DNA of 58,983 nt. Origin: a virus. The notes under the pieces are model-generated. The model saw nothing but the letters and a program-made list of their open reading frames with translations, made no database searches and was not told the origin of the DNA. Below, piece after piece: positions 1 to 58,983 of this stretch. A program made the translations under genes and the position numbers. Each line of letters begins with the position of its first letter. Positions within the stretch are counted from its first letter, which is position 1. The DNA lies in the IMG/VR virus record IMGVR_UViG_3300037193_001959, positions 1 to 58,983 of that record. One strand, written 5' to 3'.

Positions 1-141
1 AGTAGGCGCCGTGCACGTCCGTCGTGGGAAGCGACGACAGCCGGGGGTGGGCGCGGTCGGTGTCCGGGTTGAAGAATGCGGTGCCGGTCATGCCACCGGT
101 GCGGAGGCCGCCGATACGCTCGTGCGCGGACTTGTCGATGC
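1..141. repeat. Terminal direct repeat, left copy
   Basis: These 141 bases are identical to the last 141 bases of the window. The repeat lies inside one tail gene, whose reading frame continues correctly across the join. The simplest reading is assembly overlap of a circular or circularly permuted molecule, giving 58,842 unique bases, rather than a biological terminal repeat. Confidence 0.95.
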
Positions 142-253
142 CGGTGGTGCTGAGCGCAGCCGGGCCGCCGGAGACGGAGATGCTGTTGATGTCGCCGGAG
201 ATGTCGTATCCGTGCAGGTAGAAGTTGTCCCCGAGGCCCGAGGTCTTTGCCAC
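1..253 (-). CDS. Tail tube-like protein, 5' part (gene continues at the right end)
   Basis: This is the N-terminal part of a 247-residue protein whose remainder is at the right end of the window. The GTG start at 253 lies one base after the stop of the previous gene. The protein begins VAKTSGLGDNF and has TGIDKSAHERIGG near residue 40. The same arrangement (MAKESGLG, then TGIDKSAYER) opens the gene at 57095-57502, so the two look like paralogous tail tube proteins. Its position just after the putative tail terminator fits a major tail protein. The function is inferred from order and paralogy, not from a catalytic motif. Confidence 0.75.
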   Translation of the reverse strand, partial: MAKTSGLGDNFYLHGYDISGDINSISVSGGPAALSTTGIDKSAHERIGGLRTGGMTGTAFFNPDTDRAHPRLSSLPTTDVHGAY

Positions 254-254
254 G

Positions 255-713
255 TCAGGCCACCTCCGTCCAAAGGTCGTTGACGACGCACGGCAGCCAG
301 ATCGTCATGACCCGCCTCGTCGCGCCGTCCTGCTGGATGTAGCCGGCCCGCGCGGACAGCGGCTGCCCGTGCGCCCCGCGGACGTCGACGTTGCGGATGA
401 GGCCGCCGAACGTGAAGTCCCCGATATACGCGCTGCACAGGGCGTCGACGGCCGCCGTGACGGCCGGGTCGATCGCGTCGAGCGGGAAGGAGGTGGCGCT
501 CGTGTAGACCCGCACGTTCAGCACGACGAGCGCCGACGTGGAGTCCAAGCCTGAGGAGCGGACCGGCGTAACGTCGTTGACCCACACCGCTGCGGTGAGC
601 CCGCCGGTGGGCGCCGGGTTGATCGGCTCGTGGCCGTTGACCTGCTCGAAGTGCCCGGACGCGGAGGCGTGGGAGGTGGCCGCGTCCATGATGCCGGTGA
701 TGTTGAGGTTCAC
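255..713 (-). CDS. Putative tail terminator / head-tail joining protein
   Basis: The product has 152 residues and a GTG start. It lies between an HK97 gp10-like gene and the tail tube gene, the usual place of the tail terminator (lambda gpU-like) that caps the tube. I see no diagnostic motif. The sequence is rich in beta-prone stretches with an ordinary soluble composition. The call rests on synteny in siphovirus head-tail modules. A minor tail or neck protein is the alternative. Confidence 0.6.
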   Translation of the reverse strand: MNLNITGIMDAATSHASASGHFEQVNGHEPINPAPTGGLTAAVWVNDVTPVRSSGLDSTSALVVLNVRVYTSATSFPLDAIDPAVTAAVDALCSAYIGDFTFGGLIRNVDVRGAHGQPLSARAGYIQQDGATRRVMTIWLPCVVNDLWTEVA

Positions 714-716
714 GGC

Positions 717-1103
717 TCAGCCCCCCATCTCTGGAAGGTGCCGCCGTACGGCCTGCTCGGCGATCGCGGGGCCGCGGGCTTCGACGAGCTGCTTCGCCTC
801 GCGCCAGTGGCTGTACCCGGCGAAGCGGGTGACCGGCGCATTCCGGCTCCCCACCCCGGCCAGCCACGGTCCGTAGACGACGCCACCGTCGTGCACGAGC
901 GCGGTGTCGCTGCTGACGATCGTGGTGCGCACGTTCGACTCGTAGTAGCCGGTGGGGTGCTGGAAGTAGGCGCCCATGCGGGCGAGGGCGACGTCTTCGC
1001 CGAATTCGGCGATGTCGTCGCGGGCGTCCTCGGCGGCGCGCTGCGCGGCGCGGGCGGCGCGGCCGTCGAATAGCGGGCCGCTCATGCGCACGTCGATGCT
1101 CAT
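717..1103 (-). CDS. HK97 gp10-like neck / tail-completion protein
   Basis: The product has 128 residues. ATG was chosen because it overlaps the stop of the upstream connector gene (ATGA), showing translational coupling. The N-terminal half is charged and helical and rich in Ala, Arg and Asp. A Tyr-rich patch (YFQHPTGYYESNVR) and a C-terminal helix follow. Size, composition and order (connector, gp10-like, terminator, tail tube) match HK97 gp10-type proteins. The protein probably acts at the neck joining head and tail. Confidence 0.65.
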   Translation of the reverse strand: MSIDVRMSGPLFDGRAARAAQRAAEDARDDIAEFGEDVALARMGAYFQHPTGYYESNVRTTIVSSDTALVHDGGVVYGPWLAGVGSRNAPVTRFAGYSHWREAKQLVEARGPAIAEQAVRRHLPEMGG

Positions 1104-2164
1104 ACGGCCCTCACCCGCGCCTTTCGCCCGTGGGAGGCGTACACGCGGTCCCGCAGGCTCGCGAGCGCGGTGGCGTCCATGGCACGTTCGCTGCCGCCGC
1201 CGTCGCCCGTACGGCGCGCACGGGCGTACCCCGACTGCTCGTTGGTGAGCTGCGCGACGGCCTCGGCGAGGACCAGGTCCCGCACCGGGCCGGGCGGGTC
1301 CCACCGCGCCACCGCCGCACCGGAGTCGTGCGCGGCGGCGGCGGTGCCGAGCGCGCCGCGCCGCACGGTGAAGGTGCGCGGCGCGTAGATGTCGGCGCCG
1401 GCGGTGTGCGCGGCGAGCACGCTGCCGTCCCACGCCCGTTTCACGGTGAGGATGTTGCCCGCGATGTCGACCACGAGCATGCGCTCGGAGTCGATGAGGA
1501 GCACCTCGTCGACCGCGAACGCGGTGCCGTCCGCCACGGCGACGGACACGGCGCTGTTCTGCGCGGTGAGGTCGGCGCCGAGGTTCTGCCCAGTGTCGGC
1601 CATGCCGCGCGCGGTGACGAGGAGCCGCTCCGTGCCGAGCCGCAGCACGCTGCCGACGCCGAGCGCGGCGGACGCTGCTGCGTTGACGGTGATGCTCGTG
1701 GCGCTGGCCGAGGCGACGGCGGCGGTGAGCGCTCCGGCCGTGGTCTCGTCGTTGCGGTAGCCGAACAGGCCGGTGAGCGTGATGTCCCGCTGGTGGGTGT
1801 CGCCGCCGCCGAACGTCGCCGGCCCCGCGAGGTCGATCTCCACACGGTTGTACGGCGGCCCGGAGCGGTTGGGCTCCAGGAAGTAGTCCGCGGCGTTAAT
1901 CTCCACGCCGCCGGAAGACAGCGACGTCACCGAGATCAGCTCGGAGTCGTCGAGCCACAGGCGCCACGGGCGGGCGTACTGCGGGCCCGGGAAGTCGAAG
2001 AAGCGGGTGGCGACCTCCGGGTAGAAGCGGCGGTGGCACAGGGCCTCGACATCGCGCGACGCGGACTCGATGGCCCGGTCGACCTGGCCGGCGTTGCGGG
2101 CGGTCGGCTTGGAGTCCAGCGCCCGCTGCACGTCCTCACGGGTGCAGTACCAGGGCTCATGCAC
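1100..2164 (-). CDS. Head-tail connector / DNA-packaging adaptor with internal beta repeats
   Basis: The product has about 354 residues from a GTG start opening VHEPWYCTREDVQRAL; an ATG at 2215 in the same frame would add an unlikely basic leader. The N-terminal 130 residues (AIESASRDVEALCHRRFYPE, then a W-rich strand) resemble gp6/gp15-type adaptors that bind the portal ring. From about residue 160 two related units follow, with GSVLRLGTERLLVT and DEVLLIDSERMLVV, then a strand ending RAWDGSVLAAH. This is a duplicated beta-sandwich insertion. The C-terminus is helical. The gene overlaps the next by ATGA. Confidence 0.7.
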   Translation of the reverse strand: MHEPWYCTREDVQRALDSKPTARNAGQVDRAIESASRDVEALCHRRFYPEVATRFFDFPGPQYARPWRLWLDDSELISVTSLSSGGVEINAADYFLEPNRSGPPYNRVEIDLAGPATFGGGDTHQRDITLTGLFGYRNDETTAGALTAAVASASATSITVNAAASAALGVGSVLRLGTERLLVTARGMADTGQNLGADLTAQNSAVSVAVADGTAFAVDEVLLIDSERMLVVDIAGNILTVKRAWDGSVLAAHTAGADIYAPRTFTVRRGALGTAAAAHDSGAAVARWDPPGPVRDLVLAEAVAQLTNEQSGYARARRTGDGGGSERAMDATALASLRDRVYASHGRKARVRAV

Positions 2165-2283
2165 GCCGCCCACCCCCGCCCGGCCGAGAGGAGGCGACCG
2201 CGCGCGGCACAGCACGACGTGTGGGGGTCACGGTGGCAGTCACGGGCGGGCACCTCCTCTCGGGGCATCGGTCGGGCATGGAG

Positions 2284-2730
2284 TCAGGCATCGGAGTCAG
2301 CAGCCGACCCGGGATCCGTCGGGCCGCCATCCGTCGAAGGGGCAGAAGAGCCGCCCGTCGGGGCCGGCTTCGAGCGGCTCCCCGTCGTTCGGGCACGCTT
2401 CGGGCGGCCGGGAGCGCTCTTCTTCGGCGTACTGTCGGGCTTCTCGGGTGATGCTGAGGAGCTGTTCCCAGGGGATGGCTGCTCGCCTCCCTCGTCCTGG
2501 CTGGCGGTGGCCGGAGGAACGTCCGGCCAGTCGTCGGCGCTGTCCGTGTCGGACCAGGCGCCGCCGACGACCGCGGCGCCGGCGATGCTCGCCCCGCCGT
2601 GGCGGGTGATCTTCGGCATGAGTTCTCCGTCCTCGCGGGACTCGGTGTTGAGGCACTGAGGGCAGCGCGGCAGGCCGACCGCGTACTTCGTGCCGCAGCC
2701 GGCCGCCCCGATGCACACCCGCAGTGCCAT
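2284..2730 (-). CDS. Small head-region protein with N-terminal zinc-ribbon-like Cys
   Basis: The product has 148 residues. Cys6, Cys12 and a CPQC pair near residues 23-26 could bind zinc. A hydrophobic patch (GGASIAGAAVVGGAW) follows, then a Ser/Pro/Lys-rich tail that is probably disordered. It lies in the capsid-to-connector interval with one-base spacing from its upstream neighbour. The tail coding region is overlapped in another frame by a second plausible protein (2297-2476), so its low-complexity composition may partly be imposed by that overlap. Function unknown. Confidence 0.6.
   Translation of the reverse strand: MALRVCIGAAGCGTKYAVGLPRCPQCLNTESREDGELMPKITRHGGASIAGAAVVGGAWSDTDSADDWPDVPPATASQDEGGEQPSPGNSSSASPEKPDSTPKKSAPGRPKRARTTGSRSKPAPTGGSSAPSTDGGPTDPGSAADSDA
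2297..2476 (-). CDS. Overprinted small zinc-motif protein in an alternative frame
   Basis: This frame reads WEQLLSITREARQYAEEE, then ACPNDGEPL and FCPFDGW. That is an amphipathic helix followed by a CxND...CPFDG zinc-ribbon-like motif. It resembles a small protein I associate with head modules of actinobacterial phages. It lies wholly inside the 3' half of the 148-residue gene, in a different frame. The start is unresolved: there is no ATG or GTG close by, but GGAGG sits 9 nt before an ATC at 2476. That leaves a rare ATC start, or entry by frameshifting, as possibilities. The 59-residue length assumes the ATC start. Confidence 0.5.
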   Translation of the reverse strand: MPWEQLLSITREARQYAEEERSRPPEACPNDGEPLEAGPDGRLFCPFDGWRPDGSRVGC

Positions 2731-2731
2731 G

Positions 2732-3184
2732 TCAGGCCGCCGTGAGGGTGGCGCCGTTGTCGATCGCCACGTAGGTGACGACCCAGAGGATCACGCCGTC
2801 CGTGCCCGCCGAGACGGACTCCACCTGACCGACGGCCAGCATCACCGGCGCCCGCAGCGACTCCACCGCACCACCGCGAGTGAGGGAGGCGTTCGCGGCG
2901 CCGGTGAACCCCAACAGGTCACCGGCGGGGGTGTCGGTGGTGCCGATGTCGGTCGCGGCGCACAGGTCCACCGTCGTGCCCGTGGTGGGGTTGTGCTGCA
3001 GCTTGTACGAGTTGGCAACGCTGATCGCGGTCGTGACCGCGCCGTAGACCGATGTGAGCGCCACCCGGCCGCCGGCGACGGTGAACAGGGGGACGGTCGT
3101 CGCGGCGAGGGTGCCGGTGGACTTCTCGACCCGGCTGCCGAAGTTGATCGTGCGGAGCTGGTCGCTGTGGATGATCGTCGTCAT
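2732..3184 (-). CDS. Hypothetical head-associated protein
   Basis: The product has 150 residues from an ATG start. It is rich in Thr, Val, Ala and Gly with alternating beta-prone stretches and no Cys cluster. It lies between the capsid-proximal gene at 3198 and the connector genes. Composition and position suggest a virion component, such as a head decoration or stabilising protein. No motif identifies it. Confidence 0.6.
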   Translation of the reverse strand: MTTIIHSDQLRTINFGSRVEKSTGTLAATTVPLFTVAGGRVALTSVYGAVTTAISVANSYKLQHNPTTGTTVDLCAATDIGTTDTPAGDLLGFTGAANASLTRGGAVESLRAPVMLAVGQVESVSAGTDGVILWVVTYVAIDNGATLTAA

Positions 3185-3197
3185 GAGTCAGTCCCCC

Positions 3198-3617
3198 TCA
3201 GACCAGAGCCGCGAGGTTCTGCGGGGTGCGCATGGTCCGCAGGTCGTGGAGGATCGCCGTGACGGTGCCCGTCGAGGTGGACGTGCACTTGACGTGCGTG
3301 AAGCCGTCCGACAGCGAATCGGCTTCCACAGTGAACACGGCGCAGTCCAGCCCGGCGGTGCCCGCGATGGTGACCGCGGCGTCCGCGGTCTGGGTCTGCT
3401 CCGCCCACACCCCGCCGACACCGTCGGACGTGTAGTAGTGGTCCACGACGTCGAGGTCTGCGGCGCCGGTGCCGCCCGCGTTCTGCGCCTCCTGCACGGT
3501 GAACGTGTCACCGGCGGCGAGGTAGCAGACGAAGCTGACGGCCTGGCCGTCGGTGAGGGGGACGTACACGCCGTCCGCCACCGCGATGACGTTGAAGAGC
3601 CTTCCGAGCCCATCCAT
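3198..3617 (-). CDS. Hypothetical protein immediately downstream of the capsid gene
   Basis: The product has 139 residues, beginning MDGLGRLFNVIAVADG, with many Thr/Val/Asp-rich beta segments. It follows the major capsid gene after an 84-bp gap that contains a strong hairpin. Head decoration proteins often occupy this place. Because the next protein (2732-3184) has a similar beta-rich composition, either or both could be head-surface proteins. Function is inferred from position only. Confidence 0.6.
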   Translation of the reverse strand: MDGLGRLFNVIAVADGVYVPLTDGQAVSFVCYLAAGDTFTVQEAQNAGGTGAADLDVVDHYYTSDGVGGVWAEQTQTADAAVTIAGTAGLDCAVFTVEADSLSDGFTHVKCTSTSTGTVTAILHDLRTMRTPQNLAALV

Positions 3618-3660
3618 TTTGGTGCCTTCCTTACGGGGGTTGATTGCCGTATCGGAACTG

Positions 3661-3692
3661 GCCCGGGCGGGGGCGTTACTGCCCGCCCGGGC
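3661..3692 (-). terminator. Hairpin after the major capsid gene
   Basis: GCCCGGGCGGG and CCCGCCCGGGC form a perfect 11-bp stem with a 10-nt loop, 9 bp past the capsid stop. There is no U tract. It could partly terminate or protect the capsid message so that capsid outnumbers downstream proteins. Confidence 0.6.
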
Positions 3693-3701
3693 TGGCCCGG
3701 G

Positions 3702-5054
3702 TCAGGCCCTGGTCGCGACCTTCACGAACGGCGACAGGGTGTTGGAGCCCTTCCGCGGGGTGATCGCACTCTTGATCCACGGCTGGCCGTCGACCCGCTC
3801 GATCAGGCGGACCGCGGTCTTGTCGTTGCCGAACTTGTAGTGGATCGACGTGTCCATCTGCATCGCCTGACGGTCGCCCACCAGGTAGTAGCCGAAGTCC
3901 ACGAAGTTGATGTCACCGGCGGTCCCGACGCTCGACACCTTCTCGGTGAAGATCACGGGGCGGCCGAGGATGGTCATCGGCGGGGCGCCGACGCCGTCGT
4001 GCGCGCCGGTGCCGATCCAGACGGCCGAGCCGCCGGTGCCGACCGACAGCGCCATCGTGGCCAGCTCGGGGAAGGTGTCGATGTGCGCGACCCACACGGC
4101 GCGGCCGATGGAGCTGGGGAGCATCCGGCTGTACGCCTTGACGATGTTCTCCCACACGATCGTCCCGGCGGTCTGGCCCGACTCCTTCGCCACCGCGACG
4201 GCGGCCGGGGCGTTGAGGTAGCCCAGCGGCTGCCCGGTGCCGTTGCCGTCGGTGAAGGCGACGTCTTCGAACCAGGCGAGGGCCTCCGGGTACGAGTCGC
4301 TCATGAACTGTTCGAGGGAGATGACGGAGTCGGTGAACAGCTCGTTCGGGACCTCGCTGTACAGCGTGAGCTTCTTCGCCATCAGCATGATGCGGCCGAA
4401 CGTGGGGCTGGACTCTTCGAGGTCGGCACCCTCTTCGGTCCAGAACGCGGTCACGCCGCCGTACACGCTCGACGCGTTCGACGTGGAGTCGAGCATCGGG
4501 TACGGGACGGTGAGGGTCTCCATCGGCACCACGCGGGCCCGGGAGCGGACGACGCTGGTCTCCAGCGCGACGCGCAGCAGCTCGGAGCGCAGGTACTCGG
4601 GGATGAGGAACCCGCCGTCCGCGGGGATGGACGACCCGAACGCGTTCTGGATCGTCGCGATCTCCGACTGCGCGGCCAGCGCCTCCTGGCCTTTCGCGCC
4701 GGCCCACGTGGCGCGCATGTAGTCGGACCAGGTCGCGAACTTCTTGTCGAGCTTCGCGCCGGGCGCCTTCGCGTTGTAGTGCCTGGAGCGGGCGACCGGC
4801 GTGCCCTCCGGGGAGAGGTTGAGCCGGTTGATGCCGTCGATCTGCTCGTTCTTGAGGATCTCCGCGAACTGGCGCTGGGTCTCCTCGCGGATCTGCGCCT
4901 CGATCGTCGGGTCCGCTGCGGCCTGCGCCTTGGCGTAGCCGGTGATGAACTCCGCGAGGGAGTCCTTCGTCTTCAGGATCTCCGAGCGCCGGGTGTCGTC
5001 GCCGAGCATTTCCTCCAGCTCGTCGGCGGTGCGCGGGATGGTGGGAGTTGCCAC
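3702..5054 (-). CDS. Major capsid protein, HK97 fold
   Basis: The product has 450 residues. The GTG start follows AGGAGG by a good distance. The first 130 residues are charged and helical (DELEEMLGD, IEAQIREETQRQFAEIL), like an HK97 delta/scaffold domain. The shell domain then contains LIPEYLRSELLRVALETSVVR, VPYPM, LTLYSEVPNELF and a late FVDFGYYLVGDRQAM. These are typical of phage_capsid-family proteins. The adjacent ClpP-type protease upstream would remove the N-terminal domain during maturation. Confidence 0.92.
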   Translation of the reverse strand: MATPTIPRTADELEEMLGDDTRRSEILKTKDSLAEFITGYAKAQAAADPTIEAQIREETQRQFAEILKNEQIDGINRLNLSPEGTPVARSRHYNAKAPGAKLDKKFATWSDYMRATWAGAKGQEALAAQSEIATIQNAFGSSIPADGGFLIPEYLRSELLRVALETSVVRSRARVVPMETLTVPYPMLDSTSNASSVYGGVTAFWTEEGADLEESSPTFGRIMLMAKKLTLYSEVPNELFTDSVISLEQFMSDSYPEALAWFEDVAFTDGNGTGQPLGYLNAPAAVAVAKESGQTAGTIVWENIVKAYSRMLPSSIGRAVWVAHIDTFPELATMALSVGTGGSAVWIGTGAHDGVGAPPMTILGRPVIFTEKVSSVGTAGDINFVDFGYYLVGDRQAMQMDTSIHYKFGNDKTAVRLIERVDGQPWIKSAITPRKGSNTLSPFVKVATRA

Positions 5055-5065
5055 TGTGCCTCCTC

Positions 5066-6157
5066 CTAGGCTTCCGTCGCCGCGCTGCACGGCGCTGGTG
5101 TGGTCAGGTGTGCGATGGCGGCCGACCAGTCGTCGGCCGGCGCGGGTTCGGTGAGGTGCGCGATGGCCGCGGCCCACTCGTCGACGGGCGGCTCGTCGGC
5201 CGCCGGCGGCGGTTCGGGGTCCGGGGCGGCCGGGGGCGCCGTGCCGGTGGGCGCCGCGGGGGTGATGCCGACCGTGGCGCACGCGGCGAGGAACGACGCC
5301 ATGAAGTCGGCAGCCGGAGCGAAGGGGACGCCCGGCGCCTCCACCGGGGCGGAAGGTTCCGGAGCGGGAGTGGGCTCGGCGGCCGACGGCGAGGGCTCGG
5401 GCTGCGTCGCGACCGGCTCGGGCGCCGGGGCCGCGGCACGACCGGCGTACCGATACGCCGCGAGGTACTGCTCCCACACCTGTGCGCCCGTCGCCTGCGG
5501 CTCCTCGCCCTCCTCGGTGCCGGCGCCCTTGCGGGGCAGTTCGGCAACCTCGTCGGCGAGCCCCGCGGCCACGGCCTCTTCGGCGCTGTACCAGGTCTCT
5601 GCGTTCATGGCTGCGCGCCAGCCCTCGACGTCGCCGCCGGCGCGCTCGGCGTACACGGCGGCGATCTTGTCGGACTGGCGATCCAGGAGATCCGCCAGCT
5701 CACGCATGTCCGCCGCGTTGCCCATGCACAGCCCGGACGCCTCGTGGATCATCATCTCCGACGCCGGCATCATCACCACGCGGTCGCCCGCCATCGCGAT
5801 GACCGACGCGATCGACGCGGCGAGGGAGTCGACGTACACCGTAACCTCGGCGCTGTGCGCCCGCAGGCCGTTCATGATGGCGATGCCGTCGAAGACGGAC
5901 CCGCCGGGCGAGGAGAGGCGCAGGTTGATGCGGGCCGTCTTCAGCGCCCGCAACTCGCGTACGAACGTCTCGGCTTCGGTGCCGTACCAGCCGATCTCTC
6001 CGTAGAGGATGACGTCGGTTTCGTCGTCGCCGAGGTTCTCGAAGCGGTACCACTGCCGGTCGTCTGCCGGCTGCCGGTTCTGGAGCGCCTGGGGGAGGCG
6101 GGCGCGCATGTCGGGTCCGCCGCGTGCTGGCTGCCTGTGCGCCTCGCTCCTCGGCAT
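5066..6157 (-). CDS. ClpP-type prohead maturation protease with Pro-rich tail
   Basis: The product has 363 residues from the ATG preceded by AAGGAGG. A ClpP/S14 fold covers about residues 35-220: SPGGSVFDGIAIMN, SLAASIASVIAMAGD (Ser115 likely nucleophile) and MMIHEASG (His138). The tail from about residue 230 is long, Pro/Ala/Glu-rich and low in complexity. It ends in two copies of a WAAAIAHL / WSAAIAHL motif. Such tails may act in scaffolding or capsid binding. The order portal, protease, capsid is classic for HK97-type heads. The leader carries two palindromes shared in part with the terminase leader. Confidence 0.88.
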   Translation of the reverse strand: MPRSEAHRQPARGGPDMRARLPQALQNRQPADDRQWYRFENLGDDETDVILYGEIGWYGTEAETFVRELRALKTARINLRLSSPGGSVFDGIAIMNGLRAHSAEVTVYVDSLAASIASVIAMAGDRVVMMPASEMMIHEASGLCMGNAADMRELADLLDRQSDKIAAVYAERAGGDVEGWRAAMNAETWYSAEEAVAAGLADEVAELPRKGAGTEEGEEPQATGAQVWEQYLAAYRYAGRAAAPAPEPVATQPEPSPSAAEPTPAPEPSAPVEAPGVPFAPAADFMASFLAACATVGITPAAPTGTAPPAAPDPEPPPAADEPPVDEWAAAIAHLTEPAPADDWSAAIAHLTTPAPCSAATEA

Positions 6158-6195
6158 GCGCGCCCTCCTTGATCCCCTCGGGTACCCCACCCGAT

Positions 6196-6222
6196 GTCAA
6201 CGTTGACTGACAACGTTGTCAG
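6196..6222. promoter_or_regulatory. Two abutting palindromes in the protease leader
   Basis: GTCAACGTTGAC (6196-6207) abuts CTGACAACGTTGTCAG (6207-6222). The second is a perfect 16-bp palindrome found again at 9892-9907 before the small terminase gene. Both lie about 40-65 bp upstream of a late-gene start on the minus strand. Perfect loop-free dyads suggest a dimeric DNA-binding protein. A weak TTGACA-like hexamer overlaps the first dyad. Confidence 0.65.
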
Positions 6223-6274
6223 ATCACATTGTGCACGACGGTGGACCTGAAACCCCCGCCCGCGGAAAACTCGT

Positions 6275-7858
6275 TCAATCGTCGTCGCTCGCGCGGCGCT
6301 TCCGTACCTTCCCGCGGCACTCGTGCCCGTGCTCCGCACCCACGCAACCCACGTAGCCCTGCCCGCCCGGATAGTCCCTGTAGGCGGCCTCGCGGTTGCG
6401 GTAGAGCTTGCCGTCGTTCTTCTTACACGGCTCGCAGGTGTTGTCGTCCACGACCTCGACGGCGACCCACTTCATCGCCGCGTCCGGGTCGGCCAGCGCC
6501 TCCGGGCCGGCGTCGGACGGCGGCGCGGGAGCAGGCAGCGCGGGGGCGGCGGGCGCCCGCGTCTCCGGCACGTCGAAGCCGAGCATGGTCAGCAGCTTCT
6601 CCGCCAGTTCGGCCGTGCCAGACGAACCCCGGAGCAGTTCGATCAGCAGCTCACGGTCCGCGTCTGCGCCCGGGGCGCCGAAGGCCACCTCGGGCAGCCC
6701 GAGGGCACTCATCACCTCGGGCCCGTACGCGCCAGCGTCGATCAGCGCCGCCGCCGCGCGGGCCTTCGTCTCCAGCGTCTTCGCTTCGATCTCCGGGTCG
6801 GCGGGCACTGGGTCGCAGTAGTCGAACTCCAGACCCTGCGCCGTGGCGCCGAACAGCGGCAGGAGGTCGGCGTTCAACGCCGCCTTGATCCGTTCGAGGC
6901 GGGGGATGGTGATCTGCTCGGCGAACCACGCCTTCGCGGCGAGCGCGCTGGCGCGGTTGATGTCCTCGAAGTCGCCGATCGCTGACTTGCTGATGCCGAA
7001 CGCTTCCCTGATCACCTTGGAGGAGACGTCGCGCAGCTCGACGAACTGCATGTCCCGCTGCGACAGCTTGCGGTCCTTCCACACGCCGTGTTCGAGGATC
7101 GCCACGCGGTGGGCGTTGGCCACGCCGCGGTGCTGCTCGTTCCACCGGTCCCGGAGCTGGTCGAACTCGTCGTCGCCGAGGACGTTGGGGACCTCGATGA
7201 TCCCCCCGGGCTCAGCCGAGTTCAGGAAGAACGACCGGTTCCACTCCGCCGAGTAGCGCGTAGCGTCGAGGTCGGCGAGCACCGACTGCACCGGCCCCAT
7301 GCCGCGGTACGGGTCCAGCGGGTTGGGCATGCGGAGTTGGATCACCTGGCCCAGCTCCAGCGGAATCCGCTCCCCGCCCGGCCCCATGTACATGTAGCCG
7401 GCGAGGAACTTCTCCGGGTCGGGGATCGGCAGCATGCGGTCTGGGCGTACGGGCCACATCTCCAGCGGCACCGTGGCGCGCGGGTGCCGGACGACCACCC
7501 ACCAGCCCTCGCCGGTGAGGTCCACGTGCTGCTGGAAGGTCTCGACGAACTCCTGCCGCGGCATGAACGGGTTCGGCTTCTTCCACAGGTCCAGCGCGGC
7601 GTGGCTGGTGACCTCCGTACGGTCCTCGGGCAGCCCGCTCTTCGCCTTGCGCCAGAGCTTCCACTCCACCAACGCCGTCGCGTTGGAGGTGCGGTTGACG
7701 ATCGCGAACAGCGTGCCGACCGACCCCATGGCGCGCATCTGCGCCTCTGCATCCGTGCGGTAGAACTGCGCCCCCCACCGGCCGGCGCCGCGCGCCACGT
7801 ACGGCACCGGCGACTTCCCTCGCAGTCCGTCGGCGAGCGCACCCACGAGCGACCTCAT
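6275..7858 (-). CDS. Portal protein with C-terminal Cys-rich domain
   Basis: The product has 527 residues. ATG overlaps the stop of the upstream membrane gene (ATGA). The body matches SPP1/HK97-type portals: LFAIVNRTSNATALVEW, PNPFMPRQEFVETFQQHVDL, GEGWWVVVR, MPNPLDPYRGMGPVQS and SKSAIGDFEDINRASA. After an Ala/Pro linker near residue 460 comes a Cys-rich module with DDNTCEPCKKNDGK, YRDYPGG and HECRGKVRKR. This resembles the C-terminal part of Mu gpF-like minor head proteins and may be a fused zinc-binding module. It forms the dodecameric DNA channel at one capsid vertex. Confidence 0.9.
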   Translation of the reverse strand: MRSLVGALADGLRGKSPVPYVARGAGRWGAQFYRTDAEAQMRAMGSVGTLFAIVNRTSNATALVEWKLWRKAKSGLPEDRTEVTSHAALDLWKKPNPFMPRQEFVETFQQHVDLTGEGWWVVVRHPRATVPLEMWPVRPDRMLPIPDPEKFLAGYMYMGPGGERIPLELGQVIQLRMPNPLDPYRGMGPVQSVLADLDATRYSAEWNRSFFLNSAEPGGIIEVPNVLGDDEFDQLRDRWNEQHRGVANAHRVAILEHGVWKDRKLSQRDMQFVELRDVSSKVIREAFGISKSAIGDFEDINRASALAAKAWFAEQITIPRLERIKAALNADLLPLFGATAQGLEFDYCDPVPADPEIEAKTLETKARAAAALIDAGAYGPEVMSALGLPEVAFGAPGADADRELLIELLRGSSGTAELAEKLLTMLGFDVPETRAPAAPALPAPAPPSDAGPEALADPDAAMKWVAVEVVDDNTCEPCKKNDGKLYRNREAAYRDYPGGQGYVGCVGAEHGHECRGKVRKRRASDDD

Positions 7859-8040
7859 CGGCGCACCGCCTTCGCGCCGTCCGTCGTCAGGTACTGCACG
7901 ACGAGGAGCGCCGTGCCGGACGCCGCGAGCCCGGGCGCCGTGCCCCACGCGGTCCACGCCGCCGCGGCGAGCGCACCGAGGCCGCCGAGTTGCAGCAGCC
8001 CATCACGCGCCTCTCGCAGCTTCCCCACGAGGCTGCTCAT
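7855..8040 (-). CDS. Small membrane protein between terminase and portal
   Basis: The product has 61 residues. A basic N-terminus is followed by hydrophobic stretches (LLQLGGLGALAAAAWTAWG and LAASGTALLVVQYL), giving one or two membrane segments. Both ends overlap neighbours by ATGA, so it is translated as part of the packaging operon. Such small membrane proteins are common here in actinobacterial phages. Its role is unknown. Confidence 0.7.
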   Translation of the reverse strand: MSSLVGKLREARDGLLQLGGLGALAAAAWTAWGTAPGLAASGTALLVVQYLTTDGAKAVRR

Positions 8041-9383
8041 CCCAGCCACCTCACACGCGTCCGGCCGCCAAGGTCGAGCTGCGCCACCATGTACCGCATC
8101 GCGTCCATGGCGTGATCGTTGACCTTCAACGGTTCCTCCTTCAGATCGCCGCCGGCGTTGGGCTTCACGGCCCACACGTAGCCGACGATCTCGTCTTCGA
8201 GGCAGGTGGGCTTCTTCGCGTCCTCAAGTTCGCTGTCGCGCTCCATGAGCGCACCGCGCATCACGAACAGCCGGGGCCGGCCGTCGCCCGCCGCCTTCAG
8301 CCTCGACTGCACCGCCTGGATGCCGTCGCTGACGCCCTTGCGGGCCGCGGTGGTGCCCATGCCCAGGTGACGTTCGAGGGTGGCCCGGTCCTCCGCGTCG
8401 TGATCCACGATCACCGCGCGGGGCCGGGGCTCCGTCCATGTGCCGTTCGCGTCGGTGACCGCGGCGAGCATGTCCCGCGCGTGGTCCTCGACGAGCCGCT
8501 TCGTGCGGTAGATCTCCCGGTACAGGTACAGGCGGCCGTCCGGGTCCTCCGCCCACCACTGCGCCACGAACGGATTCGTATACCCGAAGTCCACGGTGAT
8601 CCACCGGGTCCAGCTCTGCGGCACGTCGAACGGGTCGACGAGGTGCACGGCCGGGTCCCAGCCCTCGTAGATGATGCCTTCCGCGGCCACCCACAGGCCG
8701 CGCCGCAGCCGCTGGTACCGGACCCCGGTCAGCGCGTCGAGCTTGCCGATGTACGAGGCGCCCACCTCGGTCAGCTCGCCGCCGGCGAAGAGGACGGGGT
8801 TGTCCTCGTGCCGCGAGTCGAGCAGAAGGGTGGCGCCGCGGTCGCAGCGTCGCTTCAGCCAGTGGTTCGGCACGTCGGGGTTGGTGTCGGCGATGATCTG
8901 CTGAAAGCTGACACGGCCGTTGCGGAGCCGGGTGGTGATCGCCTCCCAGTCCGTCTCGGTGAGTTCGATGGCCTCCTGCACGTACACGATGTCGTACTCG
9001 GACGACATGATCCGCGTGGCCTTGTCCATGCCGCCGACGCCGATGACGGATCCGTTGCTGTATCTGTAGCTGGCCGCTTCTTGCGGCGATCCGCCGTAGA
9101 ACTTGATGAGCCCGGCTTCGAGCGCCTCGGGAATCACGTGTTCGCGCCAGGTGACAAGGGCGGTGGAGCCGAGGGACGCCAACGTCTTGCGGACGATGAG
9201 GCCGCGCATCCGCGGGTTGGCCAGCGCGAGGAGGTGGAGACGCTCCAGACAGGCGCGGGACTTCCCGGTGCCGGCCGGCCCGGACAGCAGGACCTCGGGG
9301 TCGCGGGCGTGGAACAGGGTGCGGGCCGCGCCGAGGGGCTGGTACCGGTGCACGAGATCGCGGGGCGGGGCCGGGGCGGTCAC
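8037..9383 (-). CDS. terL: Terminase large subunit
   Basis: The product has 448 residues from a GTG start overlapping the small-subunit stop. The ATPase domain has Walker A GPAGTGKS (residues 35-42) and a Walker B-like YDIVYVQEAIE (about 130-140). The nuclease domain is RNase H-like, with acidic residues in WITVDFGYTNPF (Asp265) and VIVDHDAEDRATLERH. A late NDHAMDAMRY is typical of phage terminases. It translocates DNA into the prohead through the portal and cuts concatemers. The packaging type (cos or headful) cannot be read from this sequence. Confidence 0.94.
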   Translation of the reverse strand: MTAPAPPRDLVHRYQPLGAARTLFHARDPEVLLSGPAGTGKSRACLERLHLLALANPRMRGLIVRKTLASLGSTALVTWREHVIPEALEAGLIKFYGGSPQEAASYRYSNGSVIGVGGMDKATRIMSSEYDIVYVQEAIELTETDWEAITTRLRNGRVSFQQIIADTNPDVPNHWLKRRCDRGATLLLDSRHEDNPVLFAGGELTEVGASYIGKLDALTGVRYQRLRRGLWVAAEGIIYEGWDPAVHLVDPFDVPQSWTRWITVDFGYTNPFVAQWWAEDPDGRLYLYREIYRTKRLVEDHARDMLAAVTDANGTWTEPRPRAVIVDHDAEDRATLERHLGMGTTAARKGVSDGIQAVQSRLKAAGDGRPRLFVMRGALMERDSELEDAKKPTCLEDEIVGYVWAVKPNAGGDLKEEPLKVNDHAMDAMRYMVAQLDLGGRTRVRWLG

Positions 9384-9877
9384 TTCAGGGCCTCCGGGTC
9401 GACGCCGATGATCTCGTAGGTGACGCCGCCAGACAGGTTGATCTTCGTTTCGGCGTCGAGGCCGAGGAGCGCCGCCCGCCGGGCCTGGATCTTCAGCAGG
9501 CGGTCGACGGCCTGCAGTACAGGGCCGTCGTCGATGAGCGGCTCCCCGTCGTGGTCGATGACCTTGCCGTGGGAGACGGTGACGTGCCGGCGCTCCAGCA
9601 CCTCCATCACCGCCTCGTACATGGCGTCGAGGCGGCGCAGTTCAAGGTCTCGGACCGCTTGGGCCGGCTTCTCGGCGATGTCTCGGAGCGCGCGGCGTAC
9701 GGCCTGCCAGGCATTGCCCTTGTCGGTGCCGAGTTCGTCGGCGATCTGCTGGTAGCTGAGCCCTTCGGCGCGGAGTTCGGCGGCGCGGGCGTCGCGGCGT
9801 GCCATCTCGGGGGTGCGGACCCACTGCCCGGTGCTTTGGCTACGGGGGACGTTGTGGGGCTCGCCCTTCTTCGGCAT
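9380..9877 (-). CDS. terS: Terminase small subunit
   Basis: The product has 165 residues. ATG was chosen for the GGGAGG seven bases upstream and the MPKKGEPHNVP start. A helix-turn-helix lies near residues 40-65 (LRAEGLSYQQIADELGTDKGNAWQAV), suitable for binding the packaging site. An arginine-rich oligomerisation region follows. It overlaps the large subunit by GTGA. It is the first gene of the late operon and is preceded by the palindrome at 9892-9907. Confidence 0.85.
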   Translation of the reverse strand: MPKKGEPHNVPRSQSTGQWVRTPEMARRDARAAELRAEGLSYQQIADELGTDKGNAWQAVRRALRDIAEKPAQAVRDLELRRLDAMYEAVMEVLERRHVTVSHGKVIDHDGEPLIDDGPVLQAVDRLLKIQARRAALLGLDAETKINLSGGVTYEIIGVDPEALK

Positions 9878-9891
9878 GCGCGCACCTCCCT

Positions 9892-9907
9892 CTGACAACG
9901 TTGTCAG
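9892..9907. promoter_or_regulatory. Palindrome before the terminase genes
   Basis: CTGACAACGTTGTCAG is a perfect 16-bp dyad immediately upstream of the small-terminase ribosome binding site. An identical copy lies at 6207-6222 before the protease gene. A weak -10-like TATCCT (minus strand, about 9909-9914) would place it near the transcription start. It is a likely operator for late genes. Confidence 0.65.
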
Positions 9908-9956
9908 CAGGATAGCCGCCGCACCCCCTAGAACCCCGGGCCGCGGAGAAGACGCC

Positions 9957-10181
9957 TTACGGCGCCAGGCCCTCGTCTTCGAGGATCTGCGAGCCGAGGA
10001 GCGCCCCGTAATCCTCCTCCGTCAGGCCCTTGCAGTCGTCAGGCTTGCCCTTCACGCCCGGCGCCCGGTCCGCGAGGGCCTGCTTGCACTGCTCGACCTG
10101 TGCCTCGTAGCTCGGCTCTTCGTCGGAGCAGCCGGCGGCGAGCACGAGCACAGTGGCGGCGGTGGCGAGGATGGCGCGCAT
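9957..10181 (-). CDS. Small lipoprotein
   Basis: The product has 74 residues. ATG was chosen because it opens a lipoprotein signal: MRAILATAATVLVLAAGC, with lipobox LAAGC. The mature part is acidic (SDEEPSYEAQVEQC...) with two more Cys. It should be exported and lipid-anchored to the outer face of the cell membrane. Phage lipoproteins of this size can act in superinfection exclusion. Here that is only a possibility suggested by type, not by sequence identity. Confidence 0.75.
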   Translation of the reverse strand: MRAILATAATVLVLAAGCSDEEPSYEAQVEQCKQALADRAPGVKGKPDDCKGLTEEDYGALLGSQILEDEGLAP

Positions 10182-10347
10182 GGGTCCCCCCGGGAGGTGT
10201 GGGCGTCGCCGGGGAGCGTGCCGCGCGTACGGCCCGGCGGGTAGGGCCGAACGGTCCATGCCCGCCGGCGGCTGCGGGCGCTACGGTCGTGGGATCGGCC
10301 CCCTGTCAGTGGGGGGTTGGCGTCGCCGGTCTAGCTCACCGGCACGG

Positions 10348-10376
10348 GCGGCCGGTACCCGGCGGGTACCGGCCGC
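10348..10376 (-). terminator. Strong GC hairpin
   Basis: GCGGCCGGTACCC and GGGTACCGGCCGC form a perfect 13-bp stem with a 3-nt loop. It lies just past the stop of the 10385-10474 gene and probably ends the 13.1-10.4 kb transcript before the lipoprotein gene. The remaining 10182-10347 interval shows nothing else I recognise. Confidence 0.7.
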
Positions 10377-10384
10377 TACGCCTG

Positions 10385-10474
10385 TCAGTGGCCGCAGCCG
10401 GGCTTCGTCCACCAGCCGCACGTGGCGCAGTACTCCAGCCCGGCACGCGCAGCGGCGGCGACGAGGCGGATCAT
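10385..10474 (-). CDS. 29-residue protein with CATCGWW motif
   Basis: This very small gene starts with an ATG overlapping the preceding stop (ATGA) and ends at TGA. The product is MIRLVAAAARAGLEYC followed by ATCGWWTKPGCGH: a hydrophobic helix, then a Cys/His cluster that could bind metal. Translational coupling and the terminator directly after it support its being real. Function unknown. Confidence 0.6.
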   Translation of the reverse strand: MIRLVAAAARAGLEYCATCGWWTKPGCGH

Positions 10475-11178
10475 CGGTCGGTCACCTCCCCCCGCACGTC
10501 GGGGTCGAAGAGCGCGAGGGCGTCGTCGAGGTGCTCCTCGAAGCCGTCGTCGGTCGGCGCCGCGGCGACGGGGGATTCGTGCATGCTGAACGCAACCCCT
10601 CCCCCGATCGGCCGCGCCTCGAAGGTAGTTGGTGAGGTAGTTGCGGCCTGACCTGCGGAACTACCCCTGTCAGAAGGGGCTCCAAATCCGAGGGGAGGGG
10701 GCGACAGCACCGCCTCCAGATCAGCCCGATACACCCCCACCGACACCCGGCCCCCCACCTTGATGGAGTCGGCCACCCGCACCCCGAGCCGCTCCACCGC
10801 GGCGCGCAACTCGCTCACCCCCCACACAGCGAGGCGCTGCCGCGCATGGAGCGCGGCGAGGACGTCGGCGAGGAGCACGCCGTTGCGGCGGCCGATCGCG
10901 TCATCGAGGAGCGCGAGCAACTCGCCGTCGCCGATGCGCTGCCGCTCAAGGTCCCGGCCCGTACGCCACGCCGCGACGATCCACGCCGCGGCGGCCGGCC
11001 ACAGCAGACCCGGCGCCCGCTCGATGAGGGTGAACGTGAACCCGACGCCGACCAGCGTCCCCGCCACGCGGGCGGCAGCCGTACGCCACTCCCCGGCCGG
11101 TATCAGCCACGTCCAGCCGCGGCGGACCAAGGCGGCGGAGCCGTCGGCGAATCGGTGCAGGTGGCGGGCGCGCATCAC
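10471..11178 (-). CDS. Membrane-associated protein with winged-helix-like segment
   Basis: The product has 235 residues. A GTG start overlaps the upstream stop (GTGA). A hydrophobic stretch at about residues 35-70 (VAGTLVGVGFTFTLIERAPGLLWPAAAAWIVAAW) gives one or two membrane segments. The middle region (VWGVSELRAAVERLGVRV, then KVGGRVSVGVYRADLEAVL) looks like a small winged-helix module. The C-terminus is acidic and disordered. It is coupled to two polytopic membrane proteins. I see similar arrangements in Streptomyces plasmid and integrative-element modules; the function is unknown. Confidence 0.65.
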   Translation of the reverse strand: MMRARHLHRFADGSAALVRRGWTWLIPAGEWRTAAARVAGTLVGVGFTFTLIERAPGLLWPAAAAWIVAAWRTGRDLERQRIGDGELLALLDDAIGRRNGVLLADVLAALHARQRLAVWGVSELRAAVERLGVRVADSIKVGGRVSVGVYRADLEAVLSPPPLGFGAPSDRGSSAGQAATTSPTTFEARPIGGGVAFSMHESPVAAAPTDDGFEEHLDDALALFDPDVRGEVTDR

Positions 11179-11660
11179 ATGACCCCGGTGATCCAGTCGC
11201 CGCCGCCGTTCGCGACCGGCGCGAGGATGTCCGCTGCCCAGCCGGCGACGCCGTCGGCGAGTCCGAGGCTGATGCCGCAGAGGACGCCGAGGCCCATGTC
11301 TTTCTTCGGCAGCTTGCGGGAGAACTTCCAGGCCGCGGCCATGCCGACGGTGAGCAGGAGAACCATGGCGTGCCCGCCGTCGGACAGAGAGAGGCTGTAC
11401 CCGCGGGTGACCTCCGGCGTGTTGCCGTCGACCGCGTACTCCAGCCCGGCGTCACCGACAGCGTTCGACCCCCACAGGGCGACGCCGGCCGCTTCGCCGA
11501 GGAGCCCGCCGGTGGACAGGATGAGGAGGATGCCGTACATGCCGGAAGCGAGGAACGGCAGGAGGACGGGGAACCCGGGGCGTTCACGGTTCCACCACTG
11601 GACGCCACGCCAGACGAGGATCGCGAGGCCGACGGTCACGCCGCCGAGGGTGAGGTCCAC
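11175..11660 (-). CDS. Polytopic membrane protein
   Basis: The product has 161 residues from the GTG giving VDLTLGGVTVGLAILVW. Four hydrophobic segments are visible: the N-terminus, FPVLLPFLASGMYGILLIL, HAMVLLLTVGMAAAW and GVLCGISLGLADGVAG. It lies between the DUF2637-type protein and the membrane/winged-helix protein, with 4-bp spacing upstream and GTGA overlap downstream. It probably forms a membrane complex with them. No enzyme motif is visible. Confidence 0.65.
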   Translation of the reverse strand: MDLTLGGVTVGLAILVWRGVQWWNRERPGFPVLLPFLASGMYGILLILSTGGLLGEAAGVALWGSNAVGDAGLEYAVDGNTPEVTRGYSLSLSDGGHAMVLLLTVGMAAAWKFSRKLPKKDMGLGVLCGISLGLADGVAGWAADILAPVANGGGDWITGVM

Positions 11661-11664
11661 GCGG

Positions 11665-12591
11665 TCAGCCCGCCTTCCCGGTGATGCGGCGCAGCGTCCG
11701 CTCCACAGTCGTCGCGCGCACGTCCGGCCCGTGCACTCGCCGGACATAGGCGAGGACAGCGTCCGGCTCGGCGACCCCGGAGGACACGGCTGTCCGGACG
11801 GTGTCCGCGATGCTCAGGCCACCCGCGGGCAGGGGGCGGACATCGGCGTCCGGACGGCCGTCGAGGATTGTCCGGACGGTGTCCGGATCGGTGTCCACGC
11901 CGATCCGCGCGAGGTGCACGGTGATCGCCTCGGGCGTGGCTTCGGGGAGGGTCGCGGCGGCGGCGAGCACGGCGGCCCGTACGGTGCCGGTGGCGCGCTC
12001 CCCGGGCTCCGGTGCGTCATGGCGCCCCCGGTCGGCCTGCAGCGGGTCGAGCAGTTCCAGCCGTACGCCGACGGCGCGGCGCAGGGTGCGCCAGGACTCG
12101 CCGGGGTACATGAGCCAACCGACCGCAGGGATGTGCGGGAGGCGCTCGGCGATGAGACCGCGGGCAACGCGCTGCTCGTCGCGGACGTCACGGCGGTGCA
12201 GTTCGAACAGGGCCTCGACGGCGCAGGGGATCGAGGAGAGGCCGATCGCGGCCGTCGCGCCGCCGAGGTACTGGCCGTGGCCGTAGTTGATGACCGCCGA
12301 GACGCCGACGAACGCGAGCAGCCCGAGGCGCGCGAGGCCGGCGGGGGTACCGCGTTCGACGGCGCGGCGGGCGTACTGGGCGCAGAGGAGGCCGGCCGCA
12401 TCGAACATCAGCGACAGGCAGTAGGCGAGCGCCGGGTGCATGCCCCAGCGGATGAGTTGTCCGCTGATGGACCAGGCGGCGGCGCCGAGCATCATCGCGA
12501 GGACGATGAACCAGGCGGTGCGGGTGGCGCCGCCGAGGCGGCGGCCTTGTCCGGGCAGGGTGTCCGGAGGATGTCCGGCGTGTCCGGTCAT
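11665..12591 (-). CDS. DUF2637-type membrane protein with C-terminal DNA-binding-like region
   Basis: The product has 308 residues. Four membrane helices occupy about residues 22-135 (TAWFIVLAMMLGAAAWSISG and onward), as in DUF2637 proteins of Streptomyces and their mobile elements. The C-terminal half repeats a motif of the type PEAITVHLARIGVDTDPDTVRTIL and AVLAYVRRVHGPDVRATTVERTL. These look like two or three small helix-turn-helix units. A membrane-tethered DNA-binding protein fits, perhaps acting in DNA partition or transfer as in Spd proteins of plasmids; that role is inferred. Confidence 0.7.
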   Translation of the reverse strand: MTGHAGHPPDTLPGQGRRLGGATRTAWFIVLAMMLGAAAWSISGQLIRWGMHPALAYCLSLMFDAAGLLCAQYARRAVERGTPAGLARLGLLAFVGVSAVINYGHGQYLGGATAAIGLSSIPCAVEALFELHRRDVRDEQRVARGLIAERLPHIPAVGWLMYPGESWRTLRRAVGVRLELLDPLQADRGRHDAPEPGERATGTVRAAVLAAAATLPEATPEAITVHLARIGVDTDPDTVRTILDGRPDADVRPLPAGGLSIADTVRTAVSSGVAEPDAVLAYVRRVHGPDVRATTVERTLRRITGKAG

Positions 12592-12605
12592 TGTCCTTCC
12601 CGTGG

Positions 12606-12773
12606 TCAGGGTTGGTCGGTGGGTTGAGGGGTGTGGCGTGCGGCGGCCTCGCGGGCGTCGCGGGCGATCTGCTCCATGGGGGTGAGGTCGACGGTCCAGG
12701 GGCCGGTTTTGAGGTCAGCGATCTGGCGGGTGAGGCGGTCGGCGAGGTCCTGTTCGTCGTCGGCGCGGCTCAT
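12606..12773 (-). CDS. Small acidic protein
   Basis: The product has 55 residues, beginning MSRADDEQDLADRLTRQIAD. It looks like a single amphipathic helix followed by a short basic tail. ATG overlaps the upstream stop (ATGA) and the gene precedes the DUF2637-type gene by 14 bp. Function unknown. Confidence 0.6.
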   Translation of the reverse strand: MSRADDEQDLADRLTRQIADLKTGPWTVDLTPMEQIARDAREAAARHTPQPTDQP

Positions 12774-12922
12774 CGGCGCCTCCGTGCCGTCCACGCGGCG
12801 GCGGCGAGGGCGCCGGCGAAGAGAGCGGGCGCGGCATGGCCGGTGAGGACCGCAAGCGCGGCGAGGGCGGTGAAGCCCCAGCGGGCGAGCGGGGTGTCGA
12901 GCACCGGCTTGCGGCGGCTCAT
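12770..12922 (-). CDS. Small membrane protein
   Basis: The product has 50 residues. A basic start (MSRRKPVLDTPLARW) is followed by one hydrophobic segment (GFTALAALAVLTGHAAPALF and AGALAAAAW) and an Arg-rich end. It is translationally coupled to the next gene. It belongs to the membrane cluster at 10.4-13.1 kb; function unknown. Confidence 0.65.
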   Translation of the reverse strand: MSRRKPVLDTPLARWGFTALAALAVLTGHAAPALFAGALAAAAWTARRRR

Positions 12923-12980
12923 GGGTTCCTCGTTCCGTGTGGGTGGCCGGGCCCGCGGGGGTGTACGGGCCCGGCCGGCT

Positions 12981-13142
12981 TCATGGGCGCAGTCGCCGGC
13001 GGTGGCTGTTGAGGGCGCGGTGGTCGGTGGCCTCGGCGTAGTCGTCGGCGCAGCGCTGGGGGGTGGCGGGTTCGGCGAGGATGCGGTTGGTGCGCAGCGG
13101 TGTGGGGGTGCCGCTCCCTGGGGGGTGCTGGTTACGCTCCAT
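12981..13142 (-). CDS. Small hypothetical protein, first gene of the membrane cluster
   Basis: The product has 53 residues, beginning MERNQHPPGSG, with a Pro/Thr-rich front and a basic end (HRRRLRP). It is the first gene of the minus-strand cluster and starts about 110 bp from the palindromic operators at 13254-13297, which it shares with the divergent HTH gene. It is supported by position and start only. Confidence 0.5.
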   Translation of the reverse strand: MERNQHPPGSGTPTPLRTNRILAEPATPQRCADDYAEATDHRALNSHRRRLRP

Positions 13143-13253
13143 GCCGGGCCTGCTCTCGGGTGATCGGCGGGTGGGCTGCCCCCGGCCTGGAGTGGCGACT
13201 CGGCGGGCCGGGGGCGTTGTGATCGCGAGACCAGGAGTTCGGCCCGCGTCACT

Positions 13254-13297
13254 TCAACCCTAGGGTTGAGCCTGCATGGTTCGCAACCCTAGGGTTG
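13254..13297. promoter_or_regulatory. Two palindromic operators in a divergent promoter
   Basis: TCAACCCTAGGGTTGA (13254-13269) is a perfect 16-bp dyad. Its 14-bp core CAACCCTAGGGTTG recurs at 13284-13297, 29 bp away centre to centre. They lie between the minus-strand membrane cluster and the plus-strand HTH gene starting at 13337. They probably bind that HTH protein or another dimeric regulator. No other gene-free feature is evident in 13143-13253. Confidence 0.75.
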
Positions 13298-13336
13298 AGA
13301 TGGCCGGTCGCGCTCTCACACAGGAGGGAGCACCGG

Positions 13337-13666
13337 GTGACGAACGAGCCCGGGGAGGTAAGGCGACTCATGGAGGTCATCGAGGCGTTCGACGCCATCG
13401 AGGACGACGCGGCGTGCGCGTCTGAGGTGACGAAGGCTCTGGACGACTGGCCGGACTTTCACGCTCGGCTGCGTGAGATCCGGCAGCGTCGTGTCAATGC
13501 GCTGAAGGCGCAGGGCAAGACGTGGGAGGAGGTCGGGCAGCTCATCGGGGGCGTCAGTGGTTCGCGGGCGCAGCAGATCGGTGCGGGGATGCGGGGGGCG
13601 AAGCGGCCGAAGAAGAGCGAGCAGTCGGGCATGGCTGCGCCCCCGCCGGATTCAGCGGGGGCGTGA
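13337..13666 (+). CDS. Small HTH DNA-binding protein
   Basis: The product has 109 residues. GTG was chosen because GGAGGGAG lies six bases upstream. The N-terminal half is acidic and helical. A helix-turn-helix of the sigma-region-4 type follows (VNALKAQGKTWEEVGQLIGG, then GSRAQQIGAGMRG), with a basic tail. It is one of the few plus-strand genes. The palindromes directly upstream suggest autoregulation and control of the divergent membrane cluster. Confidence 0.7.
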   Translation: MTNEPGEVRRLMEVIEAFDAIEDDAACASEVTKALDDWPDFHARLREIRQRRVNALKAQGKTWEEVGQLIGGVSGSRAQQIGAGMRGAKRPKKSEQSGMAAPPPDSAGA

Positions 13667-13677
13667 CGCTGGGTGGG

Positions 13678-13881
13678 TTACCGCCCGGCCGTGCACCTGG
13701 CAGACACACGGCCGCCAAGGTAGCCGCCGATGATCTGCGTAGCGACGAGCGCGGCGCACCCCGCGGCAAGGCGTGGCCAGGTCAACTCGTCGCCGCCCGG
13801 CACGACGATCGCTGCCATCGCGGCGAGGCCGAGCACTCCGGGGATCAGCATCCCGAACACGATCAGCTTCGTGTACGTCAT
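13678..13881 (-). CDS. Small membrane protein with two hydrophobic segments
   Basis: The product has 67 residues, starting MTYTKLIVFGMLIPGVLGLA. A second segment is LAAGCAALVATQIIGGYLGG. An ATG nine bases further upstream (MGTMTYT) is an alternative start. It converges with the HTH gene ending at 13666 and is preceded by a terminator-like hairpin. Two-helix membrane proteins of this size can be holin-like, but it lies far from the lysis genes. Function unknown. Confidence 0.6.
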   Translation of the reverse strand: MTYTKLIVFGMLIPGVLGLAAMAAIVVPGGDELTWPRLAAGCAALVATQIIGGYLGGRVSARCTAGR

Positions 13882-13905
13882 GGTGCCCATCCTGTCGTTG
13901 ACGGG

Positions 13906-13942
13906 CGGGCCCGCTCCGGGGGGAGGATCCGGAGCGGGCCCG
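13906..13942 (-). terminator. Strong hairpin downstream of 13986-14180
   Basis: CGGGCCCGCTCCGG and CCGGAGCGGGCCCG form a perfect 14-bp stem with a 9-nt loop between two minus-strand genes. Confidence 0.65.
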
Positions 13943-13985
13943 CGGGGAAGGGGCCACCGCCGGGGAGGGGCGGCGGCCCGGTGGT

Positions 13986-14180
13986 CTACTCGGTGTCGTC
14001 GTTGCGGCAGTCCCAGCGGCGGTCGGCGAGGCCGACCTCGCGGGGCGTCGGCTCGTAGTGGACCCAGCACGGGTCGACGAGGTCCGGGCCGCCCTCGGTG
14101 ATCACGCACCCGCAGGGCTTCTCCACGATGCGCAGGGTCGGGGTGTCGGGCTGTTCGAAGGTGGCGAGTACGGCGGTCAT
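13986..14180 (-). CDS. Small protein with CGC motif
   Basis: The product has 64 residues, containing VEKPCGCVI and DPCWVHYEP and ending in an acidic tail. The Cys residues could bind metal. It has its own flanking hairpins, so it may be a separate small transcript. Function unknown. Confidence 0.6.
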   Translation of the reverse strand: MTAVLATFEQPDTPTLRIVEKPCGCVITEGGPDLVDPCWVHYEPTPREVGLADRRWDCRNDDTE

Positions 14181-14253
14181 GTGGTGTCTCCTTCAGGCGC
14201 CGGGCGCCTCCGTGTGGCCTGCCTCGTCAGGGCGGGTTGGCCGGGTCCCGCCG

Positions 14254-14269
14254 ACGCCCCGAAGGGCGT
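14254..14269 (-). terminator. ACGCCC-CGAA-GGGCGT hairpin
   Basis: A 6-bp perfect stem with a stable tetraloop lies just past the stop of the 14288-14503 gene on the minus strand. Short flanking pairings (GCCGA / TTCGGC) extend it. Confidence 0.5.
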
Positions 14270-14287
14270 TTCGGCTGCCTGCTTGAG

Positions 14288-14503
14288 TCAGAGGGGGATC
14301 GTCCACACCCCCGGCTCGATCTGCGTCGGCTCGCCCGCGGGGACGGCCAGGCCCCACCGCGGCAGCACATCGGCGATGACGTCCGCGGGTGTCGCGTCGC
14401 GCAGCGGGGTCATGGTGGCGCGGCTGCGGATGATGTTGCCGTACTGGTCGAGTACGTCGATGTCGTAGTAGCCGTATCCGGCGCGGACTCTCGCGGTGTA
14501 CAT
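14288..14503 (-). CDS. Small hypothetical protein
   Basis: The product has 71 residues, beginning MYTARVRAGYGYYDIDVLDQ, with YGNIIRSRATM and PRWGLAVPAG further on. It looks like a small beta-rich soluble domain. It lies downstream of the SWIM-type protein in the same direction. Function unknown. Confidence 0.6.
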   Translation of the reverse strand: MYTARVRAGYGYYDIDVLDQYGNIIRSRATMTPLRDATPADVIADVLPRWGLAVPAGEPTQIEPGVWTIPL

Positions 14504-14546
14504 GAGGATCGATTCCGTTCGTCGGGTGGCAGTCGATGCGGGGGTG

Positions 14547-14888
14547 TCAGGCGGCGAGCAGCAAGCGCGCGGCGAGTTGGTGGTAGCAGCGCCTGGCCTT
14601 GAGCCCGGCGGGGCAGGTGCAGGCGGTGGGGGCGGTGCGGTAGGTCTCGCTGCCGTCGGAGCTGACGGCGATGAAGACGACGGAGCGCAGGTGCACGATG
14701 GCGGCGTCGGCGATGAGTTCGCGGGCGTTGGTGATCTGGTGGGGCTGGTAGTCGGTGAGGTCGGCGGCGGCGCGGCGGATGCGTCGGGCGCAGCGGGGGC
14801 CATAGCCGGCGGCGATGGAGGCGGGGGTGCGGAGCGTACGGCCGCAGCGGAGGCAGTGTGCCTGCTGGGTGTTGGCCGTGTGCTCCAT
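14547..14888 (-). CDS. Zinc-binding protein with DUF6011-like and SWIM-like motifs
   Basis: The product has 113 residues. The N-terminus has HCLRCGRTL...YGPRCARRI, a four-Cys ribbon like that of DUF6011 proteins. The C-terminus has a CTCPAG...RCYHQLAARLL motif matching the CxC...CxH pattern of SWIM zinc fingers, which bind DNA or protein. It is read from the promoter at 14924-14953, divergent from the small HTH gene at 15001, so it is probably regulated with it. Confidence 0.75.
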   Translation of the reverse strand: MEHTANTQQAHCLRCGRTLRTPASIAAGYGPRCARRIRRAAADLTDYQPHQITNARELIADAAIVHLRSVVFIAVSSDGSETYRTAPTACTCPAGLKARRCYHQLAARLLLAA

Positions 14889-14923
14889 GTCCGCCCCTCC
14901 CCTCGCCTTCTTGGTATGCCTAC

Positions 14924-14953
14924 ACAGTAGGCCAATCGACTTCACTATGTCAA
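14924..14953 (-). promoter_or_regulatory. Promoter for the SWIM-type gene, with conserved core shared with 45 kb
   Basis: On the minus strand, TTGACA (14953-14948) and TACTGT (14929-14924) are separated by 18 bp. The spacer carries AAGTC, one base, then ATTGGCC, at the same distance from TTGACA as in the promoter at 45026-45054. On the plus strand, CATACT (14989-14994) lies six bases before the ATG at 15001, suggesting a leaderless divergent transcript. Related short motifs (TAGGCC, TAGGCA, TGGCATA) recur between 14914 and 14992. Confidence 0.75.
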
Positions 14954-15000
14954 CAGAGTTGGCGTAGCGAGTAGGCACACGGCAGTGGCATACTGAGTTC

Positions 15001-15216
15001 ATGGACGATGACCAGCGGCTAGCCGAGATCGCCCGGCTCAGGAAGCGCATGGCGGACGACCGCGCCCGCACGCTGAAGCTGATCCACGACGTGTTCCCCG
15101 AGAACCGCGGCGAGCCCAAGGTGCGCGGCCGGCTCACCGCGGTGGTCGACGCCTCCGGGTTCACGCGCGAGTACGTCGCCCGCATCCGCGACGGCAAGGG
15201 ACCGAAGGACGCCTGA
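15001..15216 (+). CDS. Small HTH protein, copy 1 of a duplicated divergent module
   Basis: The product has 71 residues. It has a charged helical N-terminus and a C-terminal unit LTAVVDASGFTREYVARIRDG. This unit resembles AEVARITGWTREQIRLIKKA at the end of the protein encoded at 45090. Both are short DNA-binding-like proteins transcribed away from the same conserved promoter core. It is followed directly by the endonuclease VII-like gene, sharing one base (15216). It is probably a local repressor of the divergent pair. Confidence 0.65.
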   Translation: MDDDQRLAEIARLRKRMADDRARTLKLIHDVFPENRGEPKVRGRLTAVVDASGFTREYVARIRDGKGPKDA

Positions 15217-15617
15217 TGGTGGGACACAGCGCGCTCAGCGAGCGCCCATGCAGCCACGAGCGGTACCGCATGACGTGTGCCGACTTCGACGCGTTGTGGC
15301 AGCACGCCGAGGGCCGGTGCGAGATATGCCGCATCGGACCTGAGGACACGCCTGACGGGAAGCTGTTCATCGACCATGCTCGGCAGTACGGCTTCTTCGC
15401 AGTCCGCGGGCTGTTGTGCTCGAAGTGCAACTCCCTGATGCGCTACGTCGACCGCAACGAGAAGCAGGACCATCGCGCGACCGCGTACCTGGCGAACGCC
15501 TGGTTCGTTCGCGTGCTGCACCAACGCCATGCCCAGAACATCGCAGCCGCACGTACCGCACGTCGGCCGGGGGCGAAGCAGCCCGCCCGGCCGGAGGTCC
15601 CGGAGGACAGCGCATGA
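15216..15617 (+). CDS. Endonuclease VII-like HNH nuclease
   Basis: The product has 133 residues. It has CEICRIG (Cys35, Cys38), LFIDHAR (Asp53-His54) and GLLCSKCNSLM (Cys68, Cys71, Asn72). These form the treble-clef/HNH site of recombination endonuclease VII proteins, which cut Holliday junctions and branched DNA. The start overlaps the last base of the HTH gene. A second junction-resolving enzyme (RuvC-like, 25672-26295) is encoded elsewhere, so this copy may do a separate job, such as debranching before packaging or attack on foreign DNA. Confidence 0.8.
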   Translation: MVGHSALSERPCSHERYRMTCADFDALWQHAEGRCEICRIGPEDTPDGKLFIDHARQYGFFAVRGLLCSKCNSLMRYVDRNEKQDHRATAYLANAWFVRVLHQRHAQNIAAARTARRPGAKQPARPEVPEDSA

Positions 15618-15793
15618 CCGAGCAACCCACCGACGAGCAGGTGAGCATCGACCGCACGGAGTTGGACACGCTCCTCGCCGTGGCCACCCTGTACCTGGAG
15701 TCGTTCACCGACGACGACCCCATGAGCCTGACCGAGAAGCTGGGGCACCAGGACGTTGAGGCTGTCGTCGCCAAGTACGGCCGCCGCTACTGA
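15614..15793 (+). CDS. Small acidic protein
   Basis: The product has 59 residues, with an ATG overlapping the endonuclease stop (ATGA). It is acidic and helical (DRTELDTLLAVATLYLESF), ending AVVAKYGRRY. Translational coupling suggests a partner or accessory of the nuclease, but no motif shows this. Confidence 0.55.
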   Translation: MTEQPTDEQVSIDRTELDTLLAVATLYLESFTDDDPMSLTEKLGHQDVEAVVAKYGRRY

Positions 15794-15803
15794 GGAGCCG
15801 ATC

Positions 15804-16082
15804 GTGACGTATCGTCCGTTCCCCGACCGCGAGCGCGCCCTGCGGCAGCTCGCCCGCCACCACCACGCCCCGCAGGTTGTGGTGCAACTGCCGCCGATGC
15901 CGCGGCTCCCCAGTCCCGAGCAGGCGACGCGCGCGGTGGAGGCGGCGGGTGCAGCGTTGCAGCCGTTCTTCGATGCCGCTGACCGGGCGTTCGGCGCGTA
16001 CGCGGAGCGCGTACAGCGCATGGGTCCGGTTGTGCCGCGCGCCCGGGTCGTGGCGTACGAGCCGGAGGGGTGGGCGCCGTGA
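15804..16082 (+). CDS. Hypothetical protein
   Basis: The product has 92 residues. GTG was chosen because GAGGAG precedes it by six bases. A His/Arg-rich start (LRQLARHHHAPQVVV) is followed by a helical Ala-rich middle. It overlaps the next gene by GTGA. Function unknown. Confidence 0.55.
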   Translation: MTYRPFPDRERALRQLARHHHAPQVVVQLPPMPRLPSPEQATRAVEAAGAALQPFFDAADRAFGAYAERVQRMGPVVPRARVVAYEPEGWAP

Positions 16083-16330
16083 GAGTCGACATCACGATCA
16101 GCCCGCACAGGCGCAACATCCTGGACCGCATCCTGCGCATGAACTACTGGTGGCACGCGAGCACGAGCACCGGGGGCAGCCGGGACGGCTTCGCACCCAC
16201 AATCGAGAAGGCCAAGGAGCGCGCCGAGCGGGCCGCCCGCGAACTGGCTACGAGTCTGCCGCAGTCGTGGTTTGACGAGAGGTACACCGTCGAGGTCACT
16301 GACGAGCCCGAGGATCCGCCCGCACGGTAG
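16079..16330 (+). CDS. Hypothetical protein, last gene of the plus-strand island
   Basis: The product has 83 residues from a GTG coupled to the upstream stop. It has a basic start (VRVDITISPHRRNIL), a WWHASTS patch, a helix rich in Lys, Arg and Glu, and an acidic tail. It is the last plus-strand gene before convergent minus-strand genes. Function unknown. Confidence 0.55.
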   Translation: MRVDITISPHRRNILDRILRMNYWWHASTSTGGSRDGFAPTIEKAKERAERAARELATSLPQSWFDERYTVEVTDEPEDPPAR

Positions 16331-16368
16331 TGCCGGTCCGGGCCGTGGATGGGGCGCGTCGTGGTCGG

Positions 16369-16386
16369 CACGCCCCCTTCGGCGTG
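16369..16386. terminator. Hairpin between convergent transcripts
   Basis: CACGCC and GGCGTG pair across a six-base loop between the plus-strand gene ending at 16330 and the minus-strand gene ending at 16388. Confidence 0.45.
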
Positions 16387-16387
16387 T

Positions 16388-16447
16388 TCACGGCGGGCAG
16401 ATGCAGGGGTAGACCCGGCCGCAGCCCGGACATGGCGGCACGGGCAC
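16388..16447 (-). CDS. 19-residue Cys-rich microprotein
   Basis: The GTG start, just after the 151-residue gene, gives VPVPPCPGCGRVYPCICPP and then a stop. GGGGGAGGG within the preceding gene serves as ribosome binding site. Four Cys (CPGC, CIC) could hold one zinc. A product this small is uncertain, but the dense Cys pattern and good initiation signal argue for it. Confidence 0.45.
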   Translation of the reverse strand: MPVPPCPGCGRVYPCICPP

Positions 16448-16449
16448 GA

Positions 16450-16905
16450 TCAGCCCTCCCCCAGCGTGGCCGTGAGGGGCGCCCACCAGCGGTCGAAGTC
16501 GGCCGGGTGGATTGGGTGTTCGGCGACGTGGCCGACGACCTCGCGGGTGAGTTCGTCGCGGACCGTGCTGAAACAGGCGAGGACTTCGGCGAGGGCTGCG
16601 CGGGCCTGGTCGCGTTGTTCGATGGCCTGTTCGCGGGTGGGCTCGACGTACGGCCGCCACCACGCCGGGGGCTCGGCGAGGAGGGGCACCGTACGGGTCT
16701 CGATCGCGACGTCGGTCCCCCGCTCGTTCGCGACCTTGTCGCCCTGGTCGTTGGTGACGACGACCTCGCAGCGGATGTGCCGCGCGCCGTCGGTCTCGAC
16801 GATGGTCAGGTCGGCGTCCTCACGCACGAGGTTGGGGTCGATGTGGTTGGTGCGCAGCCAGTCGCAGAGCTGTTGGCGGCGTTCGCCGTGGAGGTTGATG
16901 GCCAT
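16450..16905 (-). CDS. Hypothetical protein
   Basis: The product has 151 residues, starting MAINLHGERRQQLCDWLRTN. A helical front is followed by a beta-rich stretch (DADLTIVETDGARHIRCEVV) and a helical end with DRWWAPLTATL. It is ordinary in composition and soluble. It is followed closely by the Cys-rich microprotein gene. Function unknown. Confidence 0.6.
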   Translation of the reverse strand: MAINLHGERRQQLCDWLRTNHIDPNLVREDADLTIVETDGARHIRCEVVVTNDQGDKVANERGTDVAIETRTVPLLAEPPAWWRPYVEPTREQAIEQRDQARAALAEVLACFSTVRDELTREVVGHVAEHPIHPADFDRWWAPLTATLGEG

Positions 16906-16907
16906 GG

Positions 16908-18242
16908 TCAGTTCTCCTTCGGGGTGTTGGTGTGCGGGGTGGCGCCGGCGTGGTGGTCGGTCCACCGCAGCCACCCGCCCGTGCCGTCGGGGTTGGGCGC
17001 GGCGTGGAGGTCGGCAGGTCCGCTCTTGGGGTCGGGGTGTCCTGCGTCGCGGGTGCACTGCACGGGCTCGTCGCCGGGGACGTGGGGGCCGGTGATGGTG
17101 GCGTTGCAGGTGGGCGTGTCGGGCATGGGTTCGGTCTCCTTCGGGTTGAGGATCTTGTCGAGTGCGTTGGCGATGTGGCGGGCGCCGGTGATGCCGCGGA
17201 GGTCGGCGGCGAGATCGCGGACGGACCCGAGGCGCTGCTCCGCCGCTTCCCGCTTCTGCACCTCGTCGGCGAGGTCCGTGCGGAGTTGGCGCTCGGTGTC
17301 GGCGTGGAGTGTGCGGACGCGGCGTAGTTCGGCCTGGGCGGCGCGGGCGTCGCGGCGGGTGTTGACCAACTCGCCGCGGGTGAGTTCGGCCTGCGCTTCG
17401 GCCTCGGCCGCTCGGCTGCGGAGCCGCGCGGTGTGCTGCTCGATGACCGGGAGCACGGCGTCGGCGAGTGTGTCGGCTTCACCGCGGCACAGGGCGCACG
17501 TCATGTCGTAGCTGTGGCCGCTCCCGTGGACGTGCATGAGCGAGGGCCCGCGCTGTTCGGCCGGGTTGTCGAGGAGTTTCGTCGGCGTGGTGCGCAGCGC
17601 CTCCGCGATCTGGTCGCGCAGCGCGCCGCCCACCGCCGCCCCCGCGGCCTGGTCTGTCCACGCCTGGTAGGCGCCCGAACCCCGGTCCCCCGCGCTGTGG
17701 CCGCCGGGGTGGCCGGCGGGGCGGTCGCATGCCCACTGCGCGTGGTAGTTGACGAGGCGGGCGCGGCAGGTGTCTGGGCCGGGGCTCTGTGTGCCCGCGT
17801 GAGCGCCTATCTCCCCCTCCGGACGCTGCCCGACACCCGCGAGGGGGTGTTCGGCGCTCACGCGGGCGTCTGGCGCTGCTCTCGGGGCATCAGGGCCGGA
17901 AGCGTCTGCGGCAGTCTGCGGTGACCGCCGGTGTTCCGCCGTCGCGTCTGCGTCTCCGAGGGCTGCCGCAGCCACCGCGCGGAGCGGCGCCGCCGGGTCG
18001 GGCGCGGGCAGCACGCCGAGGCGCTTGACGTTGAGCGTGACCTTGGACCAGTCGACCGCGGCGGCCGGCTGCTTGCTGGGGGCGTTCGTACGCTCCAGCA
18101 GTGCCGTTGCGGCCATCGGCTGGGGGCATTCGAGGCGTCGGCAGGTGACGTATCCGCCGGCGCCGAGGAACAGGGACTCGCGGCGGCAGGTGGGGCAGCG
18201 GCCCTGCACGGTGGGGTGGGCGGTCGGGCGGGGGTTGTTCAT
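16908..18242 (-). CDS. Zinc-ribbon and coiled-coil protein
   Basis: The product has 444 residues from an ATG with GAAGGA seven bases upstream. A GTG at 18407, coupled to the upstream stop, is an alternative start. The N-terminal ribbon is GRCPTCRRESLFLG...TCRRLECPQP. Middle clusters (CRARLVNYHAQWACDRPAGH; YDMTCALCRGEAD) add more Cys/His. A long charged coiled coil spans about residues 270-360. The C-terminal 70 residues (MPDTPTCNATITGPHVPGD...CTRDAGHPD) look like a separate Cys/His domain that could also start at an internal ATG. Function unknown; a fusion of several small phage domains is likely. Confidence 0.6.
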   Translation of the reverse strand: MNNPRPTAHPTVQGRCPTCRRESLFLGAGGYVTCRRLECPQPMAATALLERTNAPSKQPAAAVDWSKVTLNVKRLGVLPAPDPAAPLRAVAAAALGDADATAEHRRSPQTAADASGPDAPRAAPDARVSAEHPLAGVGQRPEGEIGAHAGTQSPGPDTCRARLVNYHAQWACDRPAGHPGGHSAGDRGSGAYQAWTDQAAGAAVGGALRDQIAEALRTTPTKLLDNPAEQRGPSLMHVHGSGHSYDMTCALCRGEADTLADAVLPVIEQHTARLRSRAAEAEAQAELTRGELVNTRRDARAAQAELRRVRTLHADTERQLRTDLADEVQKREAAEQRLGSVRDLAADLRGITGARHIANALDKILNPKETEPMPDTPTCNATITGPHVPGDEPVQCTRDAGHPDPKSGPADLHAAPNPDGTGGWLRWTDHHAGATPHTNTPKEN

Positions 18243-18403
18243 GTGCGTGTCCTTCGTCGGTTTCGGATCGTGGGGAGGCCGGCGCGTTCCCAGGCGGTGA
18301 CAGCGTCGGCGGGCGTAGAGCCGGAGCCACGGGATTTCGGCCGGCCGGCGCCACCATGGGCGGTGGCGTGGTGGCCACGCACCCAGCGGGAGAGGGCGGC
18401 GGG

Positions 18404-18835
18404 TCACAGCGGCTCCCCGTTCGCGAGGCGCAGCAGCACCGCGGCGTGGCAGTGGTCGGGCTCGCCCGGTTCGGGCAGCGGGCACCAGCACGCCAGGTCC
18501 CAGCCGGCCAGTTCGCCGCGGATCACCTCGGGAACCCACACGTCGTCGTTGTAGGCGACGTGGTCCCGGAACAGCTCTACGGCGTGCGCCCGGTCTCGGA
18601 CTTCGGCGACAACCTCGGTCCAGGCGGGCCACGGCGACCACGCCGGGTGCTCGGTGGTGCCGAGCGCGCGGTGATCGTGGGTGGGGTACGGGGAGTCGTG
18701 GAACGCGGTTCGGCTGGCGTACCGGCCGCCGACGCGGAACGGGTTCCCCCACCGGCTGCCGCGGCCGACGTACTTCGCGCCGGGCGGCATTCCGGGCTGG
18801 CCCCGGCGGCGGGTGCGCTGTACACGGCGGGGCAT
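18404..18835 (-). CDS. DUF4326-like protein
   Basis: The product has 143 residues from an ATG with GAGGAG upstream. After a basic front, AKYVGRGSRWGNPFRVG and DLACWCPLPEPGEPDHCHAAVLL match the GNPF and CWC...CHA signature I associate with DUF4326. Members are common in phages and their biochemical role is not established. The start shares one base with the previous stop. Confidence 0.75.
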   Translation of the reverse strand: MPRRVQRTRRRGQPGMPPGAKYVGRGSRWGNPFRVGGRYASRTAFHDSPYPTHDHRALGTTEHPAWSPWPAWTEVVAEVRDRAHAVELFRDHVAYNDDVWVPEVIRGELAGWDLACWCPLPEPGEPDHCHAAVLLRLANGEPL

Positions 18836-19080
18836 CAGGTCTCCTCGGGTGCTCGGGCGCGGAGGATCACGGCGCCCCACTGGCGCGGGCCGGGCTCGAC
18901 GGTCCAGCCGGCACGGCGCAGCGCCCGCTCGGTGGCGACGGCGTCGAGTCCGGTGACGAACGTGATCAGCCACGCCGCGTCGTGCTGCGGGTCGGGGGTG
19001 ATGTGGGCGGCGATGGCGGGGTGCAGGTGTCGTACGGCGCGGCGGTCGCGGATGGCGGTGTCGGCGAGCTGCTGCAGCAC
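18835..19080 (-). CDS. Hypothetical protein
   Basis: The product has 81 residues from a GTG. It has a helical start (LQQLADTAIRDRRAVRHL) and a compact alpha/beta middle (AAWLITFVTGLDAVATERALRRAGWTVE). The stop overlaps the next start. Function unknown. Confidence 0.5.
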   Translation of the reverse strand: MLQQLADTAIRDRRAVRHLHPAIAAHITPDPQHDAAWLITFVTGLDAVATERALRRAGWTVEPGPRQWGAVILRARAPEET

Positions 19081-19105
19081 GGCGGCGGGGGGGTGGTGTC
19101 GGGCA

Positions 19106-19369
19106 TCAGAACCTCCACCAACGCAGCTCGGCGTCGTCGGGCGGTCTCACGCCGGGGTAGTCGGCGTAGTCGGCGTAGAGCGCGGCGTGCCAGCGGGCGA
19201 CGGCGTCGGCGACGTGCTCCCGCTGCTCGGTGGTCATGTTCTTGGTGAGCCATCGCCAGTCGCCGTGGAGCCAGACGGAGCCCCACGCGGCGTCGGCGGT
19301 GTCGCGTTCGGCGTACAGGCCGTCGAGTTGGTCGCTGGTGAGTTCGTTGATGCTGATGCGCTCGGTCAC
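19106..19369 (-). CDS. Hypothetical protein
   Basis: The product has 87 residues from a GTG coupled to the upstream stop (GTGA). It is acidic and Trp-rich (WGSVWLHGDWRWLTKNM; ELRWWRF at the end). Function unknown. Confidence 0.55.
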   Translation of the reverse strand: MTERISINELTSDQLDGLYAERDTADAAWGSVWLHGDWRWLTKNMTTEQREHVADAVARWHAALYADYADYPGVRPPDDAELRWWRF

Positions 19370-19767
19370 GGCCGCCCGCCTCCGATCGCGCGGGCCACCA
19401 CGAGGGCGTGAGGGTCGGCGCCGATCTGCTCGGCGTCCTCCGCCGCGGACTCCAGCCACGCGGCGAGCGTCAGCGCTATGCCCGGGTGCATCGCCGCAAT
19501 GAACTCCAGGTCCCGGCCGGCCCGCGGCCCACGGGCGTGCGTGCCGTTGGACCAGGTGTTGACCATGACGACCGTGCACCGCTCCCGCTCGCCGGTGGAC
19601 GGGTCGACACCGTCAAGCCACTGACCGCGCTCCCCCTCCGGCAGCGCCGCGGTGACGGTCGACTTGTAGCGGGTGTTCAGCGGGCGGTGCCACGGTCCGG
19701 GCGTCGCAGCCTCGGCGAGGGCCCGCAGACGCTGCGCCGCGGCGCGCAGTTCGGCCGCCGCGGTCAC
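19366..19767 (-). CDS. Ea22-like protein
   Basis: The product has 133 residues from a GTG. It contains RALAEAATPGPWHRP and, later, DLEFIAAMHPGIALTLAAWLE. This TPGPW...FIAA...LLA pattern is the hallmark of Ead/Ea22-like early proteins found in many phages; the protein at 34516-35379 has related motifs. The function of the family is not known. It is coupled to neighbours on both sides. Confidence 0.65.
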   Translation of the reverse strand: MTAAAELRAAAQRLRALAEAATPGPWHRPLNTRYKSTVTAALPEGERGQWLDGVDPSTGERERCTVVMVNTWSNGTHARGPRAGRDLEFIAAMHPGIALTLAAWLESAAEDAEQIGADPHALVVARAIGGGRP

Positions 19768-19976
19768 CGCACACCGCCCTGCGGGATCAGCACATCCACG
19801 CCGCAGCCCGGATACGTGCAGACGCCGCCGGCCGGCAGGTCCTCGGCAGTGACCGCCACGCAGTCGGCGGGCTTCGCAGTCGGCGGGATGTGGGCCAGGC
19901 AGCGCAGCATCTGCGCCGTAGGGGAGCGGTAGGCCACGATCCGGTCTGCCCGGACGGGCGGGGTGATCTTGTTCAT
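19764..19976 (-). CDS. Small Cys-containing protein, first gene after an early promoter
   Basis: The product has 70 residues, with CLAH, ADCV and CTYPGCGVDV, so a zinc-ribbon is possible. It follows the promoter/operator at 19992-20020 and begins the minus-strand run toward 16.4 kb. Function unknown. Confidence 0.6.
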   Translation of the reverse strand: MNKITPPVRADRIVAYRSPTAQMLRCLAHIPPTAKPADCVAVTAEDLPAGGVCTYPGCGVDVLIPQGGVR

Positions 19977-19991
19977 GTCATGTCTCCGATC

Positions 19992-20020
19992 ATGCCAGTA
20001 ACCACTGGCACAGTTGTCAA
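19992..20020 (-). promoter_or_regulatory. Promoter with overlapping palindrome
   Basis: TTGACA (20020-20015, minus strand) and TGGCAT (19997-19992) are 17 bp apart. The dyad TGCCAGT / ACTGGCA (19993-20010, four-base centre) covers the spacer and -10 region, suggesting repression by a dimeric protein. Confidence 0.65.
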
Positions 20021-20040
20021 GGGCGGCCGTTGCCGCGGCT

Positions 20041-20262
20041 TCAAGCCGCGTCTTCGCTGGTCGCAGCGTCGGGCACGGGGGTGAGGCGGCGTCGGGGGTC
20101 GTGTTCGCCGTCGTTCCAGCCGGCGAGGGCGCGCTCCAACTCGGCGTAGTGGGTGGCGGCTTCGATGGGGCTGGTCGTGCGGTGGGGTGTGTCGGGTATG
20201 GGTCCGCCGAAGGTGCCGGTGGGTAGTTCTTCGGCGAGGAACCGTTCGTACGGCGTGCTCAT
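20041..20262 (-). CDS. Hypothetical protein
   Basis: The product has 73 residues, starting MSTPYERFLAEELPTG, with an acidic helical middle (EAATHYAELERALAGW) and a Pro/Asp-rich end. It is coupled to the upstream zinc-motif gene by ATGA. Function unknown. Confidence 0.55.
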   Translation of the reverse strand: MSTPYERFLAEELPTGTFGGPIPDTPHRTTSPIEAATHYAELERALAGWNDGEHDPRRRLTPVPDAATSEDAA

Positions 20263-20645
20263 CCGTCCTCCAGCGGGAGTTCGGCTTGCAGGGCTTCGGT
20301 GGCCATGCAGCGGCGGCAGACCTCGGGCCAGTGGATCGACAGCGACCCGAGGGCGATGGCGCGCTGGTGCTTGACGTGCGCGGCGAGGGTGCCGTGGGCG
20401 GCCATGTCGTCGATCGCTTCGGGGGTCATCAGCGGCTCGTCGAGCGGGTCGTGGCAGCCGCAAGGGCAGCCGCTTTCGCCGGGGAGTCCGAGGGCGACGA
20501 GGTGCGCCCAGCAGGCGTGGTGCTTGTGTTGGCGGCAGGCAGGGCAGATCGTCGTGTTGTGGCCGAAGGGGACGACGACCTTGCCGGGGCGGAGTTCGGA
20601 GCCCTGGGGCCGGTAGCCGCGGGTGCGGCCTGATCCGCGGGTCAT
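20259..20645 (-). CDS. Zinc-motif protein
   Basis: The product has 128 residues. It contains CPACRQHKHHACWAH, SGCPCGCHDP and a late CRRCM, a set of Cys/His pairs for two or more zinc ions. The N-terminus is basic. It lies directly downstream of two replication-associated genes in one operon, so nucleic-acid binding is plausible but unproven. Confidence 0.6.
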   Translation of the reverse strand: MTRGSGRTRGYRPQGSELRPGKVVVPFGHNTTICPACRQHKHHACWAHLVALGLPGESGCPCGCHDPLDEPLMTPEAIDDMAAHGTLAAHVKHQRAIALGSLSIHWPEVCRRCMATEALQAELPLEDG

Positions 20646-20944
20646 GGCGTGGTCTCTTCCGGCTTGGTGGGCGGGGTGGTTGCGCTGCGGAGTGCTGCGC
20701 GTGCGGCTGCGGCGTGTCTTCGTACGGCGTCGGGGTCGGCGGGGCGGTGGGGTGTGCGCCAGTCGTCTTCGGGCGCGGGGGGTGCGGCGGCGGTGGGGCG
20801 CCAGCCGTGGGAGCGAAGCGCGGTGACGTACTCCTGCGCGAGCACCTCGGGGTCCGGGCGGTCGCCGGGCGGGGCTTCGTCGCGCCGGCGGATGCGGGCC
20901 GTCAGGGAGGCGATGGCGTCGCGCTCGGCGGGGTCGGGCGTCAT
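20642..20944 (-). CDS. Hypothetical protein downstream of the replication initiator
   Basis: The product has 100 residues. It has a charged helical N-terminus, EVLAQEYVTALRSHGWRP, and an Ala/Pro-rich end. It is coupled to both neighbours by 4-bp overlaps. Its place after an initiator resembles small loader or accessory proteins, but nothing in the sequence confirms this. Confidence 0.55.
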   Translation of the reverse strand: MTPDPAERDAIASLTARIRRRDEAPPGDRPDPEVLAQEYVTALRSHGWRPTAAAPPAPEDDWRTPHRPADPDAVRRHAAAARAALRSATTPPTKPEETTP

Positions 20945-21879
20945 GCGGTGTCTCCTTCGCGGGCGTGGTCGGCTGCGGCGATGGCGTCGAGTTCGGCGAG
21001 GCGGTCGCGGTACGAGGGCGGGGTGGGTGTGGCGCCGCCGGGGACGGCGACGAGGAACGCGCCTTGCCCGTTGGCGTGTTCGGGGCGTTCGCGGGAGAGC
21101 CAGACGACCCAGAGGGGTCCGAAGTCGGCGGCGACGTCGCCGCGCGCCCGGTGGTGGGCGATGAACTTCGCGGTGGCGCGGGTGGTGGCTTCGGGGCCGA
21201 GGCGGGTGATGTCGGCGGCGGCCTTCGCGCGGTCGGCTGGGGTGGGGGTCCAGTCCTCGGGGATCAGAGAGAGAGGTTCGCGGGCCCGCGCGTCACTTGG
21301 GTGACGTTCTCTCTCTACTGGACCACCGGTAAAGGACGGGTCGGGTCGGGTCGGGAACGCGCGCGCGCGATGACCCTGGGAGTCCCCCGGGGACACTTCG
21401 TTGTGACCTGCATGGTTGTCAGAAACAGGGGTGTGAATCGTCTTCGATTCGCGCTCGATTCGGTCGCGATTCGCCGACGAATCGTCGCCGTTTCGCGGAC
21501 GATTCGCGGGCGGATTCGGCTCCGGGTCCTGCCGGTGACGCTGCTTCCGCTTCTTCTCCGCGGCCCGCTCACGGCCGGCGACGACGTCCGCGCGCGACGG
21601 GTTGTAGGCGAGGTAGTCGTGCATCTGGAAGTCCCCGGCGCCGGGCTGCGGGCAGCGCGAGCAGGTGTGCCCGTGGGGGTGCCAGAGGCCGACGCGCACG
21701 AGCTTCTTGATCTGCGGCGCGGTTCCGTACATGGCGGCGATGGGCCCGGGGACGGTGCCGTCGGTGAGGTGTTGGGCGCTGTAGGCGCCGCACCGGAGCC
21801 ACAGGCCGACGGCGGCGTTGGTCGCCGCGAGGATCTTGGGGTGGCTGTGGGCGGTGTCGTCCACCTTGAACCACGTCAT
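20941..21879 (-). CDS. Phage replication initiator / DnaD-like replisome organiser
   Basis: The product has 312 residues, starting MTWFKVDDTAHSHPKILAAT. This opening (WFKVDD...HPK) is typical of initiator-type proteins of actinobacterial phages, with a winged-helix N-domain (VGLWLRCGAYSAQHLTDGTV, IKKLVRVGLWHPHG). The middle is basic and disordered. The C-terminal helices (DRLAELDAIAAADHA) may contact the host helicase. No helicase, primase or polymerase gene was recognised in the window, so this protein probably recruits the host replisome. Confidence 0.75.
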   Translation of the reverse strand: MTWFKVDDTAHSHPKILAATNAAVGLWLRCGAYSAQHLTDGTVPGPIAAMYGTAPQIKKLVRVGLWHPHGHTCSRCPQPGAGDFQMHDYLAYNPSRADVVAGRERAAEKKRKQRHRQDPEPNPPANRPRNGDDSSANRDRIERESKTIHTPVSDNHAGHNEVSPGDSQGHRARAFPTRPDPSFTGGPVERERHPSDARAREPLSLIPEDWTPTPADRAKAAADITRLGPEATTRATAKFIAHHRARGDVAADFGPLWVVWLSRERPEHANGQGAFLVAVPGGATPTPPSYRDRLAELDAIAAADHAREGDTA

Positions 21880-21921
21880 CGTGCCGCGCTCCGGGTTGTC
21901 GAGGGTTGGTGCTGGCGGATG

Positions 21922-21949
21922 GCGGGGCCGCCGCGACGGGCGGCCCCGC
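21922..21949 (-). terminator. Hairpin after the ParB-fold gene
   Basis: GCGGGGCCGCC and GGCGGCCCCGC form a perfect 11-bp stem with a 6-nt loop between the ParB-fold gene and the replication initiator. It may reduce initiator expression from the long early operon. Confidence 0.65.
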
Positions 21950-21957
21950 GGCGGCAG

Positions 21958-22794
21958 CTACTTGGGCATGGGGAACTTCTCCGGCGAAGCGCCGCCGGGC
22001 TTGTAGCGCAGGATCCGCAGCTCGGTGCCGTCGCGGTAGGCGTTCCACGCCTTGATCACGAAGGCCAGGAGCATGTCCTCGGGGACACGGCCGGCGTTGT
22101 CGTTCAGCTCCGCGGCGCGCTTCCGCAGCGTCCACACGGGGTGGTACTGCTCCAGGTCGGCGCCGGAGCCGAGGCGGTCGAAGAACCACGCCGCGTCCTC
22201 GGCGTCGATCTTGGCGAATACCCAGTGGGTGAGGGCGATGACGGACGCGGGGAGTCGGCCGGTCTTGCGGACCGTGGCGGCGACCTTCGCCGAGTCGCGG
22301 GTCTCCGGGTGCTGCTCAAGGAAGGTCAGGCACTCGGTGTTCGTCGGGGTGTAGGCGCCGGTGTTGCGGTGCTGGCCCTGGGTCCACATCAGGGCGCGGC
22401 GCAGGAGGGAGCCGAGGATGACGGCGTTGTGTTCGCCTCGGAGGTGGAGGGCGTCGGACAGCGTGCGCTTCCGCCCGTCGTCCATGGTCTCCTGGGTGGA
22501 GTTGGGCAGGCCGGTGACGACCAGCATGCGGAGGCTGACGCCGGACAGGGCGAGGGCCTGCAGCCGGTGCTGGCCGTCGAGGAGGGTGCCGTCGGCGGCG
22601 AACTTGATGGACTCGCCGTTCTCAGCCCAGTTGCCTGCTTCCATGTCGCGGGCGTAGGCGAGGACCGCCTTTTCCCGCAGGTTGCGGTTGTGGGTGTTCT
22701 GGGTGAGCCACTTCTCGGCGAGTTCCGGGGTGACGTTCATGACCTTGTACTTGGGGCCCTTGGCGGCCGGGCCGGGTACGGTGGTGGTGCTCAC
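21958..22794 (-). CDS. ParB/sulfiredoxin-fold protein
   Basis: The product has 278 residues. It has NVTPELAEKWLTQNTHNRNL, YARDMEAGNW and TLLDGQHRLQALALSG. The last is the ParB/Srx-fold nucleotide-binding motif (GQHRLxA). LVVTGLPNSTQETMDDGRKR follows, then a helical C-domain. Phage proteins of this type are encoded near recombination and replication genes; whether they bind DNA, CTP or cut DNA is not settled. The stop of the next upstream gene is immediately adjacent. Confidence 0.75.
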   Translation of the reverse strand: MSTTTVPGPAAKGPKYKVMNVTPELAEKWLTQNTHNRNLREKAVLAYARDMEAGNWAENGESIKFAADGTLLDGQHRLQALALSGVSLRMLVVTGLPNSTQETMDDGRKRTLSDALHLRGEHNAVILGSLLRRALMWTQGQHRNTGAYTPTNTECLTFLEQHPETRDSAKVAATVRKTGRLPASVIALTHWVFAKIDAEDAAWFFDRLGSGADLEQYHPVWTLRKRAAELNDNAGRVPEDMLLAFVIKAWNAYRDGTELRILRYKPGGASPEKFPMPK

Positions 22795-23592
22795 TTAGTT
22801 CTCCTTCTCGATGGAGTTGGCGGCGCCGGCGAGGGCGTCGCTGACGGTGTGGAGGCTCGTCGCCCACCAGCGGCGGGCCTCTTCGCTTGCCTCGGTGTCG
22901 TGGAGCCGCATGGCGGTCACGAGGTGGGCGAGTTGGTCCAGGGCGCCGAGGAGTTCGGGCACCTGGTGGTGGGTGGTCTCCCGGTTCCGTGAGAACCGGT
23001 CGTCTTCGGTGAGGCGGGCGAGTCGTTCGGCGGCGCGGGTGAGGTCGCGGCCGGCGTCTGTGAACGCCTCGGGGAGGGGGCGCCGCTTGGGTTTCAGCGG
23101 CTCGGGGGTTGGGGGCTCGTCGACAAGCTCCGCGTCGACCACCTCGGGGTAGGCGTCGGGCTCGATCCAGTCGTCCCCGGCGAGCAGGTCCGGCGCGCGG
23201 GACGGTGTGGCGGGGCGCGTAGCTGGGTACTTCCGGCCGTCCGTCGTGGTGATCCGGTCGGGCATCGTTCCATTTGGAACGCTGCCGCCGCACGACAGTT
23301 CGCGATGAACGGTGCCTACGCCGACGCCGGTCGCAGTGCTGATGGCGCGGACGCTCATGCCCGCCGATCGGAGCGACTGGATCGTCTCGGCCCGTTCCTC
23401 CTTCGGGAGCGACAGCCGGGCCGCGCGGAACTCGGAGTCGACGTACGCGTCCCATCTGTCGTAGCCGAGGGCGGCCCAGGCACGGGAGTTGTACGCCTCT
23501 TGGATCAGCAGCCACGTGCCCTCGACGGCGACCTTGATGCGGTCGGTGAGCGCGCGGGCCTGCTCGGCGGTCGGAAGTTCGATCTCGGTCAC
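22795..23592 (-). CDS. HTH DNA-binding protein, ParB-associated
   Basis: The product has 265 residues. GTG is coupled to the upstream stop. The first 100 residues hold a helical domain (EGTWLLIQEAYNSRAWAALG) and a helix-turn-helix (AGMSVRAISTATGVGVGTVHREL). A Pro-rich linker and a helical C-domain (LLGALDQLAHLVTAMRL) follow. It lies directly upstream of the ParB-fold gene, so the two may work together in DNA partition, replication or gene control. Confidence 0.7.
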   Translation of the reverse strand: MTEIELPTAEQARALTDRIKVAVEGTWLLIQEAYNSRAWAALGYDRWDAYVDSEFRAARLSLPKEERAETIQSLRSAGMSVRAISTATGVGVGTVHRELSCGGSVPNGTMPDRITTTDGRKYPATRPATPSRAPDLLAGDDWIEPDAYPEVVDAELVDEPPTPEPLKPKRRPLPEAFTDAGRDLTRAAERLARLTEDDRFSRNRETTHHQVPELLGALDQLAHLVTAMRLHDTEASEEARRWWATSLHTVSDALAGAANSIEKEN

Positions 23593-23783
23593 CGTGGGGC
23601 TTCCTCTCTCTGCTTGGGCCAGCCCGGTCCCGGCTGCGGCTCCGACCCGCCGGCCAACGCCCACGGCGCATGGGCAGGGCAGCGCAAGCCGATGACGAAC
23701 CGCCGCACACCGTCCCCGGCGCGGCAGAAGCGGCGTTCCGGGCCGATCCAGTGGCGGCACTCGGGCCGCGAGGACTCGTTCAC
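23589..23783 (-). CDS. Small Cys/Arg-rich protein
   Basis: The product has 64 residues with CRHWIG, RRFCRAG and LRCPAHAPW, a possible zinc-binding set, and a Pro-rich end. GTGA/ATGA overlaps couple it to the WhiB-like gene and the HTH gene. Function unknown. Confidence 0.55.
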   Translation of the reverse strand: MNESSRPECRHWIGPERRFCRAGDGVRRFVIGLRCPAHAPWALAGGSEPQPGPGWPKQREEAPR

Positions 23784-24121
23784 GCCGCAGCCCCCGAGTC
23801 CTGCGCGGCCGCGCGTGCCTTCTCAGCTTCGTCCTTGCGGCGGTACAGCGCCGAGCGGTCACGCACCCCGAGACCGCCCCGGATGCCGCTGCGGTCCCCG
23901 CTCTTCTTCGCCCGCTCGAACTGCTCGGCGGTCGCGAGGCACGCCAGCCGCAGGGGGCATGCCTGGCACCAGGTGATGGCTTTCTTCCCGTCGGGGTGTC
24001 CGGGCCCGTCGTGCTCCCACCATGTGGGGTCGGCCTCGGGGTGGAGGCACAGTGCGCGGGCCCACCAATCGGAGTCCGCGGGCGACCCGGGGGCGGTCGA
24101 GGCGGGTTTCACGAGGGGCAC
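23780..24121 (-). CDS. whiB: WhiB-like iron-sulfur regulator
   Basis: The product has 113 residues. Four conserved Cys (Cys25, Cys52, Cys55, Cys61, as ALCLHPE and WCQACPLRLAC) would hold a [4Fe-4S] cluster. The GIRGGLG turn (79-85) and a basic tail complete the WhiB pattern. Members bind sigma factor or DNA and are confined to actinobacteria and their phages. Phage WhiB proteins can interfere with host WhiB functions, for example septation or superinfection, as reported for mycobacteriophage TM4. The role here is inferred. Confidence 0.85.
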   Translation of the reverse strand: MPLVKPASTAPGSPADSDWWARALCLHPEADPTWWEHDGPGHPDGKKAITWCQACPLRLACLATAEQFERAKKSGDRSGIRGGLGVRDRSALYRRKDEAEKARAAAQDSGAAA

Positions 24122-24125
24122 CTCC

Positions 24126-24332
24126 TCAGGGCCGGTGCTGGTAGATGAGGGACAACGACACGCCGTACTCGCGGGCGAGATCGCGGGCCTTTTCGCAGTC
24201 CGCGAGGCGCTGCCGGATCTCGTCGCGCTGCGCGGGGGTGAGCTTCGGTGGCCGGCCGCCGCCGTATCGGCGGGGCTGCACGTTGTCCTGGCGGCGGGCC
24301 CAGTCCCGCTGACCGTCCGTCGCGGCGTTCAC
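24126..24332 (-). CDS. Small HTH protein, resolvase C-terminal type
   Basis: The product has 68 residues from a GTG coupled to the methyltransferase stop. GRPPKLTPAQRDEIRQRLAD, then ARDLAREYGVSLSLIYQHRP, matches the Hin/resolvase C-terminal helix-turn-helix. The proteins at 32889-33110 and, more loosely, other small early proteins share this form. It is probably a DNA-binding regulator. Confidence 0.7.
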   Translation of the reverse strand: MNAATDGQRDWARRQDNVQPRRYGGGRPPKLTPAQRDEIRQRLADCEKARDLAREYGVSLSLIYQHRP

Positions 24333-25675
24333 CGGGCGCTCACCGCCTCGACCGCTCGTGCGTGGAGGGTGCGGAGCCCGGCGGCGATCTGCTGCCACAC
24401 CACGCTGTTCCCGAGCGCCTTCAGGCGGGCGTTGCGCAGCCCCGCCGCACTCATGCCGGGCGGGCCCGGCACGGCGGTGACCCAGCCGGCGGGCAGGCCC
24501 ATCATCCACTCGACGAAGACGGGGCTCAGGCGTCCCAGAGCATCGGTTGGCCGGGGCGCGGGCCGTCCGAGGACGGCCTCCCACCGGCGGACGGCGGGTT
24601 CGTACACGCCCCACGCAACGTCGGGTTGCCACGCATGTACGTGGATGTCGACCGTTCGCTGTCCGCCGCTGTGGGCGTCGGCAGGAGTCGGGTGGCGTCC
24701 GTCAGCGTCATGCCGTACCCGCTGCCGTAGGGCGTCCCGTCCGGACGGAAGTTCGCCGTGTCGTTCGCGTCCGCCCTCGTCGGCGTCGGCAGCAGGTGTT
24801 CGACCTCGTCCGCCAGCGTCGGGCCGTGCCCTCCCGCCTTCCGCTTGTCTGGGTGCTGACTGCCTCCGTTCACGGCCAACTGCGCCGTCGGCGTCTTCAG
24901 CAGTTGCACGACGGAGGGAAGCCCGTCGTTGTACCCGGTCCCCTTGCTGTCCCTCGCCCGGGGCGTCGGCAGGTTCGCGATCCGGGCCCGAAGCGTGTCG
25001 TTCCGGTAGCCCTCTGGCGCTCCCGGGCCTCTGCCCTCGCTCGTCGTCGGCGTCGGCAGCAGCGCGGGGCCAGGCGAGGATGACGACCCGGCGTCGGCGG
25101 TGGGGGGCGCAGACGTCGGATGCGGCGAGCATCGTCCATTCCGCATCGAACCCGAGGCCGGCCAGGTCGCCGAGTACGGCTCCGGCAGCTCGAAGAATCC
25201 CTCCTGCGGCGGGACCTTCATCCACAGTTGCCGGTCCGGGTCCCATCTCACGACAAGCCGGGGTGGAGAGGAGCCCTTCGACATTTTCGATCACCACGAG
25301 TCGGGGTCGGAGGATGCTGATGGCGCGGGCCATGTGTGCCCACAGCCCGGAGCGGGTGCCGGGCGCGAGCCCGGCGCGGGGCCCGGAGGCGGAGACGTCG
25401 GTGCAGGGGAAGCCGCCGGTGAGGATGTCGGGCCGGCCGTACTCGGCGAGTACCTGGTGCCAGTCGATGGCGGTGAGGTCGCCGAGGTTCGGCACGCCGG
25501 GCCAGTGGTGGGCGAGGACGTGCGCGGCGTACTGCCACCGGTCGGGACGGCCGTGCTTGTCGGGCGGCTCGAACTGGCAGTGCCACACGACCTCGCCGCC
25601 GTAGACGTCCTTGACGGCCAGGTCGAGAGGGCCGATGCCGGTGAACAGGGAGGCGATACGCGGTCCGTTGGTCAT
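24329..25675 (-). CDS. C5-cytosine DNA methyltransferase
   Basis: The product has 448 residues from an ATG. Motif I is SLFTGIGPLDLAV and motif IV is TGGFPCTDVS (catalytic Cys91). Motif VI is VIENVEGLL (Glu130, Asn131), motif VIII is PHRRRRVVILAW and motif X is GNSVVWQQIA near the end. The target-recognition part, about residues 205-360, is Arg/Asp/Ala-rich with repeated AADADDERG and AADADEGG units. That composition is unusual and reflects a second long open frame (24526-25284) over the same bases. The enzyme probably protects phage DNA from restriction. It lies beside the DpdA/YhhQ module. Confidence 0.9.
   Translation of the reverse strand: MTNGPRIASLFTGIGPLDLAVKDVYGGEVVWHCQFEPPDKHGRPDRWQYAAHVLAHHWPGVPNLGDLTAIDWHQVLAEYGRPDILTGGFPCTDVSASGPRAGLAPGTRSGLWAHMARAISILRPRLVVIENVEGLLSTPACREMGPGPATVDEGPAAGGILRAAGAVLGDLAGLGFDAEWTMLAASDVCAPHRRRRVVILAWPRAAADADDERGQRPGSARGLPERHASGPDREPADAPGEGQQGDRVQRRASLRRATAEDADGAVGRERRQSAPRQAEGGRARPDAGGRGRTPAADADEGGRERHGELPSGRDALRQRVRHDADGRHPTPADAHSGGQRTVDIHVHAWQPDVAWGVYEPAVRRWEAVLGRPAPRPTDALGRLSPVFVEWMMGLPAGWVTAVPGPPGMSAAGLRNARLKALGNSVVWQQIAAGLRTLHARAVEAVSAR
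24526..25284 (-). CDS. Overlapping second frame with LLPTPT repeats inside the methyltransferase
   Basis: The 252-codon frame is offset by one base from the methyltransferase and covers its residues 131-383. It reads like a protein: PEPYSATWPASGSMRNGRCS, then SAPPT and SSSSPGPALLPTPTT. Four further LPTP-type units, such as NLPTPRARDS and LLPTPTAADS, follow. The AADAD repeats of the methyltransferase and the LLPTPT repeats are the same bases read in two frames. I recall similar LPTP proteins reported near C5 methyltransferases in other actinobacterial phages. No good ribosome binding site precedes the ATG, and a stop lies three codons upstream, so translation is unproven. Confidence 0.45.
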   Translation of the reverse strand: MSKGSSPPRLVVRWDPDRQLWMKVPPQEGFFELPEPYSATWPASGSMRNGRCSPHPTSAPPTADAGSSSSPGPALLPTPTTSEGRGPGAPEGYRNDTLRARIANLPTPRARDSKGTGYNDGLPSVVQLLKTPTAQLAVNGGSQHPDKRKAGGHGPTLADEVEHLLPTPTRADANDTANFRPDGTPYGSGYGMTLTDATRLLPTPTAADSERSTSTYMRGNPTLRGACTNPPSAGGRPSSDGPRPGQPMLWDA

Positions 25676-26295
25676 CGCTGCACCGCCACGGTTGCGGCCG
25701 GCCACTGCACGCCGTCCAGCGCGCGCCGCTGCTGCGCCGGCACCTCCAGCAGCGGGAACCCGAGCCAGTCCGCGCCAATCGCCGCGAGCGTCGCCGCGTC
25801 CGCGGCGTCGTACCGGCCCGCGCCTTCGCACGAGATGCCGAGCTGCTCCACAACGAAGGTGTGGACCATGCCCTTCGCGACCCGCGCCCGCTTCTCCTTC
25901 GGCTGGTCCTTCGCGGGGACCGCGGAGCCGGTCGCGTAGATGGTGCGGCAGTGCGGCGGCACGACCGCGTACGGGATCCCGCGGCGCCACAGACCGTGGG
26001 TGAGGATCCACCACAGGCCGGCGGTCTCGTGCTGGCCGGGCAGCATCTTCGACCCGTACGAGGGGCCTTCGATGACGACGAGGTCTGCCCTCTTGGTGCG
26101 GTCGAGGACTTCCGAACGGAGCCATTCGAGGCGGGCGTGGCCGCGGTCGGGGTGTTTCCAGCGGAGGGCGTCGGCGGTGTCGGGGGTGGCTATGCCGAGG
26201 CTGGTGAGGCTGCTGTCGATGCCGATGACGAGGGGCCGGGGGCCCGGCGCAGGGGTGTCCTGCGCCGGGGCCGGCGTGGCGGCGGGGGCGGTCAC
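25672..26295 (-). CDS. ruvC: RuvC-like Holliday junction resolvase
   Basis: The product has 207 residues from a GTG coupled to the upstream stop. The RNase H-like fold shows LVIGIDSSLTSLGIA (Asp27), DLVVIEGPSYG (Glu76) and GAGRYDAADAATLAAIGADW (Asp163 and Asp166). These are the four acidic residues of RuvC-type resolvases. It would resolve replication and recombination intermediates made by the YqaJ/ERF pair. A second resolvase-type gene (endonuclease VII-like) lies at 15216. Confidence 0.82.
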   Translation of the reverse strand: MTAPAATPAPAQDTPAPGPRPLVIGIDSSLTSLGIATPDTADALRWKHPDRGHARLEWLRSEVLDRTKRADLVVIEGPSYGSKMLPGQHETAGLWWILTHGLWRRGIPYAVVPPHCRTIYATGSAVPAKDQPKEKRARVAKGMVHTFVVEQLGISCEGAGRYDAADAATLAAIGADWLGFPLLEVPAQQRRALDGVQWPAATVAVQR

Positions 26296-26945
26296 ACGGC
26301 ACCTCCGAACAGGGCGTCCTGACGGTCGACCGCAGAGAGCCAACCGAGGAGCTTGGGCAGATTGCGATCAGGGCCGAACGCCAGGTACGTGCCGTCCACG
26401 GAGCGGCACCCCATCCACGCGGCCGTACGCAGCCGCTGAAGGCTGTTCACCCGGCCCATGTGGACTGCCTTGCCGCGCGCCTGCGCCTCCGTGGTGAGGC
26501 GGCGAGCGGCGGGGCTCGTCTTCCATTCCGGGCTGCCGGGGCCGGCGATCGGGCCGCCGCCGAGGAACAGCACGTCCAAGGCGTCCCATGGCACGCCGAG
26601 GGTGTCGCAGCCGTTCTGTGCGGCGAACGCCGCCGGCACGCCAAGGCCGCGTATGCGCGCCAGCCACGGCGGGGACTTCGCGAGCGTCCCCGCGGCGTCG
26701 AACGGCACGTCCGGCGCGACGGCGAAGAGGAACCGGCCGGCGCCGTAGCGGTCCACCGTGGCGGCCAGCCACGCGAACCATGCGTCGTCGCCCGGGTAGC
26801 CGTCCCCGAAGCAGCCGTTGTCCGCGCCGACCATGGCGCCGTCTGGGACCCGGTTGCCCTGCGCCGGCGTCGTCATGCAGCCGAGCCGTCCGGCTTCCAT
26901 CGCGGCCCTCACGTCAGGCCCCGACGGCGTGGCGAGATACAGCAC
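26292..26945 (-). CDS. dpdA: DpdA-like 7-deazaguanine DNA transglycosylase
   Basis: The product has 217 residues. Its motifs follow the order of tRNA-guanine transglycosylases and DpdA proteins. They are VGADNGCFG (Asp42), FAVAPDVPFD (Asp79), AAQNG (Gln110), LFLGGGP, HMGRVNSLQRL (162-172) and GCRSVDGTYLAFGPDRNL. Asp184 lies where the catalytic Asp of the GIDMFDCV motif sits. Such enzymes exchange guanine in DNA for preQ0 or a derivative. The neighbouring YhhQ-like transporter, overlapping by 32 bp, supplies the likely substrate. Family assignment is from recall; the substrate is inferred. Confidence 0.75.
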   Translation of the reverse strand: MLYLATPSGPDVRAAMEAGRLGCMTTPAQGNRVPDGAMVGADNGCFGDGYPGDDAWFAWLAATVDRYGAGRFLFAVAPDVPFDAAGTLAKSPPWLARIRGLGVPAAFAAQNGCDTLGVPWDALDVLFLGGGPIAGPGSPEWKTSPAARRLTTEAQARGKAVHMGRVNSLQRLRTAAWMGCRSVDGTYLAFGPDRNLPKLLGWLSAVDRQDALFGGAV

Positions 26946-27456
26946 GGCGCACCTGCCGGGTGACGAGGACGGCGGCGACCGGGAGGGCCGTGGCCCACGC
27001 GAGCTTCCCCGCGAGCTGCCCGCCGACCGCGGACGTGGTGATGGGGAAGCCGGCCAGCCGCAGGAACGCGAGGGTGTCCACGACGGCGCCGACTGTGTTG
27101 GAGGCGAGCACGGCGCGCGCCCAGCCGCGTTCTCTCAGCGGCGTGTACGCGGCCATGTCCGCGGCCTCGGCGAGCATGAACGCCGTGGCGGACGCGACCG
27201 CGAGAGCCGGGCTGGTGGCCCACGTGAGCAGGGCGCCGGCCAGGATCCCGACGAGCACCCAGGCGCGCCCGAGCGCGTCCTGAACGAGGTCCCGCATCAG
27301 GAGGGCGGCACCGGCGGCGAAGGTACCGGCGGTGGTGATGAGGCCGAAGCCGACGGGCACGAGGCCGTGTCGGGCTGTGAGCCAGTTCGCGGCGGCGATG
27401 GCGGTGATGTAGCCGAGGACGGATGCGGCGGCGCCGTAGCGCTGGCGGGCGGTCAC
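26914..27456 (-). CDS. yhhQ: YhhQ/VUT-family queuosine-precursor (preQ0/preQ1) transporter
   Basis: The product has 180 residues with five or six membrane helices. These include VLGYITAIAAANWLTARHGL, FGLITTAGTFAAGAALLMRD and a late VGAVVDTLAFLRLAGFP. The patterns TAGTFAAGAALLMRDLVQDALG and NTVGAVVDTLAF match VUT/YhhQ proteins, which import 7-deazaguanine precursors. It is followed, with a 32-bp overlap, by the DpdA-like gene. No deazaguanine biosynthesis gene was recognised in the window, so salvage of host or environmental precursor fits. Confidence 0.78.
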   Translation of the reverse strand: MTARQRYGAAASVLGYITAIAAANWLTARHGLVPVGFGLITTAGTFAAGAALLMRDLVQDALGRAWVLVGILAGALLTWATSPALAVASATAFMLAEAADMAAYTPLRERGWARAVLASNTVGAVVDTLAFLRLAGFPITTSAVGGQLAGKLAWATALPVAAVLVTRQVRRAVSRHAVGA

Positions 27457-27743
27457 CGGTCCTCCCCGAAGGGGTCGGGCGGGAGGCCGATGGCCTTGTA
27501 CATCCGGTCGAGGCCGCCGTCGACGACCTGCGCGGCGGCCTGTTCGACGAGCACGTCGTTCAGCTCGGCGCGCGTGAGGGCGAACCGGGCGTCCTCGCGG
27601 GCCCGCTCACGCCGGCGTCGTACGGCGCGGAGGACCGCGCGCACCACGGCGAGGATGAGCGCGCCCGGGAAGGCGATGCACCAGACGATGGCGCCGGTGG
27701 TGAGGAAGAGGATGCCGACAGCGATGAACAGGTCCTCGTTCAC
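27453..27743 (-). CDS. Small membrane-anchored protein
   Basis: The product has 96 residues from a GTG. Two hydrophobic segments (FIAVGILFLTTGAIVWCIAF and GALILAVVRAVL) are followed by a very basic, then acidic, helical cytoplasmic part. It is coupled to the YhhQ-like gene by a 4-bp overlap; whether it assists transport is unknown. Confidence 0.6.
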   Translation of the reverse strand: MNEDLFIAVGILFLTTGAIVWCIAFPGALILAVVRAVLRAVRRRRERAREDARFALTRAELNDVLVEQAAAQVVDGGLDRMYKAIGLPPDPFGEDR

Positions 27744-28123
27744 GGCGTGCCTCCCGGGCTCGGAGGGGGTGCGCTGCTGCCGCGGGCCGCGGAGGGATCG
27801 TCCGCGGCAGCAGCGGGCACAGGGGTGGCGGGCCCGGAGATGCGGGCGATCTCCGCTGCGTGGTCGCCTAGCCGCCCGACGAGAGCGGAGGCGTGACCGA
27901 CGCAGGCGCGGCACCACTCCAGCCCTGCGGGCGGCTGCTCGGGCATGGGGTCGATGACGACGGGCGGCGAGTTGGTGACTCCCCATCCGGTGGTGCCGCA
28001 CAGCCCTTGCCGCCCGGGGAACTTGCCGTCTTCGCGCATGATGTGCAGGCGGCGCACCTGCCCGGCCCGGCGGCCGGTGGCTGCGTGGTAGCCGCGGTAG
28101 AAGGCGCGCAGGTGGTTACGCAT
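27740..28123 (-). CDS. Hypothetical protein with zinc-ribbon-like Cys
   Basis: The product has 127 residues, with a basic start (MRNHLRAFYRGYHAATG), RQGLCGTTG and EWCRACVGH, and a disordered Ala/Pro tail. ATG lies inside the end of the upstream gene. Function unknown. Confidence 0.55.
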   Translation of the reverse strand: MRNHLRAFYRGYHAATGRRAGQVRRLHIMREDGKFPGRQGLCGTTGWGVTNSPPVVIDPMPEQPPAGLEWCRACVGHASALVGRLGDHAAEIARISGPATPVPAAAADDPSAARGSSAPPPSPGGTP

Positions 28124-28427
28124 CTGCGATCGCCTCCGCGTCACGGCGGCGGTCGATGGCGGCGAACTCCAACGCCAGGTCGAAGCCCTCCGCCTGTAGC
28201 GCGTCGGTGAGGCTGTCGGCCATCTCCCCCGCGGTCGCCCCGGCGTTGGCGGGGGTGTGCGCGGCGACGATGAACCCCGCGAGCAGTTCCCGCAGGGAGA
28301 CGATGTCGCCTGCGAGCCTGCCGCAGGCGTTGACGGCTTCGGTGGCGTCCTTCTCTGCCTCGATGCGCCGCTCCACAGCTGCGCGTTCGGCGGCGCGGGC
28401 CTCGGCGAGGAGACGACGGCTACGCAT
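28116..28427 (-). CDS. Helical hypothetical protein
   Basis: The product has 103 residues. A strongly charged N-terminal helix (RRLLAEARAAERAAVERRIE) is followed by a helical core with LRELLAGFIVAAHTPANAG. It overlaps the exonuclease gene by 8 bp and the next by 8 bp. Function unknown. Confidence 0.6.
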   Translation of the reverse strand: MRSRRLLAEARAAERAAVERRIEAEKDATEAVNACGRLAGDIVSLRELLAGFIVAAHTPANAGATAGEMADSLTDALQAEGFDLALEFAAIDRRRDAEAIADA

Positions 28428-29151
28428 CGGCGCCCACCGCCTCAAAGGGGATCAGTGGCCAGTCCGTACGGACGCCGGCGGCGAGGTGCTCCTTGCCCGG
28501 AGTACGGGCGAAGTACTCGGCCAGCCCTTCGGCCTGCTCGCGCGCCCAATCCGCTTGCTTCTCGTGGAGGTGCGCCAGGCTGCACTCGGCCAGCGCCGGC
28601 TCCCGCTGCCCGATGCGCCAGGCGACCCGGCAGGCGGCGATGGCGTCGGCGTCGGCCGCGTGGGCGTCGTCGAGCCGTACGCGGTAGTGGGCGCACAGGT
28701 CGGTCAGCGTGCGTCCGCCGCGCCGGTAGCGGTCGATCTTCTTATCGAGAACGCGGGGGTCGATGACCCAGAGCTGCTCGCCGACGAAGTCGACCAGCGG
28801 GGAGACGCCGTGTCGGCGGGCCTCGCGGTCGAGAATCGTCAAATCGAACGCGGCGTTCATGATGACCAGCGGGCGGCCGGCGGTCACGCTCTCAGCGAGG
28901 GCCGTGACGACCTCCTCGACGACCACGGCAGCCGGGCGGCCCTCGACGCGGGCCCGATCGGTCGTGACGCCGTGGACGGCCGTGGACTCCGCGGGGATCT
29001 CGACGCCCGGATCGGCGAGCCACGTCAGGGACTCGGTGCCCTTCCCGCCGCCGCACTCGACGACGCAGGCGGTGACGATCCGGTCGGTCTCCACGTCGGT
29101 GCCGGTGGTCTCCAGGTCGAAACCGCAGAGGCGGGAGGTGTGCCAGAACAT
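28420..29151 (-). CDS. DnaQ-like 3'-5' exonuclease
   Basis: The product has 243 residues. The DEDDh site is visible: CGFDLETTGTD (Asp12, Glu14), MNAAFDLTILDRE (Asp103) and DDAHAADADA (His164, Asp169). It resembles the proofreading subunit epsilon of DNA polymerase III but stands alone, so it may trim DNA in recombination or nucleotide recycling. It belongs to the recombination block with ERF-like and YqaJ genes, sharing one base with the ERF-like stop. Confidence 0.85.
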   Translation of the reverse strand: MFWHTSRLCGFDLETTGTDVETDRIVTACVVECGGGKGTESLTWLADPGVEIPAESTAVHGVTTDRARVEGRPAAVVVEEVVTALAESVTAGRPLVIMNAAFDLTILDREARRHGVSPLVDFVGEQLWVIDPRVLDKKIDRYRRGGRTLTDLCAHYRVRLDDAHAADADAIAACRVAWRIGQREPALAECSLAHLHEKQADWAREQAEGLAEYFARTPGKEHLAAGVRTDWPLIPFEAVGADA

Positions 29152-29912
29152 CAGGCGGCACCCCCCGCGGCGCGCTCCTTGCCGATACGGACGATCAGCT
29201 CGCCGACCTTCTCCTCTTCGCCGACCTCGTTCGTGACCAGCACCCCGAGCTGCTGCGTCTGCTTCAGCTCGTAGTGGATCTGCCGCAGCCGCCCGGCGCT
29301 GGTGTCCGGGTGAACGATCTCGTCGAGGTACTGCACCGCCGGGCGGACCGGAGCCTCGCCGCGCTCGAAGTGCGTCGCGTCGGCGTCGCGGTCCTCAGTG
29401 GGCACCAGCCCCGCGGACAGCAGCAGCGTCCGCAGCGCGATGGACTGCGCCTTCGGCGTCGACCGGCCGCCGGAGTCCGACGCCTCCCCCGCGGCCTGCG
29501 TCTCGAAGAAGTCACCGGCCGGCCCGTAGATCCGGAACGTGACGAGGACCGTGCACTCGCGCATCGACCCGCCGGACTTCGTCGTGATGTCGCGGTACTG
29601 CGGTTCGACCTTGAACGGGGCGACGACGACGCCGTGTTTGCGGCACGCGGGCCCGAAGGCGTTGAGCGCCAGGTCGACGCCGCGGAACGCGAAGCGGCCG
29701 GCCCGGCCGCCGTCGAACTGCTGGTTCTTCCCGATGGCGCGGACTTCGCCCATCACCCGGGACCAGGCGACGACGGCGGGGACGCCCTCGGCGTCGGCGG
29801 TGAGGTCGCCGAGGTCGGGCTCGGCGTAGTTCCGCGGCGCGTCGTCCGGCGCCTGGTCGTCGGCGGCCGGCGGGCGGCCGGCGAGGGTGGCCGCGTTCTC
29901 TCGCAACCCCAT
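29151..29912 (-). CDS. ERF-like single-strand annealing protein
   Basis: The product has 253 residues. VMGEVRAIGKNQQFDGG, RFAFRGVDLALNAFGPACRK, VVVAPFKVEPQYRD, then GEASDSGGRSTPKAQSIALR and LLLSAGLVPTEDRD match the ERF pattern. That pattern is a substrate-binding half, then a GDxxxKAxxxAxxxA helix. Such proteins anneal complementary single strands made by an exonuclease. The YqaJ nuclease gene lies two bases upstream, giving a lambda Red-like pair. Confidence 0.75.
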   Translation of the reverse strand: MGLRENAATLAGRPPAADDQAPDDAPRNYAEPDLGDLTADAEGVPAVVAWSRVMGEVRAIGKNQQFDGGRAGRFAFRGVDLALNAFGPACRKHGVVVAPFKVEPQYRDITTKSGGSMRECTVLVTFRIYGPAGDFFETQAAGEASDSGGRSTPKAQSIALRTLLLSAGLVPTEDRDADATHFERGEAPVRPAVQYLDEIVHPDTSAGRLRQIHYELKQTQQLGVLVTNEVGEEEKVGELIVRIGKERAAGGAA

Positions 29913-29914
29913 GG

Positions 29915-30937
29915 TCAGGACTCCTTGCTGTGCTTGAAGGCGCGGCCGATGGCGAGTCGCTCGCCCGGCGTGCAGGTGACGGTGGCTTCGTAGGCGTCGG
30001 GCCAGCGCTCGGCGAGGAGCGCCAGGTCGACTGCAGGGCGGCCGGCGGTGGGCTCCAGGGAGAACGCGACGTCCTCGCCGACGGCGGCGGCGCGGGCCGG
30101 GCCGAGGAGCCGGAGCATCTCGGCGCGGGCGTCCTTCTTGGCGCGTTTGGCGTCCGACTCCGCGAGCCGCGCGGTCTCGTAGGCGTCGACCGCCGCGATC
30201 ACGTCGCGCTGGTCGGCTTCGGCGATGCCGTCGCGGGTCGGGTGCAGCTTGCGGTACAGCCGCTCGGCGGCGTCCGCGGTGCCGTGGTCGGTGGGCGGTA
30301 CGCCCGCGAGGACGTGGTCGTCCCAGAACCGTTCGGCGGCGGCGACGATGTCGGCGGTCAGTTCCTCGTACGCGGCGGCCCGTACGACGCCTTGCCGGTA
30401 GTCGTTGCCACCGATGAGGACGGCGTAGTGCATGTGCCCGTAGCCGGTGACGGCGAGCTGCCAGAGGATCTGTGCGAGGACGTCGTCGGGGCCGCCGGCG
30501 TGCCACTGCGCGGACTTGAAGGCGGAGCGGGTCTTGACCTCCAAGGCGCAGATTTCGCGGTGGGTCTCAGGCAGCGGGCACTCGATGACGTGCCGGTCGA
30601 GGGTGCAGCGCATCCACTCGGCGCCGTCGCGGGCGGTGAGCCCGATGGGTTCGATGACCGACCGGTTGCGGCGGGCCCACTCGCGGGCCACGGGCTCTTC
30701 GAGGACGTTGCCCCAGTGGGCTGCGTCTCCGGCGTCGTCGACGTCGTCGCCCCGTTTGTCGTGCCAGACCTTGAGCGGACTGGAGAGGTCGGCGACGCCG
30801 AGGATGGCGGGGATGTCGGAGGACCCGATGCCTGCGCGGCGGGCGGTGAGCCACTCGTCGCGGTCGGCGGTGTGGTCGAGGATGAGGCGGCCGGTGGGGG
30901 TCACTCGGCGGCCGGGGGGTGCGGCGGTGGTCGTCAT
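29915..30937 (-). CDS. YqaJ-type 5'-3' exonuclease (viral recombinase)
   Basis: The product has 340 residues. The N-terminus has EWLTARRAGIGSSDIPAILG and GNVLEEPVAREWA (Glu80). TLDRHV (Asp114) and ICALEVKTRSAF (Glu133, Lys135) follow, with DDVLAQILWQLAVTG after them. This is the lambda-exonuclease/YqaJ nuclease signature. It would resect double-stranded ends for the ERF-like annealing protein. The C-terminal third is helical and Ala-rich. Confidence 0.85.
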   Translation of the reverse strand: MTTTAAPPGRRVTPTGRLILDHTADRDEWLTARRAGIGSSDIPAILGVADLSSPLKVWHDKRGDDVDDAGDAAHWGNVLEEPVAREWARRNRSVIEPIGLTARDGAEWMRCTLDRHVIECPLPETHREICALEVKTRSAFKSAQWHAGGPDDVLAQILWQLAVTGYGHMHYAVLIGGNDYRQGVVRAAAYEELTADIVAAAERFWDDHVLAGVPPTDHGTADAAERLYRKLHPTRDGIAEADQRDVIAAVDAYETARLAESDAKRAKKDARAEMLRLLGPARAAAVGEDVAFSLEPTAGRPAVDLALLAERWPDAYEATVTCTPGERLAIGRAFKHSKES

Positions 30938-31209
30938 CGGTGGTCACCTCGGGCGTTGGTGTAGTAGCGGCGCGGGGTGCCGTCGCCGTGCCGGATCAGG
31001 TGGCCGTCGGCCTCCAGCCGGGCGAGGTGCCGGCGGATCGTGGCGCGGTAGGTGTGCTTGCGCAGGAAGCGCCGGTACACGGGCTTGGCGCGGCCGACGG
31101 TCCATTCGCCGCCCTCGCGGCGGATCACGGACAGCAGGTGCGCCATCACGTCGGGGTGCCGGGTGCGGGGCCCGGCGGCCGAGGCCCCGGCCTGCACGGT
31201 GGTCGTCAT
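30934..31209 (-). CDS. Winged-helix DNA-binding protein
   Basis: The product has 91 residues. MAHLLSVIRREGGEWTVGRA, TYRATIRRHLARLEADGHLI and RRYYTN form a compact winged helix. Basic residues are plentiful. It is coupled to the exonuclease gene. It probably regulates the early operon or assists recombination; the target is unknown. Confidence 0.7.
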   Translation of the reverse strand: MTTTVQAGASAAGPRTRHPDVMAHLLSVIRREGGEWTVGRAKPVYRRFLRKHTYRATIRRHLARLEADGHLIRHGDGTPRRYYTNARGDHR

Positions 31210-31475
31210 GGCGTGGCCACCTCCCCGACATAGCGGGCTTCGACGGCAGTCCCGTCGTCGTGCGCCACCGTGCGGGCCTCGAAAGCGCCGGCGGGCAGGT
31301 AGGCGGGAAGCCGGTCGCCGGTGGCGATGCGGCGGGCCATGGTGTGGGCGATGGTGCGGGAGCGGTGGACGCTGACGTGGTGCCATTGGCCGGGTGTGCG
31401 GCGGCAGTGGCGTGCGACGTCGGCGTGCAGGGTGAAGGACTTGTTCGGGCTGCGTGGTGTCCTGCCGGGCATCAC
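31206..31475 (-). CDS. Small basic hypothetical protein
   Basis: The product has 89 residues from GTG (GTGA overlap) or the next ATG. It is basic and His-rich (ADVARHCRRTPGQWHHVSVH), with TIAHTMARRIATG and a beta-rich end. Function unknown. Confidence 0.55.
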   Translation of the reverse strand: MMPGRTPRSPNKSFTLHADVARHCRRTPGQWHHVSVHRSRTIAHTMARRIATGDRLPAYLPAGAFEARTVAHDDGTAVEARYVGEVATP

Positions 31476-31765
31476 TTCACCCCCGGGGTCACGGTGTGGA
31501 GGGGGGTGGTGTCGTCGGAGAGGAGCGCGGCCATGGGGATGGACACGGTGGTCTCGGAGTCGTCGACGGGCCGGACCTCGGTGTACGTCGCGTGGGGCTC
31601 AGGGCCGGGGTCGGCCCACGTCGGGGCGGGCGTACGGGGTGCGGTCCGCGGCGCGCGGTGTCGTCCGGCGGCGGGCGGGGTGCGACCGAGCCACCAGCCG
31701 ATGGCGACGGACGCGAGGGCGAGGGTGCCGAGGGTGAACGCGAGGGTGGCGACGACGATGGTCAC
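31472..31765 (-). CDS. Single-pass membrane protein
   Basis: The product has 97 residues from a GTG overlapping the upstream stop. An N-terminal hydrophobic segment (VTIVVATLAFTLGTLALASV) is followed by a polar, Pro/Thr-rich part. Function unknown. Confidence 0.6.
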   Translation of the reverse strand: MTIVVATLAFTLGTLALASVAIGWWLGRTPPAAGRHRAPRTAPRTPAPTWADPGPEPHATYTEVRPVDDSETTVSIPMAALLSDDTTPLHTVTPGVK

Positions 31766-32385
31766 GACCCACCCCCGACGGCGAGGCGCTCCAGGCCGTA
31801 GCCGCGCACCTTGTCGTACCGGCGGATGCCCCACACGATCGCGTGGCAGGCCCACAGGAACGACCAGTTCCAGTCGCGGAAGTCCAGCTCCCAGGTGTCC
31901 TCGAAGCCGTAGCCCGCGTACTCGAAGTCGTTCAGGGCCTCGCGTGCCGTGTCCTCGTAGTGGAGGTCGAAGCGGCTGAGGATCTCGTCGCGGACGGCGC
32001 GGCTGACGCCGCGGGGAGCGGTGCCGTTGCGGATGTCGTCGGCGACGTACTCCTTGACGACCTGCTTGAAGGTGTCCTCGGAGTACTCCTTGGCGCTGTC
32101 GCGTCCGCCTTCGGTCTTCTCTGCCCAGTAGTCCGGGTTGATGCCCCACCGGCGGCCGGAGCGGAAGAACTCGAACATGTCCCGCAGCCGGGTGAACATG
32201 TAGCCGTCGATGTCGCCTCGGACGACGAGGCTGCCGGGCCACGTGACGATGTCGAACCAGTAGAAGCCGTGCTTGGGGTCCGTGAACCGCAGGTGCCGGT
32301 ACAGGCCGTCGTCGTGCAGCACGGTCATCCGGTGGGTGCCGGTGTCGCGGGTGAACCGCTCGGCGCTCTCGGTGTAGTCGCTCAT
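31762..32385 (-). CDS. Conserved-looking hypothetical protein
   Basis: The product has 207 residues, starting MSDYTESAERFTRDTGTHRM. It is unusually rich in aromatic residues (HGFYWFDIVTWPGSL, DMFEFFRSGRRWGINPDYWA, WELDFRDWNWSFLW) and acidic overall. It looks like a folded enzyme-size domain, but I recognise no motif. It lies in the small-gene part of the early operon. Confidence 0.65.
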   Translation of the reverse strand: MSDYTESAERFTRDTGTHRMTVLHDDGLYRHLRFTDPKHGFYWFDIVTWPGSLVVRGDIDGYMFTRLRDMFEFFRSGRRWGINPDYWAEKTEGGRDSAKEYSEDTFKQVVKEYVADDIRNGTAPRGVSRAVRDEILSRFDLHYEDTAREALNDFEYAGYGFEDTWELDFRDWNWSFLWACHAIVWGIRRYDKVRGYGLERLAVGGGS

Positions 32386-32609
32386 CGGGTTCCCCCGGGG
32401 GTCTGGTGGTCGTGGGGTTGGCAGGCGTGGCCGTGCTCCGGGCACGGCTCCGGCGCTGGCGGGGCGGCGAGGATGGCGCGGCAGGTCGCCAGATCCCGGA
32501 CCGCGCGCCGACGACGGCGGGCATCAACCGCCCGGCCTGAGGCGACGAGGAGCGCGGCGCCGACGACCGGCGCGAAGAACCACACCGTGATCACGGCAGC
32601 GGCGGTCAC
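32382..32609 (-). CDS. Small membrane protein
   Basis: The product has 75 residues from a GTG. One membrane segment (VITVWFFAPVVGAALLVASG), an Arg-rich stretch, then a Cys/His-rich end (PEPCPEHGHACQPHDH). It is coupled on both sides. Function unknown. Confidence 0.6.
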   Translation of the reverse strand: MTAAAVITVWFFAPVVGAALLVASGRAVDARRRRRAVRDLATCRAILAAPPAPEPCPEHGHACQPHDHQTPGGTR

Positions 32610-32899
32610 GGGCGATCACCTCCCGCGGCGACGGCCCACGGCCACATCGCATTGACGAGCTGAGCGACCTCGTGTGCGCGCTTCACGTCCGTGCACGGCC
32701 ACGATTCGCCGTCCCACACGCACTCACCGCCGCCCGGCCAGTGCACGGCAGCGACGTCGTTCTGCAGCAGCGCGACGGCGAGCACCATGGAGTGGCCCAC
32801 GGGCACGCTGCCACCGGTGTCTACGAGGTGCTGGCCCACATGCCGGGCGGTGTACGCCGCCGTCTGGATCTCGCGGCATTCGGTGCGGTCAGCGGCCAT
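32606..32899 (-). CDS. Hypothetical protein
   Basis: The product has 97 residues, starting MAADRTECREIQTAAYTARH, with VLAVALLQNDVAAVHWPGGG and a compact end. The ATG lies inside the end of the upstream HTH gene (11-bp overlap). Function unknown. Confidence 0.55.
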   Translation of the reverse strand: MAADRTECREIQTAAYTARHVGQHLVDTGGSVPVGHSMVLAVALLQNDVAAVHWPGGGECVWDGESWPCTDVKRAHEVAQLVNAMWPWAVAAGGDRP

Positions 32900-33110
32900 C
32901 GCCGGCACCGCCGATCTCAGGCGCATACCTGCGGATCAACGAGGTGGTGACCCCGTACTCCAGCGCCAGTGTCCGCGCACTTTCCCCCTCGCCGCGCCGC
33001 CGCCGGATATCGTCGATCTGCTGCGGGGAGAGCTTGCGCCGATGCAGGCTGCGCTCCCGCGGCTGCATGCGGTCCTGCCAATCCATCCACTCGCGTCCTG
33101 AAGTGGCCAT
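32889..33110 (-). CDS. Small HTH protein, resolvase C-terminal type
   Basis: The product has 73 residues. RRKLSPQQIDDIRRRRGEGE, then ARTLALEYGVTTSLIRRYAP is a Hin/resolvase-type helix-turn-helix, similar in form to the protein at 24126-24332. It is a probable DNA-binding regulator. Confidence 0.7.
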   Translation of the reverse strand: MATSGREWMDWQDRMQPRERSLHRRKLSPQQIDDIRRRRGEGESARTLALEYGVTTSLIRRYAPEIGGAGDGR

Positions 33111-33515
33111 CTAGGCCACCCCCTTGGCCCGGTTGCGCAGGTGATCGATCTGGCCATCGCGCTGCCGCAACTCCCAGCCGAGGTCGGCGACTATGCGGGA
33201 CAGGCGCACGTTGCGGTTGACCAGGAAGTGCAGATCCGTCTCGTCGGACCAGCCGGCCTCATGCGCCTGCCGCAGGATGGTGTTCATCCGGCCGTCCTCG
33301 GGGTCCTCAAGGAGGGGCAGGTGGGTCTCCGCCGGGCTGCCGGGTACGGTGCCGATCGGCGCCCAGCCGGCCACGGCCTCGTCGCTCTCGTAGCGGGAGG
33401 CGTTCCATTCGTCCGTGACCAGCCATCGAGGCGGCTCGCCGGGCCACAGCACCGCGGTAGTGCGGCGGTCGGGTGATCGCCGAACCTCACCGGGCAGTAC
33501 CTTTCGCGCGCTCAT
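33111..33515 (-). CDS. Hypothetical protein
   Basis: The product has 134 residues. It starts basic (MSARKVLPGEVRRSPDRRTT), then has a beta-rich part and a helical C-terminus (RIVADLGWELRQRDGQIDHL). The stop directly abuts the HTH gene start. Function unknown. Confidence 0.6.
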   Translation of the reverse strand: MSARKVLPGEVRRSPDRRTTAVLWPGEPPRWLVTDEWNASRYESDEAVAGWAPIGTVPGSPAETHLPLLEDPEDGRMNTILRQAHEAGWSDETDLHFLVNRNVRLSRIVADLGWELRQRDGQIDHLRNRAKGVA

Positions 33516-33712
33516 GCCGCACCCCCATCGCGGGGCGGGCACGCCACGCACACGAACCCCTGCGGGCAGCACACCGAATCGGCGTCCAAGTCGAAGTACT
33601 GGTGGCGCTGCTCCTCCAGCCGGCCGAGCCGCAGACGCGCCTCACGCGCCCGCGCCTCCACCACCGGGGTCGGCACGTCGAGTGCGGCGATCGTGCGCCG
33701 CGGCCCGTTCAC
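33512..33712 (-). CDS. Small protein with C-terminal Cys cluster
   Basis: The product has 66 residues from a GTG. A charged helix (EARAREARLRLGRLEEQRHQ) is followed by SVCCPQGFVCVACPP, which could bind metal. Function unknown. Confidence 0.55.
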   Translation of the reverse strand: MNGPRRTIAALDVPTPVVEARAREARLRLGRLEEQRHQYFDLDADSVCCPQGFVCVACPPRDGGAA

Positions 33713-34044
33713 GACAGCCCCTTAGCGATGTCCGCGGGCGTCGGCACCGCGGCGGGGCGCCGGACGACGGTCCAGCCGCGGCCCCACTCGTACGTGTCCA
33801 TCCCCCGCGGCTCGCGGGGCTCCGTGCTGCCCTGGGCCCACCAGCCGAACGCGACCCAGGCGTTGGTGCCGGGGTGGCGGTCGACGGCGACGCACGTGAA
33901 GCGGGTGGTGACGTTGTCGGGGTATCCGCGGTCGAGGCGGTAGTCGGTGCCGGGCTGGAAGAAGTCCTCCGGCAGGCGCGGCGCGTCGGCGGCGTGCTCG
34001 TGCTCGACGGGCGTGGGCTTCGGCGTACGACGACGCGGCATCAC
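33709..34044 (-). CDS. Hypothetical protein
   Basis: The product has 111 residues from GTG or the following ATG. A basic front (MPRRRTPKPTP) leads into a beta-rich domain with DYRLDRGYPDNVTTRFTCVA and WVAFGWWAQGS. Function unknown. Confidence 0.55.
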   Translation of the reverse strand: MMPRRRTPKPTPVEHEHAADAPRLPEDFFQPGTDYRLDRGYPDNVTTRFTCVAVDRHPGTNAWVAFGWWAQGSTEPREPRGMDTYEWGRGWTVVRRPAAVPTPADIAKGLS

Positions 34045-34283
34045 CGGGCGTCACCACCGATCTCGTCCGCGCGACGGCGGAGGGCGGTGACCACCTCGGC
34101 CTGCGTGCGACCAGGCGCCCGCTCCCACGGCACCACCAGTTCCTCACCGAAGTGCGTCACCATGGCGTCCCAGCCATCGACGCTCAGCATGTGGATCAGC
34201 GACCGCGTCTCGGGGTGCCAGCCATTGCGCTCGATGGCCTCGGCGATAGAACGCAGTTCATCAGCGACGGTGCGCTCGTTCAT
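34041..34283 (-). CDS. Small acidic hypothetical protein
   Basis: The product has 80 residues (MNERTVADELRSIAEAIERN, then LIHMLSVDGWDAMVTHFGEE). It is a helical, soluble protein. It shares one base with the upstream stop and four with the next gene. Function unknown. Confidence 0.55.
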   Translation of the reverse strand: MNERTVADELRSIAEAIERNGWHPETRSLIHMLSVDGWDAMVTHFGEELVVPWERAPGRTQAEVVTALRRRADEIGGDAR

Positions 34284-34519
34284 CAGCCCTCACCGCCGAA
34301 CAGCACGTCGGTGTGGCGGACCGGCACCCGCGCGAGGTCCTTACGGGCCTCGTGCCACACGCCGAGCATCTCCTCGAAGTCCTGCCGGTCCTCGGTCGAG
34401 GCCAGCGGGCGCAGCCGCTTCAACTCGCGCTCCGCGTCGTCCTGCTTGCACAGGGCCTCGAACGTGGCGGGGGACATGTGGGCGGCGGCGAACACCTTCA
34501 CTGCCATGGGCGTGGTCAT
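34283..34519 (-). CDS. Small helical hypothetical protein
   Basis: The product has 78 residues (KVFAAAHMSPATFEALCKQD, then DRQDFEEMLGVWHEARKDLA). Charged and helical. Coupled in the early operon by a 4-bp overlap upstream. Function unknown. Confidence 0.55.
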   Translation of the reverse strand: MTTPMAVKVFAAAHMSPATFEALCKQDDAERELKRLRPLASTEDRQDFEEMLGVWHEARKDLARVPVRHTDVLFGGEG

Positions 34520-35379
34520 GAGGCACCGCCCGTCTGCGCGGCCCGCGCCTCAGCGGCCATGGAGCGGAGTTCGAACGCCGCGTCCCCCAGGCCGATGGCG
34601 GACGCCGAGTCCGCCTCGGTGTGCTGTCGACGCAGGGACAGCAGCTTGTCCGCCGCCTCGTCCAGCACGGCGGCGCGGGAGGGGCGGGCCTCCAGTTCCA
34701 CAGCTAGGGCCTTCGCGGTGTCGTCGGCGATGCGGTCGCGCTGCTGGATCAGCTCGGCGTTCTCCGCCTTCAGGCGGTCGATCTCGGCGAGGAGCGCGGG
34801 CACGTCCTCACGGGCGTGAGCGATGAAGGCGGCGTCGGCGAGGATCTGTTGCCGATCGTCTTCCTCGTCCCACTCGGCGTGAGCCGGGTCGTTGTCCAGC
34901 GGCTCGTCGTCGAACGAAACGATCTGTCGTCGGGCGCGGTAGCCGCACCCGGTGTCCTCCAGATCGGCGGCGATGTCCAAGTAGCCGCCACCTTCGTACA
35001 GGTCCCACGGCCCCTTCGTCGCCGCCCCCTCGCGCGCCCGGATCTCCTCCAGCCGTTCGGGCGTCGGCCGCTCCGGCTCGGGCTGGCGGCGGGCGTTCGC
35101 CGCTCCCTCGGCCCAGTTGCCCAGCAGCCCACGCGCGGTCGGCGCCCGCTCCGGCTCGGGCTGGCGGGCGGACGCACCGGCCACCCCACCCAGCGCGGCG
35201 GCCCGCGCCTCGGCCGCGATCTCCTCCGCCCGCTCCGGCGTCAGAATCGCGCCGATCTCATCCAACCGCTGACACGCCAACGTCACCGGCTGCGTCAGCC
35301 CGTCCGGGTGCTCCGTCAGATACGGCTCCACCTGCGCACGCGCCCACCGCGCCCGCGGCGACATCCCCCCCGACATCAC
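34516..35379 (-). CDS. Ea22-like coiled-coil early protein
   Basis: The product has 287 residues. Internal signatures are EGAATKGPWDLYEGGGY and DAAFIAHAREDVPALLAEID, followed by a coiled coil. These are the (T)xGPW and DAxFIAxARxDVPxLLxEI motifs of Ea22-like proteins. The N-terminal part holds two QPEPER-containing segments with TARGLLGNW and RRQPEPERPTPERL, an internal near-repeat. The function of the family is unknown; members are expressed early. Confidence 0.7.
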   Translation of the reverse strand: MMSGGMSPRARWARAQVEPYLTEHPDGLTQPVTLACQRLDEIGAILTPERAEEIAAEARAAALGGVAGASARQPEPERAPTARGLLGNWAEGAANARRQPEPERPTPERLEEIRAREGAATKGPWDLYEGGGYLDIAADLEDTGCGYRARRQIVSFDDEPLDNDPAHAEWDEEDDRQQILADAAFIAHAREDVPALLAEIDRLKAENAELIQQRDRIADDTAKALAVELEARPSRAAVLDEAADKLLSLRRQHTEADSASAIGLGDAAFELRSMAAEARAAQTGGAS

Positions 35380-35822
35380 GACGTCACCGACCGAGCTGCC
35401 TCAGCGGCACTCCGGGCAGCCTGCTGCACCGCGGACCGCGCGTCGGACAACGCCTGCCCCAACGGCGCCACGCTCGGCGCGGCCACCTCCCGCGGCGCCG
35501 ACGTGTCCAACTCGATGCCGTAGCCGGTCAAGACCACCGACACCCCGCAGAACGAGCCCGGCGCGTCGAGCCACTGCGAGCCCGCGTAGTCCTTCAACTC
35601 CACCGCGCCGGTGGGGATCTTCAGGGCGGTACGCCACTGCTCGAAGTCCGACGACGTGCGCGCCTGCAAGTGCACCGTCACCGGCACGTAGTTGTGCACC
35701 GTCACGTACGGAGCGGGCAGGGCCGGGAACGCCTCGACCATCGCCGACAGCGCGGCAGCAGCGTCGACAAGATCGGCCATCGGAGGTTCCGCGGGGTTGT
35801 GCGCTGTACTCTGAGAACTCAT
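35376..35822 (-). CDS. Hypothetical protein
   Basis: The product has 148 residues; an internal ATG at 35780 is an alternative start. A helical front (DAAAALSAMVEAFPALPAPY) is followed by a beta-rich part (VTVHNYVPVTVHLQARTSSD) and an Ala-rich helix. Function unknown. Confidence 0.55.
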   Translation of the reverse strand: MSSQSTAHNPAEPPMADLVDAAAALSAMVEAFPALPAPYVTVHNYVPVTVHLQARTSSDFEQWRTALKIPTGAVELKDYAGSQWLDAPGSFCGVSVVLTGYGIELDTSAPREVAAPSVAPLGQALSDARSAVQQAARSAAEAARSVTS

Positions 35823-35873
35823 CGGTGAGCCTCGCTTTCTTCTGTCACAGCGGTTGAGTGGGGTGGAGCCGTA

Positions 35874-35909
35874 GGGGCCGCCCCCCGGACGCACATCCGG
35901 GACGGCCCC
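35874..35909 (-). terminator. Nested hairpin after the excisionase-like gene
   Basis: GGGGCCG and CGGCCCC enclose an inner CCGG / CCGG stem. It lies just past the stop at 35920 and may end or attenuate the repressor-side transcript ahead of the early operon. The rest of 35823-35919 shows nothing else. Confidence 0.55.
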
Positions 35910-35919
35910 GCTTTGCTGC

Positions 35920-36273
35920 TCAGCCAGAACGCCGACCAGGCAGCGGAGTCAGACGCGACGGCGCCGCGCCGTCAGCCATGCGAACCGCAGGCGTACGCTC
36001 CGGCTCGACGTGCAAGATCGTGAGGATCTGGTCGAGGTCGTCGTCGGTGAAGAACACCGTCCGGCCGACCTTCGTACGGGGCAGACGGCGGATGTTTTTC
36101 TGCAGCCACTTCACGGAAGTCCGCAGCTCAACCGCAGCCTCCGCGTAGTCGTACAGCCGCCGCCGCGGTGCGCTCTCCCGCAGCTCGCCGACCTCGGACA
36201 GCAGCGCCGTCACGGCCTGCGCCAGCGCGGCGACTTGGGCATGCAGTCCACTGTCGTCGCCCGCCGCGCTCAC
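35920..36273 (-). CDS. MerR/excisionase-like DNA-binding protein
   Basis: The product has 117 residues from a GTG coupled to the HTH gene. A helical start leads to YDYAEAAVELRTSVKWLQKN, then IRRLPRTKVGRTVFFTDDDL. This is the pattern of helix-turn-helix excisionase/MerR-like proteins: a domain that reads YxxxEAAxxL, and R...R.V.FxxxDL. It lies beside the lysogeny switch. It may be a directionality factor for the integrase at 38141 or an early regulator. Confidence 0.7.
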   Translation of the reverse strand: MSAAGDDSGLHAQVAALAQAVTALLSEVGELRESAPRRRLYDYAEAAVELRTSVKWLQKNIRRLPRTKVGRTVFFTDDDLDQILTILHVEPERTPAVRMADGAAPSRLTPLPGRRSG

Positions 36274-36539
36274 GGACGGACCTCCTCGGGGGTGTCCGGC
36301 GTCTCGGCCGGCTGGTCGAACTCGGCGCTGTCCATGCCGAGGAGTTCGCAGAGGACCCGGCGGAGCGCGGGCCTCGGGACGTGCACGCCGCGTTCGATCT
36401 TTGAGAGGTGAGCGTGGGACACGCGGGCCCCGGCGGCGCGGCACCGTTCTGCCAGCTTGGGCTGGCTGAGCCCGAGCGCCACTCGTCTCTGCCGAACCGG
36501 CGGTGGGACCGGTGGCGGGGTGGGCTCGTCTGTTGCCAT
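36270..36539 (-). CDS. XRE-family repressor/Cro-like protein
   Basis: The product has 89 residues. A helix-turn-helix of the Cro/CI type is clear: RRVALGLSQPKLAERCRAAG, then VSHAHLSKIERGVHVPRPAL. The start lies seven bases after TAGCGT, with TTGTCT 17 bp upstream, so the transcript is nearly leaderless and its promoter spacer holds two operator units. It is divergent from another HTH gene, a classic phage switch. Confidence 0.75.
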   Translation of the reverse strand: MATDEPTPPPVPPPVRQRRVALGLSQPKLAERCRAAGARVSHAHLSKIERGVHVPRPALRRVLCELLGMDSAEFDQPAETPDTPEEVRP

Positions 36540-36551
36540 ACACAGACGCTA

Positions 36552-36657
36552 ACGCAGATCAACGCAGAAGACAACAGATCTGCGGTAGAGAATCGCAAGA
36601 TGACGCAGATCAGCCCTGGAAACCTCGCGACCTGCGGGGATCTGCGTTAATCTGCGT
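36552..36657. promoter_or_regulatory. Operator array of the lysogeny switch
   Basis: The 8-mer ACGCAGAT occurs at 36552-36559 and 36603-36610, with a 7/8 match at 36562-36569. Its reverse complement ATCTGCGT is at 36640-36647 and 36650-36657, with a 7/8 match at 36578-36585. Outer tandem pairs are 10 bp apart and face each other, one set at each divergent promoter. This is what cooperative repressor binding sites would look like. Confidence 0.8.
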
Positions 36658-36677
36658 TTGACGGAGAGGAACAGACC

Positions 36678-37103
36678 ATGCCTGCGCCGCCGCCCCACCG
36701 GCTCGACACACACATGGACGCCCGCCGCCTCGACCTCCGCATGACCTGGCGCGAGGTCGCAGACGCAGCCGGCATCTCCCCCGAGACCATCCGCGCCGTA
36801 CGCCGCGGCGACAACGTGCCCGGCGACATCACCCGCCGCGGCCTCGAAGACGCCCTCCGCTGGGAACGCGGCAGCATCGACCGCATCCTCGCCGGCGGCG
36901 AGCCCGAGCCGGTACGCGAGCCGGCCCCCGGCCGCGGCGGACCTGCACTCCCCGCCGATGACCCGCGCCGCCGGATCCTTGACGCCGCACTGGAACAGTT
37001 GACCCCGGAGCAGCAGGAGGCGTTTCTGCGCCAAGAGCTGGAGGAGCGGCAGCGGGGCAGGCGCAAGGCGCCGCGCGCCGACGACGTGCGCCGTCGCGCC
37101 TAG
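36678..37103 (+). CDS. HTH regulator divergent from the Cro-like gene
   Basis: The product has 141 residues, with GGAGAGGAA before the ATG. MTWREVADAAGISPETIRAV, then RRGDNVPGDITRRGLEDALRW is an XRE-like helix-turn-helix. A linker and an acidic helical tail (LEQLTPEQQEAFLRQELEER) may serve dimerisation. It is the best candidate for the prophage repressor or its antagonist. The array at 36552-36657 lies directly upstream. Confidence 0.72.
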   Translation: MPAPPPHRLDTHMDARRLDLRMTWREVADAAGISPETIRAVRRGDNVPGDITRRGLEDALRWERGSIDRILAGGEPEPVREPAPGRGGPALPADDPRRRILDAALEQLTPEQQEAFLRQELEERQRGRRKAPRADDVRRRA

Positions 37104-37228
37104 AGGTAGTTGTTAAGCGCAATTAAGCACATGCAGCAGGGTGGCCAAATCCCTCCCGCGGGTGCATATTTGCTCACCTACCTCAGACACACGGGGTAAT
37201 CGCACACGCACACACCGCACCATGCGTC

Positions 37229-38155
37229 ATGGGAGAGCACGCCGTGTACGACCTTCTTGTCGCGGCGATCCTGGGAGCCATCGCCGTACTCCTCGCCGGC
37301 GCCTACGCAGGGCTCTGGGTCATGCGCAGACGCTGGCTCGACACCCAAAAGCAACTGCAGCAGGAACGCGAGGAACGTCTACGCGCGGTGAACGAACTGC
37401 ACGTCATCATCGGCCGCGAACTGTTCGGCCGGAAACTCGCCGCGCTCGACGACGGTGATGACGACGACGAGCCGCCCGAGGAACGGCGGAAGCGTATCCG
37501 CGCCCTGCCGCCGCTCGCCGTACCCATCGCGGCACTCCTCGCCGCCGGCGCGTGGCTCCGCGCGCACCTCTGGGCACCCGCACGCGCGCACCCCTGGACG
37601 GCCGCCGGCAGCCTCGCCGCAGCGGCGGCCGTCGCCACACTCGTGTACGTCGTCGTGCCGGGCCCCGGCGGCATCCCGCAGCGCGCCGAGCCACCCATCA
37701 GCACCGTGCCCACCGCGCCAGCGTTACCGACAGGCAGCAGCCCTCCGACCACAGCCGACCCGGACCGTACGCCGCCCGCCGCGACATCCTCCGGCCACCC
37801 GGTCACCGCCGGCCGCCGCGGCTCCCCGGCCCCCAGCCCGAGCGCAACCACCCTGCCGCCGCCCGTCATGGCCGGTGACACCACCCCTCCCCCCGCCAGC
37901 AGCACCCCGGCGACGGCCGGAGGCACCGCCGCCGGCGGCACAACGGGCGGCGACGGAACCACCGGCGGAACGGGCAGCACGGGCGGGGCGACCGGCGGCG
38001 CCGACGGCGGCACCACCGGGGACACGACCACCGGCGGCACCACGCCGCCGACCGACCCCGACCCCCCCGACGAGCCGGGCGACAACCGCGACGGACTGCT
38101 GTGCCTGGACGTCGACGTCGCCCCCCTGCTGCGCCTCGGCCTATGCCTCCTGTGA
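37229..38155 (+). CDS. Membrane protein with Pro/Thr/Gly low-complexity tail
   Basis: The product has 308 residues. Hydrophobic segments are at residues 8-30 (LLVAAILGAIAVLLAGAYAG), about 95-110 and 122-144. A low-complexity tail (GTTGGDGTTGGTGSTGGATG and more) extends from there to near the C-terminus. The end LCLDVDVAPLLRLGLCLL is conserved-looking. It reads toward the integrase and overlaps its 3' end by 15 bp. Its place beside the repressor suggests a lysogenic-conversion or exclusion role, without direct evidence. The 37104-37228 leader is AT-richer than its surroundings, with TTAAGC repeats. Confidence 0.65.
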   Translation: MGEHAVYDLLVAAILGAIAVLLAGAYAGLWVMRRRWLDTQKQLQQEREERLRAVNELHVIIGRELFGRKLAALDDGDDDDEPPEERRKRIRALPPLAVPIAALLAAGAWLRAHLWAPARAHPWTAAGSLAAAAAVATLVYVVVPGPGGIPQRAEPPISTVPTAPALPTGSSPPTTADPDRTPPAATSSGHPVTAGRRGSPAPSPSATTLPPPVMAGDTTPPPASSTPATAGGTAAGGTTGGDGTTGGTGSTGGATGGADGGTTGDTTTGGTTPPTDPDPPDEPGDNRDGLLCLDVDVAPLLRLGLCLL

Positions 38156-39397
38156 GGCCACCGGCAGGGGCACGACGTTCCCGCCCGGGGCCGGCGGCGC
38201 CATCGCGTCCTCCACCGCGGTCACGATGTCGTCGTCGAGCCCGAGCACCAGGTGCCCGTACCGGTCCACCGTCGTCGTGATCGACTCGTGGCCCAGCCGC
38301 CGCTGGATCGCGGGCAGCGGGATCCGCGCGGCGATCAGCCACGAGACGTGGGTGTGCCGCAGGTCGTGGATCCTCGGCCTCTTGGTGAGGCCCTTCTCGA
38401 TGGCGCGTTCCACCGCGGGCACCCACTTGCGGTGGTGGAAGTTGGAGTGCGCCCACGCGTTGCCGTACGCGGTGCGGAACACGTGCGTCTCCGGCTTCTG
38501 CCCGGCCACGAGGCGCCGCGCGGTCGCGAGCTGCGTGGGCGTCAGCGTCAGCACCCGCCGGCTCGCGCGGGTCTTCGGGGGCCCGAGGAAGTAGGCGCGG
38601 GGTGCGCCCTTCTCGGCGCGTTTCCACGCCCGCTGCACGGACACGGTGCCGCGGGCGAAGTTGATGTCCCTCGTTTGCAGGGCGGCTGCCTCACCGAAGC
38701 GCATGCCGGTGCTGACGAGCCAGTCGGCGAGGTCCCGGGCGCCGGGGTCGGTGATCTCGTCGGCGACGCGCGAGTACTCGTCGTGTTCGAGGAACGTCAT
38801 TTCCTCGTCGATGTGGTCGTCGGTCCGGGGCAGCTTGGTGCCCCGGCAGGGGTTGTCGGCGCGCAGCGGCGGGGTGCGGTCGACGGAGGCGTGGACGATG
38901 CAGTACAGCAGGCCGTGCCGGTTGCGGATGCTCTTCGGGCTGGCTGCCTTGACGAGCCACTGTTCGGGGTCGCGGGGGTCGCGCTTCCCGTCTTCCTGGA
39001 GGCGTACCCACCGGCGGATGTCCTCGCTGGTGATGTTGCAGATGGTCGCAGGCACGGTGCGGCCGTGCGGCGTGACGTGCTTGATCAGGGATATGTGCCG
39101 CTGGACGTCGCGGAGGTAGTCGCCGCGGGTGCGCTTGTCGACGCCGGTCAGGTCCTCGACGTACTTCTCAGCCCACGCGATCAGGGGCATGTCGTCCGGG
39201 TGTTCGGGGTCCTCGACGAAGCCGCGCCCGCGGACCCAGCCGGGGGGCCACTTGTTGCCGTGGGCGTCGACGATGCGCTTGAACTCCGTCGCGCTGTCCT
39301 CGTCGGCGAAGTTCTCGGTCTGCCAGCCGTCCTGGCGCCATTTGACCTGGTAGGTGATCTCTCCGTCCTTCTTGGGACGGGGCACGATGCTCGCCAT
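38141..39397 (-). CDS. int: Tyrosine-type phage integrase
   Basis: The product has 418 residues. The N-terminal arm-binding part has a KWRQDGWQTENFADEDSATE motif. A SAM-like core-binding domain spans about residues 70-175. The catalytic domain has TGMRFGEAAAL (Arg233), PKTRASRR (Lys275), HDLRHTHVSW (His344, Arg347), RLGHESITTT (His370) and VDRYGH (Tyr380). All active-site residues are present. It reads away from the attP region at 39467-39534, giving the usual int-attP arrangement. Confidence 0.93.
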   Translation of the reverse strand: MASIVPRPKKDGEITYQVKWRQDGWQTENFADEDSATEFKRIVDAHGNKWPPGWVRGRGFVEDPEHPDDMPLIAWAEKYVEDLTGVDKRTRGDYLRDVQRHISLIKHVTPHGRTVPATICNITSEDIRRWVRLQEDGKRDPRDPEQWLVKAASPKSIRNRHGLLYCIVHASVDRTPPLRADNPCRGTKLPRTDDHIDEEMTFLEHDEYSRVADEITDPGARDLADWLVSTGMRFGEAAALQTRDINFARGTVSVQRAWKRAEKGAPRAYFLGPPKTRASRRVLTLTPTQLATARRLVAGQKPETHVFRTAYGNAWAHSNFHHRKWVPAVERAIEKGLTKRPRIHDLRHTHVSWLIAARIPLPAIQRRLGHESITTTVDRYGHLVLGLDDDIVTAVEDAMAPPAPGGNVVPLPVASQEA

Positions 39398-39466
39398 GGA
39401 TCGGGAGAGTACGCCCGTTTTCCTTGGTCATGTTCCCGTGATGTTCCCAAGGGCGCGGGCATGCGA

Positions 39467-39498
39467 AAGGCCCGACCTGTTTCCGCAGGTCGAGCCTT
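39467..39498 (-). terminator. Hairpin beside attP, like a tRNA terminator
   Basis: AAGGCCCGACCTG and CAGGTCGAGCCTT pair over 12 of 13 positions with a 6-nt loop. On the minus strand it directly follows the partial tRNA 3' end, as a host tRNA terminator would, so it may be part of the acquired att core. Confidence 0.65.
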
Positions 39499-39505
39499 GA
39501 TCGCT

Positions 39506-39534
39506 TGGGGTGAGTGACGGGACTTGAACCCGAT
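39506..39534 (-). other. attP core candidate: 3' end of a tRNA (probably tRNA-His)
   Basis: On the minus strand the bases read as a T arm with loop TTCAAGT, then CACTCAC, C and CCA. That is positions 50-76 of a tRNA with an encoded CCA. Discriminator C73 is characteristic of bacterial tRNA-His. No anticodon arm is present upstream, so it is a fragment, not a gene. It lies about 110 bp from the integrase start. Integrases of this type commonly cross over in tRNA 3' ends and restore the tRNA on insertion. The rest of 39398-39797 shows only the two hairpins listed. Confidence 0.75.
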
Positions 39535-39729
39535 CCGAAATAGCATTGTGACCTGCGAAGATGCCTGAAACACGGACAAACCATTCCTGTTCGTTCTCTG
39601 AAATTCCCGCTCCTTCCCGTCTGTTCGCCCGGATTCCCCGCCGTCGTTCCCACGGGAACAGCTCTCCAGGCGGAGCCCCAGCCCTCGCCGACGGTGAGTG
39701 CAAACCCGCCTTCCCCACGCACGACAAGA

Positions 39730-39766
39730 CCCCGGCCGCACCCGACGAGGAAGGGCACGGCCGGGG
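39730..39766 (-). terminator. GC hairpin after the small zinc-motif gene
   Basis: CCCCGGCCG and CGGCCGGGG form a perfect 9-bp stem with a 19-nt loop about 30 bp past the stop at 39798. Confidence 0.5.
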
Positions 39767-39797
39767 CCGGGGAGTCCGCCGGTGCCGGCGGCTTGTA

Positions 39798-39950
39798 CTA
39801 CTGCGCCGGGGTACCGGCGCCGGGGCACATGTCGCGAGAGCCGGCCGGCTGGTGCGGCGGCACGGGCTCGCCACGCTCGACAGAGACACTGCAGCCGCAG
39901 TGGCCGCAGTTGGCATAGAGCTGTGCAGGATCGAACCGGGTAGCGCGCAT
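39798..39950 (-). CDS. 50-residue zinc-motif protein
   Basis: ATG follows GGAGGT by seven bases. The product is MRATRFDPAQLYANCGHCGC, then SVSVERGEPVPPH...RDMCPGAG. The CGHCGC...C pattern suggests one zinc. It is one of several very small Cys-rich proteins in the 39.8-42.1 kb stretch. Function unknown. Confidence 0.6.
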   Translation of the reverse strand: MRATRFDPAQLYANCGHCGCSVSVERGEPVPPHQPAGSRDMCPGAGTPAQ

Positions 39951-40005
39951 ACTGACCTCCGTCAGGGCTGGTCGTGCTGCGGAATCGGCGCCCCGGCGCC
40001 CCCAT

Positions 40006-40509
40006 TCAGACGGCGGCGGGGACTTGATACTCCCGCCCGGGCTGCAGTTCGCGGCCCTGCGGGAGAGCGCTCACGACGTACACGTAGATCGTGCTCTCAT
40101 CGTGGAATTCGATCTTGACGCCGTACTCAATCGCACCTTTGCTCGCCCGGGTGGAGAACGCCTCCGCCCCCCGCACCTCACGCGACCCGGACGACGTCAC
40201 CAGCGCAGCCAGATGCCGGTCCACCGCACCGAGCTGCAGCCGGCCGCCGTCGAACAGATCGTCCGGCATCGGCGTCGGAGTCGGCGCCGTGCCGCTCTCG
40301 ATGATCTGCTCCGGCTGGGAGAAGTCGTCGCCCGGCGCCGAGGTCTGCACGAACTGCAGCACCACCCGGGCGCCGGTCGCGTAGGTGACGACCAGGCCGT
40401 AGGGGTGCCGGTCATAGCCCGCGTCGGCCACGGTCGTGACGTCCTTTACAGGGCCTCCGGCCTGCTGGAGGAGGTCCTTCAGGGTGGTCTCGAACCGTGC
40501 AGGGCGCAT
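40006..40509 (-). CDS. Hypothetical protein
   Basis: The product has 167 residues. A helical start (MRPARFETTLKDLLQQAGGP) is followed by beta-strand-rich sequence (YGLVVTYATGARVVLQFVQT, then GVKIEFHDESTIYVYVVSAL). It appears to be a compact soluble protein. It sits alone between hairpins in the accessory stretch. Function unknown. Confidence 0.65.
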   Translation of the reverse strand: MRPARFETTLKDLLQQAGGPVKDVTTVADAGYDRHPYGLVVTYATGARVVLQFVQTSAPGDDFSQPEQIIESGTAPTPTPMPDDLFDGGRLQLGAVDRHLAALVTSSGSREVRGAEAFSTRASKGAIEYGVKIEFHDESTIYVYVVSALPQGRELQPGREYQVPAAV

Positions 40510-40550
40510 GGGCGGGGCTCCTCTCGGGCGGCGGGGTGCGGGACAGTCTA

Positions 40551-40586
40551 GGGGCCGGGGCCGGGGCCGGGGCCGGGGCCGGGGCC
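40551..40586. repeat. (GGGGCC)6 microsatellite
   Basis: Six exact tandem copies of GGGGCC lie in the promoter-proximal gap upstream of the 40006-40509 gene, followed by a GCCGGCCGGCGGCC stretch. The plus strand could form a G-quadruplex. In genes read on the minus strand it would be the non-template strand's complement. Confidence 0.9.
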
Positions 40587-40649
40587 GCCGGCCGGCGGCC
40601 CGCGGATAGCTGGCATGTCGCCTCCCCTTGGGGGCTCTGGGGCCTGTGG

Positions 40650-40687
40650 GTGCCCCGCCCGCCTGAGTACCGGGATGGGCGGGGCAC
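40650..40687 (-). terminator. Hairpin, first copy of a repeated terminator module
   Basis: GTGCCCCGCCC and GGGCGGGGCAC form a perfect 11-bp stem. The left arm lies in a 24-bp direct repeat (40640-40663) found again at 40919-40942, where it builds another hairpin. Confidence 0.6.
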
Positions 40688-40721
40688 CTCCGCCCGGTCT
40701 TCCCGGGCGATGCGGGGACCG

Positions 40722-40800
40722 GTAGACAAGGCCGGCCCAGGACCGGATTCGAACCGGTCTACGGCGCCAGATGGCGCCCCGGGCTGCGGTCTCTGTCTAC
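40722..40800 (-). other. Structured element resembling a minimal tRNA
   Basis: Read on the minus strand, the ends GTAGACA and TGTCTAC pair perfectly. Inside, GCCCGGG and CCTGGGC form a second 7-bp stem. That stem encloses a GGCGCC-ATCT-GGCGCC hairpin and a canonical T arm (ACCGG, TTCGAAT, CCGGT). D and anticodon arms are missing, so it is not a normal tRNA. It could be a tRNA relic, a tRNA-like structure or just a compound hairpin after the 40797-40892 gene. Confidence 0.45.
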
Positions 40801-40892
40801 TTACCTCCTTGCGCACACGAGTAGCACTTAGTCATTCCTCGGTCCGTCTCACCCTTCGTCAGAATGGTCCCGCAACCGCCCGCACAGGGCAT
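40797..40892 (-). CDS. 31-residue zinc-motif protein
   Basis: The product is MPCAGGCGTILTKGETDRGM followed by TKCYSCAQGGK. Four Cys in two pairs could hold one zinc. The stop lies at the edge of the tRNA-like element. Function unknown. Confidence 0.55.
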   Translation of the reverse strand: MPCAGGCGTILTKGETDRGMTKCYSCAQGGK

Positions 40893-40930
40893 GATCGTCA
40901 CCCCCTTCCCTTCGCCTAGGGCCTGTGGGT

Positions 40931-40968
40931 GCCCCGCCCGCCGGCGCCGGCGCGACGACGGGCGGGGC
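40931..40968 (-). terminator. Hairpin, second copy of the repeated module
   Basis: GCCCCGCCCG and CGGGCGGGGC pair perfectly. The region begins with the 24-bp direct repeat also found at 40640-40663. It separates the 31-residue gene from the one at 41051; nothing else was seen in 40893-41050. Confidence 0.55.
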
Positions 40969-41050
40969 CTTCCCCAACCAGCCGGATACGGTCGACCGGC
41001 CGGGGGCCCGCCCCTGGCCGGCGTGTCCGAGGCGGCCATGGGGCGGGAGT

Positions 41051-41248
41051 TCAGAAGTGGGTGTGTCTGCGGATGAGGACGGAGCAGTCGGTGGCGGCGG
41101 AGTGGTCGCCGCGGTTGCGTGCGTCCCGGCGGTCCCGGTCGAGTTGACTGCATCTCTCGCAGCCGGGCATGGGCTGCGCGCCGTTGCCCTCGCGGACGGG
41201 AAGGGCCACCGGCGGTTCCAGGTAGGGGCGGCGCGCGGGGGCGGTCAC
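41051..41248 (-). CDS. Small Cys/Arg-rich protein
   Basis: The product has 65 residues from a GTG coupled to the preceding stop. It contains GCERCSQLDRDRRDARNRGD, then HSAATDCSVLIRRHTHF. Basic, with one CxxC. Function unknown. Confidence 0.6.
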   Translation of the reverse strand: MTAPARRPYLEPPVALPVREGNGAQPMPGCERCSQLDRDRRDARNRGDHSAATDCSVLIRRHTHF

Positions 41249-41412
41249 AGGGCCTCTCCTCGCCAGGTGAGGACGCGGCCTGCTCGGCTCCCTCCGCTCG
41301 TGTCGGTTGCCGGTCGGGTCCGCCCGGACCTTGACCTGCCGGACGCGAGGGCGTGCATGGAGTCGCCGACGGGCGCCGGCGCCTGCTTCCGCTTCTTCTT
41401 GCCGGTGGCCAT
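41245..41412 (-). CDS. Small basic protein
   Basis: The product has 55 residues, starting MATGKKKRKQAPAPVGDSMH. It is very basic and Ser/Arg/Gly-rich, and ends at the GTGA overlap with the next gene. It may bind nucleic acid non-specifically. Function unknown. Confidence 0.55.
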   Translation of the reverse strand: MATGKKKRKQAPAPVGDSMHALASGRSRSGRTRPATDTSGGSRAGRVLTWRGEAL

Positions 41413-41439
41413 CTCGCGTTCCCTTTCTGGTAGGTGGGG

Positions 41440-41480
41440 CGCCCCGCCTGCCGGACGGACGGGAGCAGGCAGGCGGGGCG
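41440..41480 (-). terminator. Strong hairpin
   Basis: CGCCCCGCCTGCC and GGCAGGCGGGGCG form a perfect 13-bp stem with a 15-nt loop, downstream of the 41516-41701 gene. The arms resemble those at 40650 and 40931. Confidence 0.65.
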
Positions 41481-41515
41481 TTCCCGCGCCCGGCCGCGGG
41501 GGCAGCCGGGGGGCT

Positions 41516-41701
41516 TTAGGTCTGGGGGCGGGCCCGTTCGAGGACCTCTACCTGTTCGGGGTCGGCGTCCCAGTAGGGTCCGCTGCCCATCGTGGGTCGC
41601 AGGTGGGGGATGCCTCGCCTGATGTCGGTGACGATGGCGCGGCGGCCGGTGCCGTGGTCTCTCACCGTGTCGCCGATCTCGGCGGGCCGACCGCCGGTCA
41701 T
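41516..41701 (-). CDS. Small hypothetical protein
   Basis: The product has 61 residues (MTGGRPAEIGDTVRDHGTGR, then RAIVTDIRRGIPHLRPT and YWDADPEQVEVL). It looks like a small beta-barrel (SH3-like) fold. The ATG overlaps the upstream stop. Function unknown. Confidence 0.6.
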   Translation of the reverse strand: MTGGRPAEIGDTVRDHGTGRRAIVTDIRRGIPHLRPTMGSGPYWDADPEQVEVLERARPQT

Positions 41702-41904
41702 GAGCGCCGCCCTCCGCCCGCGGCGCACGGCGCGGCGCACACCCAGTAGGCGCGGCCGGCCGGCGGGATGGTGGTGACGAACCGCTGCACGCGCAGGGTG
41801 TCCGGTGTGCCGCGCGTCTTGCAGTCGAGGCAGATGGGGGCGATGAGGTCGGCGTCGGTGACGGCGACCATCTCGCCCTTCCGGTCGAGCACTTTTGGGC
41901 TCAC
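41698..41904 (-). CDS. Small zinc-motif protein
   Basis: The product has 68 residues from a GTG. LIAPICLDCKTRG and YWVCAAPCAAG give a CxxC...CxxxC set. It is coupled to the next gene by a 4-bp overlap. Function unknown. Confidence 0.6.
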   Translation of the reverse strand: MSPKVLDRKGEMVAVTDADLIAPICLDCKTRGTPDTLRVQRFVTTIPPAGRAYWVCAAPCAAGGGRRS

Positions 41905-41905
41905 G

Positions 41906-42079
41906 TCATCCCCGCTTCCGGGCGCAGTCGCCGCAGATCACGCCGTGGCGGCCGTGGGGCTTGAGGCCCGTCTTGGCCCCGCAGGCGCACCGGGTCCCGC
42001 GGCGCCGCCGCTCGGGCAACGGCTCGGGGAGCCGGTCGCTGTCGGGCACCACCGTCTCGGGCCGTTCGTCGGCGTTCAC
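41906..42079 (-). CDS. Small zinc-ribbon protein
   Basis: The product has 57 residues from a GTG overlapping the recombinase-like stop (GTGA). The C-terminal half reads GTRCACGAKTGLKPHGRHGV, then ICGDCARKRG. This is a CAC...CGDC zinc ribbon with a basic end. A longer frame over the same bases lacks any such pattern and was rejected. Function unknown. Confidence 0.6.
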   Translation of the reverse strand: MNADERPETVVPDSDRLPEPLPERRRRGTRCACGAKTGLKPHGRHGVICGDCARKRG

Positions 42080-42495
42080 GGCTGCCCCCGCAGCGCCAGC
42101 GGCGCGGTGACCGTGATCCGGCCGCGGCCCAGTTCGCGGTCATCCTCCCCGGCCGTGGTGACGCAGTACCCGCCGGCCTGGTGGACAGCCAGACGCAGGA
42201 TCGCGCAACGGTCCCGCTCCCGGCTGATGCGGTCCCACGAGTCGACCAGGCACACCGCCGGAGCGGCGGCCTGCTGCATGGCGTAGGTGAGCCGGTACCA
42301 CTGCGGCCGGGGCCAGTTGGTCAGGGCGTGGTCGCCGCGGTCCACCCACTGCCCCGCGACCACCCACCCGCGCTCGATCGCGTACCGCTGGCACCGCTCT
42401 ATGCGCTCATCGAGAGCGGCGGTCGTCAGCGTGGCGTGCCGGTCGTAGATGAACGCCAGCGTGGGCCGGGCTGGTTCGGTGTCGGGGGTGTCCAT
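42076..42495 (-). CDS. Degenerate serine-recombinase-like protein
   Basis: The product has 139 residues. LAFIYDRHATLTTAALDERI, QRYAIERGWVVAGQWVDRGD and CLVDSWDRISRERD follow the pattern of a resolvase N-terminal domain. The Ser expected in the YxRxS motif is replaced (YDRHAT), and no DNA-binding C-domain follows. It is therefore unlikely to recombine DNA and may have become a regulator. The promoter gap upstream carries two palindromes. Confidence 0.65.
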   Translation of the reverse strand: MDTPDTEPARPTLAFIYDRHATLTTAALDERIERCQRYAIERGWVVAGQWVDRGDHALTNWPRPQWYRLTYAMQQAAAPAVCLVDSWDRISRERDRCAILRLAVHQAGGYCVTTAGEDDRELGRGRITVTAPLALRGQP

Positions 42496-42557
42496 GACGG
42501 TCGCCTGTCGTCGGTGATCAGGTCGTCACCGACAGTACGGGCGCCACGCGGCATGCT

Positions 42558-42603
42558 GGGGTACACCCCGTACCCCCTTGCGGAGGGGTACAGGTTGTAC
42601 CCC
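42558..42603. promoter_or_regulatory. Two GTACCCC-type palindromes before the recombinase-like gene
   Basis: GGGGTAC-ACCCC-GTACCCC (42558-42576) and GGGGTACA-GGT-TGTACCCC (42585-42603) are perfect dyads, 27 bp apart centre to centre. They sit between the large HTH regulator and the recombinase-like gene. Confidence 0.65.
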
Positions 42604-42604
42604 C

Positions 42605-43825
42605 TCAGACGAGGCCGAGCGTGCCACCCAGATCACGGATGTCGTCGGCGATGGCGAGCGGCGGGTCCGCCAACATCTCCGCGATCATCGATCGGGCAAA
42701 AAGGGAGAACTCGAAGGTGTCGTACGAGCGCTCGCGAGCCTTCAGCATGTGGAAAACAGCCGCGTCTTGCTCGTGCAGTTGGTAGTGGGCGCGGGCCACT
42801 TCGACGAGGTAGCGCGACTGGCGAGTCCGAGAATCGATCGACGCCGGGGAGATACGCCGCGCGGCATCGAGTGCCCGGCGCGGCTGCTGCAAGTCGAGGT
42901 GCATCGTGACGGCGTAGTGCTCCACCATGCCCGTGCCGATCATCAGCCACGGGTGGCTGTACCCGCCGAGCTTGCTGGCGGCGCGGTGCGCTTCGTCGTG
43001 GTGATGCCACGCCTCCCCGGACCGGCCGGTCTTGGCGTGGGAGAGCGCCACCGCCAGGTGCATCAGGGCGTGCAGCGCCCGCTGCTCGGTGGAGTCGCTG
43101 GGCCGGAGCATCTCGGCGACGTCGAGGGCAAGTTCGACGCGGGCCTCTGCGGCTTCTCCGGCGTCGCGCCAGACGTGGTTGGCGTACCAGGCGGCTCCGG
43201 CGATGGCGGCGGGGTCGTCTGCGTCTTGGGCGGTGAGCATGGCCCGGTCCGACGCCATGTACACCATCTCCGGCGCGGGCTGGAACGAGCCGTACAACTG
43301 CACCAGGTGGTAGACGCGTGCGAGTTGCGCGGCGAACCGGCGGCGGTGGGTGCGGTCCTCGGCGGCGTGCTGGGAGGCGCGACCGTCGGCGATGAGGCGC
43401 GGCAGCATCGGCGCGATGGCGGCACGCTCATGCTGCGAGGTGTGCCACGCCCGCCACGCGCCGTCGATACGCGTCGTGTAGTCCTCGACAGCCACCGGGG
43501 ATCCTTGGGTGACCCAGTACGACACCAGGGCGTCACGGACAGTCGTGAGGGAGGGGTGGGAGGTCTTGGAGTAGGTGCTCCGCGCAAGCCGGGCATCCCC
43601 GGTGAGTTCGGCCAGATCCTCCACGCCGAGGGCTTCGGCAAGCCTGAGCAGCATCTGGATACGGGGCATGCGAAGCCTGTTCCTCTCGATCGCTTTGACC
43701 CAGTCCGGGCCGCGGCCTACGAGCCCGCCGAGGACTGGCCGAGTGAGGCCCTTGGACTCCCGGGCGGCTTGCACTCTTTCCCCGAACGTCCTTGCAGCCG
43801 GGGGGGTATCATTTGGAGACGTCAC
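42605..43825 (-). CDS. Streptomyces-type HTH regulator with helical-repeat C-domain
   Basis: The product has 406 residues from a GTG. An XRE helix-turn-helix (FGERVQAARESKGLTRPVLG, then DWVKAIERNRLRMPRIQMLL) opens the protein. The rest is about 330 residues of helical, TPR-like repeats rich in Ala, His and Arg. Such large regulators abound in Streptomyces. It may sense a ligand or partner and control the nearby small genes. The gene lies between two inverted-repeat elements (42558-42603 and 43826-43876). Confidence 0.75.
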   Translation of the reverse strand: MTSPNDTPPAARTFGERVQAARESKGLTRPVLGGLVGRGPDWVKAIERNRLRMPRIQMLLRLAEALGVEDLAELTGDARLARSTYSKTSHPSLTTVRDALVSYWVTQGSPVAVEDYTTRIDGAWRAWHTSQHERAAIAPMLPRLIADGRASQHAAEDRTHRRRFAAQLARVYHLVQLYGSFQPAPEMVYMASDRAMLTAQDADDPAAIAGAAWYANHVWRDAGEAAEARVELALDVAEMLRPSDSTEQRALHALMHLAVALSHAKTGRSGEAWHHHDEAHRAASKLGGYSHPWLMIGTGMVEHYAVTMHLDLQQPRRALDAARRISPASIDSRTRQSRYLVEVARAHYQLHEQDAAVFHMLKARERSYDTFEFSLFARSMIAEMLADPPLAIADDIRDLGGTLGLV

Positions 43826-43876
43826 GGCCTTACCTCTTCTCTGCAACTTGACACTGCCAGGGTAAGAGGTAGGGCC
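43826..43876. promoter_or_regulatory. Inverted repeat at the start of the large regulator gene
   Basis: GGCCTTACCTCTT (43826-43838) and AAGAGGTAGGGCC (43864-43876) pair at 12 of 13 positions around a 25-bp centre, immediately before the GTG. It could be an autoregulatory operator or a leader hairpin masking the ribosome binding site AGAGG. Confidence 0.6.
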
Positions 43877-43963
43877 GGTTCTGTGTGAGGTCGACCACAA
43901 ACCATGAGGCGACTGGGACGCACGAACGAGCGGGGGCGTCGGGCGTGACCTCCGCACAGCACG

Positions 43964-43989
43964 ACGCCCCCTCCCGAAGGAGGGGGCGT
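43964..43989. terminator. Perfect hairpin with CGAA loop
   Basis: ACGCCCCCTCC and GGAGGGGGCGT form a perfect 11-bp stem and tetraloop in the gap between the metalloprotease and the large regulator. It should block read-through from either side. The remaining 43990-44233 holds a short GGCCC/GGGCC hairpin near 44026 and nothing else I recognise. Confidence 0.75.
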
Positions 43990-44233
43990 TGCGTGTCTCC
44001 GGGGGCCTCTACCCCGCCTCGATGATAGGCCCCTGATCGGGCCGTCGATGGCGGGAGGGATGCGGTTGCCCGCGCCCGGCTGATCCCGGCAGAACGATGC
44101 CCGGCGGGCCGCGGTCGGAACCCCGTGGGAACCGTCCCGCCAGGCAGTGCGGCAGGTAACTCCAACCTCGGGAGACGGGCCGCGCCGCGACGACCCGCAC
44201 CACCAGCGTAGCCGCCGCCACCGACCGCGCGCC

Positions 44234-44977
44234 CTACCGCAGGTCGTAGTTCTTCCGCATCTGCCGCAGCCCCGGCACGTCGAACTCGCTCGTGTACTTC
44301 CCACCGCTCGCCTTGCTCAAGTACCCGCCCGACGGCGCGCACATCACCGGCCGCCGCCCCGCCGAGTTCCGTACACACTCGTTGCTCTCGACGCGCCCGT
44401 CGCGGTCCCGGTCGTAGTTGACGTGCGCCAAACCGAGAATGTGCCCGAGTTCGTGCAAGATCCCATTGCGGCGCATCTGCTCGTTCGTCGTCGCGTTGTC
44501 CGAGAACCAGTTACTGCGCGACCAGTACTCCGAGTCGATGACCACGACGCCGCCGTACGCCGAGCCGTTCGCGGTGGCCGCGCACGGGTACGCCACCGAG
44601 GCGCCCCACGTGCCGACCGGTCGCCACTTCATGTGGAACGTGATCTCGTGCCGAGGCTGCGACGCGCACGACGGCCGCGCTCCGGGATTCAGCGTCGACG
44701 ACACGGTGACCTTGACGCCCGTCTCGTCGGTGATCTGCGCGGCGCCCCGCGTCAGGGCGGGCGTGAGCCGGTCCCGGGCGGTCGACGACGCGAAGCGTAT
44801 GACGTACGGGTCCGGGCTGATCGAGTAGATGCCGGCGCTCGTGAGGGCCTTCCAACCCTTCCCCGAGTACACCGGCCCGTCCGCTGCATGCGCCGACGGC
44901 GCCAGCAGCGCCCCGCCTGCGACGGCGCTGGCCGCAGCAGCGATCAGGGCCGACCGTGCAGCTCGCGTTCCTCGCAT
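44234..44977 (-). CDS. Secreted zinc metalloprotease (metzincin-like)
   Basis: The product has 247 residues. A signal peptide of about 31 residues ends SAHA-ADG. The mature protein has NGILHELGHILGLAHVNYDR with His175, Glu176, His179 and His185 in a HExxHxxGxxH zinc site. Several Cys (SCAS, YPCAA, NECV, VMCAP) could form disulfides. The motif is that of metzincins and is close in form to small neutral proteases of Streptomyces. It has its own promoter and a terminator region, so it is best seen as a lysogenic-conversion gene (moron) released by the host cell. Confidence 0.85.
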   Translation of the reverse strand: MRGTRAARSALIAAAASAVAGGALLAPSAHAADGPVYSGKGWKALTSAGIYSISPDPYVIRFASSTARDRLTPALTRGAAQITDETGVKVTVSSTLNPGARPSCASQPRHEITFHMKWRPVGTWGASVAYPCAATANGSAYGGVVVIDSEYWSRSNWFSDNATTNEQMRRNGILHELGHILGLAHVNYDRDRDGRVESNECVRNSAGRRPVMCAPSGGYLSKASGGKYTSEFDVPGLRQMRKNYDLR

Positions 44978-45025
44978 GTGCCCCCTCCTTCGTCTCCCCG
45001 CCGCACGGCGGGGCCTACGCCTTCC

Positions 45026-45054
45026 AATTTGGCCAATAGACTTGGCGTTGTCAA
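45026..45054 (-). promoter_or_regulatory. Promoter for the metalloprotease with conserved core shared with 14.9 kb
   Basis: On the minus strand TTGACA (45054-45049) is 17 bp from CAAATT (45031-45026). AAGTC and ATTGGCC lie in the spacer at exactly the positions seen at 14924-14953. TTGGCCAA occurs at 45029-45036 and 45060-45067. On the plus strand TAAATT (45078-45083) lies six bases before the ATG at 45090, suggesting a leaderless divergent transcript. Confidence 0.75.
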
Positions 45055-45089
45055 TTCATTTGGCCAAGTGACTTTGCTAAATTGGTGAC

Positions 45090-45308
45090 ATGATGTTGCC
45101 CATGGACACCGCGAAGCTGGAGGCCGCCGCCGCGCGCTACCGCGCCGCCATCGCCGAACTGGAGGCCGCCCGCGCCGAACTCCAGGCCGAAGCCGTCGCC
45201 GCCCTCCGGCAGGAAGGCAAACGCGGCGATCAGGCAGAGGTCGCCCGCATCACCGGGTGGACACGCGAACAGATCCGGCTGATCAAGAAGGCCGCCGACG
45301 AAGCCTGA
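45090..45308 (+). CDS. Small HTH protein, copy 2 of the duplicated divergent module
   Basis: The product has 72 residues (68 if the ATG at 45102 is used). A long Ala/Glu-rich helix (MDTAKLEAAAARYRAAIAEL) leads into a C-terminal helix-turn-helix, AEVARITGWTREQIRLIKKA. That end resembles the 15001-15216 product. It is divergent from the metalloprotease and probably controls it. Confidence 0.7.
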   Translation: MMLPMDTAKLEAAAARYRAAIAELEAARAELQAEAVAALRQEGKRGDQAEVARITGWTREQIRLIKKAADEA

Positions 45309-45314
45309 GCGCGG

Positions 45315-45983
45315 TCAGCCGTACTGCCGCCGGTGCGGATCCAGCCCCATCGCCAACGGCCCCGGCCCGTTGCCATCCGGCGGCGGGCCGTCCGCCGCGC
45401 ACGTGTAGTGCGTCGACCCGTCCGCCGATGGCGTGCACGTGTAGGTGACGCCGCCGTACGAGAACGTCCACGACGCCGGAGCCGGCCCCGCCGGCCCCTG
45501 CTCACCGCGCGGCCCCTGCTCGCCTGGGTCGCCCTTCTCCCCTGCCGGCCCCTGCGCGCCGGTCGGCCCGGCCGCGCCATCGGCGCCGTCGGCGCCCGCC
45601 GCACCCGGCGCACCGTCCTCACCCGGCACCCCAGGCTCTCCGGGCGGGCCGTCGGACCCGGCAGCGCCGCGCTTCCCGTCGGCCCCCGGCTCGCCCTTCG
45701 CACCCGGCTCGCCCTCGTCGCCCTCCGGGCCCGCGGCGCCGTCGCTGCCCGCGGCGCCACGCTCCCCGGCCTTCCCCGGGTCACCGGCGACCGGCGTGCC
45801 GCCGAGCCGCTCAACCTGCCGCGCCAGCGCGTCACGATCCTCGTTGGACTCGCGCAGATCACCCGCGAGGCTCTGCACCCACACCACCAGCAGCGTGAAC
45901 AGCCCAATGCTCACCAGCACCGCCACCGCGTACGCGACGTCCTTCCGCCGCTGCACCTGCTCCCGGCTCACATGGCCGCTCAC
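45315..45983 (-). CDS. Membrane-anchored collagen-like protein
   Basis: The product has 222 residues. One membrane helix (about residues 18-38, VAYAVAVLVSIGLFTLLVVW) and a short coiled coil precede about 100 residues of Gly-X-Y repeats (GDPGKAGERGAAGSDGAAGP and onward), a collagen-type triple helix. A small C-terminal domain with two Cys (TYTCTPSADGSTHYTCAADG) follows. It lies next to the lysis genes. Related collagen-like segments occur in phage tail fibres, but the membrane anchor suggests action at the cell surface. Confidence 0.75.
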   Translation of the reverse strand: MSGHVSREQVQRRKDVAYAVAVLVSIGLFTLLVVWVQSLAGDLRESNEDRDALARQVERLGGTPVAGDPGKAGERGAAGSDGAAGPEGDEGEPGAKGEPGADGKRGAAGSDGPPGEPGVPGEDGAPGAAGADGADGAAGPTGAQGPAGEKGDPGEQGPRGEQGPAGPAPASWTFSYGGVTYTCTPSADGSTHYTCAADGPPPDGNGPGPLAMGLDPHRRQYG

Positions 45984-45987
45984 GCCC

Positions 45988-46335
45988 CTAGCCCCCTGCT
46001 CCCTGCGAGTTGAGATAGACCTGCAGCACGATCAGCAGCACCGGGGCCACCAGCGCGGTGAACAGCAACCGTCGGTCAGCGCGCCGTCGGTCGGCCGCCC
46101 GTCGTCGCTCTTCCTCGGCGTCCTGGCGCTCCTTCTCCCGCGCCTCCTCCAGCGCCCGGACCCGCTCGCCGATCAACCGCTCACGCTCCTGGCCGGCCTG
46201 CTGCTCAAGCTGGTACCGCTCCATGGAGACCTTGCTGTCGAGCCTCCCGGCGAGGTCGCGAAAGTCCTCCTTGAGGTCCAAGTGGACGTGCTCAAGGCGG
46301 CGCACGACCTCGCCGAGGGTCGGCTCATCAGGCAC
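45988..46335 (-). CDS. Coiled-coil protein with C-terminal membrane helix
   Basis: The product has 115 residues. A heptad-rich helix (EVVRRLEHVHLDLKEDFRDL, then RVRALEEAREKERQDAEEER) ends in one membrane segment (RLLFTALVAPVLLIVLQVYL). It lies between the holin-like and collagen-like genes. Proteins of this type (holin-associated, XhlA-like) can assist lysis; that is inferred from position and form. Confidence 0.7.
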   Translation of the reverse strand: MPDEPTLGEVVRRLEHVHLDLKEDFRDLAGRLDSKVSMERYQLEQQAGQERERLIGERVRALEEAREKERQDAEEERRRAADRRRADRRLLFTALVAPVLLIVLQVYLNSQGAGG

Positions 46336-46359
46336 CAGGGCTCCTCGTGGTGAGAGTGG

Positions 46360-46665
46360 TCAGAGCTTGTCGGAGGGCGGCACCGACTCCACGCGCGGCC
46401 CGGCCGCAGCCAGCGCCTGCTCCGGCGGCCGAGCCCAGCCGAGGAGTACCCCCGCGAGCGTCCGCAGCGTGGCGTTCCCCGCCTTGTCGGCGTACTCCTC
46501 GACCACGCGAAACACGGTGTAGTACGCGGCGGAGACGACGCCCATGAGGAGCGCCGTCGCCCCGCCGGAGTCGACGTTGACGCCGAGGACGTCGGCGCCG
46601 GCGACGATGTAGCCGACGGCGAGCGGCACGACGGTCCGCATCCAGTTCATGAAGATCGAGTACAT
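46360..46665 (-). CDS. Holin
   Basis: The product has 101 residues. Two or three membrane segments are visible (RTVVPLAVGYIVAGADVLG, ATALLMGVVSAAYYTVFRVV and TLRTLAGVLLGW), followed by a short polar tail. It follows the endolysin by two bases. This matches Streptomyces phage holins, which open the membrane for the lysin. Confidence 0.75.
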   Translation of the reverse strand: MYSIFMNWMRTVVPLAVGYIVAGADVLGVNVDSGGATALLMGVVSAAYYTVFRVVEEYADKAGNATLRTLAGVLLGWARPPEQALAAAGPRVESVPPSDKL

Positions 46666-46667
46666 GG

Positions 46668-47543
46668 TCAGTTCTCCTCTACGGCCAGGCGCACGGTGAC
46701 GCCTTCGATCGCCTCGCGGATCTCCCGCTTCAGCGCCTCCAGATCGGCGCCCGGGCCGGCGGCCACCGCGTCGACGAGCTTGTTGATCGTGACCTGCTGA
46801 GCGGCGAGCTGCGCCTCGATGCGCTTCGTCACGAGGTACGTGTTCCGCTGGTACGTGCCGCCTGCCCAGTGCGTGTTCTCGGAGCCTTCGGTCGGGGCGG
46901 CGAGCGGCTTGAGGTTGTCCTTCGTCCACACCCGCTCTGCGATCTTCTCGATGTCCTCGGGGGTCACTTCGTCTTCCTCCTTCGCAGTGCCGGCCGCCCA
47001 CGCGCGCATCGCCGCGCGCGTCGGGAAGTCAGCGACGTTGATGTCCAGCGGCGTGCTGGTGTACTGGTGGATCAGCCACTTCGCGCGGATACTCGGGTCG
47101 CCCGGCCGGCCGTTGTACTGCGCGATCCACAGCCCGTCGCCCGCGTACGAGGAGCGGTCGCGGTTCACCCAGAAGTCGACGTTGCAGTACAGCAGCACCT
47201 TGTGATCGGGCCGCAGCCGCTTCACCTCGCGCAGGAACTCGTCCTTCTCCGCACTCGACGCCGCGGTGCCCGAGCTGGTGTGCTCCCAGTCGCACGCGAG
47301 GATGTCCCCTGGCCGGCTCGCGCACTTCTCCACGAAGTACGCGGCCTGCGCCTTGATGTTCCCCGGCCACAGGAAGTGGTAGAAGCCCAGCACGAGCCCG
47401 GCCGCCCGGGCGCGCGCGGCCTGCCCGCTCTGCTTCGGGTTGATGTACGTACGGCCTTCGGTCACCTTCACGATCACAAAGTCGTAGCCGCCGGTCGGGT
47501 AGTCGCTCGGCTGGTAGGCGGAGACGTCGATGCCCTTGATCAC
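46668..47543 (-). CDS. Endolysin, GH25 muramidase
   Basis: The product has 291 residues. A glycoside hydrolase 25 domain covers residues 1-195: KGIDVSAYQ (Asp6), DFVIVKVTEG (Glu29), LGFYHFLWPG, ILACDWEHTS (Asp85, Glu87) and LWIAQYNGRPG. There is no signal peptide, so it needs the holin. The C-terminal 90 residues are helical and coiled-coil-like and may aid cell-wall binding or oligomerisation. It cuts the glycan backbone of peptidoglycan. Confidence 0.9.
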   Translation of the reverse strand: MIKGIDVSAYQPSDYPTGGYDFVIVKVTEGRTYINPKQSGQAARARAAGLVLGFYHFLWPGNIKAQAAYFVEKCASRPGDILACDWEHTSSGTAASSAEKDEFLREVKRLRPDHKVLLYCNVDFWVNRDRSSYAGDGLWIAQYNGRPGDPSIRAKWLIHQYTSTPLDINVADFPTRAAMRAWAAGTAKEEDEVTPEDIEKIAERVWTKDNLKPLAAPTEGSENTHWAGGTYQRNTYLVTKRIEAQLAAQQVTINKLVDAVAAGPGADLEALKREIREAIEGVTVRLAVEEN

Positions 47544-47544
47544 G

Positions 47545-47802
47545 TCACGCCTCCGGTGCCGTCGGGGTCGCCTTCTGCCAGGACTCGAACCGGCGCTCGG
47601 CGTGGTAGAAATCGAACGCAGGCGAAGCCGACAGGGCGTCGACCAACCGCTGAAAGATCGCCTCCTGCGCCTCCAGCGGCGTCTCTGAGTCCCACTTCCA
47701 GCTCAGGCTGACGGGGATGTCGTGGCCGGTCTCGTTGAAGTTGCTCCGCATCTCCAGGCTGTATCGGTTGTCGTAAGGCCCTGTCGGCTGCTCAAGCGGC
47801 AT
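47545..47802 (-). CDS. Small hypothetical protein before the endolysin
   Basis: The product has 85 residues. ATG (with AAGGAG five bases upstream) was preferred over the GTG at 47808. It starts MPLEQPTGPYDNRYSLEMRS and ends acidic. It has a beta-hairpin-like front and a helix (EAQEAIFQRLVDALSAS). Its position between tail fibre-like and lysis genes suggests a virion or lysis accessory, unproven. Confidence 0.6.
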   Translation of the reverse strand: MPLEQPTGPYDNRYSLEMRSNFNETGHDIPVSLSWKWDSETPLEAQEAIFQRLVDALSASPAFDFYHAERRFESWQKATPTAPEA

Positions 47803-47817
47803 GCGCACTCCTTGGTC

Positions 47818-48342
47818 TTATGCGGTCTCGTACGCCCCGTAGAGGTTGAGGCGGTCGCCGGACGCCCACGTGGTGCCGCCGGGCTGGACGGAGGTCGTGG
47901 AACTGCCCTGCGCCGTCTGGGACGGCATCTCCGCGCTGTCGATCGGGCCGCCGTCCGCGTTGACGACGATCGTCTGCACCGTCTGGCTGGAGTTGATGTA
48001 GCCACGCGCCAGCCAGCGGACGGTCGTGCCCGAGAGGTCCTGAATCCATGCCTCGACGGGCTGCCAGGTGTTGCCGTCGCCGGTGTACGGGGCGACCGGG
48101 AGAGAGAACCCCCAGTCGGCCGCGGCCACGCTTTGAGTCGTGGAAGAACCCCACTCGAAGCGGAGGGTGAAGCGGCAGACGCCGCCGATAACGCAGTAGC
48201 GGCCGGTGAGGGTGCCGTCGCCCAATGTGGTGGTGCCTGAGCTGGCCGACCACGACGGGCTGTAGGTCTGCCACTCCCCGACCATGGAGCGGAGCGTGGC
48301 GTTGGTGATGCGGCGGCCGGGCGGCGGCACGGTGTACGTCAC
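47818..48342 (-). CDS. Minor tail protein
   Basis: The product has 174 residues. GTG has GGAGG upstream. It begins VTYTVPPPGRRITNATLRSM and has YSPSWSASSGTTTLGDGTLTGRY, a beta-rich segment typical of receptor-facing tail proteins in Streptomyces phages. It follows the large tail protein by 14 bp. It probably forms part of the tail tip or a fibre. Confidence 0.7.
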   Translation of the reverse strand: MTYTVPPPGRRITNATLRSMVGEWQTYSPSWSASSGTTTLGDGTLTGRYCVIGGVCRFTLRFEWGSSTTQSVAAADWGFSLPVAPYTGDGNTWQPVEAWIQDLSGTTVRWLARGYINSSQTVQTIVVNADGGPIDSAEMPSQTAQGSSTTSVQPGGTTWASGDRLNLYGAYETA

Positions 48343-48356
48343 GGGCGGACCTCCTT

Positions 48357-51300
48357 CTACAGGGCGATGGTCGAGGGATAGGCGAGACGGATATCGGCGC
48401 CGACGGACTGGGCCTTCGCGATGTCGTTGACGGCGCGGGTCACCGCGAACCGCTGCGGGTTGACGATCTCGAACGCGTCGTACGAGAACACGGGCGACAC
48501 GTTCGTGTTGCCGGAGAACGCCGAGCAGGTCACACCCACGTCGCCCGTGGTCAGGGACCCGGCGGGGATGGTCTCGCTCACCTGCCAGGTGATCGGGTCG
48601 GGGGTGCCGTCCTTCCACACCCGCGCGCTGATCGTCTGCCCCACGATCTTCGCGCGGAGCCACAGCACGTCGTTCGCCGCGTACGTCAGGCCCGTGCTCA
48701 CCGTCGACCCGACGACGGTGGTGACGTTGACGACCTCGATCTGCACCGCGCCGGTCGTCAGGAGCCGCAGCCGCGCCCGGTAGAACGCGCTGCCGGACTG
48801 GTACCGGAACAGGACCGCGGGGAGGAACGAGTTGCCGGTGGCCAGCTGCGACGGCGAGACCGACACGAGAACCTCGCAGTCCGTCATCGACAGCAGCCGC
48901 TGCCAGCGGGTGTTCGCGACGTTCGCGGCAAGGGTGATGGTGCCCTTCGTGCCGTTCACCGCCCGGTCGCTGGCGGCTTCGCCCGTCGACGTCCACGTCT
49001 GCCCCGAGGTGGCGGTGCCCCATCCGTTGGACACGGAGCGCGTGAAGCTGTCGCTCGCGTACGAGGCGATGCCCGAGCAGGTGACGATCTCGCCGCCGAC
49101 GCGGAGGTCCATCGGGAAGTCGTCGCCGAAGCCCGTCGAAGTGAGGACGCGGAGCTGCTCGCCCGTCGCGGTGACCGCCGCGGCGGCCGGGGTGAACTCG
49201 ACGTTCGTGAACCCGAACGCCGACGGCATCGCCGTCACCTCGAAGACCGTCGGTTCCTTCATATCGCCGGCCGCGGTGAAGATGCGCACCTCGTCGCCGA
49301 CCGTGATGTCGCTCGCGTCCGCGTCCGCGCACACGAGGTAGTCCGGCGTCGCGCTGTAGCCTGCCGCGGTCGCCGTCTCCCCCGTGTAGGCGATGGTGCC
49401 GACGGTCCACGGGTCGCTGTCGGTGGTGAGCACCTCCAACTCCGTCGCGCTCGACGTGGCGGCGGCGTACAACTCGGAGCCGTCGGTGTCGACGGTGCCG
49501 AGGAGGACGTCCTCGACGACGCCGATCGTGTACGGCGACGCGGGCACGCACACGAGGTCGATCTCCCACGCGAACTGCGCGAGGCGCTCGGTGTAGCCGA
49601 CGGCGATCAGGTCGATCGGCTCGGGCGCGAGGTACGGGGCCCGGTCGTACGGCACGTTGATGATCTGGACGCGGTCGCCGACATCGAGTTCAGCCGCCGC
49701 GGTGATGGTGTCCGGCGCAGCCTGCAACTTCAGCTTGACCAGGGGGAACCGGTCCTCATCCACCGTGCCCTTGCGCACCCGCCACGCCGCGTGCGGGTAG
49801 CACTGCGCGTCTTCTCCGAGGTTCAGGGTGAGGCTGTCCGCGTACCGGCCGACGCCCTCGAGGTCGACAGACGGGGCCTGCACGTTCCGCGGCCCGGTCT
49901 CCTGCACGTACTGCGCCGAGCTGCCGGACTCGCGCATCACGGTGAGATCGTTGACCGTCGCCTGGTCGTCGCCGACGGGCTGCAGCGGCAGTACGAGCCC
50001 GGAGCCGCCGGTGTAGTCGATCGTCAACGTCGGCAGCTGGTTGTAAAGCGTCGCCCGGTCGCGGTAGTTCAGCCGGGGCAGGGTGCCGTCTCGCGGCTCG
50101 AACAGCACGCCGTCATCGACGTCAGCGGCCGACCGGATCACGTCCAGGGCCGGGGCCGGCAGCATCGGCCCGACCGCCTCGGACGTGCTGTTCTGGTCGC
50201 CGTCGTAGAAGCCGGTGAGGATCGCATCGGCTTCCATGCCGATGCGGCTCATGCGGGCGAGCGCCGTCTCCCCCGCCCATGCCTCATCGGCGTTGTCGTA
50301 TGCGTCCATCCCCGGGTCGTCCGTGGCCACGCCGCCGGTGTCCCACGCGGACAGGTGCCCGACCGTCAGGCCGTCGAGACCATCCCACGTGGCCTGCACG
50401 CCGGTGATCGTGCCCGCGGCGCCGGCGTACGACGTCCACGTGAACCAGTTCGAGGAGTCGTCGACCGCGCGCCAGCCGACGCAGACGTTCGTGGTGCCGC
50501 CGGACACGTACGAGAAGAATTGCAGCCGATGCCAGGCGTCATCGGCGAAGTCGTCGAGCGCGTCGGAGTTCGTAAACGAGCCCGTCGCCACCACGACGTC
50601 ATCGTTGTCCCGGGCCTCGGCGATGACCTGGGTGTTGTCGATCCGCACCCGCACGTACGCCACACCGCCGCCAGCGCCGCCGAGGTTGATCCGCATGAAG
50701 GTCCGCGTCGAGGAGGGCAGCGACGACATCTTGTAGACCATCTCGACGTGCCAGCCGCCCGCTGCCGCGCCGGTCACGGTCGACTTCACCGTCGCCAGTT
50801 CGCCGGCCGACGGGAGCGCCTTCGTCGCGGGCAGACTGTCGTCCGCCCCGAACGTCAGCCCGGTCGTGGCCAGCGGCGTCCCGCCCTCCAGCCCGGACGC
50901 GGCCTGCGTCGCGCCGGCCTCATCCTCCATGGGCCAGTACGCCAGCGGCCCGGCCTCGGAGATGGCGCGGGTGAGCGCGGAGCGGATCGGCGGCGCGCCG
51001 GGCTGCTGGAGGCGCCGCAGCACCCCGGACGCGGTGATGGTGACGGTGGAGTCCTTGCCGCCCTCCGTCCACTCCGGCGGCCACTCGGACACCTCGCCGA
51101 GGAACCGCTGACGGCGATTGCTGATCGTGGCGCTCCCGGCGAGCGTCCACGTACGGCCAGCGGAGTCCGCGAAGGAGGTGGCGCCCGGCGTCTGCGCGGT
51201 GAAGTCCGGGTTCGCGACGACCGCGCCGTTGATGCCGTCGCGGACCTCCGCGGCGAGGATCTGGCCGAGCGGCCCGCGGAAGTTGATCGACTGGATCTGC

Positions 51301-52022
51301 CCTGTGTCGAGCGGCGCCGTGCTCGCGAACACGCTCGTCGTCCCGACGCCGACCACCGGGTCGCCGATCAGCGTCCACGGCCCGTCGATCGTCGGCGCCG
51401 ACCAGAACGACACCACGTGCCCGCCGGCGCCATCGTTGACGTCCAGCGTGGCGCGCACCGCGATCCGCTTCGACGCCGGCACCGGCACCGTCGACGTGGC
51501 CGTCACGGTCGTGATGTCCACCCCGTTGGCCGACCAGGTGAACGCGAGGACGCTGTTCTCCAGCAGCAGCCGCCATGACCGCTGATCGCCCACGGTGTTG
51601 TACCGGCCCATCAGGCTCTGCACGTCGGACTCGAACGGCACGTCGAGCCGGGTCTCGATGCGGACGTCAATGTCGCCGGTGATGTCGAGCGCGGCGGCGT
51701 CGGGGGTGGAGGCGCGGTCGGCGACGAAGTCGTTGATGCTCAGGTAGGCATCGCCCTCGTTCGCGTACACCCGGATCGGGGTGTTGAGGCCCAACTGCCC
51801 GTAGTACGGCGACAGCGGGGAGCGGCGGCTGTACCGCCCGTCCCGGTTGTTGAGCTTCAGCGTGCACGTGCCAGGCTCGACATCGCCGGACTCCGACCCG
51901 CGGCCCCGCTTGATCTCGATGGCCTCGGTGCCGTCCTCGTTCGACCGCACGTCAGCTTCCGTCCACGTGCCGCCGATCAGCAGCTCCGCGTGCAGGTCGA
52001 GGCGCGTCTCCGGGAACGTCAC
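48357..52022 (-). CDS. Large tail tip protein with LamG-like domain
   Basis: The product has 1221 residues. The N-terminus (LHAELLIGGTWTEADVRSNE, then IKRGRGSESGDVEPGTCTLK and NNRDGRYS) is a tail-hub-like start. Two concanavalin/LamG-like segments follow (VRIETRLDVPFESDVQSLMG; GGWHVEMVYKMSSLP). A long hub region runs to about residue 900, with beta-rich repeats at the end (GNSFLPAVLFRYQSGSAFYR). It overlaps the tape measure gene by 4 bp. It probably combines hub/baseplate and host-binding roles. Confidence 0.8.
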   Translation of the reverse strand: MTFPETRLDLHAELLIGGTWTEADVRSNEDGTEAIEIKRGRGSESGDVEPGTCTLKLNNRDGRYSRRSPLSPYYGQLGLNTPIRVYANEGDAYLSINDFVADRASTPDAAALDITGDIDVRIETRLDVPFESDVQSLMGRYNTVGDQRSWRLLLENSVLAFTWSANGVDITTVTATSTVPVPASKRIAVRATLDVNDGAGGHVVSFWSAPTIDGPWTLIGDPVVGVGTTSVFASTAPLDTGQIQSINFRGPLGQILAAEVRDGINGAVVANPDFTAQTPGATSFADSAGRTWTLAGSATISNRRQRFLGEVSEWPPEWTEGGKDSTVTITASGVLRRLQQPGAPPIRSALTRAISEAGPLAYWPMEDEAGATQAASGLEGGTPLATTGLTFGADDSLPATKALPSAGELATVKSTVTGAAAGGWHVEMVYKMSSLPSSTRTFMRINLGGAGGGVAYVRVRIDNTQVIAEARDNDDVVVATGSFTNSDALDDFADDAWHRLQFFSYVSGGTTNVCVGWRAVDDSSNWFTWTSYAGAAGTITGVQATWDGLDGLTVGHLSAWDTGGVATDDPGMDAYDNADEAWAGETALARMSRIGMEADAILTGFYDGDQNSTSEAVGPMLPAPALDVIRSAADVDDGVLFEPRDGTLPRLNYRDRATLYNQLPTLTIDYTGGSGLVLPLQPVGDDQATVNDLTVMRESGSSAQYVQETGPRNVQAPSVDLEGVGRYADSLTLNLGEDAQCYPHAAWRVRKGTVDEDRFPLVKLKLQAAPDTITAAAELDVGDRVQIINVPYDRAPYLAPEPIDLIAVGYTERLAQFAWEIDLVCVPASPYTIGVVEDVLLGTVDTDGSELYAAATSSATELEVLTTDSDPWTVGTIAYTGETATAAGYSATPDYLVCADADASDITVGDEVRIFTAAGDMKEPTVFEVTAMPSAFGFTNVEFTPAAAAVTATGEQLRVLTSTGFGDDFPMDLRVGGEIVTCSGIASYASDSFTRSVSNGWGTATSGQTWTSTGEAASDRAVNGTKGTITLAANVANTRWQRLLSMTDCEVLVSVSPSQLATGNSFLPAVLFRYQSGSAFYRARLRLLTTGAVQIEVVNVTTVVGSTVSTGLTYAANDVLWLRAKIVGQTISARVWKDGTPDPITWQVSETIPAGSLTTGDVGVTCSAFSGNTNVSPVFSYDAFEIVNPQRFAVTRAVNDIAKAQSVGADIRLAYPSTIAL

Positions 52023-55000
52023 CGGAACACCACCTTCTTCATCAGCACGTTCGGGTCACCGCCGCTGGACCTGATCACGCCCTTGAACGGCTCGAACACG
52101 CCCTTCGCGAGCGCCTTGCCGTCGATCTCCAGCACGATCTGGAACGGGGGAAGCCCGGCGCCGTCGCTCCCGCGACGGGCGGCGGGCATCGCCGACACTG
52201 CGCCCGGGGCGGCCGGTACGGCGAGCAGCGACTGCCACGCCCGCGGCACGCGGCGGTTACGCTCGATGCCGAGCGCGTAGCCCTCGGCGGTCATGTCGCC
52301 GATGCCTTCGGTCACCTTCGACGGGGAGCGGATACCGAGCGCGCGCTTGATGGACTTCTCCATGGCGCGGGCGATCTTCAGCATCTGCTTCTCGATCTTG
52401 TCCTGCTTCTTCTGCAGACCCTTGACCAGCCCCTCGGCGGCCTTGATTCCCGCGCCGTACATCGCCTCCGAGGCCACATCGCCGACCTTCCCGGCGTTCG
52501 ACGCGATCTGGCTGCGGAGGCTGTTCATGCGCTTGATCTGGTCCTTGTCCGCGCCGAGCAGCCCGCGCGCGGTCTCCAGTCCACCGCCCTCGATGCCCGC
52601 CTCGGCGATCTCCGAGATCAGGCGCTTGTCCAGGCCCCGCTTGCGCAACGTCGCCAGCGCGGACGCGAGTTGCCCGGACTTGTCGCGCGCCTCCGAGAGC
52701 TGACTCATGATCAGCCCGGTGGTGGGGATACGCCCGCCCGTCGCCTCCATCACCCCGGTAACGTTGGCCGACGACACGATGCCGCTCTTGACCGAGTCCC
52801 GGAGCTGAGACGCGGACTGCCGCAGGTCGGACAGTTGGTCCTTCGCCTTCGAGAGCTGGTCGTTGACCTTCTCCAGATTCTTCTGCTGCCGGATCAGCGA
52901 CCCGCCGATGCGGTCGAGGCCACGGAGCAGCCGGCGCTCCGTCCCGCCGTGCGCCGCCTTCTTGATCATGCTGGACCATTCGCGCAGGCTGGAGATCAGC
53001 CCGCTCACGCTGTCCGGCCGCGCGAGCGCCCGCTCGAACGAGTCCAACTCACGGCCGGCCCTCCGCGAGAACGAGCCGATCGTGAACTTGCTGTCGATCG
53101 ACCTGCGCGCGGACCGTTCCGCCTTCGTCACCCCGCCGCGCGCGAACCCCTCAGGCTTCCGCACCCGCCCCGAGTTGATCGCATCCATGAACGCCACGCC
53201 GTACCGCGCCACCGCCGACGCCTGCACGATGTACTCCCGGTCCGACACCCGGTACGTACCGCCGGACGGCGACATCGTCAGGATTGAATCGGACGTCGGC
53301 GTGCCCGGCCCCTGCACGAGGCCGCCGCCCGGGTACGCCTGCACGTCCCGGACCTCGCCACCGCCGGCGTAGCCGGGCGCCAGGCCACCCTGCGCCCGCC
53401 CGTGGGCCTTCGCCAGCAGCCCCGGGTTCGACGCCCGGTAGTAGACGCTGACGGTGCTGGTGACATGCCGCGGGATGTTCGCCAACGCGTTGCGTACCGC
53501 CCCGATGCTCCCGAGCGCCTGCCCGTTGCTCGTGTACACGACGGTGCGCCCGTTGGGGAGCCTCTTGGTCTTCAACCCGACCGCTTCGAGCGCGGCGATC
53601 GCCTGCTTGTTGAGCGTGGAGACGGTGACCTTCTTCGCGCCCGGTGTCTTGGCGATCGCCGACTTGACCTCGCGGAGGCCCTTGATCGCGTCCGCGCGGT
53701 CCATCTTCACGCGCGCCGTCTTGTTCGGGATCTTCAGGATCTGGCTGGCGAGCTGCCTGGCCTCCGACCTGCTGAGCCCCATCTGCTGCGCAAGACGGAC
53801 CAACTCCGACCGGCCCCGGGAGTAGATGCCGTTGACGCGACCCCACGACGCGCCGGACTCCCGCGCGGAGCTGGCCGCCTCGTCGGTCTTCGTCGCGAGA
53901 TCCTGCAGCGCCGTCGCCGCATCCCGCGCCCGCTGGCTGTTCAGGTTCAGCTTCCCGCCGGTCATGCTGAGGGCCCCGGCGTTCTCGCGAGCCGCCTTCG
54001 CCGCGTCGTCGATCGCCTGCTCAAACCCGATCATGCCGCCCAGGCCCGCGCGCTGCGTCTCGTTCAACGCCACCAGCGACTGCCGCAGCCCGTCCGCCGA
54101 CGCCTTCTGCGCCGCCAGCGCCCGCTGCGTCTGCTGCGCCTGCCGACCGAACAGCCCCTGCGCCCGGGCAGCGAGTTCCGCCTCGAACCTCTGGTCGGCG
54201 AGGGCGTTGCGGTAGTCGTCGGTGTGCTGCTCCAGCTGGTCCATGTCGCCGCCGCCGGCGCGCCACGCATCCTTCAGGATCTTGAACTGCGCCGCGGCGG
54301 TCTTCGCGTGGCCGTCCTTCACCAGGTTCGCGAGGCTCTTGTCCCACGCGTCGACGTTCTTCGCCGCATCGGAGATGGACGGGCCCTTGGTCATGCCTAG
54401 GAAGTCACCAAAGTCGCTGGTCAACTTGGCGAACCTGTTGTCGCTGGCACCCTTACTGACCATGGCGATCGACTTCGACATCTCGTCGAGGTTCGTCTTC
54501 AGCTCGCCGGTGACCTTCCCCCGCGACACCAGCGTGTTCAAGCTCGTCGACAGCGCGTCGACCTGAACGTTCGGCTTGTTGCTGCTGAGCTTGTTCAGCA
54601 CCACGAGCAGGCCGCCGATGGCCGCAGCCGCCAGCCCGATCTTCGCGCCGCGCGACAGCGTGCCGAACGCCGCCGACAACCCCGCGACGCCGCCGCCCGC
54701 CGCGGTCGACGCCGCGCGCATCGCCGTCGCCCGCGCTGTGAATGCAGCCATCGCCGTGGACGCCGCGCCCAAGCCCACGGCGGCGAGGCGCACCGCCTTG
54801 TACGCGACCGCCAGCTGCAGCAGCGTGCTCAGCACGTCCGTCGGGATCGCGTTGACCATCTTCGCCAGGACGTTGACGACCTGCAGCATGCTCACACCGG
54901 TGTCGCTCGCTGCGGCAACGAGGTGCGTCAGTGCCCGGGCGAGGTTCCCCAGCGTCTCGCCGACCAATGGCCCGTTCGCGCGGGCGTAGTCCATGAACTC

Positions 55001-55867
55001 GGCCATCTCCCCGCGGCCGGCGCCGGAGTTCATCGCCCGGGAGAAGGAGATCAGCCCGTCGGTTGCCCGCTGCAGCGCGCCGGACGCGAACTGCGAGAAC
55101 GAGTTCATGAACCGCTCGAAGCCGGCCGACTGGATGCCGCCGGCCATCACCGTCATCAGCCGGTCAAGCTCCCGGGACGCGCCGCGTACGACCGGGGAGA
55201 GGCGCGGCAGCAGCGCCCCGAAGGCGGCGAAGCTCTTGGTGGCGACCGGCATCGTGCTGCCGGCCAACAGGTCGGACCATTCCCTGTAGTCGTCCTTCAG
55301 CACCCCCAGCGCCAACGCAGCCTGCCGCGTCGGCGCCGGCATCGCGGCCAACGCCCGCAGATACTCCTGCTGCGCCTTCGCCGCCTCCTGCGACGTCTTG
55401 CCGTGCTCCCGGACGGCGTCGCGGTACTTCTTCTGCGCTTCGGAAGCCCGGGAGAGAGCCGGGACCTGCCCCGCGACCGCGAGACCGAACGCCCCGACGG
55501 CGACACCAGCAGCGGCAGCGCCCGCGGCGATCGGCACCAGCGACGCGGCGATCGGCACCAACGCCGGAGCCAACGAGATCGCCGCGGCCTTCAACTTGTT
55601 CATGCCGTCGCCACTGCGGCCGGCGGCGCCCGACAGGCCGCCCAGGCCGCCGCGGGCGCCCGCGAGGCTGCCGCCCAGCCGCCGCATGCTCGCGTCGAGG
55701 GCGTCGGTGTCGTCGCGGAGCGTCCGGGTGCGGCTGCTCAGCCCTGCGAGGTGCCGGTCCGCTGCCTGGGCGTGGGTGCCGAGGGTGCGGATGGAGGCGT
55801 TGACGGACGCCAGGCCGCGCGCGGTGTCGTTGTCGACCCGTACGCGGATCTCGATGTCATTCCCCAA
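52019..55867 (-). CDS. Tape measure protein
   Basis: The product has 1282 residues and starts with TTG (LGNDIEIRVRVDNDTARGLA) overlapping the upstream chaperone frame. Long coiled-coil and helical stretches alternate with hydrophobic segments near residues 95-125 (AAAISLAPALVPIAASLVPI). A Gly-rich stretch near 880 (GRAQGGLAPGYAGGGEVRDV) is typical of such proteins. The C-terminus contains IRSPSKVTEGIGDMTAEGYA, a common tape-measure motif. It sets tail length and should predict a tail of roughly 190 nm at 1.5 Angstrom per residue. Confidence 0.9.
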   Translation of the reverse strand: MGNDIEIRVRVDNDTARGLASVNASIRTLGTHAQAADRHLAGLSSRTRTLRDDTDALDASMRRLGGSLAGARGGLGGLSGAAGRSGDGMNKLKAAAISLAPALVPIAASLVPIAAGAAAAGVAVGAFGLAVAGQVPALSRASEAQKKYRDAVREHGKTSQEAAKAQQEYLRALAAMPAPTRQAALALGVLKDDYREWSDLLAGSTMPVATKSFAAFGALLPRLSPVVRGASRELDRLMTVMAGGIQSAGFERFMNSFSQFASGALQRATDGLISFSRAMNSGAGRGEMAEFMDYARANGPLVGETLGNLARALTHLVAAASDTGVSMLQVVNVLAKMVNAIPTDVLSTLLQLAVAYKAVRLAAVGLGAASTAMAAFTARATAMRAASTAAGGGVAGLSAAFGTLSRGAKIGLAAAAIGGLLVVLNKLSSNKPNVQVDALSTSLNTLVSRGKVTGELKTNLDEMSKSIAMVSKGASDNRFAKLTSDFGDFLGMTKGPSISDAAKNVDAWDKSLANLVKDGHAKTAAAQFKILKDAWRAGGGDMDQLEQHTDDYRNALADQRFEAELAARAQGLFGRQAQQTQRALAAQKASADGLRQSLVALNETQRAGLGGMIGFEQAIDDAAKAARENAGALSMTGGKLNLNSQRARDAATALQDLATKTDEAASSARESGASWGRVNGIYSRGRSELVRLAQQMGLSRSEARQLASQILKIPNKTARVKMDRADAIKGLREVKSAIAKTPGAKKVTVSTLNKQAIAALEAVGLKTKRLPNGRTVVYTSNGQALGSIGAVRNALANIPRHVTSTVSVYYRASNPGLLAKAHGRAQGGLAPGYAGGGEVRDVQAYPGGGLVQGPGTPTSDSILTMSPSGGTYRVSDREYIVQASAVARYGVAFMDAINSGRVRKPEGFARGGVTKAERSARRSIDSKFTIGSFSRRAGRELDSFERALARPDSVSGLISSLREWSSMIKKAAHGGTERRLLRGLDRIGGSLIRQQKNLEKVNDQLSKAKDQLSDLRQSASQLRDSVKSGIVSSANVTGVMEATGGRIPTTGLIMSQLSEARDKSGQLASALATLRKRGLDKRLISEIAEAGIEGGGLETARGLLGADKDQIKRMNSLRSQIASNAGKVGDVASEAMYGAGIKAAEGLVKGLQKKQDKIEKQMLKIARAMEKSIKRALGIRSPSKVTEGIGDMTAEGYALGIERNRRVPRAWQSLLAVPAAPGAVSAMPAARRGSDGAGLPPFQIVLEIDGKALAKGVFEPFKGVIRSSGGDPNVLMKKVVFR

Positions 55868-56123
55868 CGCCCTCGCCTCCCTCCTCCGGGCTCCCGAGAC
55901 GGACGATGTTCAGCAGGTGCAGCAGTTCCACGTCCTCCGCCAGCACCGCGGAGGGCAGGCACTTGAAGCGCTCGCACAGGTCGGTGATCAGGCGGGCACG
56001 GCTGTACTCGGCTGGGGGGCCGACAGGGTTTCCGTCGGAATCGACGCCACCGGGGACGGCTCGCCATCGGGCGAGCTCTGCGGCAAAGGGGCGTCCACCT
56101 TCCCCTCCAGTCGCTCGAACCAC
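55857..56123 (-). CDS. Tail assembly chaperone, frameshift part (gpT-like)
   Basis: This frame (GGRPFAAELARWRAVPGGV, then YSRARLITDLCERFKCLPSA and LLHLLNIVRLG) is open from about 56123 but has no ribosome binding site of its own. It is most likely reached by a -1 frameshift at 56084-56090 from the upstream chaperone, giving a fusion of about 184 residues. The C-terminal half is helical, like gpT of lambda. It ends just inside the tape measure gene start. Confidence 0.75.
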   Translation of the reverse strand: MVRATGGEGGRPFAAELARWRAVPGGVDSDGNPVGPPAEYSRARLITDLCERFKCLPSAVLAEDVELLHLLNIVRLGSPEEGGEGVGE

Positions 56124-56410
56124 TCGACGGCGACCTTCATCATCAGGTCCTTGTCCTGCGCGAACACCGCCTCACGGGTCGCGGGGACCGGGGTGCCGTC
56201 CTCCTCTTCGAGGTTCCAGGAGATGAGGGACGCGGCGAGTTCGTCGAGCTGCCGCACGAGGACGGGCCCGTCGACCTCGCTGTCCTTCAGGCCGATGATC
56301 TCCAGGTACTCGCCCAACGTCTTGCCACGGAGGTGGACCTCCAGGCCCTTCAGCTCCTCGTCGTCCTCGAAGGTGAGGACCATGACCTTCGGCTTCTTGC
56401 GGTAGCCCAT
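55988..56410 (-). CDS. Tail assembly chaperone (gpG-like)
   Basis: The product has 140 residues. It starts MGYRKKPKVMVLTFEDDEEL, then LKGLEVHLRGKTLGEYLEII and LASLISWNLEEEDGTPVPAT. This is typical of actinobacterial phage chaperones, which bind the tape measure and help tube assembly. The -1 frameshift product extends it into the 55857-56123 frame, so both a short and a long form are expected. Confidence 0.85.
   Translation of the reverse strand: MGYRKKPKVMVLTFEDDEELKGLEVHLRGKTLGEYLEIIGLKDSEVDGPVLVRQLDELAASLISWNLEEEDGTPVPATREAVFAQDKDLMMKVAVEWFERLEGKVDAPLPQSSPDGEPSPVASIPTETLSAPQPSTAVPA
56084..56090 (-). other. Programmed -1 frameshift site CCCTTTG
   Basis: On the minus strand C CCT TTG lies in the zero frame of the chaperone, matching the X XXY YYZ slippery pattern with X = C and Y = T. 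A -1 slip leads straight into the gpT-like frame. This is the usual position for G/GT-type frameshifting. Confidence 0.75.
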
Positions 56411-56412
56411 AG

Positions 56413-57057
56413 CTACGTTCCTTCCTCGTGGGGGCAGATGCGCCCTCCGCGCGTCATGGCGTTGCAGTTCCAGCACAGAAGGCGGTATCCGTCTTTCGGC
56501 CATCCCCGCCGACGCAAGTCGGCGTAGGTGTGGCTCCCCATCGCGACCCGATGGGCCTTCCCGTCCCCATTGACGTGATCGAGCGTGAGGAATGCCGAGT
56601 TGGCCTCAGGGCAGTTTGGGCAAGCGCAACGGCCGCCGTACGCCTCGACCATCTCGTCACGAACCCGCTTGCGTTTCTCGGCGCCCCGCTTGCGGGCCTC
56701 CTCGCGGTACTTCTCGGGGTCGTCCCAGTACTTCTCGCGGGAATAGCACTGATGGCAGAGCCCCTTTGCCAACGCGGGGCGCGCCGGGTGGCACCTGGCC
56801 TGCGCAGGCCCGCGTTCACGGCGCTGTTTCTGGTAGCAAGCCGTGCAGAGCCCGCGCGCACGATGCGGTCGGTCCGGGTGGCAGTCGGCGTTCCGGGGCG
56901 GCTGGGAGGGAGGCACTCGGTAATTCGGCGCGTAATCACTGGGGCCCTTCCTCCTCTTCTCATTGCTCCGACTTCGGTCGTACTGCCGCATATAGCAGAT
57001 GTTGCACATGCCCTTTGCGTGGTAAGGGCGGTCAGGGTGGCACTCCGCGTACCTCAT
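56413..57057 (-). CDS. HNH homing-type endonuclease with three zinc-ribbon repeats
   Basis: The product has 214 residues. Three N-terminal units share ECHPDRPYHAKGMCNICY, DCHPDRPHRARGLCTACY and RCHPARPALAKGLCHQCY: a CHPxRPxxAxGLCxxCY zinc-ribbon repeated. The C-terminus has CACPNCPEA, LDHVNGDGKAHR and LLCWNCNAM, an HNH nuclease site. It sits between tail tube and chaperone genes, an interval that normally has no such gene, with AT-rich flanks. It is most likely a mobile, free-standing endonuclease. Confidence 0.8.
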   Translation of the reverse strand: MRYAECHPDRPYHAKGMCNICYMRQYDRSRSNEKRRKGPSDYAPNYRVPPSQPPRNADCHPDRPHRARGLCTACYQKQRRERGPAQARCHPARPALAKGLCHQCYSREKYWDDPEKYREEARKRGAEKRKRVRDEMVEAYGGRCACPNCPEANSAFLTLDHVNGDGKAHRVAMGSHTYADLRRRGWPKDGYRLLCWNCNAMTRGGRICPHEEGT

Positions 57058-57094
57058 TCACTAATTCTATTGTTTGCGGCGCCCCAAATTCTGC

Positions 57095-57502
57095 CTACGA
57101 CCAAGTAGGCACAACGCCGTCGCTCAGCACGCCCGGCACGCCGAACGTCAGCTCACCGGAGTCCGCGCGCGTCAGCGGGTAGTCCGTGTACAGCACCTCG
57201 TTCGCGAGGGTCTGCCCGGACACCGTCAGCGTCGTCGTACGCGCCACGCTCGTGGAGGACACGGTCTTGAACACCGCGTGCGACATGTTCGCCGCGTCGT
57301 TGAACACCCCGTTCAGCGTCACGCTGAAGTCCGCGAGCAGCAGCAGCCGCTCGTACGCGCTCTTGTCGATACCCGTCACGTCCTGCGTGCCCCTCGGGGT
57401 GGCAAACTGCAGGTTCGTGATGTCGTTCTTGATGACCTGCGGGCTGCCTGCTGCATCGTCGACCGAGCAGGTAGTCCAGCCGAGGCCGCTCTCCTTCGCC
57501 AT
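57095..57502 (-). CDS. Major tail tube protein
   Basis: The product has 135 residues. It starts MAKESGLGWTTCSVDDAAGS and has TGIDKSAYERLLLLADFSVT and LNGVFNDAANMSHAVFKTVS, a compact tube domain. It is the shorter of two related proteins: the 247-residue protein at the window ends shares the MAKxSGLG start and TGIDKSAxER. A short hairpin overlaps its stop codon. Confidence 0.8.
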   Translation of the reverse strand: MAKESGLGWTTCSVDDAAGSPQVIKNDITNLQFATPRGTQDVTGIDKSAYERLLLLADFSVTLNGVFNDAANMSHAVFKTVSSTSVARTTTLTVSGQTLANEVLYTDYPLTRADSGELTFGVPGVLSDGVVPTWS

Positions 57503-57528
57503 GATCAGTTATCCCTTCTGAGTAGGAG

Positions 57529-57906
57529 CTACGCCTCAGCGAGCTGCGGTTCGTTGACCCACTGGGCATCGCGCTCCGTGTCCCAGGCGAGGCGCCCGAA
57601 GACCTTCCGCGTGCCGTCCGTGGTGGTCCATTCCTCGATGAAGTGCGTGGGGTGACTGATCGAATTACCCGCAGCGCTGATCTTCACCATGCGGGTCGCT
57701 CGCCCACCGTCGACCAGAGCGCGCGCCCGGTCGGTCGGGCTGACCAGGGTGATCTGGAACCCAGCGGGACCGAGGAAGCGCACCACGCTCCGGCCGTTGT
57801 CCTCCTCGTAGGCCAACCGAGGAAGCTTGAACGTGAAGTCGTCGCACTCGGCGGTGAAGTCCTCGCCGTCGATCTGCAGACGGACATCGTCGCGCACCCT
57901 GTTCAC
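57529..57906 (-). CDS. Hypothetical tail-region protein
   Basis: The product has 125 residues from a GTG overlapping the upstream stop. It has RVRDDVRLQIDGEDFTAECD, VVRFLGPAGFQITLVSPTDR and WTTTDGTRKVFGRLAWDTER, beta-rich throughout. It lies between the tail tube genes. A tail assembly or minor tail role is likely by position. Confidence 0.6.
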   Translation of the reverse strand: MNRVRDDVRLQIDGEDFTAECDDFTFKLPRLAYEEDNGRSVVRFLGPAGFQITLVSPTDRARALVDGGRATRMVKISAAGNSISHPTHFIEEWTTTDGTRKVFGRLAWDTERDAQWVNEPQLAEA

Positions 57907-58352
57907 CCCTTCTCGTGTGCGTCGGCGAGCGCCTGCTGGTGCTCGGCGAACTGCTCGGTCCAGTGCTCCGGTCGCTGGTGCAGCCGGGCCTTCGTGCCGC
58001 GCGGGTTGCCGCGGTGGTCGCCGTCGCGGACTACGTACAGCTCCGGCCGATCGATCCGTTTACGGTGCTCGGCGGCGCGGAAACAGGGCTGCCCGGCGTC
58101 GAAGACGAGCCACGTCTCGCCTTCCGCCACGGGCAACTCCGTGTGCCGGCGGCCGGACGTGCGCGCGGCGTGCAGCATCTGCGGGTCCAGGCCCTCGATG
58201 CGCACCCGCCAGCCGTTCAGGTAGTTGGGGCAGTCGACTTCGGTGCACGTCGCCTTCCGCCAGTGTGTGGAGACGGGGGCGGTGATCTGGAACGTCTTGT
58301 ACGCCTCGGGCGGCATGGCCGGCTCGACGCGGTTCACGGGGCGACTGATCAT
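57903..58352 (-). CDS. Hypothetical tail-region protein with Cys pair
   Basis: The product has 149 residues. It starts MISRPVNRVEPAMPPEAYKT and has HWRKATCTEVDCPNYLNGWR (a CxxxxxC pair), RTSGRRHTELPVAEGETWLV and a helical end. ATG overlaps the tail tube-like stop (TAATG). Function is unknown; similar proteins appear between tail tube paralogues in Streptomyces phages. Confidence 0.6.
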   Translation of the reverse strand: MISRPVNRVEPAMPPEAYKTFQITAPVSTHWRKATCTEVDCPNYLNGWRVRIEGLDPQMLHAARTSGRRHTELPVAEGETWLVFDAGQPCFRAAEHRKRIDRPELYVVRDGDHRGNPRGTKARLHQRPEHWTEQFAEHQQALADAHEKG

Positions 58353-58983
58353 TAGAAGACAACTCCCGCGATCTCGTTCTTCACGACCACGACGGCGAAC
58401 GCCAGGGAGGAGAAGCCGCCGGTGGTCACGGTGACCGCGCGCAGGTAGCGGCGGATGGTGGCGTTGTTCGCCGTAGCCAGCCGCTCGGCGGCACGCCCGG
58501 CAGTGAGCTGTGTGAAGGTCAGGCCGGTGACGTCGGCGAAGCTGACGTTGTCCGCGGAATCCTGGATCTTGACGGTGACGTCGGTGCCGGTGAACGCCAT
58601 CGCCTGCAGGTACGCCTGCGCGCCGAACGCCGCCGACGCGGTGGTGTCGATGCCCGTGCCGTTCGTCGCCACCGTGTCCGTGCGAACCCCCGCCGTCAGC
58701 GACCGGCCCCACTCGACACCGAAGCCGTTGCACTGCAGGTCGTACGCGAAGGTGAACGCGCCGTCGTCCGCTCTACTGCCGTCGTAGTTGACCTGCTTGG
58801 ACACCTGGCAGGCCGCGGGGTTCCCGAGGGCGGTGCCGCGGAAGTAGGCGCCGTGCACGTCCGTCGTGGGAAGCGACGACAGCCGGGGGTGGGCGCGGTC
58901 GGTGTCCGGGTTGAAGAATGCGGTGCCGGTCATGCCACCGGTGCGGAGGCCGCCGATACGCTCGTGCGCGGACTTGTCGATGC
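58352..58983 (-). CDS. Tail tube-like protein, 3' part
   Basis: This is the remainder of the 247-residue protein whose start is at 253. The last 141 bases of this piece duplicate 1-141, so it is not a second gene. The sequence has FNPDTDRAHPRLSSLPTTD, VTVKIQDSADNVSFADVTGL and TGGFSSLAFAVVVVKNEIAG. It is beta-rich, with a longer C-terminal half than the paralogue at 57095-57502, possibly an added surface domain. Confidence 0.75.
   Translation of the reverse strand, partial: IDKSAHERIGGLRTGGMTGTAFFNPDTDRAHPRLSSLPTTDVHGAYFRGTALGNPAACQVSKQVNYDGSRADDGAFTFAYDLQCNGFGVEWGRSLTAGVRTDTVATNGTGIDTTASAAFGAQAYLQAMAFTGTDVTVKIQDSADNVSFADVTGLTFTQLTAGRAAERLATANNATIRRYLRAVTVTTGGFSSLAFAVVVVKNEIAGVVF
58843..58983. 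repeat. Terminal direct repeat, right copy
   Basis: Identical to bases 1-141; see the left copy. Removing it closes the circle at 58,842 bp. Confidence 0.95.

Follow-up and report, generated by a model that had tools for sequence, protein, structure and literature searches.

The window analysed here is a whole virus record of 58,983 bases (IMG/VR record IMGVR_UViG_3300037193_001959). It encodes an integrase, an excisionase, a terminase, a portal protein and a major head protein, which marks it as a temperate phage or prophage. The virus is probably an actinobacteriophage, and its early region carries a dpdA-like gene paired with a gene for a VUT-family transporter. The order of genes on the minus strand is YqaJ/RecE-like exonuclease, Erf-like annealing protein, DnaQ-like exonuclease, small open reading frames (ORFs), VUT, dpdA-like, RuvC-like resolvase and C5 methyltransferase. 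The features discussed below are:

21958..22794, minus strand: PHROG 5931 member of unknown function (E 1.2e-79; its DGQHRLQAL motif is the only basis of the ParB-like reading)
24329..25675, minus strand: C5-cytosine DNA methyltransferase, 448 aa (PF00145, 79.3 bits; PC and ENV motifs in the translation)
25672..26295, minus strand: RuvC-like Holliday-junction resolvase, next downstream of the dpdA-like gene (PHROG 159, E 2.8e-34; start read from the sequence)
26292..26945, minus strand: predicted short DpdA-like DNA guanine transglycosylase, 217 aa, GTG start (PHROG 15826; TIM-barrel model, hhalign, invariant residues)
26914..26945, minus strand: 32-nt overlap of the VUT and dpdA-like genes (direct from sequence)
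26914..27456, minus strand: VUT/YhhQ-family putative queuosine-precursor transporter, 180 aa, six helices (PHROG 4899; PF02592)

A first-pass annotation of this DNA had described the transporter and dpdA-like ORFs as overlapping neighbours, and both were found at the positions it gave. The last four genes overlap in series, by 32 nt between VUT and dpdA-like and then by 4 nt at each of the next two junctions (GTGA where the dpdA-like and RuvC-like genes meet). The 32-nt overlap likely provides translational coupling, and a similar overlap is present in many relatives. Both genes are real, because the dpdA-like family comprises more than 100 homologous loci and dN/dS against the nearest relative, from Streptomyces phytophilus, is 0.18 for the dpdA-like gene and 0.39 for VUT. 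As this closest dpdA-like protein (87% identity) comes from Streptomyces phytophilus, the host of the virus is probably a streptomycete. The annotation had also put a C5 methyltransferase beside the pair; the gene is indeed present, but it is separated from the pair by the RuvC-like resolvase gene, and the second modification that the annotation expected from it is putative. The second half of the methyltransferase contains a long Asp/Arg/Ala-rich insert with near-repeats of ADAD(E/D) and ADAH. Elsewhere in the window, the region 48357-55867 holds two minus-strand ORFs of great length (1221 and 1282 aa), neither of which had a Pfam match.

Assigning the 217-aa protein to a family required more than standard searches. 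Its PHROG has no known function, and scans of Pfam, NCBIfam and PADLOC, including Pfam PF23859 (DpdA) and the PADLOC DpdA model, returned no match. Full-length DpdA seeds and a canonical DpdA profile found nothing significant in the window, Pfam TGT (PF01702) had no match there, and PDB sequence searches with family profiles gave nothing useful. The HMM comparison with DpdA and VUT families proposed in the first-pass annotation was borne out for the transporter, through PF02592, and not for DpdA, where profile-profile comparison was needed. The accepted phage DpdAs of phiG7 and Sonali likewise fail to match PF23859, and the Pfam model therefore does not define the DpdA superfamily. Some relatives of the short protein are named 'DpdA-like tRNA-guanine transglycosylase' in SEA-PHAGES records.

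By hhalign, an alignment of 80 relatives (mean column identity 37%) matched 18 known or annotated phage DpdAs with E 8e-9 over 168 columns, a group of short DpdAs (phage 7-11, Pam5 and two Rhizobium phages) with E 1.1e-7 over 197 of 215 columns, and 14 canonical phage DpdAs with E 9.9e-6 and catalytic positions in register, while GDPD, a TIM-barrel control family, gave E 0.0045 over 40 columns. The comparison with bacterial TGT gave E 0.027 over 19 columns; canonical DpdA against TGT scored similarly (0.018), TGT being too distant for the method. D42, D79, Q110, the HMGRVNS motif (162-168) and D184 each occupy the residue assigned to them earlier and follow the TGT order. D42, D79, Q110, G137, H162 and D184 are invariant across all 80 sequences; D42, D79, the G137 region, H162 and D184 lie in register with residues of phage DpdAs, the catalytic positions aligning with D34, D78, H163 and D182 of the phage 7-11 DpdA. 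The AF2 model is a TIM barrel of alternating beta and alpha elements (pLDDT 93.7, pTM 0.90). Among viral models, Foldseek ranked the Sonali DpdA and a second phage protein, a queuine tRNA-ribosyltransferase, second and third; against the PDB it returned generic TIM barrels, with no TGT among the top 50. The 217-aa protein is thus most likely a distant, short DpdA-type transglycosylase with predicted catalytic activity, the identity that had been proposed for it. Additional DpdA subfamilies have been named after 2019, and a 2023 paper reportedly describes further ones; the short form is a distinct subfamily among the DpdAs compared here and may coincide with one of those named after 2019.

The protein could instead be a transglycosylase that acts on tRNA or another RNA, the phage importing queuine or preQ1 and modifying the tRNA of pathway-less hosts to the benefit of translation. 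The chemistry and transporter family would be the same as in bacterial queuine salvage, TGT is missing from nearly all non-Nocardia actinobacterial host genomes tested, so that a phage could supply the function, and Nocardia hosts keep tgt beside vut. Yet the bacterial TGTs aligned here are about 365-430 aa long with an invariant C-terminal Cys/His cluster, whereas the short protein has about 217 aa and lacks the C-terminal zinc-binding region; it has no TGT-family match, profile comparison places it nearest to phage DpdAs, and its neighbours in the window are DNA recombination and modification genes. We consider a role on RNA unlikely and favour DNA as the predicted substrate.

The identity proposed earlier for the neighbouring gene as a YhhQ/VUT transporter is well founded. 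The 180-aa protein scores 29.6 bits against PF02592, above the cut-off of 27.2, and all 56 of its relatives match this family at E <= 0.001. Against the TIGR00697 equivalog, the NCBI 'queuosine precursor transporter' model, it scores 30.5 bits (E 2.8e-7), below the threshold of 50.95, and 55 of the 56 relatives match at E <= 0.001. Its AF2 model consists of six long helices (mean pLDDT 93.4), as in a six-helix membrane protein, and the best PDB structure match is weak, an ECF S component (E 0.07). By its sequence, the protein is a member of the Vut_1/YhhQ (COG1738) family of queuosine-precursor transporters, and its predicted function is transport; E. coli YhhQ is required for preQ0/preQ1 salvage (PMC5372724).

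The two families are consistently linked. Among 103 non-redundant loci in which the short dpdA-like gene has enough flanking sequence, VUT lies directly upstream in 61, queC/D/E-type synthesis genes are nearby in eight, and neither is nearby in 34; none of the 103 combines an upstream VUT with synthesis genes (Fisher p 5e-4, not corrected for relatedness). In phiG7, one of the eight synthesis-linked cases, a VUT-like gene does occur elsewhere, within the synthesis cluster. A related methyltransferase is found within 8 kb of the dpdA-like gene in 15 relatives, at varying positions, linkage of the RuvC-like resolvase is seen in few relatives, and the remaining window neighbours occur only sporadically near relatives. 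Because these flanking genes are not conserved, the dpdA-like/VUT link is not plain synteny. The transporter also accompanies other DpdAs: a related VUT occurs in 21 phage records, short-DpdA phages included, and in 20 of these a DpdA-type gene lies within about 1 kb, the sole exception being an 8.8-kb fragment. In Sinorhizobium phage phiLM21 the VUT relative is near a DpdA of another subfamily (Pfam DpdA, E 2e-43), and the same is true of VUT relatives in Pam5, RHph_X2_30 and RHph_N3_2. On the protein tree, seven rows carry the synthesis label and require seven changes, of which strongly supported branches force three or more. The synthesis-linked copies are thus scattered, and the sequences indicate that the same enzyme has several times switched between importer and synthesis genes as its partners. 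Seeds for FolE, QueC, QueD and QueE had no significant match in the window, confirming what had been noted from the letters alone, and the counts of importers and synthesis genes lend weight to the proposal that the phage relies on an outside supply of precursor.

Canonical DpdA is absent from the window and from 29 of the 31 related records, a set that includes fragments. Five synthesis-linked loci (L041, L058, L070, L084 and L091, some of them fragments) have the short form with no canonical DpdA found, which leaves the short enzyme as the sole known candidate for inserting the base at these loci. The two forms occur together in Sonali, L073 and the Queuovirinae phages phiG7 and R29Z, and in these phages the function of the short form may be accessory or otherwise different. 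This co-occurrence would also suit a short protein that is not the catalyst but a divergent accessory subunit or a factor conferring specificity, comparable to the eukaryotic TGT with its two subunits. Against this stand the many records without canonical DpdA, the five loci included, and the residues at catalytic positions, all of them invariant, of which a non-catalytic subunit would have no need. We regard an accessory subunit as very improbable and retain the reading of the short form as a predicted catalyst. In Escherichia phage phiG7 (L032:5711-6303) and Vibrio phage R29Z (L161:4767-5351) the short dpdA-like gene sits just upstream of the DNA polymerase gene, and that of phiG7 is broken into two ORFs by a frameshift.

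Some loci have other neighbours. A large neighbour cluster in importer-less loci was set aside, as it appears to consist mainly of antisense reading frames; real PP-loop/Mom-like neighbours occur in some loci only. Eight loci (L080, L096, L097, L098, L102, L108, L114 and L120) encode a GNAT-like protein, recognised by eye, that resembles Mom of phage Mu and lies no more than 6 kb from the short dpdA-like gene. These eight lack importer and synthesis genes, and no such neighbour was seen at any of 96 loci that have them; the protein possibly modifies the inserted base further, or the pattern is just a lineage effect. Genes resembling PP-loop/PAPS reductases flank the short dpdA-like gene in L096, L097, L098, L102, L123, L126 and L028; in L123 and L126 the end of the PP-loop-like gene coincides exactly with the opening of the dpdA-like ORF.

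Full-length QueC is encoded by 8 of 27 genomes carrying such a prophage, including the host of the nearest relative, and a comparison of genomes by eye revealed no clear pattern between an importer in the prophage and absence of QueC in the host. The suggestion in the first-pass annotation that the phage salvages host preQ0 therefore needs qualification: an importer would bring precursor in from outside the cell, and use of preQ0 made by the host is a different route, possible only in some hosts. At the 34 loci with neither importer nor synthesis genes no supply of precursor is visible, and neither QueC nor VUT was found in several of the corresponding host genomes. In Nocardia hosts G009, G012, G014 and G025 a full tgt adjoins a full vut, a host queuine/preQ1 salvage pair. 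The Cellulomonas genome G006 (host of L105; contig C2, 306113-312071) has a weak match to the TGT family together with full QueC and VUT in a stretch of 6 kb, a cluster apart from the prophage that is perhaps another deazaguanine island. In a 2019 survey of phage 7-deazaguanines the largest group had DpdA without synthesis genes and an unexplained precursor, and YhhQ was uncorrelated with any group (PMC6884629). The idea of a DpdA fed by uptake also dates from 2019.

Sequence relationships, fold, active-site conservation, gene linkage and the exchange of importer for synthesis genes are the observations from which we infer, as the quite probable reading, that the pair constitutes a salvage-type 7-deazaguanine DNA-modification module, with transport, catalysis, base identity and an anti-restriction role as its predicted elements. 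The VUT protein, in the host membrane, would bring preQ0, preQ1 or queuine into the cell as a free 7-deazaguanine base, which the short DpdA would put in place of guanine in the DNA of the phage. If the enzyme works as TGT does, D184 would be the nucleophile that forms a glycosyl-enzyme intermediate, D42 a general acid/base, and D79 and Q110 would bind the base. Phage DNA modified in this way would be resistant to host restriction enzymes whose recognition involves G. For a wider proposal the chances seem to us even: that a minimal (about 215 aa) DpdA subfamily of actinobacterial phages and prophages acts alone as a DNA transglycosylase, that its supply is interchangeable (an importer in most members, synthesis in some), and that importer-type modification is conditional on environmental 7-deazaguanines.

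The pair might also be functional and usually silent, the DNA being modified only when 7-deazaguanines are present in the environment and laboratory-grown virions carrying plain dG. Mycobacterium phage Orion, which has DpdA without synthesis genes and is the only DpdA-only mycobacteriophage tested, had no detectable 7-deazaguanine in DNA from M. smegmatis, a host without the pathway (PMC6884629), and Streptomyces are known makers of preQ0-derived metabolites, so soil may supply the precursor (PMC5372724). However, Orion is not known to carry this VUT, and a usually silent pair is a conditional form of the salvage module rather than its opposite. We treat silence in the laboratory as a real possibility, though not the expected outcome. 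If the uptake reading of the module is true, a negative LC-MS result from laboratory-grown phage may reflect the medium and not the enzyme. One DpdA subfamily here has a transporter as its standard partner, with synthesis genes instead in other members, and the uptake hypothesis is thereby open to direct test in existing laboratory phages (Majeke and Aoka).

Several known systems resemble the window pair in part. Salmonella phage 7-11 encodes a singleton-type DpdA (gp032, 234 aa) that shares with the short family its small size, its TGT-like character and the motifs DNG..F, PDV and S-x-DS; the phage too lacks synthesis genes, with about 0.02% of G modified in this DpdA-only phage (PMC6884629). 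Unlike the window phage it has no VUT annotated in the 45 kb covered, and its DpdA is matched by the canonical DpdA profile (E 5e-24), whereas the short family is not. DpdA1 of the phage 9g/Seurat type and of Mycobacterium phage Rosebush, which puts preQ0-type bases into DNA (PMC6884629), has its catalytic positions in register with the short family, but is about 300 aa long and is normally accompanied by its own FolE/QueD/E/C genes. ParB-annotated proteins adjoin several canonical phage DpdAs, and any link to the ParB-like protein of the window is putative. In Streptococcus phage Dp-1 a transporter gene (gp06, QueT) overlaps gp07 DpdA as in the window pair, with the differences that QueT (PF06177) takes the place of VUT and a GTP cyclohydrolase is encoded next door. 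Fusobacterium phage phiFN37 similarly has DpdA near a gene annotated as a queuosine precursor transporter, but its DpdA fits the canonical profile and a ParB-like protein lies upstream. Mycobacterium phage Majeke (gp53/gp54), Rhodococcus phage ReqiPine5 (gp04/gp03) and Arthrobacter phage Aoka (gp38/gp40) have the same two families in the same order, at 45-58% identity, and in the literature searched no published claim of a linked salvage function for them was found. In conclusion, the pairing of DpdA with a transporter has precedents in Dp-1 and phiFN37; new here are the homology test of the short subfamily, the finding that an importer is its regular partner, and sequences which indicate that synthesis genes have repeatedly taken the importer's place.

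What the first reader, a model, noticed from the sequence alone, without database searches (positions are those of the whole stretch)
44234..44977. Phage-borne secreted metzincin-like protease
An intact HExxHxxGxxH site follows a clear signal peptide, with its own promoter and flanking terminators at the edge of the late region. This is what a lysogenic-conversion gene looks like. A secreted protease could alter the host's surroundings or its surface.
Basis: partly seen in the sequence, partly recalled or inferred. Interest (0 to 1): 0.6.

Follow-up and report, generated by a model that had tools for sequence, protein, structure and literature searches.

The report
Streptomyces phage-borne secreted metzincin protease
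A temperate Streptomyces phage carries a gene for a secreted zinc protease of an uncatalogued metzincin family; relatives of the gene turn up in several unrelated Streptomyces phages and plasmid-like prophages, in this phage beside its own small regulator, so it looks like an accessory gene that changes what infected bacteria release, although no activity has been measured.

Summary
The gene is real and placed as stated: 247 aa, a Sec-type signal peptide ending AHA|AD, HELGHILGLAH and a Met-turn (PVMC). An AlphaFold2 model has a metzincin fold (best match MMP-8, Z 11.6). It reaches no Pfam or NCBIfam cut-off and is not snapalysin: its third zinc ligand is His, not Asp. Its family is confined, as far as sampled, to Streptomyces and close kin. 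It sits in five phage contexts, on 14 plasmids that all carry a phage tape-measure gene, and as chromosomal genes, one branch fused to a ricin lectin. The catalytic motif is invariant in 48 of 48 aligned members. In the window it lies after the lysis genes and before the regulator and integrase, facing a divergent small HTH-like gene across a repeat-rich region; three close relatives keep this plan with a different regulator and operator. No consensus promoter was found and only one terminator-like hairpin flanks the gene. Lysogenic conversion is plausible and moderately favoured; a lysis-aiding role, like the Listeria prophage metzincin Mtz, is a serious rival. No activity or expression was tested. 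New variant of a known kind: a phage accessory gene for a secreted protease.

The parts
44234..44977 (-). secreted metzincin-like metalloprotease CDS, 247 aa
   Evidence: relatives; fold
44885..44977 (-). Sec-type signal peptide, residues 1-31, AHA|AD cleavage
   Evidence: read by eye; same plan in L001, L015, L016, L017
44423..44455 (-). zinc site HELGHILGLAH (residues 175-185)
   Evidence: H/E/H/G/H invariant in 48 of 48
44378..44413 (-). EF-hand-like loop DRDRDGRVESNE (residues 189-200), probable Ca site
   Evidence: D189, D193, G194, E200 invariant in the 18 sequences; whole loop deleted in one phage-plasmid clade
44339..44350 (-). Met-turn PVMC (residues 210-213)
   Evidence: Met in 40 of 48, Leu in 7, Glu in 1
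44981..44988 (-). Shine-Dalgarno GGAGGGGG
44996..45013 (-). 5' UTR hairpin CCCCGCC-GTGC-GGCGGGG
   Evidence: z -1.1, weak
45027..45036 (.). operator-like repeat ATTTGGCCAA, copy 1
   Evidence: 2 copies in the window, 0.01 expected
45058..45067 (.). operator-like repeat ATTTGGCCAA, copy 2
   Evidence: similar repeats upstream of three homologues of the regulator
45049..45054 (-). TTGACA, candidate -35 of the protease promoter
   Evidence: sequence; no good -10; scan negative
45090..45308 (+). divergent small HTH-like regulator gene (72 aa; conserved part begins at Met5, 45102)
   Evidence: 3 phage homologues, 67-74% identical; AF2 long helix plus two C-terminal helices, pLDDT 85; no Pfam match above cut-off
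43964..43989 (.). terminator-like hairpin downstream of the protease, no T-run
46360..47543 (-). lysis cassette upstream: GH25-type endolysin 46668-47543 and probable holin 46360-46665
   Evidence: endolysin by PHROGs; holin by position only
42605..43957 (-). phage transcriptional regulator downstream of the protease
   Evidence: phrog_5823, E 4e-77
38141..39397 (-). tyrosine integrase
   Evidence: phrog_1, E 3e-52

Best explanation
An accessory (moron-type) gene of temperate Streptomyces phages that makes a secreted zinc endopeptidase of an uncatalogued metzincin family. Shown by computation: signal peptide, invariant zinc site, metzincin fold, two likely disulfides (C104-C132, C201-C213), an EF-hand-like loop, repeated acquisition by unrelated phages, and in the window-type phages a divergent small regulator with repeated operators. 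Inferred: the regulator represses protease and itself; on derepression the prophage-bearing mycelium exports the enzyme by Sec, Zn and probably Ca bind outside the cell, and it cleaves extracellular or surface proteins (nutrient release, matrix or surface change). This is lysogenic conversion in the broad sense: a host-facing secreted activity not tied to virion assembly. The substrate is unknown.
For: Motif and signal peptide, 48 of 48 conservation, fold. Accessory: all 14 plasmids with the gene are among the 45 of 72,556 plasmids with a pSAM1-type tape-measure gene, so 14 of 45 have it; of 60 Streptomyces genomes with a homologue of this phage's tail protein only the two with the near-identical phage have the protease beside it. 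Repeated gain: phage, phage-plasmid and chromosomal labels need 8 changes on the tree (minimum 3). Own regulation: divergent small regulator plus operators in window, L001, L015 and L016, with three different operator sequences among the four (ATTTGGCCAA x2; GTGGTTRACCAC x2; TGTAGCTACA x5). On pSAM1 the gene lies about 41 kb from the amidase. Chromosomal relatives stand alone away from phage genes.
Against: No expression or activity data. In all integrative phages but L024/L029/L030 the gene adjoins the lysis end, and in L017 its stop overlaps the endolysin start (ATGA), which suits a late, lysis-timed role. The regulator's target was not tested, and its homologue in the protease phage L034 does not face the protease. 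One phage-plasmid clade lacks a visible signal peptide.
Confidence: 0.5

Rival explanations
1. Lysis or egress aid: made late with endolysin and holin, the secreted metzincin conditions the cell envelope or mycelial matrix so that lysis and virion release go faster.
For: Placed after endolysin/holin in the window, L001, L015, L016, L033 and L034, and immediately before the amidase endolysin in L017 with an ATGA overlap. The Listeria prophage metzincin Mtz is an accessory gene downstream of holin-lysin and, with Tim, sensitises cells to lysis (PMC8235301).
Against: Phage-plasmid copies, the majority, lie apart from lysis genes where checked (pSAM1: 41 kb). Window-type phages give it a separate regulator and operators. 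No lipoprotein partner within 3 called genes in 28 loci.
Confidence: 0.3
2. Superinfection exclusion: the protease trims a host surface protein used by competing phages as receptor.
For: Secreted, prophage-borne, accessory.
Against: No positive evidence; receptor proteins for these phages are unknown, and free chromosomal relatives argue for a general exoenzyme.
Confidence: 0.1
3. A passively carried chromosomal exoprotease gene without benefit to the phage.
For: Chromosomal relatives exist in Streptomyces.
Against: Catalytic residues invariant, dN/dS below 1, several independent captures, dedicated regulators.
Confidence: 0.07

Closest known systems
Listeria monocytogenes phage-origin metzincin Mtz (LMRG_00713) with Tim (PMC8235301)
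   Same: secreted metzincin with HExxHxxGxxH/D and Met-turn, accessory prophage gene downstream of holin-lysin, own regulatory input
   Different: has a partner lipoprotein Tim, absent near this gene; kinship in sequence was not compared; different host phylum
Snapalysin (peptidase M7, Streptomyces)
   Same: small secreted Streptomyces metzincin; Foldseek match 4hx3, TM 0.61 by target length
   Different: third zinc ligand Asp instead of His (from established knowledge of the family); no Pfam M7 match at E 1; 11% identity over the structural alignment
Matrixins (M10: MMP-8, MMP-12, MMP-13, karilysin)
   Same: best structural matches, Z 10.6-11.6, rmsd about 3 A over about 145 residues; HExxHxxGxxH
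   Different: 18% identity or so; below the Pfam cut-off (17.9 against 24 bits); no cysteine-switch propeptide; extra EF-hand-like loop and two likely disulfides
DUF3152 (PF11350), secreted actinobacterial family
   Same: HExGHxxGxxHxxC...PVM layout; two family members match it, best E 2.4e-4
   Different: profile comparison only 73% probability over 52 columns; the window protein itself does not match
Streptomyces chromosomal relatives, including the ricin-B-lectin fusion branch (L053-L064)
   Same: same domain with the invariant zinc site
   Different: not on phages; the distant branch adds a C-terminal ricin-type beta-trefoil

Membership tests
metzincin clan | HExxHxxGxxH/D zinc motif | tested here: met
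   HELGHILGLAH; H/E/H/G/H invariant in 48 of 48
metzincin clan | Met-turn after the active-site helix | tested here: met
   PVMC in the window protein; Leu or Glu in 8 of 48 members
metzincin clan | metzincin catalytic fold | tested here: met
   AF2 pLDDT 80, pTM 0.77; the 50 best VIA rows are nearly all matrixin catalytic domains, top Z 11.6
metzincin clan | zinc-dependent peptidase activity | not testable with these tools
   needs purified protein
snapalysin (M7) | HExxHxxGxxD, Asp as third ligand | tested here: not met
   third ligand is His185, His in all 48 members
snapalysin (M7) | match to the family profile | tested here: not met
   no M7 model among matches up to E 1
matrixin (M10) | Pfam Peptidase_M10 above gathering score | tested here: not met
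   17.9 against 24 bits
matrixin (M10) | cysteine-switch propeptide PRCGxPD | tested here: not met
   absent from the 247-aa sequence
astacin (M12A) | Pfam Astacin above gathering score | tested here: not met
   14.1 against 22.5 bits
Mtz-Tim phage pair | neighbouring Tim-like lipoprotein gene | tested here: not met
   no lipobox protein within 3 called genes in 28 loci (simple pattern)
Mtz-Tim phage pair | sequence homology to Mtz | not tested
   Mtz sequence was not fetched; no relative of the window protein in 50,697 phage records by tblastn
lysogenic-conversion (moron) gene | accessory gene of a temperate phage | tested here: met
   integrase and regulator present; 14 of 45 phage-plasmids have it
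lysogenic-conversion (moron) gene | own transcription unit | tested here: inconclusive
   divergent regulator, operator-like repeats and downstream hairpin, but no consensus promoter
lysogenic-conversion (moron) gene | expressed in lysogens and changes the host | not testable with these tools
   needs lysogen and deletion strains

The most novel reading that the evidence does not exclude
Streptomyces temperate phages have repeatedly captured a genus-restricted secreted metzincin and placed it under interchangeable small repressor-operator cassettes, so that prophages control a public exoprotease of the mycelial colony, either to feed or disperse the lysogen or to prepare the mycelium for virion spread.
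Probability: 0.3. Interest if true: 0.65.

Novelty: new variant of a known kind. Interest (0 to 1): 0.45.

Why it matters
Host-facing functions of Streptomyces prophages are little studied, and two papers on Streptomyces or actinobacterial prophages checked here mention no such protease (PMC11302927, PMC10023795). A secreted protease carried by about a third of one phage-plasmid group would be a concrete, easily assayed trait by which prophages shape exoenzyme output, and the comparison with Listeria Mtz makes 'lysogen trait or lysis aid' directly testable.

Tried and rejected
Snapalysin membership: rejected (third ligand, no profile match). Known phage family: PHROGs gave no match and the INPHARED phage records no DNA or protein match. 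A 14-sequence alignment was too diverse for the collection scan, so 5 closer sequences were used. Dagobah, the nearest isolate by capsid (52%), carries no annotated protease of this kind and its architecture differs. A link between the protease and the downstream RNA-like element was dropped, since the element also occurs in phages with no protease detected in the stretch held (L110, L113). A Tim-like partner was looked for and not found. Covariation for the RNA element was uninformative (0 of 29 pairs with two-sided change).

Full report
What is there. The ORF at 44234-44977 on the minus strand encodes 247 aa with a plain Sec-type signal peptide, the motif HELGHILGLAH and a PVMC Met-turn. The window is an IMG/VR virus record. 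PHROGs identifies terminase, portal, major head protein, endolysin, a collagen-like tail fibre, a transcriptional regulator and a tyrosine integrase, so this is a temperate tailed phage. The order along the minus strand is terminase, portal, head, tail (across the record ends), endolysin, probable holin, collagen-like protein, protease, regulator, integrase: the protease sits at the junction of late and lysogeny modules.

Is it a protease of a known family? No curated model reaches its cut-off, but nearly all the weak matches are metzincins. An AlphaFold2 model from 18 relatives has pLDDT 80 and pTM 0.77, with low confidence for residues 1-49. Its best structural matches are matrixin catalytic domains, Z 11.6 to MMP-8 over 146 residues, and snapalysin is also found. 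In 48 aligned relatives the residues H175, E176, H179, G182 and H185 are invariant, Met212 is Met in 40, and the cysteines C201 and C213 are present in 44. After the zinc site comes DRDRDGRVESNE, an EF-hand-like loop; in one phage-plasmid clade it is cleanly deleted. The call is therefore a metzincin of its own family, not snapalysin (third ligand His, no M7 match), not matrixin or astacin by their defining tests.

Where else is it? In viral contigs and Streptomyces genomes there are close relatives. Of 72,556 plasmids, 14 carry a relative, all Streptomyces elements of 87-94 kb; all 14 are among the 45 plasmids that carry a homologue of the pSAM1 tape-measure protein, so they are phage-plasmids, and the gene is optional in them. 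pSAM1 is described as holding a prophage-like sequence (PMC11302927). Of 393 sampled Streptomyces genomes 38 have a match, including stand-alone chromosomal genes and a distant branch fused to a ricin-B lectin. In a class-wide sample 4 of 395 genomes match. On the tree, phage, phage-plasmid and chromosomal members interleave (8 changes, minimum 3), which indicates repeated movement. dN/dS of 0.31-0.56 is rough (NG86, GC-rich genes) but below 1 in every pair tried.

Contexts. Five phage settings were seen: the window type (window, L001, L015, L016) after the lysis cassette; L017, directly before an amidase endolysin with overlapping ATGA; L033/L034/L041, at the lysis end; L024/L029/L030, upstream of terminase and portal where the contig shows them; and phage-plasmids, in an accessory region (pSAM1: 41 kb from the amidase). 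Among 60 Streptomyces genomes with a homologue of the window phage's tail protein, the close protease lies beside it only in the two with 85-88% identical tails.

Regulation. Between the protease and a divergent 72-aa ORF lie two exact ATTTGGCCAA repeats, the only ones in the window (0.01 expected), around a TTGACA. The ORF has three phage-borne homologues, 67-74% identical, each preceded by similar CTTGGC-rich repeats around TTGTCAA, and a model with a long helix and two C-terminal helices; no Pfam family matches above cut-off. L001 and L015 have a different small divergent protein and two GTGGTTRACCAC palindromes with a possible promoter TTGACC-N17-CATATT; L016 has five TGTAGCTACA palindromes and a relative of that protein. 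I read these as ribbon-helix-helix-like repressors from the sequence only; Pfam is silent. The conserved plan with changing parts suggests the protease is governed by its own repressor. Repression itself is inferred.

How it probably works. A prophage-coded, regulated, secreted endopeptidase acting outside the mycelium. I favour a lysogen-facing role (about 0.5) because of dedicated regulation, the accessory distribution and phage-plasmid placement away from lysis genes. The main rival (about 0.3) is a lysis aid, suggested by the lysis-adjacent placement in most integrative phages and by the Listeria prophage metzincin Mtz, which sits downstream of holin-lysin and sensitises cells to lysis (PMC8235301). 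No Tim-like lipoprotein was found near the gene, so it is not an Mtz-Tim pair.

Limits. Gene calls in fetched loci are from a simple codon-position script. Signal peptides were read by eye. Genome samples are partial. No expression, activity or structure was measured.

Noticed in passing
window 43990-44233 (-): A 233-nt noncoding stretch after the protease is 94-95% identical in L001 and L016 although the proteins are about 70% identical; its core also recurs after the protease in pSAM1 and in L017, L110 and L113, the last two with no protease detected in the stretch held. Candidate structured phage RNA, no Rfam match up to E 1 for the window copy.
   Followed up: partly
window 14213-14276 (-): Type II hammerhead ribozyme, Rfam RF02276, 40.3 bits against a gathering score of 37.
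   Followed up: no
L008 2860-3618, L009 2893-3627, L012 2875-3618, L039 1501-2235: A phage-plasmid clade of the protease has no visible signal peptide and has lost Cys104, Cys201 and Cys213 together, as if it stays inside the cell.
   Followed up: partly
L018, L020, L022, L026, L027, L028 upstream of the protease: Start codon directly preceded by a near-identical CCAGACTGAAGGGC leader in phage-plasmid copies, possibly a hairpin or binding site.
   Followed up: no
L007 3744-3823 and L020 about 10770-10855: tRNA-like sequence just downstream of the protease on two phage-plasmids, behind a TGTCAGTG-type promoter-like sequence (Rfam tRNA in L040).
   Followed up: no
L003 6281-7327, L005 14544-15593: Type III polyketide synthase-like genes (annotated polyketide synthase, PhlD) near the protease on phage-plasmids; plasmid prophages with type III PKS are noted in PMC10023795.
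   Followed up: no
L041 1498-2217 (-): A phage copy with Glu at the Met-turn position (PVECAP) although the zinc ligands are intact.
   Followed up: no
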